28,061 nucleotides of DNA from a bacterium (lineage in GTDB: Bacteria > CG2-30-53-67 > CG2-30-70-394), in contig JAJRSX010000209.1 in NCBI GenBank assembly GCA_024278555.1, positions 1-28,061 on the forward strand. Direction: 5' to 3'. Below are positions 1 to 28,061 of this stretch, piece by piece (positions within the stretch are counted from its first letter, which is position 1; every line of letters begins with the position of its first letter). The notes beneath the pieces were generated by a model. That model searched no databases and was not told the origin of the DNA. It saw only the letters and a program-made list of their open reading frames with translations. A program made the translations under genes and the position numbers.

Positions 1-1
1 C

Positions 2-577
2 GCCACCGGCGACCTGGTCGCCGACTTCGGCCTGGCGGCGGCGATGGCCGCCGAGGTGCGGCCCCACGCCATCGAGATCAACCTCTCCTGCCCCAACGTC
101 GCCGACGGCGAGGGGGTCCTCTTCCACGACCCGGAGCAGGCGGGGCGGGTGGCGAAGCGGTGCTGGAGCGAGGTGGGGTCGATCCCGCTGGTCATCAAGA
201 TCGGCTACCTCGACGACCCGACCACGCTGGAGGCCCTGATGGTCGCCTGCGGCCCCTTTATCCAGGGGGTGGCGGGGATCAACACCATCCCGATGGCGGT
301 CCAAGACGGTGCGGGCCACCCCGCCCTCGGCCCCGAGCGGCGTACCTCCGGCGTCTGCGGTGAGGCGATCCGCGACCTGGCGCTGAACCAGGTACGGCGG
401 CTGGCCACGCTACGGGAACGGCTCGGGATGGCGTGGTCGATCATCGGCGTCGGCGGGATCACCACCCCGGAGGACATCGACGCCCACCTGACCGCCGGCG
501 CCGACGCCGCCATGTCCGCCACCGGAGCGATGTGGAACCCCCTCCTCGCCCGCCAGTGGTGGGAGCTCCACCACTAG
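2..577 (+). CDS. Dihydroorotate dehydrogenase-like flavoprotein, 3' part
   Basis: The reading frame is open from the left edge, so the start lies outside the window and about 191 C-terminal residues are visible. The segment INLSCPN is the signature of the dihydroorotate dehydrogenase / dihydropyrimidine dehydrogenase TIM-barrel family, which uses FMN to oxidise dihydroorotate in pyrimidine synthesis. A lysine-bearing strand (VIKIGY), GINTIPM and the late phosphate-binding loop GVGGITTPEDI followed by AGADAAMSATG all fit FMN binding. The end of the protein (WNPLLARQWWELHH) is not one I can match to a subfamily, so a relative other than PyrD is possible. Its TAG stop shares the tetranucleotide CTAG with the stop of the convergent vapC gene. 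Confidence 0.8.
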   Translation, partial: ATGDLVADFGLAAAMAAEVRPHAIEINLSCPNVADGEGVLFHDPEQAGRVAKRCWSEVGSIPLVIKIGYLDDPTTLEALMVACGPFIQGVAGINTIPMAVQDGAGHPALGPERRTSGVCGEAIRDLALNQVRRLATLRERLGMAWSIIGVGGITTPEDIDAHLTAGADAAMSATGAMWNPLLARQWWELHH

Positions 578-990
578 CCCTTCCGGACACCGTGGAGGCG
601 CAGATCCAGGTGTTCGGCGTAGCGCACGAAGTCCTGGTCGGTAGTGAACACCGGGACAGAGTGGCGGGTCGCCGTGGCGCAGATCAGGAAGTCGATGTGA
701 GACCCCTGGACCCCTTTCGCCCGGCAAGCGTTGTAGTGCTTGGCCGCCTCTACATAATCCTCTGTCCCCAGCGGTAGATCATCAAACGCGGCGAGATGGC
801 CGCGGACCACCTCAAACTGCTGGGGATCGGGAATGCCCGAAAGAATCTCTTGGCGGATGGCCCCGATGAGGACCACCCGGAACTCCCTCACCAGCTCCGT
901 GAATTCATCGACGAGCGCCTGCTCGATCGAACTTCTGCGGCGACGACGGAAGGCGAGCGACCAGATCGTCGTGTCGACCAGGACCCTCAC
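574..990 (-). CDS. vapC: PIN-domain toxin, VapC family
   Basis: A 138-residue PIN-domain protein, the usual length for VapC endoribonuclease toxins. It opens with MRVLVDTTIWS, which carries the first metal-binding aspartate (D6). The other acidic residues expected in a PIN active site are present: E48 in IRQEIL, D100 in SHIDFLICATA, and D118/D120 in FTTDQDF. VapC toxins cleave RNA, often tRNA or rRNA, when the antitoxin is degraded; the target here cannot be told. The ATG overlaps the antitoxin's TGA stop (ATGA), so the two are translationally coupled. The gene is convergent with the dehydrogenase gene and overlaps it by 4 nt. Confidence 0.9.
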   Translation of the reverse strand: MRVLVDTTIWSLAFRRRRRSSIEQALVDEFTELVREFRVVLIGAIRQEILSGIPDPQQFEVVRGHLAAFDDLPLGTEDYVEAAKHYNACRAKGVQGSHIDFLICATATRHSVPVFTTDQDFVRYAEHLDLRLHGVRKG

Positions 991-1187
991 CGGCGGGAGC
1001 GTCCTCTCTTGTGGTTGTACTTCGGATCGAAGTCGATCTGTCCCAGAGCTGCCAGGGCTTCGATCTGTTTGCGACGCTGAATAAACTCTCGTAGCGCCTC
1101 GTTGACCGTAGCCTTCTTGGTTTTGAGGCCGGCAATCTTCTGCGCTTCGGAGAGCAGCCCACCGTCAATCGCGAGGTTGGTTGCCAT
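987..1187 (-). CDS. vapB: Antitoxin, VapB family
   Basis: A 66-residue protein beginning MATNLAIDGGLLSEAQKIAG, typical of the VapB antitoxins that pair with PIN toxins: a short DNA-binding N-terminus with LAID and helix segments (KTKKATVNEALREFIQRR), then a basic toxin-binding tail. A frame extending further upstream to 1220 exists, but I chose the ATG at 1187 because AAGGAG lies at the right distance before it and the family starts at this residue. It would neutralise VapC by direct binding and repress its own promoter. The promoter and inverted repeats just upstream support autoregulation. Confidence 0.88.
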   Translation of the reverse strand: MATNLAIDGGLLSEAQKIAGLKTKKATVNEALREFIQRRKQIEALAALGQIDFDPKYNHKRGRSRR

Positions 1188-1201
1188 GATGGATTCTCCT
1201 T

Positions 1202-1248
1202 TGTAGCAGATTCTACACAATCAAATGTGTGGGCCAATCGAACGATTG
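1202..1248 (-). promoter_or_regulatory. vapBC promoter with overlapping inverted repeats
   Basis: Read on the minus strand, TTGGCC (1237-1232), a 16-nt spacer and TAGAAT (1215-1210) make a plausible sigma-70 promoter, with the AAGGAG ribosome site and vapB ATG just downstream. Two inverted repeats overlap it: TGTAG-N6-CTACA (1202-1217) covers the -10 box, and CAATCG-AA-CGATTG (1235-1248) touches the -35 box. Such placement is expected for VapB/VapBC self-repression. The boxes and repeats are seen; their function is inferred. Confidence 0.5.
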
Positions 1249-1318
1249 ATGCCGAGATGTGGGAGCAGGGATGCGTCCGGCGTGGATTGTGTCAAGCTTC
1301 GCCGTCGTTCGTGGACTC

Positions 1319-1657
1319 TCATACATAGATTCGGTCGGTCTTCGCCGCCATGACGTAGTCGTTGCGGTGCAGGCCGCCGATCTTGTGGGTCCACCAGCTC
1401 ACCGTCACCGCGCCGTACTCGGTGAGGAGCGCCGGGTGGTGGCCCGCCTCCTCGGCGATGGCGCCGACCCGGTTGGTAAAGGCGAGGGCGGCGGCGAAGT
1501 CGTCGAACTCAAAGACCCGCTCGAGGCGCTCGACCCCGTCGACCTCCACGATCCGCCAGCCGGGGATGAGGGGGGCGAGCTCGGCGCGCTCTTCGTCGGT
1601 CACCTTCGGGGCGCCTACCTGGCAGACGGTGCACTGGCCTTCGGCGAGATCGGACAT
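1319..1657 (-). CDS. Pterin-4a-carbinolamine dehydratase (PCD/DCoH family)
   Basis: A 112-residue protein with the family signature: GW at the start of the fold, FDDFAAALAFTNRVGAIAEEAGHHP carrying the catalytic His pair (H73, H74), and VSWWTHKIGGLHRND carrying the third His (H91). The enzyme dehydrates 4a-hydroxytetrahydrobiopterin so that pterin-dependent aromatic amino-acid hydroxylases can recycle their cofactor. No hydroxylase is encoded nearby, so the partner is elsewhere or the role is different, as has been suggested for orphan PCDs. The ATG has a strong GGAGGT site upstream. The N-terminus has two cysteines (C9, C12) of unknown meaning. Confidence 0.92.
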   Translation of the reverse strand: MSDLAEGQCTVCQVGAPKVTDEERAELAPLIPGWRIVEVDGVERLERVFEFDDFAAALAFTNRVGAIAEEAGHHPALLTEYGAVTVSWWTHKIGGLHRNDYVMAAKTDRIYV

Positions 1658-1805
1658 GGGATTACCTCCAGCTCGAGTTCAAGCCCAGGCTGGCGGCGCC
1701 ACGGTCACAAAACCAGGGCCACCGTGGACCCCCATCTCTTTGGAAAATTCCCCCCCTGTCCGCGAAGGGAGGTCTGGAGCCGGCGATATGGGGGTACGGT
1801 CCAGG

Positions 1806-4277
1806 CTATGCCGCCGCCTCCGCCTCGGCGGCGCGCATGTAGCCGCACCCCTTCGTCGGGCAGGCAACCATGAGCACATCCTCGTGCTTGTCGTGGTGCT
1901 CCATGAGGACCGGGAAGCCGCACTCGGGGCACGCCTCGGCCACCGGCTTGCCCGGCTGGGAGTACTTGCACTTCGGGTAGTTGGAGCAGGAGTAGAAGGT
2001 GCGGCCGCGATAGCGACGCTCGGCGAGCTCGCCCTCGCACCCCTCCTCCGGGCAGGGGACGCCGGTCTTGATCGGCTCGATGTGGCGGCACTTGGGGTAG
2101 CCGGAGCAGCCGAGGAAGCGGCCGTAGCGCCCCTCCTTGAGGAGCAGGGGCTTGTCGCACTTGGGACACTTCTGGTCGGTCATCTCGTCGGGCGCCGCGG
2201 CGATCGCCTTGCCGTCGGCCGGGTCGCGCTTGATCTGCCGGGTCGACTTGCACTCGGGGTAGTTGCGGCAGGCGAAGAACTCGCCGAAGCGGCCGCTCTT
2301 CACCACCATCTCGCCGCCGCACTTGGGACACGGCTCGTCGCTCACCTCCTCCGGCTTGACGTGGACGGTGCCGTCCTCGTCGCGGGTAAACGACTTCGGG
2401 TTCTTGCACTCGGGGTAGTTGGTGCAGGCGAGGAACTCGCCGCGCCGGCTCGACTTCACCGCCATCGGCGAACCGCACTTGTCGCACTTGATGTCGGTGA
2501 TCTCCAGGTCTTCCTGGATCTCGCGGATGACGTCGGGGGCGGCGGCGAGGCGCTTGGCGAACGGGGCGTAGAACGCCTCCAGGACCTGCACCCACTCCTC
2601 GTTCCCCTCGGCGACCTGGTCGAGGTGGTCCTCCATGGCGGCGGTGAAGCCGACGTCGATGATGTCCGGGAAGGTGGCCACCAGGACCTTGTTGACGTAG
2701 CGGCCAAGGTGGGTCGGATGGAATCGCCCCTTGAGCTTCTCGGTGTAGTCGCGATCAACGATGGTCGCCAGGGTGGCGGCGTAGGTGGAGGGGCGGCCGA
2801 TCCCCTTCTCCTCCAGCGCCTTCACCAGGGTCGCCTCGGTGTAGCGCGGCGGCGGCTGGGTGAAGTGCTGCTGCGGGTCGACCTTGTGGAGGGTAACGGC
2901 GTCGCCTTGGGCGAGCTCCGGCAGGGGGCGATCACCCTCCTTGGCCCCCCTCTTCTTCCCCCCCTGGTTCGCCACTACCTCCGGGGCGGCGTCGTCGCGC
3001 CCCTCGCGGTAGAGGCGGGAAAAGCCATCAAACACGAGGACCTGGCCGGTGGCCCGCAGGGTGAGAGGGGTGTCGCCGAGGCGAGCGCCGCCGATATCGA
3101 CGGTGGTGGCGTCGAACTGCGCCGGGGTCATCTGCGAGCTTACCGCCCGCTTCCAGATCAGCTCGTAGAGGCGGGCGAGGTCGCGCTCCATGTGGGCGGC
3201 GACCTCCTCCGGAAGACGCGCCACGTCCGACGGGCGGACCGCCTCGTGGGCGTCCTGCGCCCCCTTCTTCTTGCCGTAGACGTTGGGCCTCTCCGGCAGG
3301 TACGGCTTGCCGTAGGCGGTGGCGATGTGGCCGCGGATGGCGTCCACGGCCTCCCTGGAGAGGCGGGTGGAGTCGGTCCGCATGTAGGTGATCAGGCCGA
3401 CGCGGCCGAGGGGGCCGAGGTCGACCCCCTCATACAGCCGCTGCGCCAGGGCCATGGTCCGCTTGGCGGAGTAGCCGAGCTTGCGCGACGCCTCCATCTG
3501 CAAAGTAGAGGTGATAAACGGCGGCGACGGCCGCCGCCGGCGCCGCTTGCGCACCACCTCGGCCACCGTCAGGTTCGCCTGCTCGATGGCGGCGACCAGG
3601 GCGCGCGCCTCCTCCTCGTTGTGGATCTCCGCCTTTTTTCCGCCGATCTTGTGGAGCTGCGCCTCGAACGGCGGCGGCTTCGGCCCCTCCACCCGGCAGT
3701 GGAGGCTCCAGTACTCCTCGGGGGTGAAGGCCTCGATCTCCTCTTCGCGCTCGCACACCAGGCGCACCGCCACCGACTGGACGCGACCGGCGGAGAGGCG
3801 GCCGCCGATCTTCTTCCACAGGATCGGGCTGATCTTGTAGCCGACAATCCGGTCTAGGACCCGGCGCGCCTGCTGGGCGTTGTACATGTTGCGGTTGAGG
3901 GTGCCCGGGTGGGCCAGGGCATCCTTGATCGCGCCCTTGGTGATCTCGTGGATCTCCACCCGCGAGACCGATGGGTGGTCGCCGATGTAGTCGGCGATGT
4001 GGCAGGCGATCGCCTCCCCCTCCCGGTCGGGGTCGGCCGCGAGGTAGACGTGGTCGGCCTTCTTCGCCTCCCGCTTGATCTCGTCGAGGACCTTCTTCTT
4101 GCCGCGGATGACCTTGTACGCGGGCTTGAAGCCGTGCTCCACGTCGACCCCGAGCTCCTTCTTCGGGAGGTCGATCACGTGGCCCACGGAGGCGAGGATC
4201 TTGTAGCCCCGCCCGAGATATTTTTCGATCGTCCGCGCCTTGGCCGGCGACTCGACCACCACCAGTGAGGTTCCCAT
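1806..4277 (-). CDS. topA: DNA topoisomerase I (type IA)
   Basis: An 823-residue type IA topoisomerase that relaxes negative supercoils through a transient 5'-phosphotyrosine link. The N-terminal Toprim domain starts SLVVVESPAKA and carries the metal-binding motif DPDREGE at residues 82-88. RLSAGRVQSVA and the catalytic tyrosine in GLITYMRTDSTR (about Y298) follow. From about residue 590 to the end there are five consecutive Cys-rich zinc-ribbon units (CxxC ... NYPxCK type), the last one more divergent. Their number is within the range seen in bacterial TopA. The gene starts 5 nt after the dprA stop, with its GGAGGTGA site inside the end of dprA, so the two are probably co-transcribed. The dprA-topA pair is common in bacteria. 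Confidence 0.97.
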   Translation of the reverse strand: MGTSLVVVESPAKARTIEKYLGRGYKILASVGHVIDLPKKELGVDVEHGFKPAYKVIRGKKKVLDEIKREAKKADHVYLAADPDREGEAIACHIADYIGDHPSVSRVEIHEITKGAIKDALAHPGTLNRNMYNAQQARRVLDRIVGYKISPILWKKIGGRLSAGRVQSVAVRLVCEREEEIEAFTPEEYWSLHCRVEGPKPPPFEAQLHKIGGKKAEIHNEEEARALVAAIEQANLTVAEVVRKRRRRRPSPPFITSTLQMEASRKLGYSAKRTMALAQRLYEGVDLGPLGRVGLITYMRTDSTRLSREAVDAIRGHIATAYGKPYLPERPNVYGKKKGAQDAHEAVRPSDVARLPEEVAAHMERDLARLYELIWKRAVSSQMTPAQFDATTVDIGGARLGDTPLTLRATGQVLVFDGFSRLYREGRDDAAPEVVANQGGKKRGAKEGDRPLPELAQGDAVTLHKVDPQQHFTQPPPRYTEATLVKALEEKGIGRPSTYAATLATIVDRDYTEKLKGRFHPTHLGRYVNKVLVATFPDIIDVGFTAAMEDHLDQVAEGNEEWVQVLEAFYAPFAKRLAAAPDVIREIQEDLEITDIKCDKCGSPMAVKSSRRGEFLACTNYPECKNPKSFTRDEDGTVHVKPEEVSDEPCPKCGGEMVVKSGRFGEFFACRNYPECKSTRQIKRDPADGKAIAAAPDEMTDQKCPKCDKPLLLKEGRYGRFLGCSGYPKCRHIEPIKTGVPCPEEGCEGELAERRYRGRTFYSCSNYPKCKYSQPGKPVAEACPECGFPVLMEHHDKHEDVLMVACPTKGCGYMRAAEAEAAA

Positions 4278-4282
4278 GGGTC

Positions 4283-5380
4283 CTATTCACCTCCAGCAAT
4301 TTTCGTAGCGATGTACCCCCCGCCCTCGGTACGACGGACGGCACCGAGGAGCTCCAGCTCGGTGAGGTGGGCCAGGAGCGCGGGGGCGGCAGTGTGGGTG
4401 AGGGCGGCCAACTCGTCCACCCGCCGCTCACCACCGGTGAGGAGGGCAACCAGCGGGTCCACCGCAGCGTCGTCGCCGGCGACCGGACCACCTCGCTTCA
4501 CCGGCGGGGTGAGGTACGCCTGGACCGCCGGCGGCAGGGTGGCGATCACGTCGCTGACCGACTGGACCAGGTGCGCCCCGTCGCGGATCAACCGGTTCGC
4601 CCCCACCGAGCGGGAGCTGGTGATGTTGCCGGGCACCGCGCACACCTCGCGCCCGAGCTCCATCGCCAACCGCGCGGTGATCGCCGCGCCGGAGCGCGCC
4701 TGCGCCTCCACCACCACCGTCGCCACCGCCAGACCGGCGATGATCCGGTTGCGACGGGGAAAGAAGGCGGCCCGCGGCCGCGTCCCCATGGGGTACTCGG
4801 AGACCAACGCCCCGTGGGCGCGGACCGCTGCCATGCGCCGCTCGCTGCCCGCCGGATACGCCACATCGACGCCACACCCGAGCACCGCCACCGTCCGCCC
4901 GCCCGCGGCCAGGCAGCCGTCGTGGGCGCACGAGTCGACGCCGGTGGCCATCCCCGAGACCACCGTCGCACCGTGGCGCGCCAGGCCACGGGCAAACTCC
5001 GTGGCCACGTGGGCCCCGTAGCTGGTGGCGACGCGAGAGCCGACGATCGCCACCGCCACCCCGTCGGCCGGGGTGAGGGTGCCGTCTACATAGAGGATGG
5101 GCGGTGGATCGGCGATGGCGGCAAGCCCCGCCGGCAGCTCCGGCCGTGGGACAAGGGTCACCCCGGCCGCCTCCGCCGCCCGCGCGTCCGCCTCCGCCGC
5201 GGCCTCGTAGCTACCGTCGCGCAGGGCGGCGACCGCCTCGCGCCGCAGCCGCTCCCCGCGCAGGCGGCCGGCGCGGCCGGCGGCCAAGACCCCCTCGGCG
5301 TCGCCGTGCGCCTCCAACAACGTCGTCACCCCCCGCGGCCCGAGGCCGGGGACGTGGTTCAGGCAGAGCCACGGGAACAT
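4283..5380 (-). CDS. dprA: DNA-processing protein DprA/Smf
   Basis: DprA binds incoming single-stranded DNA and loads RecA during natural transformation; many bacteria keep it without known competence. An N-terminal helix-hairpin-helix-like segment (VPGLGPRG) is followed by the Rossmann-like core: VAIVGSR, SGMATGVDSCAHDGCLAAGGRTVAVLGCGVDVAYP, then FPRRNRIIAGL and ARSGAAITARLA, ending with a small winged-helix domain (RRVDELAALTHTAAPALLAHL...). I chose the ATG at 5380, which gives 365 residues and begins MFPWLCLNHVPGLG as in the family; a GTG at 5419 would add 13 residues, but its GGAGG lies too close to be a good ribosome site. It sits directly upstream of topA. Confidence 0.93.
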   Translation of the reverse strand: MFPWLCLNHVPGLGPRGVTTLLEAHGDAEGVLAAGRAGRLRGERLRREAVAALRDGSYEAAAEADARAAEAAGVTLVPRPELPAGLAAIADPPPILYVDGTLTPADGVAVAIVGSRVATSYGAHVATEFARGLARHGATVVSGMATGVDSCAHDGCLAAGGRTVAVLGCGVDVAYPAGSERRMAAVRAHGALVSEYPMGTRPRAAFFPRRNRIIAGLAVATVVVEAQARSGAAITARLAMELGREVCAVPGNITSSRSVGANRLIRDGAHLVQSVSDVIATLPPAVQAYLTPPVKRGGPVAGDDAAVDPLVALLTGGERRVDELAALTHTAAPALLAHLTELELLGAVRRTEGGGYIATKIAGGE

Positions 5381-5481
5381 CGGCCGAGTAGGCCGGAGAG
5401 GGGCGGCCCGTGTCCACACCCCTCCGGGGAAGTGAACCAGAAGCGAGGCGTCGATGGTGGCACGAAGAGAGGAAAGGCGCG

Positions 5482-5494
5482 GGCCTTCAAGGCC
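5482..5494. repeat. Palindrome GGCCTTCAAGGCC, copy 1
   Basis: A 13-nt palindrome (stem GGCCTT/AAGGCC around one base) lies in the gap between the E1-like gene and dprA. An identical copy is at 16801-16813, and the same pattern with one changed pair (CGCCTTGAAGGCG) is at 14491-14503. All three are intergenic. Confidence 0.5.
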
Positions 5495-5536
5495 GCTCCC
5501 CTCCCACGGCCAGCCACCCGCGACGCCGGCGACCCG

Positions 5537-6223
5537 CTACCGCCCGCCGCACCCAGGACAATTGGGGTCGCGCGAGAGCTCCACGGTGTGGGTGCGCTGG
5601 CGGCGGCCGTCGTAGGTGGTCAGCCCCGGGGCGGGGGGCCTGCCGAGGAGGATGCGGATGGCGGCGAGGGCCTGCTGGCAGCCCACCAGGCCGACCACCG
5701 GCGCCAAGACCCCGAGGTCGGCGCAGGTGCCCCCCGCATCTTCTCCGTCGGTCGGGCCGAAGGCGCACCGGAGGCAGGGGGTCTCACCGGGGAGGATCGC
5801 CATCCACTGCCCCTGCCACCCCACCGCGCCGCCGAAGCAGTAGGCGACGCCGGCGGCGAGGCAGGCGTCGTGGAGGGCGAGCTTGGTGGTCGCCCGGTCG
5901 GTGCCGTCGATGACCACGTGGTAGCGGCCCAGGAGATCGGCCGGGGTGTGGTCGGGCCAGCGGCCCGGGTAGGTGGCGACCTCCAACTGCGGCTGGAGGT
6001 GGACCAGGGCGGCGGCGGCCACCGCTACCTTGCGCTCACCGAGGTCGGCGTCGGTGTAGAGGGTCTGGCGTGGCAGGTTGGAGCGCTCGACCCGGTCGCC
6101 ATCGACCAGGCCGAGGCGGCCCACCCCCGCCGCCGCCACCGCCCGCGCCGCCGGACAGCCGAGGCCGCCGAGGCCGACGATCAGCACCCGACCCGCGGCG
6201 AGCGACGCCACCGGCCGCCTCAA
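5537..6223 (-). CDS. ThiF/MoeB/HesA-family E1-like adenylyltransferase
   Basis: The family activates the C-terminus of a small ubiquitin-like sulfur carrier (ThiS, MoaD or similar) with ATP. Seen here: the nucleotide loop RVLIVGLGGLGCPAARAVAAAGVGRLGLVDGD, the adenylation motif DRVERSNLPRQ, the segment VIDGTDRATTKLALHDACLAAG, and two zinc-site cysteine pairs (PCLRC and NCPGC near the C-terminus). I favour a TTG start at 6223, which overlaps the scpB TGA stop (TTGA) and is preceded by GGGGAGGGG; this gives 228 residues. An ATG at 6262 would add a glycine-rich tail that only reflects the scpB repeat. No carrier protein or thiazole/molybdopterin gene is nearby, so the pathway is open. Confidence 0.85.
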   Translation of the reverse strand: MRRPVASLAAGRVLIVGLGGLGCPAARAVAAAGVGRLGLVDGDRVERSNLPRQTLYTDADLGERKVAVAAAALVHLQPQLEVATYPGRWPDHTPADLLGRYHVVIDGTDRATTKLALHDACLAAGVAYCFGGAVGWQGQWMAILPGETPCLRCAFGPTDGEDAGGTCADLGVLAPVVGLVGCQQALAAIRILLGRPPAPGLTTYDGRRQRTHTVELSRDPNCPGCGGR

Positions 6224-7068
6224 TCGCGCCCCTCCCCCTCCCCCTCCCCCTCGTCCGCCCACCCCTCCATCGAGGCGGTCTCCGGCGCCTCCACCGCGGT
6301 CACGGTCTCCACCACCGCCTCCCTCTCCACCTCCACGCCCTCCTCCATCCCCTCGGGAAGATCGAGGTCGAGCTCCTCCTGGGTGGTGCGCGCCTCGGCG
6401 AACTCCGCCACCGTGGGCAGGTCGGCGAGCCGTCTAAGGCCGAAGACCTTGAGAAAATTCTTGGTGGTGGCGTACATCAGCGGCTTACCGGGGATCTCCC
6501 GGCGGCCGGCGACGCGGATGAGGTCGTGCTCCATCAGGGTCTTCAGGGTCCCCATCGGGTTCACCCCGCGCACCTGCTCGATCTCGGCGCGGATGATCGG
6601 CTGCTTGTAGGCGATCAGCGACAGGGTCTCCAAGGCCTGCTGGGAGAGGCGGATCTTCCGTGGCGGGGTGAGGTCGGCGACCCACACCGCCTGCGCCGGC
6701 TTGGTGGCGAGCTGGTAGCCGCCGGCCACCTCCACTACCTGGATGCCATGGCCGTCGCCGTCGTAGGCGGCGACCACCGCGGCCAGCGCCTCGGCGGCGA
6801 GGTCACGGTCGTAGCCGTGGGCGACGGCGATCTCCAGGAGGCGGGCGCGCGGCAAGGGCTCACGGGTGGCAAAGAGCAGGGCCTCGAAGGCGGCGCAGAG
6901 GTCGCGGTGGACGGCGCCGCCCTCCGCCTCGTCGACGGTGGACGGCGCCGCCCCGGAGGCGGCGAGGGGCCCACCTCCCACCTCGGGGAGGGGGGCGTAG
7001 CCGCCCTCCGCCGGGGTGGCGGTCGCGGGATCGACGGCAAGATCGGGGGCGGTGGGGGTGTCGTTCAC
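6220..7068 (-). CDS. scpB: Segregation and condensation protein B
   Basis: ScpB is the winged-helix partner of the SMC-ScpA condensin complex, which organises and separates sister chromosomes. The protein has the two tandem winged-helix domains of the family: FEALLFATREPLPRARLLEIA near residue 60-80, and LSQQALETLSLIAYKQPIIRAEIEQVRGVNP followed by LMEHDLIRVAGRREIPGKPLMYATTKNFLKVFGL. At 282 residues it is longer than many ScpBs because of an acidic N-terminal leader of about 55 residues and a Glu/Gly-rich C-terminal tail ending EGEGEGEGRD. The start is GTG at 7068, overlapping the scpA TGA (GTGA), so the pair is coupled. Confidence 0.95.
   Translation of the reverse strand: MNDTPTAPDLAVDPATATPAEGGYAPLPEVGGGPLAASGAAPSTVDEAEGGAVHRDLCAAFEALLFATREPLPRARLLEIAVAHGYDRDLAAEALAAVVAAYDGDGHGIQVVEVAGGYQLATKPAQAVWVADLTPPRKIRLSQQALETLSLIAYKQPIIRAEIEQVRGVNPMGTLKTLMEHDLIRVAGRREIPGKPLMYATTKNFLKVFGLRRLADLPTVAEFAEARTTQEELDLDLPEGMEEGVEVEREAVVETVTAVEAPETASMEGWADEGEGEGEGRD
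6229..6252. repeat. Hexanucleotide tandem repeat in the scpB 3' end
   Basis: Four T residues spaced exactly 6 nt apart (6233, 6239, 6245, 6251) in runs of C give a CCCCCT hexamer repeat. It encodes the alternating Glu-Gly tail of ScpB. On the minus strand it also supplies GGAGGGG in front of the E1-like gene. Slippage by whole units would keep the scpB frame. Confidence 0.7.
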
Positions 7069-7916
7069 GGGGCAGGCTCGAGGAGGGGGTCGTGGGCGGT
7101 GTCGATGGGACCATCTTCAACGGCGCGCCGGTAGATCCAGATGGGGCCGAAGTGGAGCTCCTGGCGGAACCCCACCGCCTGCAGGCGGATCAGCTCCAAC
7201 AGCGCCAGGAAGGTGACCACCCGCTCGGTGCGGCTCGCCCGGCGGCGGAAGAGGTCGGTAAAGAGCAGCGTGTCGCGCTCCGCCAGCCGTTCGAGAAGCA
7301 CGCCGATCTGCTCCTGAATGGTGAGCGGCTCCAGCTCGATCTCCCGCACCGCCCGCCCCTCCAGCTCCGTGAGGACCACCTGAAAGGCGTCGAGGAGATC
7401 GACGAGGGTGAGCTCCCGGAGCTCGCTCTTGCGCGCCTCCACCCGCGCCGTCTCCATGCCGCGGTAGTAGATCCGCGCCTGCGCCTCGGCCCGCTCGCGC
7501 AGGTGGTTCGCCGCCTCCTTGCACGTCTGGTACTCGAGGAGCTGCTCCACCAGGGCGGCACGCGGGTCCACCTCCTCCTCGCCCTCCTCCGCCTCCGGGG
7601 CCGGCAGGAGCATCCGCGACTTGATCAGCGCCAGGGTCGCCGCCATCTCCAGGAAGCTCCCCGCCACCTCCAGGTTGAGGGTGTGGAGGAGCTCCAGATA
7701 GCCGAGGTACTCGCGGGTGACGGTGGCGATGGGGATGTCGTAGATATCCACCTCGTGCTTGCGGAGGAGGTGGAGCAGCAGGTCCAGCGGCCCCTCGAAG
7801 AACTGCAGGTCGACCCGGTACTCCTCACCGTTGGCCTCGGCGGCGACGGGCACGGGAGGGGTCGGGGTCGGCTCCGGGGAGGCGCACATCGCCTCGACAG
7901 GGGGATCGGTCGCCAT
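7065..7916 (-). CDS. scpA: Segregation and condensation protein A (kleisin)
   Basis: ScpA is the kleisin that bridges SMC heads and binds ScpB. The core starts YRVDLQFFEGPLDLLLHLLRKHEVDIYDIPIATVTREYLGYLE, the hallmark N-terminal helices of bacterial ScpA, followed by MAATLALIKSRMLLP. The C-terminal winged-helix segment (RTERVVTFLALLELIRLQAVGFRQELHFGPIWIYRR) binds the SMC cap. At 283 residues it is slightly longer than usual because of a Pro/Glu-rich leader of about 33 residues; starts further in (such as Met10) are possible because no clear ribosome site precedes 7916. Its stop overlaps the scpB start. Confidence 0.95.
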   Translation of the reverse strand: MATDPPVEAMCASPEPTPTPPVPVAAEANGEEYRVDLQFFEGPLDLLLHLLRKHEVDIYDIPIATVTREYLGYLELLHTLNLEVAGSFLEMAATLALIKSRMLLPAPEAEEGEEEVDPRAALVEQLLEYQTCKEAANHLRERAEAQARIYYRGMETARVEARKSELRELTLVDLLDAFQVVLTELEGRAVREIELEPLTIQEQIGVLLERLAERDTLLFTDLFRRRASRTERVVTFLALLELIRLQAVGFRQELHFGPIWIYRRAVEDGPIDTAHDPLLEPAP

Positions 7917-7963
7917 GGCAGGGCCAGTCTAACCTGCCCGACGCACATTGCATCCCCGCCCGT

Positions 7964-7998
7964 TGAAAGCTGAAAGCCGACTGCTGAAAGCTGAAAGC
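7964..7998. repeat. Heptamer repeat TGAAAGC, five units
   Basis: Between trpS and scpA there are five consecutive 7-nt units: TGAAAGC, TGAAAGC, CGACTGC, TGAAAGC, TGAAAGC. The middle unit is degenerate but keeps the phase. A related array lies at 24492-24512. Confidence 0.75.
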
Positions 7999-8006
7999 TG
8001 CCCCCC

Positions 8007-8996
8007 CTACCGCACCAGCTTCATCGCCGCCCGCACCCGCTCCATGGTCTGCTCCGCCTCGACCCGCGCCACCTCGGCGCCGGCAGCGAGGATCTCTTCG
8101 ATCCGCCCCGGCGCCGCGGCCAGGGCGACCCGCCGCTCGTGGATCGGGCCAAGCTCCTCCCACAGGTGGTCGCACAGCTGCCTCTTGCAGTCGAAGCAGC
8201 CGATCCCGGCGGTGCGGCAGCCATCGACGATCTCCGCCCGCTCCTCCTCCGGCGTGTACATGCGGTGGAAATCGAAGACCGGGCAGTTGTCCGGCTCGCC
8301 CGGGTCGGTGCGCCTGACCCTTGCTGTGTCGGTGACCGCCCGCGCCATCTTCTTGCGCATGGTCTCCTCGTCGTCGGCGAGGTAGATGGCGTTGCCGTAC
8401 GACTTGCTCATCTTACGGCCGTCGAGCCCCGACATCTTCGGCGCCTCGGTCATCAGCGACGCCGGCTCCGGGAAGGTCTCGCCGTAGATATGGTTGAAGC
8501 GGCGGGCGATCTCCCGCGCCAGCTCCAGGTGCGGCAGCTGGTCCACCCCCACCGGCACCTGGTCGGCCCGGTAGATCAGGATGTCCGCCGCCTGCAAGAC
8601 CGGGTAGCCCAAGAAGCCGTAGGTACTGAGGTCACGGTCCTTGAGGTTCTCCCGCACATCCTTGAAGGTCGGGTTGCGCTCCAGCCACGGGGTCGGGGTG
8701 ATCATCCCGAGGAGCAGGAAGAGCTCCGCGTGGGCCGGCACGTCGGACTGGACAAAGAGGGTGGCGCGCTCCGGGTCGACGCCAGCGGCGAGCCAGTCGA
8801 GGACCACCTCGCGGATGTTGGCGGTGATCGCCGAGGGGTCGTGGTAGTCGGTGGTCAGGGCGTGCCAGTCGACCACGCTGAAGAAGCAGCTACAGGAGTC
8901 CTGCAGAGCGACCCAGTTCTTCAGCGCCCCGAGATAGTTCCCCAGGTGGAGCTGCCCGGTGGGGCGCATACCGGAGAGGACGCGGGGAGTGGCCAT
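8007..8996 (-). CDS. trpS: Tryptophanyl-tRNA synthetase
   Basis: A 329-residue class I synthetase of normal TrpS length that charges tRNA-Trp. The N-terminus reads RVLSGMRPTGQLHLGNYLGAL, with the HIGH-type motif as HLGN (residues 17-20). DWHALTTDY and GFLGYPVLQAADILIYRADQVPVGVDQLPHLELAREIARRFN form the tryptophan and ATP pockets, and the second signature KMSKS is at residues 195-199. The ATG at 8996 begins MATPRVLSG, matching the family start. It lies 32 nt after the M50 protease stop and about 90 nt before scpA; the order M50 protease, trpS, scpA, scpB is conserved in several bacterial groups. Confidence 0.97.
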   Translation of the reverse strand: MATPRVLSGMRPTGQLHLGNYLGALKNWVALQDSCSCFFSVVDWHALTTDYHDPSAITANIREVVLDWLAAGVDPERATLFVQSDVPAHAELFLLLGMITPTPWLERNPTFKDVRENLKDRDLSTYGFLGYPVLQAADILIYRADQVPVGVDQLPHLELAREIARRFNHIYGETFPEPASLMTEAPKMSGLDGRKMSKSYGNAIYLADDEETMRKKMARAVTDTARVRRTDPGEPDNCPVFDFHRMYTPEEERAEIVDGCRTAGIGCFDCKRQLCDHLWEELGPIHERRVALAAAPGRIEEILAAGAEVARVEAEQTMERVRAAMKLVR

Positions 8997-9028
8997 GGGT
9001 CGGAGGGCGCGCCCCCCTACTTGCCACC

Positions 9029-9664
9029 TCAGGTGAGGAGGTGGAGGAGGAGCTCAATGGGCGGCGATATTAGTTTGGGAACGATTCCCCCCACAAGCAG
9101 CGCCAGGAGGACGATGAAGCCATACGGCTCCACCCGCGACACCTGGCGCGCCGCCGCCATCGGCAGGAGCCCCACGAGGATCCGCCCGCCGTCGAGCGGC
9201 GGCAGGGGGAGGCAGTTGAAGACCGCCAGGGCGACGTTGATCTGCACCGACAGGGAGAGGGTCCAGTAGAGGAAGCGGGCCACCCCGCCACCACCCGCGT
9301 GGGCGAGGGAGGGGACCACCGCCGGCAGGAGGTGGAGGAGCGCCGCGCTCACCACCGCCAGGATCAGGTTCGCCGCCGGCCCGGCCAGGGCGACCCACAC
9401 CATGTCCTCCTTCGGGTGGCGCAGGCGCATCGGGTTGATCGGCACCGGCTTCGCCCAGCCGATCATGTGGGTCACCACCAGGGCGAGGAGGCCGAGAGGG
9501 TCGATGTGGCGGATCGGATTCAGGGTCAATCGCCCCGCCTCCGCCGCCGTCGGATCGCCGAGCCGATTCGCCACCCAGCCGTGGGCCACCTCGTGAAAGG
9601 TGACCGCCATGAGAAAGGGGAGCGCCAGGACGGCGTACATCTGGAGTGTGGAGAGCTGTCCCAT
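9029..9664 (-). CDS. M50-family membrane metalloprotease (site-2 protease type)
   Basis: A 211-residue multi-pass membrane protein. The zinc-binding motif HEVAH (residues 24-28) sits in the first membrane helix, and the second conserved motif NCLPLPPLDGG (about 150-160) supplies the third zinc ligand (D158). Four or five further hydrophobic segments are visible. It matches the short M50 group with no PDZ domain that is usually encoded beside trpS and scpAB; substrates are unknown. The frame is open to 9829, but I chose the ATG at 9664 because the family starts just before the first helix and the upstream part is low-complexity intergenic repeat. Confidence 0.9.
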   Translation of the reverse strand: MGQLSTLQMYAVLALPFLMAVTFHEVAHGWVANRLGDPTAAEAGRLTLNPIRHIDPLGLLALVVTHMIGWAKPVPINPMRLRHPKEDMVWVALAGPAANLILAVVSAALLHLLPAVVPSLAHAGGGGVARFLYWTLSLSVQINVALAVFNCLPLPPLDGGRILVGLLPMAAARQVSRVEPYGFIVLLALLVGGIVPKLISPPIELLLHLLT

Positions 9665-9733
9665 CGGGGGAGGATCCTCTGCCCCGAGGGTCCAGTCCAG
9701 CCGCGGCCGACCGGCCGCGAAGGAACAGCCGGC

Positions 9734-9760
9734 CGCGAATCCACGCGAATGGACGGGAAT
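9734..9760. repeat. Decamer-periodic repeat (CGCGAAT unit)
   Basis: CGCGAAT, CGCGAAT and CGGGAAT start exactly 10 nt apart (9734, 9744, 9754), separated by CCA and GGA. A related pair is at 14617-14642. The stretch lies upstream of the M50 protease gene. Confidence 0.6.
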
Positions 9761-9819
9761 GGAGGCCAGGGGTGCGGCGAAGATCGAGCCGGCGATTGTG
9801 GATCGGGAAGGGCTCTGTT

Positions 9820-9838
9820 GTACACCCATTGAGTGTAC
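9820..9838 (+). promoter_or_regulatory. Candidate operator of the tacAT pair
   Basis: A perfect 6-bp inverted repeat, GTACAC-N7-GTGTAC, ends 36 nt before the antitoxin ATG at 9875. Ribbon-helix-helix antitoxins such as DUF1778/TacA bind inverted repeats of this kind in their own promoter, so this is the likely autoregulatory site. I could not fix the -35 and -10 boxes with confidence. Confidence 0.5.
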
Positions 9839-9874
9839 GGTAGCGTGTATTCATTCAACCTACGTGGAGATGTC

Positions 9875-10153
9875 ATGGCACGTCCGTCGGCGCGGAGCGC
9901 CTCCATCAATCTGCGAGCCCGGCCCGGTCAGCGTGCACTGATCGACCGGGCGGCTGCGACCCTCGGCAAGAATCGCTCGGACTTCATGCTCGAGGCGGCG
10001 TGCCGGGAGGCGGAAAATGTCCTCCTCGACCGTCGCCTCTTTGACCTCGACAGCGACGCCTTCGCGGCGTTCGAGGCCGCCTTGACGGCGCCCACAACGG
10101 ACAATCCTGCTCTGCGGCGGCTGCTGCAGGGGGCTCCACCTTGGGACGACTGA
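9875..10153 (+). CDS. Ribbon-helix-helix antitoxin, DUF1778/TacA family
   Basis: A 92-residue protein beginning MARPSARSASINLRARPGQRALIDRAAATLGKNRSDFMLEAACREAENVLLDRR, a clear DUF1778 antitoxin: an N-terminal ribbon-helix-helix DNA-binding part, then an extended C-terminal segment that wraps the toxin (FDLDSDAFAAFEAALTAP ... NPALRRLL). It neutralises the GNAT toxin encoded next and, with it, represses the operon. The ATG at 9875 follows GTGGAG; a GTG at 9833 in frame lies inside the operator palindrome and is unlikely. The gene overlaps the toxin by 13 nt. Confidence 0.92.
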   Translation: MARPSARSASINLRARPGQRALIDRAAATLGKNRSDFMLEAACREAENVLLDRRLFDLDSDAFAAFEAALTAPTTDNPALRRLLQGAPPWDD

Positions 10154-10662
10154 CCCAACCGGCCTCCCTCTCGGCCACAGAGCGACTCGATGGCTTCGAT
10201 TCCGGCGAGCCGGTTGTCGACGACTGGCTGAAGCGGCATGCGGCCAAGAATGAAGCGAGCGGTGCGTCGCGCGCCTTCGTGGTCTGCGACGCGGGGCGAC
10301 GGGTCGCGGGTTACTACGCCCTGGCCACCGGCGCGGTGACCCGTGCGGATGCGCCCGGTGCGACTCGGCGGAACATGCCCGAGCCGATCTCGGTTCTGGT
10401 CCTTGGGCGTCTGGCGGTGGATCGGCGCTGGCAAGGAAAGGGAGTTGGTCGCGGACTCCTCCGGGATGCGATCCTGCGCACACTCATCGTGGCGCAGTAC
10501 GCCTGGGTAGGCGCCCTCCTGGTTCACGCACTCTCCCCCGAGGCGAGGCGGTTCTACCGTTACCACGGATTTCACCCCTCCCCTGTCGACCCGATGACCC
10601 TGATGCTCTCTACCACCGAGGCGGCAGCCGCACTTCACAGGAGCGGCGAGGCGGCTCCGTAG
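10141..10662 (+). CDS. GNAT-family acetyltransferase toxin, TacT type
   Basis: A 173-residue GNAT toxin. Members acetylate the amino group of aminoacyl-tRNAs and so stop translation. The family opening is visible (LDGFDSGEPVVDDWLKRHAAKNEASGASRAFVV), as is the acetyl-CoA loop RRWQGKGVGRGLL (about residues 95-107) and the catalytic-region tyrosines in RRFYRYHGF (139-141). The start is TTG at 10141, inside the end of the antitoxin gene, which gives the expected N-terminus. No better start lies in frame. The pair looks intact, so it is probably functional. Confidence 0.9.
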   Translation: MGRLTQPASLSATERLDGFDSGEPVVDDWLKRHAAKNEASGASRAFVVCDAGRRVAGYYALATGAVTRADAPGATRRNMPEPISVLVLGRLAVDRRWQGKGVGRGLLRDAILRTLIVAQYAWVGALLVHALSPEARRFYRYHGFHPSPVDPMTLMLSTTEAAAALHRSGEAAP

Positions 10663-10680
10663 GGGGCTGTCGCCCTCCCC

Positions 10681-12804
10681 TCACGGCCGCCAGTCGAGGG
10701 CGAGGATGACGTTGGTGCCCGGCTCGTTGTCGCCGGAGCCGTGGATGCGGTAGTCCTCATCCAGGAGGTTCTCCACCGCCGCGGTGAGGGTGAGGTCGTC
10801 GCGCAGGCGGACGCCGCCGCGCAGGGTCACGATCGCATACCCCGGGGTGCCGCCCGGGGGGATGCGCTGGGTGTCGGCGCGGTCGCGGGACGAGAGGCGG
10901 TCGGCCTCGGCGGCGACGGTGACCACCCCCTCCAGCCAGCCGCTCCCCGCCTCCGGCTCCCAGCGGAGGCCGAGGTGGCCGGTGGCCGGGGCGAGGCGGC
11001 TGAGGGGCTCGCGGCGCTTCGGGGAGGTGGCGGTGGGAAAGGTGTCGACCTCCCCCTCCACCCAGCTCACGTCGCCGTAGCCGGTGAGGGTCGGGGTGAG
11101 ACGGTAGCGGGCCGCCACCTCGACCCCGTGGACGAAGCCGTCACCGGAGTTGAGCTTGGTCACCTCGGTGTCGCCGTCGTCGGTGAGCCGGCCGGTGGGG
11201 GCGCGGATGATCATCCCGTCGATGGTGGTGTAGTAGTAGCTCGCCTCCGCCGCCAGGGGGCCGCGGCGCACCTTCACCCCGACCTCCGAGGCGAGGTACT
11301 GCTCCGGGTCGAGGTCGGTGGCGGCGATCTCCTGCTCGCCGCTGCGGGTATCGATGGAGCTGGTGAGGTCCGACAGGTTGGGGGCGCGAAAGGCGCGGGA
11401 GACCCCGGCGTAGAGGTGCACCCCCTCCGTCGCCACGAAGAGCAGCCGGGCGGAGGCGGAGAGGTCGTCCCACCGGTCGGTGAGCGAGGCGGCCTCGCCG
11501 GTGATCGGATCGGCGAAGCGGCCGGCGTCGGCGCGGGCGTAGGTGTAGTGACCCCCGAGGATGAGATTGAGCCGCTCGCCGAGGGCGAGGTCGTCCTGGA
11601 CGAAGAGGCCGGCGAGGTCGTAGGTGGAGTCGTCGGCGACGTTCCCCTGGATCCGCACCGACTTGAGCGACCCGTCCGGATTGAACCGCTGCTCGAAGGA
11701 GTCGACGTTGTCGCGGTACCACGAGGCGCCGTAGCTCCAGTAGCCGTAATCGGTGTCGCTCTCTCCCTGGAGCCAGAGGCCGAAGGAGCCCACGTCGAAG
11801 CCGCTGCGCCGGAGCTCGTCGCTCGACTTCACCCGCGTCTGCTGCTCCCTCTGCACCTGCCACGAGAGCGACACGGTGAGACGATCGAGGGCCGGCCCGA
11901 GGTCGCGGTCGCGGTACTGGAGGTAGGTGAGGCGGCGGTCCTGATCGAGCGAGCGCACCTTGTCGCTCCCCACGTCGGTGCCGTGCCAGCTCTTCGCGAA
12001 CACGGTCTTGTGGGTCCGCCAGGCGTCCTCCAGGGCCACCTGCTGGTGGGCGAGGGTGAGGGTGGCGTCGCCGGCGAGGGCGAGCTCGAGCTTCACGTCG
12101 CCGTCGCCCTCATCGTAGCCGGTGTGCTCCATGACGCCGATCTCGCGGCCGCCACGCAGGTCACCGAACTCCTTCCACGACACCCCGGCGAGCCAGCGCA
12201 GGGGGCCGCGAGAGCCGCCGAGCTCGCCGCGGCCCACCACCGCGTCTTCCGCCGAGGCATAGCGGCCGTAGAGGCGCGGGGCAAAGGTCCGCCCCGGCCG
12301 CGGCGTGTAGCTGCGGGTCAGCATGTTCACCGTGCCGCCCACCGCGTCCGAGCCGTAGAGGACCGACGCCCCCCCCTTCACCACCTCCATCCGGCCGATG
12401 GTGAGGGGGTCGATGGTGTTCGCGTACTGGTTCGGCCCGTCGCGGAAGACCGCGTTGTTCAGGCGGATCCCGTCGATGAGCAGGAGGGTGCGAAAGCCGG
12501 TGAAGCCGCGCAGATAGGGCGAGCCCTGGCCGCGCGAAGTCTTCTGCACCATCACCCCCGGCACCTCGGCGAGGGCATCGGGCAGGGTGCGCGGCAGGCG
12601 ACGGGAGGCGATCTCCCCCTCACCGACCACCGCCACCGTGGCCGGTGCGTCAAAGCCCTGCTTCTCCGTTCGGGTGGCGGTGACCACCACCTCGTCGAGG
12701 ACGAGGTCGCCGGGCACGGTCGCCGCCTCTGCCTCCGCCGCCACCGCCGGGCGGCCCGCCGCCACCACCACGAAAAAGACCCCCACACCGAGACACCACC
12801 GCAT
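10681..12804 (-). CDS. TonB-dependent outer-membrane receptor
   Basis: A 707-residue receptor with a signal peptide (MRWCLGVGVFFVVVAAGRPAVA|AEA). A TonB-box-like segment (LDEVVVTATRTEK) leads into the plug domain (IASRRLPRTLPDALAEVPGVMVQ, then YLRGFTGFRTLLLIDGIRLNN and VVKGGASVLYGSDAVGGTVNM). The beta-barrel follows and contains FRAPNLSDL, a FRAP-box-like motif seen in haem and siderophore receptors. It should import an iron complex, haem or cobalamin with TonB energy; the ligand cannot be told and no matching ABC importer adjoins it. The ATG at 12804 has GGAGGGAG before it; an earlier in-frame start at 12825 is less likely. The last residues (ALDWRP) lack the usual terminal aromatic residue. 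Confidence 0.93.
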   Translation of the reverse strand: MRWCLGVGVFFVVVAAGRPAVAAEAEAATVPGDLVLDEVVVTATRTEKQGFDAPATVAVVGEGEIASRRLPRTLPDALAEVPGVMVQKTSRGQGSPYLRGFTGFRTLLLIDGIRLNNAVFRDGPNQYANTIDPLTIGRMEVVKGGASVLYGSDAVGGTVNMLTRSYTPRPGRTFAPRLYGRYASAEDAVVGRGELGGSRGPLRWLAGVSWKEFGDLRGGREIGVMEHTGYDEGDGDVKLELALAGDATLTLAHQQVALEDAWRTHKTVFAKSWHGTDVGSDKVRSLDQDRRLTYLQYRDRDLGPALDRLTVSLSWQVQREQQTRVKSSDELRRSGFDVGSFGLWLQGESDTDYGYWSYGASWYRDNVDSFEQRFNPDGSLKSVRIQGNVADDSTYDLAGLFVQDDLALGERLNLILGGHYTYARADAGRFADPITGEAASLTDRWDDLSASARLLFVATEGVHLYAGVSRAFRAPNLSDLTSSIDTRSGEQEIAATDLDPEQYLASEVGVKVRRGPLAAEASYYYTTIDGMIIRAPTGRLTDDGDTEVTKLNSGDGFVHGVEVAARYRLTPTLTGYGDVSWVEGEVDTFPTATSPKRREPLSRLAPATGHLGLRWEPEAGSGWLEGVVTVAAEADRLSSRDRADTQRIPPGGTPGYAIVTLRGGVRLRDDLTLTAAVENLLDEDYRIHGSGDNEPGTNVILALDWRP

Positions 12805-13414
12805 TGCAGCTCCCTCCAGTTGCACGGGTTATCGAAACGATCCTCCGCTTTCTCATGCACACGGTGTGCCAGCCCCACCGCCCCCTGCGATCCGCGCCGC
12901 CACCGGCAGCCGGGACCGACCGCCGCCCGCCGCCGTGGCCACCCCCTGGCCACCCACACGACTCACCGTGGCCAGGTGCGCGGGCAGGTCTCGACACAGA
13001 GACGCACAACAGGAGAGGCGCAAAGGGGTGGATAACCGGGGGCCAGGAGTGATCCCGGGCAGGGGCGGCATGGGGATCTCCCCGGCACCGGTTGCCGCCC
13101 GGCCACGGGGCACACGAAGGGCACCACGCGCCTCCACCAAGGGAGGCGACACCCCGCTCCCGGCATCCCACCCCCACCTTCCGGAAGGCGAGGGTCGCCC
13201 TCCCGACTCCGCCCCACCCTCCCCCTGTCTACCTTCTACTTTCTATCGTTCTCCCACTTTCTACCACTCACCAGTTTCTGCTCTCCCCCCCACGCCCACC
13301 ACCGGCAACGCCATCCTTCCGGTCTGCCTCCCCTCAGTGACTCCGCGTCTCTGCGCGAGAATCCAACCGACGATTGTGGGAAGGGACGCAAATGGTGAAC
13401 GGCGACAGGCGGAG
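12805..13414. other. Intergenic stretch with degenerate repeats
   Basis: This 610-nt gap between the PAP2 phosphatase and receptor genes shows no convincing gene. It holds fragments of the recurring periodic phrases: GACACAGAGACGCAC near 12993, ACTCCGCGTCTCTGCGCGAG near 13339, and a pyrimidine-rich heptamer array starting CTACCTT, CTACTTT, CTATCGT at 13229-13249 and fading to about 13284. I looked for a cobalamin riboswitch before the receptor and did not find its conserved boxes. Confidence 0.55.
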
Positions 13415-14197
13415 TCAGAACCGCCGCTCCCACGCCACCCCGAGGCGGCCGTCGGCGACCACCGGGATGAGGCGGGCGGCGCGGGGACCATCCGCCGGGT
13501 GGCGGTGGGCGACGAAGCGGCCGATGCCGTAGCCAAGCAGGCCGCCGCCCACCACGTCCGAGAGCCAGTGGCGCTCGTCGTGGAGACGCGACCAGGCGGT
13601 GAGGGTAGCGAGGCCGTAGGCGCCTACCTTCGCCGCTGTCGGGAGATCGCTGTCCTGCAGGGTGGCGGCGGTGGCGAAGGCCAGCGCCGTGTGTCCCGAC
13701 GGGAAGCTGGTGCGCCGCTCACTGAAGTTGCCCGGGTGGAAGCGGCGGTGGTTGGTCAGCCCGCCCGCCGGCCGCTCCCGCCCCACCGCCACCTTCAAGA
13801 ACTCGGTGGCCGCCACCGCCAGGACCGCCGCCTCGGCCACGTTCGCTCCGGTGCGTACCGCCACCGCGTCATGGGTAAGCCAGCCGTGGCCGCCGTACCA
13901 GACGATCGCCGCCACCGGCGCGGCGAGGGCGTAACCGTTGCCGATCTCCGCCAGCCAGTCATTGCCCGGCCACTGGCCGGCGAGGCGTCGGTCGAGAACC
14001 GCGGAGAGCCCCACCGCCCCCACTCCCGCCGCCGCCATCGACCACCCGTGGCCGTCCCACCGCGCCGGCGCGGTAACGAGAGCCGCGGCGTCGCCCACGG
14101 TGGCGCGCAGGGGACACTCGCCTCCTTCGGCTGCCGCGAGGTGCGGCAGGCAGATCAGTAGCAGGACAAGGGCGCACCACCAAGTCGATCGTTGCAT
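13415..14197 (-). CDS. PAP2-family phosphatase, exported
   Basis: A 260-residue member of the type 2 phosphatidic acid phosphatase superfamily. The three phosphatase motifs are complete: KVAVGRERP, SFPSGHT and SRLHDERHWLSDVVGG, containing the catalytic histidines. A signal peptide (MQRSTWWCALVLLLICLPHLAAA) suggests the active site faces the periplasm. It may act on undecaprenyl pyrophosphate or lipid phosphates; the substrate is not determined by the sequence. The C-terminal part (RLIPVVADGRLGVAWERRF) resembles the beta-strand-like tail of PAP2 proteins tied to the outer membrane, but this is only an impression. The ATG at 14197 has an excellent GGGGAGGT site. Confidence 0.92.
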   Translation of the reverse strand: MQRSTWWCALVLLLICLPHLAAAEGGECPLRATVGDAAALVTAPARWDGHGWSMAAAGVGAVGLSAVLDRRLAGQWPGNDWLAEIGNGYALAAPVAAIVWYGGHGWLTHDAVAVRTGANVAEAAVLAVAATEFLKVAVGRERPAGGLTNHRRFHPGNFSERRTSFPSGHTALAFATAATLQDSDLPTAAKVGAYGLATLTAWSRLHDERHWLSDVVGGGLLGYGIGRFVAHRHPADGPRAARLIPVVADGRLGVAWERRF

Positions 14198-14788
14198 GAC
14201 ACCTCCCCGGGCCGTCCGGCCCGCGGCGCGGACAGTACCGGACCTCGCCCGCCCGCCCAAGCGGGGCAATCCTTCAACGCAGCGCAACGGAGGGAGGGAG
14301 GCGGAGGAGGTTCAACGCCAAGGCGCAAGGACGCCAGGGCGCAAGGGGGGAGTCCGAGGGGACGGCGTCGCGGGTGATCAACTGGAGGCAGGTGCCGAGT
14401 GGGGTTTGAACGCAGAGCCGCAGAGGGGTGGAAGACGCAGGCGCGACCGCGGATCCGGCGTCACCGGTCGTGACCCGAAGGCCGGGAGGGCGCCTTGAAG
14501 GCGACCCGAGCCGCAGATTTCACAGATTGGCGCAGATTTCAGGGTGGTCGGCCGGGAGGGGGCCGGCGTGGGGAGTGCGGACCGGCTCCAAAGGGCCTGG
14601 CAGGGAAAGGGCCAACCGTGAATCAAGCAAATGGACGCGAATCAATGGACCGGGCGGCAAACAGAGAAAACAAACCTCGACCTCACCACCGGGAGAAACG
14701 GGTCTACTCTCCGCCCTAAGCTACGAGGCGGGAGATCGTCGTCACTCGGCAGGGTCGCCGGAAGCGCCTCCGTTAGAGTGCCGGAAAG
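14198..14788. other. Intergenic repeat-rich stretch
   Basis: No gene is supported in these 590 nt. The first half is a patchwork of the periodic phrases: CGCCAAGGCGCAAGGACGCC (about 14320), GAACGCAGAGCCGCAGAGG (about 14409), CAGATT at 14514, 14523 and 14533, and CGTGAAT/CGCGAAT at 14617 and 14636. The palindrome CGCCTTGAAGGCG is at 14491-14503. From about 14700 the base composition falls towards the lower GC of the decayed toxin-antitoxin locus that follows. Confidence 0.55.
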
Positions 14789-14995
14789 TTAGCCCGCCTT
14801 TCGGCGCCCGCCAGCGCTTTGGCGCACCTGCTTTCTTGCGAGCTCGCTTATTGTGCGCAAAGCATCATTCACCGAGCTGGAATCGGGGAAAAACGCTACG
14901 ACATCTGGATCCAGTCACACGATATTTATCCCACGGGCGTAACGCTTCGCGTACTTCCCGCGGACACCTTTTGAAAAGTCGTACTCGGCACGCAT
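14789..14995 (-). pseudogene. Broken antitoxin gene next to brnT-like toxin
   Basis: The minus-strand frame from ATG 14995 to TAA 14789 would encode 68 residues: it begins MRAEYDFSKGVRGKYAKRYA, continues (R)GINIV, meets an in-frame TGA at 14917-14915 (codon 27), and goes on LDPDVVAFFPDSSSVNDALRTISELARKQ. The opening EYDFSKGVRGKY and the segment LDPDV..FPDS.SVN.ALR are what I know from a small antitoxin group encoded after BrnT-like toxins. The frame is clean on both sides of the stop, so one nonsense change has disabled it, or the TGA is a sequencing error. It starts 23 nt after the ancestral toxin stop. Confidence 0.65.
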
Positions 14996-15017
14996 TGGTT
15001 TCTCTCGGTTCCCCGGT

Positions 15018-15297
15018 TTATTTTTCCTCGTATTCTTTTTTTCTCGCGCCGGGTTGCTTTGCGGGCGCTGAAGATCCTTATGGCATCACCTCAATCGGTA
15101 TGAGCCACCACGACCAGATGGTCATCCTCCGAAAAGCCTACGGTAAGGAACCGCTGCTCGCCCACACGGTGACCCGAATCTGGAATGGTGATCGATAGTA
15201 TGTCTCCGAACACGGTGGCCGCTTCCTCGAACGAGACACCGTGCTTACGGAGGTTCCCGGTTGCCTTCCGTTTATCCCACTCGAAATCAAGTCCCAC
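15018..15297 (-). pseudogene. Broken BrnT-like toxin gene
   Basis: From a GTG at 15297 the frame gives GLDFEWDKRKATGNLRKHGVSFEEAATVFGDILSITI...EQRFLTVGFSEDDHLVVVAHTD, a clear BrnT ribonuclease-toxin start, then stops at TGA 15093-15091. The same frame resumes at once with GDAIRIFSARKATRREKK, the normal family C-terminus, where an Arg codon (CGA) is expected in place of TGA. A run of seven A (15042-15036 on this strand, where six would be in frame) then shifts the frame; with six, the reading would end EYEEK and TAA at 15018. So there are two independent lesions. The 67-residue truncated product is unlikely to be active. Confidence 0.75.
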
Positions 15298-15532
15298 GGT
15301 AAACTACCCCCATTTCTTGTCGCGCGCACGACGAAAGCTCAGGCGACCGGCCCGAGGCAGGGGCCGAGCGAAGACACGAGCGACGGGACGTCGCGAGGTG
15401 GGGGATCTCGGATCGGTCGATCTCCCTGATCCTTCAGCCCCCATCCCCGCGCGCGGTGGTTTTGGAGCCGACGCGCCCGTCCCGGCAGGGCCATCTTGTT
15501 GCCCGTCCCTGCGGGCGCGACAATCCGCGCCC

Positions 15533-16612
15533 ATGACACGTATCTACAATTTCTCCGCCGGCCCTGCGGCGATGCCCGAAGAGGTCCTGCGGGAGGCGGC
15601 GGCGGAGCTCCCCGACTACCGCGGTCGCGGCATGTCGGTGATGGAGATGAGCCACCGGGGCGACGACTACCAGGCGATCTTCGCCGAGACCAAGACCCGC
15701 CTCGCCCGCCTCTTCGCCCTCCCCGAGGGGTACCGCATCCTCTTCCTCCAGGGCGGCGCATCGCTCCAGTTCGCCATGCTCCCGATGAACCTGCTGGGCG
15801 GTGGCAGCGCCGACTACGTCCATACCGGCGTCTGGTCGAAAAAGGCGATCGCCGAGGCGCGCCGCTTCGGCACCGTGCGGGTCGCCGCCTCCGGGGAGGA
15901 CGGCGGCTTTTCGCGCATTCCGCGCCAGGGAGAGCTCGACCTCGACCCGGCGGCGCGCTACTGCCACATCACCACCAACAACACGATCTACGGCACCGAG
16001 TACTTCTACACCCCGGAGACCGGCGACGTGCCGCTGATCGCCGATTGCTCCTCGAACATCCTGTCGCGGCCCCTCGACCTCTCCCGCTTCGCCATGGTCT
16101 ACGCCGGGGCGCAGAAGAACCTCGGCCCGGCCGGGGTCTGCCTGGTGATCCTCCGCGAGTCGCTCCTCGAGCGGGCGGCGGAGGAGATCCCCACCATGCT
16201 CGCCTACCGCACCCATGTGGCCGGCGACTCGATGTTCAACACGCCGCCCACCTTCGCCATCTATATGGTTGGTCTGGTGGCGCGGTGGTTGGAGGCGCGC
16301 GGCGGGGTGGCGGCGATGGAGGCGCAGAACCGACGCAAGGCGGCGCTGCTCTACGACCTCCTCGACCGCTCCGACTTCTACCACTGCCCGACGGAGGTGG
16401 AGAGCCGGTCGCGGATGAACGTCCCCTTCACCCTCGCCGACCCCGCCCTCGATACCACCTTCCTCGCCGAGGCGAAGGAGGCGGGGCTGGTCGGGCTCAA
16501 GGGCCACCGCCTGGTCGGCGGGATGCGCGCCTCGATCTACAACGCCATGCCCGAGGCCGGTGTGGCGCGGCTGGTCGCCTTCATGGAGACGTTCGAGCGG
16601 CGGCGCGGCTAG
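15533..16612 (+). CDS. serC: Phosphoserine aminotransferase
   Basis: A 359-residue class V aminotransferase, the usual SerC length, converting 3-phosphohydroxypyruvate to phosphoserine in serine synthesis (and acting in pyridoxal phosphate synthesis in some bacteria). The family start is clear: IYNFSAGPAAMPEEVLREAAAEL. MSVMEMSHRGDDY, LFLQGGASLQFAMLPMNLL and CHITTNNTIYGTEY follow, and the PLP-binding lysine is K195 in YAGAQKNLGPAG. ADCSSNILSRPLD carries the PLP-ring aspartate. The frame is open further upstream, but the ATG at 15533 gives the family N-terminus. No strong ribosome site is visible; a small hairpin (GCCCG-N6-CGGGC, 15501-15516) ends 16 nt before the start. Confidence 0.96.
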   Translation: MTRIYNFSAGPAAMPEEVLREAAAELPDYRGRGMSVMEMSHRGDDYQAIFAETKTRLARLFALPEGYRILFLQGGASLQFAMLPMNLLGGGSADYVHTGVWSKKAIAEARRFGTVRVAASGEDGGFSRIPRQGELDLDPAARYCHITTNNTIYGTEYFYTPETGDVPLIADCSSNILSRPLDLSRFAMVYAGAQKNLGPAGVCLVILRESLLERAAEEIPTMLAYRTHVAGDSMFNTPPTFAIYMVGLVARWLEARGGVAAMEAQNRRKAALLYDLLDRSDFYHCPTEVESRSRMNVPFTLADPALDTTFLAEAKEAGLVGLKGHRLVGGMRASIYNAMPEAGVARLVAFMETFERRRG

Positions 16613-16914
16613 GTCCCGGCCGGGAAAAACCACGAAGGGCGCCAAGGCCACGAAGGCGTGATGGGTCGGAATCGGCATTCTTCATGTCCTTCATGGTGAA
16701 GAGGGTCTTGCGGGAGGTCGCCGTGAAGCCCCACGCGCATCGCGCCGCCCAGCCTGCATGCCCGCGCCCCCTCCGCGTCTCCGCGCCTCCGCGCGAGGTC
16801 GGCCTTCAAGGCCGCCGCCACGGACCATCCGACCACCCGCGGCACGGCAGCTAATTTTCCCCGCCCCGCCGATCGCTGAACGCGGCCCCGCTTCGTGGGG
16901 TATCCTCCGCCGCC
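16613..16914. other. Intergenic stretch with periodic repeats
   Basis: About 300 nt between serC and mutS with no supported gene. It contains ACGAAGG (16632), CCAAGG (16642) and ACGAAGG (16650) at 9-10 nt spacing, two TTCATG phrases (16681 and 16690), the phrase CTCCGCGTCTCCGCGCCTCC near 16771, and the palindrome GGCCTTCAAGGCC at 16801-16813. No clear promoter for mutS could be assigned. Confidence 0.55.
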
Positions 16915-19527
16915 ATGGCACGGACCAACGCCTCGGGCCACACGCCCATGATGGAGCAGTATCTGCGGGTGAAGGCGGAGGCCGGCGACGCCCTCCTCTT
17001 CTACCGGATGGGCGATTTCTACGAGATGTTCGGCGACGACGCGGTGCGCGCCGCCGACCTCCTCGGGATCGCCCTCACCAAACGCGGCAAGTCGAACGGC
17101 GAGGAGATCCCCCTGTGCGGGGTGCCGTACCACGCCGCCGAGGGGTACCTGGCGAAGCTGGTGCGCGGCGGCCACGCGGTGGCGGTGGCGGAGCAGATCG
17201 GCGACCCGAAGCTCTCCAAGGGGCTGGTGGAGCGCAAGATCGTCCGGGTGGTCACCCCGGGGACGGTGCGCGAGGAGGCATTGCTGGAGGAGCGGGAGAA
17301 TACCTACCTCGCCGCCCTCTACCCGGGGACGGAGCGGGTGGGGGTCGCCTTCCTGGATCTGCTCACCGGCGAGCTCGGCTGTGTGGAGGTCGCCCCGGGG
17401 GCACCGCTGTTGAACGAGTTGGCGCGCCTGGAGCCGCGCGAGGTGGTCGTGGGGCCGGGCGAGGAGGAGGTGGCTCCGGCGGTGGCGTGGCTACGCGCCC
17501 GTGAGGTGGCGGTGACGGTGAGCGACACCCCCTTCCCGAGCGTCGGCCGCGCCCGGCGCGACCTCGCCGCCCGCTACGGTGTCGCCGACCTGGCCGGCCT
17601 CGGCCTCGGCGAGGTGACCGTGGGGGTGGCGGCGGCCGTCCACCTCCTCGCCTACGCCGAGGAGACCCAGCGCCAGGCCCTCCCCCACATCCAGCGGCTC
17701 CGTGCCGTCGCCCCTGGTGACGCCCTGGCCATCGACCCCGACTCGCGGCGCAACCTGGAGCTGTTGCGCACCCTGCGCGACGGCCGCCGGCGCGGCTCGC
17801 TCCTCGGGGTCCTCGACCGCACCCGCACCCCCATGGGGGGGCGGCTGATGCGTGGCTGGGTGGTGCGGCCCCTGCAGGGGCGGCCGGAGATCGAGGCGCG
17901 GCTGGCGGCGGTGGCGCGGCTGGTGGAGGAGGCTGGGGCGCGCGACCGCCTGCGCGAGCTCCTCGGCCGGATGCGCGACCTGGAGCGCCTCGCCGGCCGC
18001 GCGGCCCTGGCCGCCTGCAACGGCCGCGACCTCCTCGCCCTGGCCAGCTCGCTTGCCGAGCTCCCGGCGGTGGCGGCGGCGATCCCCGACGACGGCGGCC
18101 GCCTGCCCCCCCTGGCCGCGGCGTGGGACGACCTCGCCGATCTCACCAAGGAGCTCACCGCGACCCTCCACCCGGAGCCGCCGCTCACCCTGCGTGAGGG
18201 GGGAATCATCGCTGACGGCGCCGATGCGGAGATCGACGAGCTGCGGGCGCTCACCCGCGACACCCGCTCGGTGATCGCCCGCCTGGAGGAGGAGGAGCGG
18301 GCACGCACCGGCATCGGGTCGATGAAGGTGCGCCACAACCGGGTCTTCGGCTACTACCTGGAGGTGTCGAAGGCGAACCTGGCGCGGGTCCCGGACGACT
18401 ACATCCGCAAGCAGACCCTGGCCAACGCCGAGCGCTTCATCACCCCGGAGCTCAAGCAGCTCGAGGAGCGGATCGTCACCGCCCAGGAGCGCCTGTGCGA
18501 CCTCGAGTACCGCCGCTTCCAACAGCTCCGCGAGCGGGTGGTGGCGGAGGTGGCGCGGATCCAGGCGCAGGCGCACCGGGTGGCGGAGGTCGACTGCCTG
18601 GCGGCCCTGGCCGAGGTGGCGGCGAAGAACGGCTACTGCCGGCCGGAGCTCTCCGAGGCGATCGAGCTCGACATCCGCGGTGGCCGCCACCCGGTGGTCG
18701 AGGCCCTGGCACCGCCCCAGTCGTTCGTCCCCAACGACGCTCGCCTCGACGGGCGCGATCGTCGCATGTTGCTTCTCACCGGGCCGAACATGGCGGGCAA
18801 GTCGACCTACATGCGGCAGGTGGCGCTGATCGTCCTGATGGCCCACATGGGGAGCTTCGTGCCGGCGGAGTCGGCGCGCATCGGCCGCATCGACCGCATC
18901 TTCACCCGCGTCGGCGCCTCCGACGACCTCGCCTCCGGCGACTCCACCTTCATGGTGGAGATGAAGGAGGCGGCGAACATCCTCCACAACCTCACCCCGC
19001 GCTCCCTCGTGCTCCTCGATGAGATCGGCCGCGGGACCGCCACCTTTGACGGCATCTCCATCGCCTGGGCGATCGCCGAGTCGCTCCTCGGCCGCTTTGC
19101 CGACGGGCCGCTGACCCTGTTTGCCACCCACTACCACGAGCTCACCGAGCTCACCGAGAGCTGCCCCGGGGTGGTCAACCGCCACTGCGCGGTGCGCGAG
19201 TGGCAGGGGGAGGTGGTCTTCATGCGGCGCATCGAGGACGGCCCGGCGGACCGCTCCTACGGCATCCACGTGGCCCGCCTCGCCGGGCTGCCGGAGCCGC
19301 TGGTGGCGCGTGCCGACGCGATTCTTGCCAACCTCGAGCGCGGCGAGCACACCGGCGGCGGCCGATTGCGGATCACCGGCGTCCCGGCGGCCGAGCCCCA
19401 GCTCGACCTCTTCGCCGAGCCCGAGCCCCACCCGGTGGTGGAGCGGCTCAAGGAGATTTCGGTGGAGCGGCTGACCCCCCTGGAGGCCCTCAACCTGCTG
19501 GCGGAGCTCCAGCGGCAGGCGGGGTGA
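16915..19527 (+). CDS. mutS: DNA mismatch repair protein MutS
   Basis: An 870-residue MutS of normal length that detects mismatches and recruits MutL. The mismatch-reading Phe-x-Glu motif is in [12 protein letters not shown] near residue 35-45. The connector, lever and clamp regions follow, including [19 protein letters not shown]. The ATPase domain has Walker [10 protein letters not shown] (about 623-631), the segment [17 protein letters not shown], Walker [16 protein letters not shown] (about 699-713) and FATHYHEL. Near the C-terminus PQLDLFAEP contains QLDLF (829-833), a textbook beta-clamp-binding motif, before the final dimerisation helices ([19 protein letters not shown]). The ATG at 16915 starts 302 nt after serC. 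Confidence 0.98.
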
Positions 19528-19557
19528 GCATGGTTGTCGCGTCCAACATCCCGAACC

Positions 19558-19648
19558 GAGGGAGGAGCCGGCCCCTGCCGGCGATCCCGCCCGTGGGGTG
19601 GGCGGGGCCTACCGCCCCGAATCGCGAGCGGCAGCTCGCTCCTCCCTC
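19558..19648 (+). repeat. Multi-hairpin palindromic element, copy A
   Basis: A 91-bp element bounded by perfect 11-bp arms GAGGGAGGAGC / GCTCCTCCCTC (19558-19568, 19638-19648). Inside are hairpin 1, GCCGGC-CCCT-GCCGGC (19567-19582), followed by GAT; a central stem CCCGCCC / GGGCGGG; and hairpin 2, GCGAGC-GGCA-GCTCGC (19624-19639). A second copy lies inverted at 22268-22370. It sits between mutS and the GDP-fucose synthase gene and could also end mutS transcription, though there is no T run. Confidence 0.75.
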
Positions 19649-19733
19649 TCGTGTCCATGGAGCGGGTGGCCACCCCTTGAGCCGGTGGCTGATCGTGACG
19701 ATCGCATGAGTCCAACCGCGTGTGAGGAGCGCC

Positions 19734-20666
19734 ATGAACCGTAACGACAAGATCTACGTGGCGGGCCACCGGGGGCTGGTGGGCTCCGCCATTCTCCGTG
19801 CCCTTGCGCGCGGCGGCTTCACCAATGTCTTGGTGCGCACCCACGGGGAGCTCGACCTCACCGACCGGCAGGCGGTGGAGGCCTTCTTTGCCGAGGAGCG
19901 GCCCGCCTGCTGCGTCCTGGCGGCGGCGCGGGTCGGCGGGATCGTCGCCAACGACACCTACCCGGCCGACTTCATCCGCGACAACCTGGCGATCGAACTC
20001 AACGTCATCGACGCCGCCCACAAGAGCGGCGTCGACAAGCTCCTCTTCCTCGGCTCATCGTGCATCTACCCGCGCGACTGCCCCCAGCCGATCCGCGAGG
20101 AGTATCTCCTTACCGGCCCCCTGGAGGCGACCAACTCGGCCTACGCGGTGGCGAAAATCGCCGGTATCGAGATGTGCCGCGCCTACCGCCGCCAGTACGG
20201 CGACCACTTCTTCGCGGTGATGCCCACCAACCTCTACGGCCCCGGTGACAACTACGACCTCAAGACCTCCCACGTCCTGCCGGCCCTGATCCGCAAGTTT
20301 GCCGAGGCGAAGGAGGCGGCCGCCCCGACCGTGACCGTCTGGGGGACCGGCAAGCCGCGGCGCGAGTTCCTCCACGCCGACGACCTCGCCGACGCCTGTC
20401 TCTTCCTCTTGGAGGGCTACGATGGCGAGGAGATCGTCAACATCGGCACCGGCCGGGACATCACCATCGGCGAGCTGGCTGCCATGGTGGCCGAGGCGGT
20501 GGGGTACGGGGGCGAGCTGGTCTTCGACACCACCAAGCCCGACGGCACCCCCCAGAAGCTGCTGGATGTGAGCCGCCTCACGGCGCTCGGCTGGCAGGCG
20601 AAGATCTCCCTGCGCGACGGCATCGCCCGCACCGTCGCTGAGTACCTGGCGGGGGAGGCCGGGTGA
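19734..20666 (+). CDS. fcl: GDP-L-fucose synthase
   Basis: A 310-residue short-chain dehydrogenase/epimerase that converts GDP-4-keto-6-deoxymannose to GDP-L-fucose for surface polysaccharides, with NADPH. The nucleotide loop GHRGLVG is at residues 11-17. The catalytic serine region is GSSCIYP (S108/S109), and the YxxxK pair is Y137 and K141 in NSAYAVAKIAG. AARVGGIVANDTYPADFIRDNLAIELNVIDAAH and LYGPGDNYDLKTSHVLPALIRKF are family hallmarks, and GTGKPRREFLHADDLADAC is the substrate-site segment. The ATG at 19734 is preceded by GAGGAG. No GDP-mannose dehydratase or glycosyltransferase gene adjoins it in this window, which is unusual for this gene. Confidence 0.95.
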   Translation: MNRNDKIYVAGHRGLVGSAILRALARGGFTNVLVRTHGELDLTDRQAVEAFFAEERPACCVLAAARVGGIVANDTYPADFIRDNLAIELNVIDAAHKSGVDKLLFLGSSCIYPRDCPQPIREEYLLTGPLEATNSAYAVAKIAGIEMCRAYRRQYGDHFFAVMPTNLYGPGDNYDLKTSHVLPALIRKFAEAKEAAAPTVTVWGTGKPRREFLHADDLADACLFLLEGYDGEEIVNIGTGRDITIGELAAMVAEAVGYGGELVFDTTKPDGTPQKLLDVSRLTALGWQAKISLRDGIARTVAEYLAGEAG

Positions 20667-20714
20667 TGGGGGTGGCGATGCAGCGACCATCGATGTCGGG
20701 CCGATGAGGGGACG

Positions 20715-22274
20715 ATGGAGCGAACGGTGAGCGGACGGCGAGAGACGAGGGGCGGGTCAGGGCGGCAGGCGGCGTCGGCGGACGTGCGCGACCTGGCGGT
20801 GCTCATCGACTCGCGCTACCCGGTGGTCTATGTGGAGAGCGGCGAGGAGCAGCGGGTGGTGGGGCTGTGTGGGGAGGTGGCGCGCCGTCTCGACCTCCCC
20901 CTCTTTACCTGGTCGGTGACCGACGGGCTGTGGCGGCGGGAGGCGGGCTTCTCGCCGATGCTCACCACCCGCGAGCCGGCCCAGGCCCTGGAGCACATCG
21001 GCGCCTCCGACCTGGAGGCGATCTACCTCCTCTGCGACCTCCACCCCTACCTCGACGATCCCCACCTGGTGCGCCGGCTGCGGGAGATCGCCATGGGGTA
21101 TCGCGAGCGGCGGCGGGCGATCGTCCTGTTGAGTCCGAAGGCGGTGATCCCCGACGAGCTTGGCCACCTCTGCACCCGCTTCACCCTCGCCACCCCGGAC
21201 GAGGGGCGGCTGATCGCCCTGATCGAGGCGGAGATCGATCGCTTCCGCGCCACCACCGGCCGGCCGGTGCGCATCGAGGCGGGGGTGGTGGAGGCCCTCG
21301 CCCGGGCCCTGGCCGGCCTCTCGGAGGTGGAGGCGGTGGGGGCGGTCCGTGGGGCCATCGAACGGGATGGGGCGCTCACCCATGCCGACCGCGACGAGGT
21401 CCTCCACGCAAAGAAGGCGCTCATCGAGCGAGACGGACTCCTGAGCCTGGAGCTGGAGACGACCAGCTTTGCCAACGTCGGCGGCCTCACCGGCCTCAAG
21501 CGGTGGCTGGCGCGGCGCAAGGGCGGCTTCTCCCGGGAGGCGCGCGACTTCGGCCTGGAGGCGCCGCGCGGCATCCTCCTGGTGGGCGTGCAGGGGTGCG
21601 GCAAGTCGCTCGCGGCGCGCGCCACCGCCGGCCTCTGGGAGCTGCCACTCCTGAAGCTCGACGCCGCCCGCCTCTACGACAAGTACGTGGGCGAGTCGGA
21701 GCGCAACCTGCGCAAGGCCCTGGCCACCGCCGAGGCGATGGCGCCGGTGGTCCTCTGGCTCGACGAGATCGAGAAGGCCCTGGCGACCTCCAGCGGCGGC
21801 GGCGGTGACGCCGACGGCGGCCTCGGCCGCCGCATCCTCGGGAGCTTCCTGACTTGGTTGCAGGACAAGGAGGCGCCGGTCTTCGTGGTCGCCACCGCCA
21901 ACGACATCGCCGCCCTGCCGCCGGAGCTGATGCGCAAGGGGCGGGTCGACGAGATCTTCTTCGTCGACCTCCCGACCCTCGACGAGCGCAAGGATATCTT
22001 CGCCCTCCACCTCGACCGCCGCGGCCGCGATGCCGCCAACTTCGACCTCGATCGCCTCGCCGCCGCAAGCGACGGCTTCTCCGGCGCGGAGATCGAGCAG
22101 GCGGTGGTCTCCGGCCTCTACGCCGCCTTCTCCGGCCCCGGCCACCTCACCACCGAGCTGCTGTTGGAGGAGCTCACCGCCACCCGGCCGCTGTCGGTGA
22201 CCATGGCGGAGAAGGTCGCCGCGGTACGCGCCTGGGCCGAGGGGCGCACCGTCCCGGCAGGCGGCGACCGGTAG
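20715..22274 (+). CDS. AAA ATPase of the Ycf46 type
   Basis: A 519-residue protein resembling the Ycf46 AAA ATPases of cyanobacteria and plastids. The N-terminal half (LAVLIDSRYPVVYVESGEEQRVVGLCGEVARRLDLPLFTWSVTDGLWRR ... AIYLLCDLHPYLDDPHLVRRLREIA) is the Ycf46-specific domain, which looks like a degenerate ATPase fold. The C-terminal AAA module has FANVGGLTGLKRWL, Walker A GVQGCGKS (K297), the pore-type segment KYVGESERNLRKAL, Walker B VLWLDEIEKAL and the sensor VVATANDIAALPPELMRKGRVDEIFFVDLP. A glycine-rich insert (SSGGGGDADGG) follows Walker B. The cellular role is poorly known; links to CO2 use or redox control in cyanobacteria should not be assumed here. The stop TAG lies in the palindromic element. 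Confidence 0.88.
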   Translation: MERTVSGRRETRGGSGRQAASADVRDLAVLIDSRYPVVYVESGEEQRVVGLCGEVARRLDLPLFTWSVTDGLWRREAGFSPMLTTREPAQALEHIGASDLEAIYLLCDLHPYLDDPHLVRRLREIAMGYRERRRAIVLLSPKAVIPDELGHLCTRFTLATPDEGRLIALIEAEIDRFRATTGRPVRIEAGVVEALARALAGLSEVEAVGAVRGAIERDGALTHADRDEVLHAKKALIERDGLLSLELETTSFANVGGLTGLKRWLARRKGGFSREARDFGLEAPRGILLVGVQGCGKSLAARATAGLWELPLLKLDAARLYDKYVGESERNLRKALATAEAMAPVVLWLDEIEKALATSSGGGGDADGGLGRRILGSFLTWLQDKEAPVFVVATANDIAALPPELMRKGRVDEIFFVDLPTLDERKDIFALHLDRRGRDAANFDLDRLAAASDGFSGAEIEQAVVSGLYAAFSGPGHLTTELLLEELTATRPLSVTMAEKVAAVRAWAEGRTVPAGGDR

Positions 22275-22370
22275 GGGCGAGCGTTCGCTCGCGAACCGCG
22301 CCGCCGGCGCGGTCGGCCCCCCGATCTCAAGGTGGGGCCTGCATCGCCGGCGGCAGCCGGCCCCTACCGG
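22268..22370 (-). repeat. Multi-hairpin palindromic element, copy B
   Basis: A 103-bp element, inverted relative to copy A. Its perfect 11-bp arms are CCGGTAGGGGC / GCCCCTACCGG (22268-22278, 22360-22370). It has the same two hairpins as copy A with different loops: GCGAGC-GTTC-GCTCGC (22277-22292) and GCCGGC-GGCA-GCCGGC (22346-22361), plus a central CCGCGCC-GGC-GGCGCGG stem. It fills the gap between two convergent genes, and each arm supplies one of their TAG stop codons. Confidence 0.8.
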
Positions 22371-22735
22371 GCGCTCGCCGTTGCCTTGCGCAGGAGCGCC
22401 GCGGTGGCGCCGCCGTGGGGGTCGTGGCAGGTGAGACAGCCATGGGCACGGCGGCTGTGGCCGGAGGCGGTCTCTCCGTCGTGGCATCCGGCGCAGAGCT
22501 GGTCGGCGGTGGCGCGCAGGCGGAAGCGGCCCGGCCGGGTGGCGGTGCAGCGGGCGCCGTCGGCGGCGTGGCAGGCGGTACAGCCGGTGCCGCCGACCTG
22601 CTCGATCGCCAGGGGTCCGTGGAGGTGGCTGTCCGACACCACCCCGGCGTGACAGCCGCCGGCGAGACACGAAGCGGCCACGGAGGCGGGGAGGGTAAAG
22701 GCGAGGGCGACGAGGAGGGCGGAGAGGCGGGCCAT
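22364..22735 (-). CDS. Small tetrahaem c-type cytochrome
   Basis: A 123-residue exported protein: a signal peptide (MARLSALLVALAFTLPASVAA) then four haem-binding motifs in about 82 residues. They are CLAGGCH (C23-H29, the CX4CH form), CTACH (52-56), CAGCH (81-85) and CLTCH (100-104). Extra histidines (such as those in SDSHLHG and SGHSRRAH) could serve as distal ligands. It resembles the doubled-CXXCH cytochromes and would carry electrons in the periplasm; its partners are not encoded nearby. The ATG at 22735 has a perfect AGGAGGT site. Its last codon and stop (CGG TAG) lie in an arm of the palindromic element. Confidence 0.9.
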   Translation of the reverse strand: MARLSALLVALAFTLPASVAASCLAGGCHAGVVSDSHLHGPLAIEQVGGTGCTACHAADGARCTATRPGRFRLRATADQLCAGCHDGETASGHSRRAHGCLTCHDPHGGATAALLRKATASAR

Positions 22736-22813
22736 GGTGACCTCCTGCGGAGGGGGGGAAGGGGAGAACCGCGGAGAGGGGAGATGACGCGACAGAGGCC
22801 GCGACCGGAGGGG

Positions 22814-22858
22814 CCTCTTCCGTATCACCGCCGCAGGTGGCGGTGCAAGGGGAAGAGG
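22814..22858. other. Strong two-stem hairpin upstream of the cytochrome gene
   Basis: An 8-bp outer stem CCTCTTCC/GGAAGAGG (22814-22821, 22851-22858) encloses a 7-bp inner stem CACCGCC/GGCGGTG (22826-22832, 22839-22845), with a 4/5-nt internal loop and a 6-nt terminal loop. It lies 79-123 nt before the cytochrome ATG and could be in its 5' leader. No known riboswitch consensus was recognised, and there is no T run for a classical terminator. Confidence 0.6.
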
Positions 22859-22908
22859 GCGGCATCCTCGCGTAGAGGCGCCGCCGCGCCGGGGGGAGCC
22901 TGAACCGG

Positions 22909-23067
22909 GTGCGGTACACTGCCACCTTCCGCACCGACGACGGCGCGACGCTGCACATCCACAAGGCGGCCCGTCCGGAGCCGTGGCAGCAGGCGATCTA
23001 CACGGCGCTGGAGCTCTCCTCCAACCCAGGAGGGACCTGCAAAACCATCGTCGAAAACGGAGACTGA
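22909..23067 (+). pseudogene. Possible transposase C-terminal remnant
   Basis: From a GTG at 22909 a 52-residue frame runs RYTATFRTDDGATLHIHKAARPEPWQQAIYTALELSSNPGGTCKTIVENGD and then TGA. The pattern RPEPxxQxxIYxALxL...PGGTxKTIV looks like the tail of a DDE transposase, but I cannot name the family and it may be a small unknown gene. There is no transposase-like sequence before it: the upstream part is GC-rich leader DNA, so if it is a remnant the rest has been lost. Composition falls to a lower GC directly after the stop. Confidence 0.3.
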
Positions 23068-23145
23068 AATTTGTAGTGCCCTCGAAAACCCCTCCTCACT
23101 CTCAACTCATTGGAAAATAAAGATCTGCACGATGGGGTGACGAAG

Positions 23146-23168
23146 ATGGGCTAGGTTTCCGAGCCCAT
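23146..23168. other. Inverted repeat in AT-richer intergenic DNA
   Basis: ATGGGCT-N9-AGCCCAT forms a 7-bp stem. It sits in a lower-GC stretch (about 23068-23200) after the possible transposase tail and may belong to the end of a lost insertion sequence. The remaining DNA to 23279 shows no gene. Confidence 0.35.
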
Positions 23169-23279
23169 GGTTAGATTGAGCCAGGTTAGAACCTGAGCTC
23201 GCGAGGAGAGTGGCCTCCTCATCCCGTCTCTGCCCGCGCCACCCTGGCTCCGCGGCTTCACCTTGCGGGCGGGGGTCGA

Positions 23280-24425
23280 TTACCCCCGGAGGGCACCGCC
23301 GTCGGGGCAAAAGAGGGCCAGCTTTTCAGTGGTCACCCCGAGCGAGAGGGTGTCGCCCGCGGGGGCGCGGACAAGCCCCGGGAGGCGGGCGGCGAGGGGC
23401 CGGCGGGTTGGCGCGCCGCCGCCCGTCTCCGGGTCCACCGTCTCTACCCCGGCGTCGAGGTAGAGCAGGGTCTCGTGGCCGAGGTGCTCGACAGCGGTGA
23501 GCCGCGCCTCGATGCGGCTCGCGGCGGACACGGTGTCGGCGGCCACGAAGGCCTCGGGCCGCAGGCCGGCGATCAGGGGCTCCCCCAGGCGGCGGTCGAG
23601 GTCCGGGTAGGCGGCAACGGCCTCCGGGGCGAGCGGCAACCGGCGGCCGCCCAGGTCGAGGGTCACCCCCTCTTCGCCGCGCCGCACCACCGTGCGGAAG
23701 AGGTTCATCCCGGGGGTGCCGAGAAAGGCGGCGACGAAGGTGTTGGCGGGCCGCCGGTAGAGCGCCTCGGGCGGCCCCACCTGCTGGAGGATGCCCGCCC
23801 GGACCACCGCCACCCGGTCACCGAGGGTCACCGCCTCCACCTGGTCGTGGGTGACGTAGATGGTGGTGATCCCCGTCCGGCGCACCACCGCGGCGATCTC
23901 CGTGCGGATCTCGGCGCGCAGGCGGGCGTCGAGGTTCGACAGCGGCTCGTCCATGAGAAACAGGCCGGGGTCGCGCACCAGGGCGCGACCCATGGCGACC
24001 CGCTGGCGCTGGCCGCCGGAGAGCTGGGCCGGCTTGCGCTCCAACAGCTCGGTCAGGCCGAGGGTGGCCGCCACCTGTTTCACCTTGGTGGCGATCTCCC
24101 GTCGCGCGAGCCGCCGCATGCGCAGGGGGAAGGCGAGGTTGGCGCGCACGCTCATGTGCGGGTAGAGGGCGTAGTTCTGGAAGACCATGGCGACATTGCG
24201 CCCCTGGGGGGAGCGGTCGTTCACCACCTCCCCGTCGAAGCGGATCTCCCCGCCGCTCACCCCCTCCAGGCCGGCGAGGAGGCGCAGGAGGGTGGACTTA
24301 CCGCTCCCCGACGGCCCGACGACGACCAGCAGCTCGCCCGCCTCGACGGTGAGGGAGAGGTCGCGCACCCCCCAGCTCCCATCGGCGAACCGCTTCGCTA
24401 CCCCGTTTAGCTCGACTCGCGCCAT
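23280..24425 (-). CDS. ABC importer ATP-binding protein (MalK/UgpC type)
   Basis: A 381-residue ATPase of the carbohydrate-uptake (CUT1) type. Walker A GPSGSGKST is at 37-45, the Q-loop VFQNYALYPHMSV has Q83, the ABC signature LSGGQRQ is at 135-141, Walker B FLMDEPLSNLD has the catalytic D159-E160, and the H-loop THD has H193. The last 140 or so residues form the TOBE/OB-type regulatory domain typical of MalK relatives (GTPGMNLFRTVV ... IAGLRPEAF). It powers the permeases encoded upstream, from which it is separated by 99 nt holding a heptamer repeat. The ATG at 24425 gives MARVELNGVAKRF; no strong ribosome site is seen. The substrate is probably a sugar or glycerol phosphate. Confidence 0.93.
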   Translation of the reverse strand: MARVELNGVAKRFADGSWGVRDLSLTVEAGELLVVVGPSGSGKSTLLRLLAGLEGVSGGEIRFDGEVVNDRSPQGRNVAMVFQNYALYPHMSVRANLAFPLRMRRLARREIATKVKQVAATLGLTELLERKPAQLSGGQRQRVAMGRALVRDPGLFLMDEPLSNLDARLRAEIRTEIAAVVRRTGITTIYVTHDQVEAVTLGDRVAVVRAGILQQVGPPEALYRRPANTFVAAFLGTPGMNLFRTVVRRGEEGVTLDLGGRRLPLAPEAVAAYPDLDRRLGEPLIAGLRPEAFVAADTVSAASRIEARLTAVEHLGHETLLYLDAGVETVDPETGGGAPTRRPLAARLPGLVRAPAGDTLSLGVTTEKLALFCPDGGALRG

Positions 24426-24491
24426 GGTCTCAAGTGAAGCAGAAAGGTGTGGGGCGGAGAGGGCCGCCCAATGGCGGCCTCGACCGGCGGC

Positions 24492-24512
24492 TGACCGCTG
24501 AAAGCGGATCGC
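24492..24512. repeat. Heptamer repeat, short array
   Basis: Three 7-nt units in phase, TGACCGC, TGAAAGC, GGATCGC, lie between the ATPase and second permease genes of the importer. The central unit is identical to the units at 7964-7998. Confidence 0.45.
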
Positions 24513-24524
24513 GGAACGGTTGCA

Positions 24525-25376
24525 TCACCCCTTCACCCCGGTGGTCGCCACGCCGCGCACGAAGGCGCGCTGGAAGAGGAGGAAGAGGAGGACCACCGGC
24601 GCCGCCATCACCACCCCGAAGGCGAGGATGTCGCCCCAGGCGCGCGGCGGCAGGGTGTAGAAGGCGGCGATCGCCACCGGCAGGGGCCGCACCCGCGGCC
24701 CGCCGGTGACCATCAGGGGCCACAGGTAGCTCCCCCACTGGGTGAGGAAGGTGAGGATCGCCACGGTGGCGAAGCAGGGGCGGGCGTTTGGCGCCACCAC
24801 CTCCACAAAGGTACGCCACGGCCCGGCGCCGTCCACCCGCGCCGCCTCCTCCAGCTCCCGCGGCAGGCCGAGGAAGAAGGTGTAGAAGAGATAGATGGAG
24901 AAGGCGTTGGCCACGAAGGGGAGGATCTGCACCGAGTAGCTGTCGCGCCACCCCAGGAGGCTCACCCCGTAGAAGAGGGGCACGGCGATCGCCTCGAAGG
25001 GCAGCACCATCAGGGCGGTCACCGCCGCGAACAGCCACCCGCGGCCACGCCACGTCATGCGCGCGAAGGCGTAGCCGGCGAGGGAGTTGACCCCCAACCC
25101 GAGGATGACCACCGAGGTGGTGATGACCAGGGAGTTGAGAAGAGAGCGGCCGAGGTCGACCCGGATGAAGGCGTCGCGATAGTTGGCCAGGGATGCCCCG
25201 GCGAGGGAGATGGCGCGCCACGACCCCGCCTCCGCGAGGACCCGGGCGTCCGGCTTGAGGCTGCCGGCGACCATCATCGCCACCGGCGCCACATAGACGA
25301 GGGCGAGGCCGCAGGCGGCCACCCACGCCACCGCGTCTCCGGTCCGCCGGCGCCGGAGGCGCGCGGTGGCCCTCAC
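24525..25376 (-). CDS. ABC importer permease, MalG/UgpE type
   Basis: A 283-residue inner-membrane permease with about six hydrophobic segments, beginning with VAWVAACGLALVYVAPVAMMVAGSLK. The cytoplasmic coupling (EAA) loop reads EEAARVDGAGPWRTFVEVVAPNARP, the MalG-side form. It ends AFVRGVATTGVKG, also usual for this subfamily. The start is GTG at 25376, overlapping the TGA of the first permease (GTGA). The same frame is open much further upstream, but that part lies antisense-like inside other genes and lacks membrane segments. It forms a heterodimer with the other permease. Confidence 0.93.
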   Translation of the reverse strand: MRATARLRRRRTGDAVAWVAACGLALVYVAPVAMMVAGSLKPDARVLAEAGSWRAISLAGASLANYRDAFIRVDLGRSLLNSLVITTSVVILGLGVNSLAGYAFARMTWRGRGWLFAAVTALMVLPFEAIAVPLFYGVSLLGWRDSYSVQILPFVANAFSIYLFYTFFLGLPRELEEAARVDGAGPWRTFVEVVAPNARPCFATVAILTFLTQWGSYLWPLMVTGGPRVRPLPVAIAAFYTLPPRAWGDILAFGVVMAAPVVLLFLLFQRAFVRGVATTGVKG

Positions 25377-26275
25377 CTCGCCACCCCCCGCGGCCGCAGG
25401 AGGCGCCGCTGCGCCGCGGTGATCGCCACCACGAGGAGGAAGAAGATGACCGTGATCGCCGCCCCGCGCGCCACCTCCTGGCGGTCGAAGGCGGCGGCCA
25501 CCGCCTCGAAGATCACCGTGGTGGTGGCGCCGTTCGGCCCGCCGCGGGTCATGATCCGTACCTGGTCGAAGAGGCGGAAGGCGAGGATCGCGGTCACCAC
25601 CGCGACGAAGATCAGCGGGCTGCGCAGGCCCGGCAGGGTGACGTGGAGGAAGCGGCCCCAGGGGGAGGCGCCGTCCACCACCGCCGCCTCGTACAGCTCT
25701 GCGGGGATCGCCTGCAGGCCGGCGAGGAGCACCACCATCTGGAACCCGACCCCCTGCCAAATGGAGAGGAGGATGAGCGCCGGCATCGCCCACGCCGGAT
25801 CGTGGAGAAAGTCCCGCGGGCTCCACGCCCCGCCCGTGGCCGCGGCCAGGAGGGCGTTCATCGGGCCGCTCGGGCCGGGGGCATAGATCACCACCCACAC
25901 CACCGCCACCAAGGCCATGGGGAAGACCACCGGCAGGAAGAAGAGGGCGCGGAAGATCGCGCGGCCCGCGAGGCGGCGGTTCAGGAGGAGGGCGAGGCCG
26001 AGGGCCGCACCGGTCTGCACCGGCACCACCACCGCCGCGAAGGAGAGGTTGTTGGCGATCGCCCGGCGGAACAGGGGGTCGGCGAGGAGCCGCCGGTACT
26101 GCTCCCAGCCGACGAAGCGGCTGGCCAGGGGCGAGCCGAGGCGCTGGTCCGTGAACGACAGGACCACCGCCGCCACGAACGGCAGGGCGACGAACAGGGC
26201 GAGGCCCGCCAGGGCCGGCGCCGCCATGGCCGCGGCGGCATGGCGGTGCAACCGATCGCCGCCTCCGCCTCTCAT
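25373..26275 (-). CDS. ABC importer permease, MalF/UgpA type
   Basis: A 300-residue inner-membrane permease with an opening helix (AMAAPALAGLALFVALPFVAAVVLSF), followed by TDQRLGSPLASRFVGWEQYRRLLADPLFRRAIANNLSFA, the family's periplasmic segment, and further helices. The EAA coupling loop is EAAVVDGASPWGRFLHVTLPGLRSP. LSIWQGVGFQMVVLLAGLQAIP is another typical stretch. The ATG at 26275 overlaps the TGA of the binding-protein gene (ATGA), so the two are coupled. It pairs with the second permease to form the channel. Confidence 0.93.
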   Translation of the reverse strand: MRGGGGDRLHRHAAAAMAAPALAGLALFVALPFVAAVVLSFTDQRLGSPLASRFVGWEQYRRLLADPLFRRAIANNLSFAAVVVPVQTGAALGLALLLNRRLAGRAIFRALFFLPVVFPMALVAVVWVVIYAPGPSGPMNALLAAATGGAWSPRDFLHDPAWAMPALILLSIWQGVGFQMVVLLAGLQAIPAELYEAAVVDGASPWGRFLHVTLPGLRSPLIFVAVVTAILAFRLFDQVRIMTRGGPNGATTTVIFEAVAAAFDRQEVARGAAITVIFFLLVVAITAAQRRLLRPRGVAR

Positions 26276-27549
26276 CGCCGCCCCCTCGTGGGCGGATAGC
26301 CACGGTTGTCCGCCAGGTCCCGGTCGATGGCGGCGGCGGCGCGGGCCAGGGCGGCGTGGACATCGCCACCGTTGCGCAGGTCGTCGAAGCAGCGCTGGAA
26401 GGCGGCGGTGATCACCGGGTAGGCGGGGGTACGCGGCCGGGGCACGGCGACGCCGCCGGTGAGCTGCGCCACGAAGAGGCGCAGCGGCCCACCCGGCCGG
26501 TAGAGGGGCGAGCGGGCGATCGCCGCGCCGGTCGCCGGCACCCCGCCATTGGCCGCGGCCATCGCCCCCACCTCCTCGGGTCGCAACAGAAAGGCGAGGA
26601 AGGCGGCGGCCCCCTCCGGGGATCGGCTGGCGGCGGGGATCGCCCACTGCCACGACCCCTCGCCGGTGCGGCTGCCGTGACCGAAGTCCGGGAGCGGCAA
26701 GAGCACCAGGTCATCGCCGAGGGCGGCGTGGTAGCGCGGGTACTCCCAGTGGCCGACCCACGACAGGGCGACGCGGCGGCCGGTGAAGGCGGCATCGTCG
26801 AGGTTCGGATCGACCCGGCCGCGCCGGATCCACCCCTGGAGCCGGGTCAGGGCCGCCACCGCCGCGGGGGAGTCGAGGGTCCCCCCGGCCCGACCCGTGG
26901 TCCGGTCGATGAGATCCGCCCCGGCGGACTGGAGGAGGGGGGAGAAGGCGTAGGTGAACCACTCCCCCGCGTAGTTGAGCTTCAGATCGAGGACCGCACC
27001 GTCCGGGTCGGCCGCCGCCAGGCGGTCGAGGATCCCCTCCATCTCCTCCGCCGACCACGCCGCCCCCGACGTCACCGGCAGACGCGCCCCCACCGCCGCG
27101 AGCGTCGCCCGATCCCCCCACAGGCCGAGGCCCGAGTCGAAGCTCCCCACCCCGTAGAGGTGGCCGCCACAGGTGCCCTGGGTGCGGAGCGACGGCAGGA
27201 GGCCGGCGAGGGTTGTGGCGGGCAGGAGATCGTCGAGGGGTCGCAAGGCCCCCTGCCAGACGTAGCGGTAGAGGAAGGGGCCGTCGAGCTCCAGGAGGTC
27301 CGGCAGGGCGCCGGCCGCGGCCGCTGCCTGCACCTGGGCGTTGTAGCTCCCTTCGGGGAGGAGGGTGAGGTGGACCGTGATCTCGTCCTGGCCGGCGTTG
27401 AAGCGCGCCACCTGCGCCTCGATGGTGCGTTGCTCGCCCGGCTGGCCGGTGTGGAACCACACCTCGATATCCGGGGTGCGGCCACCGCCGTGGTGGTCGC
27501 GACAGGCGAGGGCGAGCACCGCCAACAACAGGATGAGCCGGTATCGCAT
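26272..27549 (-). CDS. ABC importer substrate-binding lipoprotein
   Basis: A 425-residue extracytoplasmic binding protein of the sugar-binding (family 1) type. The start MRYRLILLLAVLALAC is a lipoprotein-like signal with C16 as the likely lipidated residue; the box is slightly off consensus. The mature part has IEVWFHTGQPGEQRTIEAQVARFNA, LPDLLELDGPFLYRYVWQGALRPLDDLLP and, later, WVGHWEYPRYHAALGDDLVLLPLPDFG, all of the family pattern. The C-terminal helices (FQRCFDDLRNGGDVHAALARAAAAIDRDLADN) are also typical. The frame is open to 27639, but the ATG at 27549 places the signal peptide at the N-terminus. First gene of the importer operon; the ligand is unknown. Confidence 0.92.
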   Translation of the reverse strand: MRYRLILLLAVLALACRDHHGGGRTPDIEVWFHTGQPGEQRTIEAQVARFNAGQDEITVHLTLLPEGSYNAQVQAAAAAGALPDLLELDGPFLYRYVWQGALRPLDDLLPATTLAGLLPSLRTQGTCGGHLYGVGSFDSGLGLWGDRATLAAVGARLPVTSGAAWSAEEMEGILDRLAAADPDGAVLDLKLNYAGEWFTYAFSPLLQSAGADLIDRTTGRAGGTLDSPAAVAALTRLQGWIRRGRVDPNLDDAAFTGRRVALSWVGHWEYPRYHAALGDDLVLLPLPDFGHGSRTGEGSWQWAIPAASRSPEGAAAFLAFLLRPEEVGAMAAANGGVPATGAAIARSPLYRPGGPLRLFVAQLTGGVAVPRPRTPAYPVITAAFQRCFDDLRNGGDVHAALARAAAAIDRDLADNRGYPPTRGRR

Positions 27550-27708
27550 GGCCGATCGTCCGCCCGCCGCCCGTTCCCCAGCGACGGATCCCCCGGCCAG
27601 GGTTGCCGCTTCCCGCGGCCGTTTCAACCGACGCGGCACGAGGGGGAGGAGTGCGCGGGTGGGTGCTCAACGCAGAGAGGATCAGCGGAAATAGATCGGT
27701 TGCCCCGG

Positions 27709-27741
27709 ATTTTCATTCCGAAAATGGCCCCAAAATGGGCC
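27709..27741. other. Two adjacent small inverted repeats
   Basis: ATTTTC-N5-GAAAAT (27709-27725) is followed directly by GGCCC-N6-GGGCC (27726-27741). They lie 21 nt past the stop of the transposase fragment, so they may end its transcription or belong to the insertion-sequence end. Confidence 0.4.
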
Positions 27742-27761
27742 GCGGTCGGCCTCTACGGCGA

Positions 27762-28061
27762 TCAGACGGGGTAGAGAAGGAGCACGGCGTTGACGGGTCC
27801 GGACGGGGTTTCGACTGGGGGAAGGGGCACCCGGGCGGCGAGGATGCGGATCCCGGTGGGGGTGGCCACCAAGCTGACACAAATCGGCACCGCCGCCACC
27901 GTCTCCAACCGTATCAGGTTGTAGGCCAACACCTTGAGCAGGACCTCCGCCTGAATCGTCTCACTCAGACCCGAGCTCACCCGGTGGAACCCCATGACGT
28001 CTTGCAGGTAGGCAAAGACCGGCTCCACCGTCGCCATGCGCTTTGCATACCGCGCCTTGCC
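27762..28061 (-). CDS. DDE transposase, C-terminal part, cut by window edge
   Basis: The minus-strand frame is open through the right edge and reads GKARYAKRMATVEPVFAYLQDVMGFHRVSSGLSETIQAEVLLKVLAYNLIRL. The segment R.ATVEPVF..L....GF.R.......I......L..LAYNL..L is the conserved end of a DDE transposase of the IS1182/IS5-like superfamily, including the catalytic-region glutamate of VEPVF. The last 40 residues (TVAAVPICVSLVATPTGIRILAARVPLPPVETPSGPVNAVLLLYPV) are less familiar and may be a normal tail or a changed end. Only about 99 residues are visible, so I cannot tell whether the element is intact. Confidence 0.75.
   Translation of the reverse strand, partial: GKARYAKRMATVEPVFAYLQDVMGFHRVSSGLSETIQAEVLLKVLAYNLIRLETVAAVPICVSLVATPTGIRILAARVPLPPVETPSGPVNAVLLLYPV

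Follow-up and report, generated by a model that had tools for sequence, protein, structure and literature searches.

Two multi-hairpin elements stand between genes in the 28,061-nucleotide stretch of bacterial DNA analysed here (the window), and they raise the question of what kind of element folds in this way and why it should lie where genes end. REP elements, short passive mobile repeats, are present in many bacteria, and the initial annotation of the window had guessed at something REP/BIME-like. That guess was right: the repeat unit has GTAG-1 features, and in each element two units of different class face each other head to head across a structured spacer. The elements, which the initial annotation could not assign to a known family, can be placed as GTAG-1-type REP pairs (BIME/REPIN), and they almost certainly belong to the GTAG REP/REPIN kind. 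A GTAG-1 unit has a GTAG tag, separated from the stem by an unpaired dinucleotide, and a 3-base motif opposite (Di Nocera et al. 2013, PMC3733652), and the same study already described heterodimers in head-to-head arrangement as well as structured spacers; two REPs paired in inversion are termed a REPIN (Bertels and Rainey 2011, PMC3116915) or a simple BIME. No Rfam family matched in the window at the gathering score.

Both copies are complete elements, copy 1 of 87 bp and copy 2, of a long-spacer type, of 99 bp, and each joins two classes of REP, which we named RE (GCG stem) and LE (GCC- or GGG-like stem):

19560..19646 (+), copy 1, complete head-to-head REP heterodimer, 87 bp (covariance model R1, 85.1 bits; fold z -4.69)
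19560..19585 (+), LE-class REP of copy 1: GGGAGGA tag, stem GCCGGC / loop CCCT / GCCGGC, GAT (direct reading)
19586..19602 (+), spacer hairpin a of copy 1: CCCGCCC-GTG-GGGTGGG (sequence, fold)
19603..19619 (+), spacer hairpin b of copy 1: CGGGGC-CTACC-GCCCCG (sequence, fold)
19621..19646 (-), RE-class REP of copy 1, inverted: GGGAGGA tag, stem GCGAGC / TGCC / GCTCGC, GAT (dimer parsing)
22270..22368 (-), copy 2, complete head-to-head REP heterodimer, 99 bp, long-spacer type (covariance model R1, 64.9 bits)
22270..22295 (+), RE-class REP of copy 2: GGTAGGG tag, stem GCGAGC / GTTC / GCTCGC, GAA (dimer parsing)
22296..22312 (+), spacer hairpin of copy 2: CCGCGCC-GCC-GGCGCGG (sequence, fold)
22315..22339 (+), long spacer hairpin of copy 2: GGCCCC...GGGGCC, 25 nt
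22343..22368 (-), LE-class REP of copy 2: GGTAGGG tag, stem GCCGGC / TGCC / GCCGGC, GAT (dimer parsing)

Both copies had been located correctly in the initial annotation, and the inner hairpins, the GAT and the order of parts that it described were borne out by reading both copies; the outermost 2 bp that it included on each side are chance pairs beyond the element proper, and the arms extend by at least 2 pairs beyond the element proper in only 5 of 39 aligned copies. Copy 1 has GGAG in place of GTAG at both ends. For either strand of either copy, none of 200 dinucleotide shuffles folded as well (z -3.6 to -4.7). The long spacer hairpin of copy 2 (GGCCCCATCTTGAGATCGGGGGGCC; window 22315-22339, L011, L013, L036, L037, L041, L043, L045, L048) is near-identical in about a dozen dimers and better conserved than the other spacer hairpins.

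A covariance-model scan found two copies only within the window. Across the 3.06-Mb draft genome of 211 contigs that contains it, BLAST matches numbered 45 with copy 1 as the query and 42 with copy 2, and a covariance model built from 26 copies gave 149 matches, a figure in which both strands of one place are often counted, as the element comes close to being an inverted repeat. From about 80 places retrieved, 66 intact head-to-head dimers were parsed, with further ones found by the covariance model; neither a lack of further copies nor unpaired arms, which the initial annotation had named as grounds for abandoning its view, was encountered in this whole-genome search. The dimers are 84-113 bp long, without an internal gene, and consist of a REP unit, two small spacer hairpins and a second, inverted unit. 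From either end, the unit starts with (G)GTAGGA, continues with a hairpin of 6-bp stem and 3-4-nt loop, and closes with GAT, GAC or GAA. The terminal tag is exactly GTAG at 107 of 132 REP ends and is preceded by G at 95% of ends, and nearly all parsed REPs have the unpaired GA before the stem and the GAT, GAC or GAA after it. Stems recur in pairs, namely GCCGGC with GCGAGC (both window copies), GGGGGT with GCGGGT and GGGGGC with GCGGGC, plus mixtures; strict homodimers are few (6/66), and 54 of the 66 dimers combine one RE with one LE stem. At L129:1368-1577 and L127:1496-1704, REP dimers are paired about 40 bp apart, possibly as a start of BIME clustering or through re-use of the REP's own GTAG as a target.

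Compensated changes, on which the initial proposal of selection for folding was based, proved real in the REP stems and partly so in the spacer hairpins, and a shuffle test found none in the outer arms. Across 132 REPs, 96.0% of cells in the hairpin stems are paired versus 77.4% (maximum 80.3%) when the 3' arms are dealt at random, and the second spacer hairpin (helix 4) has two-sided changes in 4 of its 7 pairs. The outer arms are 94.2% paired versus 93.6% when shuffled (maximum 95.0%), and their covariation as one large folded unit was rejected. They are two inverted copies of one conserved tag, (G)GTAGGA, from which the long outer stem follows. Since the REP stems covary and the outer arms do not, selection acts on each hairpin. 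The loops, at first described as tetraloops that differ freely, are dominated by TCCC/TCCT, TGC/TGT and CAT, by subfamily.

Like published GTAG families, the dimers are extragenic and lie mainly at the 3' ends of genes: with genes called by a crude codon-usage gene finder, 32 stand between codirectional, 17 between convergent and 1 between divergent genes. Copy 1 lies 32 bp 3' of mutS. A dimer is faced by 76 gene ends, of which 25 stop exactly on the TAG of a REP's GTAG and almost none at the neighbouring offsets; the base at -1 of GTAG is A at 5 of these 25 stop ends versus 0 of the 107 other ends. Copy 2 coincides with a stop at either end:

22272..22274 (+), TAG of the RE-end GTAG of copy 2, the stop of an AAA+ ATPase gene at 20715-22274 (+)
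22364..22366 (-), TAG of the LE-end GTAG of copy 2, the stop of a CXXCH cytochrome gene at 22364-22828 (-)

Such coincidences would arise if REP dimers had inserted at random near gene 3' ends, their own terminal TAG making new stops of which those in frame were selected. GTAG REP ends have been remarked often to supply a TAG stop codon (PMC3733652), and new stops did appear at L097R and where copy 2 adjoins the ATPase gene, the sister genes ending elsewhere in both cases. The bearing of the sister genome G001, the one congener compared, is largely the opposite. A search with end sequences of 130 bp from all 25 stop-end genes found G001 orthologs for 24, of which 16 end at the homologous codon without the element (11 GTAG, 1 CTAG, 3 TAA and 1 TGA), with alignments that end 19-30 nt short of the stop in 3 of the 16 (L114L, L127bR and L137L); where the alignment comes within 10 nt of the gene end, 13 of 15 orthologs stop at the same codon. 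These counts make the origin of the stops from the elements themselves very unlikely. The GTAG orthologs are those of L140L, L097L, L003L, L012L, L127bR, L019R, L007L, L114R, L133L, L114L and L035R. GTAG accounts for 27% of other stops in the retrieved DNA, and 11 of 16 gives P ~7e-4, which is only a guide because orthologs conserve stop identity; the firmer fact, judged from these alignments, would be that the stop pre-exists the element.

The dimers might instead be ancestral and have been lost or have decayed in the sister, leaving GTAG there as a scar. At the copy 1 locus G001 does hold degenerate REP-like debris (covariance model 24.7 bits, E 0.024), so that a greater age of copy 1 or re-use of the place is possible, and the L114R site in G001 possibly holds a decayed REP. 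However, 10 of the 11 GTAG sites in G001 have REP-remnant scores like those of random GTAG sites and no remnant, and G001 has its own GTAG REP subfamilies (GCCGGTTGCACCGGC with GCCGAATCCTTTCGGC; L186, L187, L188), with the same skeleton and different stems, as is expected under separate amplification; we consider ancestral loss or decay unlikely. Two dimers lie in tandem at L188. The next gene downstream is also syntenic at 9 of the 16 same-codon sites, and a clean two-sided empty site was sought in G001, where the second junction was readable at none, the intergenic DNA being too diverged. Gain is indistinguishable from precise excision in the sister because a single sister genome was compared.

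On the LE side of copy 2, the G001 cytochrome ortholog stops on the same GGTAG without the element, and we infer that this stop was probably the insertion site of copy 2; on the RE side, the ATPase ortholog runs on for about 31 codons. The two orthologs are on different G001 contigs, and the synteny of copy 2 there is not established. At L114 (G000:C101:1156-1240), the two TAGs of the element serve as stops of two convergent genes, whose sister orthologs both have GTAG stops at the corresponding codons, about 440 bp apart, a pair of stops for which one insertion event is no simple explanation. At another dimer (L162:1912-2157; G000:C188 near 8018-8103), synteny between the two species breaks, the flanks matching different G001 contigs.

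The sister sites also bear on the idea that the elements act as RNA, being kept as 3'-UTR hairpins that stabilize mRNA, attenuate transcription or stall ribosomes at the stop. Their 3'-end location and stable folds would suit such a role, and E. coli REPs at most 15 nt from the stop codon have been reported to lower translation (PMC12306157). Yet the covariation resides in separate REP hairpins and is also explained by transposase recognition, no T-run follows either window copy, and the dimers are largely absent at the compared orthologous sister sites, so that no conserved role at those genes is seen. Retention for an RNA role seems improbable on this evidence, although RNA function and mobility are not mutually exclusive.

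The best explanation is that the dimers are REPINs/BIMEs, non-autonomous relatives of IS200/IS605 insertion sequences, and the sister alignments suggest that they probably inserted in the manner of an IS200/IS605-like element, beside a GTAG already present. Characterized TnpAREP enzymes bind the GTAG-hairpin and cut at CT, with GTAG as the proposed guide (PMC8266576); because CTAC, the complement of GTAG, contains CT, we infer that dimers may insert at CTAC. A single-strand HUH transposase (Y1, RAYT-type) would recognize the GTAG-hairpin of one REP and cut the target strand at CTAC, where the single-stranded dimer would be joined, one terminal GTAG coming from the target (LE end, stem GCC or GGG) and the other from the element itself (RE end, stem GCG). 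Because landing on a GTAG stop would not alter the protein, such insertions would be more likely to survive. Against insertion at GTAG, 5 of the 16 same-codon orthologs have CTAG, TAA or TGA instead. The literature searched (open-licence PMC text) yielded no statement of GTAG as an insertion target. If insertion is next to a pre-existing GTAG, the target would be a fixed tetranucleotide, open to testing at polymorphic sites of any REP-rich species, and the TAG stops supplied by REPs would be traces of that targeting; in kind the element is ordinary, and its frequent landing on GTAG stops would be a clue to the spread of such repeats.

The two REP classes differ in a manner consistent with this scheme. 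Stop ends comprise 14 LE versus 4 RE ends (p 0.018), two of the four RE ends being excluded as insertion points by the sister genes, and the tag departs from GTAG at 13 of 40 LE versus 4 of 50 RE non-stop ends (p 0.006); both p-values are exploratory, the classes and polarity tests having been framed after data inspection. Tentatively, and with chances just short of even, the REP heterodimers could be polar minimal IS200/IS605-like elements in which the LE REP joins the target GTAG and the RE REP carries its own, harmless landing on GTAG stops explaining both the 3'-end location and the TAG stops, possibly in all GTAG REP families.

The initial annotation had looked to a RAYT-type transposase gene as a partner. 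The genome contains four Y1_Tnp genes, with NF047646 matches of which one is above the cut-off; they are mostly TIRYT-like, with GGGGTCAG/GGGGACAG repeats:

L034:904-1863 (-), Y1 transposase gene
L032:1201-1884 (-), Y1 transposase gene
L031:307-1203 (-), Y1 transposase gene
L033:1222-2160 (+), Y1 transposase gene

At least three of the four sit between TIRtron-type inverted repeats, those on contigs C170, C70 and C27 having GGGGWSAS-type terminal inverted repeats (GGGGTCAG/GGGGACAG-type) or remnants of them, of AAAAGGGGACAGGACCC-type at C70 and of GGGTCAGG-type at C27 and C170. At C185, a quick test found no common repeat, and the same test also overlooked the C27 and C170 repeats, which can be seen by eye. 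The C-terminus of C170 is DnaA-like and C27 matches an HTH weakly, both features of subclass 2.1, the TIRYTs (Quentin et al., PMC6006769); solved-structure matches were none for C70 and, for C170, only to the DnaA-like C-terminus. A degenerate GTAG REP lies about 105 bp upstream of the C170 gene. In this draft genome a REP-flanked RAYT as partner was not securely found, the Y1_Tnp genes looking mostly like TIR-flanked TIRYTs. TIR-like repeat debris (AAAAGGGTCCTGTCCCCTTTT) is present just beyond the REP dimer in L004.

Outside the genus, a scan of 39 other genomes with the covariance model, under stricter filters, gave no match. Four Planctomycetales MAG contigs, the only ones returned by a contig scan from which the window's own genome is possibly absent, match the GCCGGC REP exactly over 24 bases; at least three of the four matches are in a similar head-to-head setting, with T rather than G before the tag.

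Among known systems, the dimers share with GTAG-1 REPs (PMC3733652) the GTAG, unpaired GA, 6-bp GC-rich stem, short loop and 3-base motif, as well as head-to-head dimers, heterodimers, structured spacers, 3'-end location and the use of TAG as a stop; by contrast, the stem set (GCCGGC, GCGAGC, GCGGGT, GGGGGT, GCGGGC and GGGGGC) is this genome's own, and the G before the tag at 95% of ends and two spacer hairpins as standard also set them apart. As in the REPIN of Pseudomonas fluorescens SBW25 (PMC3116915), an oppositely oriented REP doublet forms a hairpin, there taken as the mobile unit, whereas here two different REP classes make up each dimer, no cognate RAYT was found and mobility is putative, read from genome comparison. 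The inverse mosaics of two REP types recall the E. coli REP/BIME and TnpAREP system (PMC8266576), in which GTAG is essential and a proposed guide, but the stems here lack a conserved bulge, and loops and spacers differ. Finally, the proposed logic would be that of IS200/IS605 elements (IS608), namely a hairpin with a 5' guide tetranucleotide, insertion beside a fixed tetranucleotide and distinct ends; unlike those elements, which encode their own Y1 transposase, the dimers span only 84-113 bp and contain no gene, and their target position is derived from comparison.
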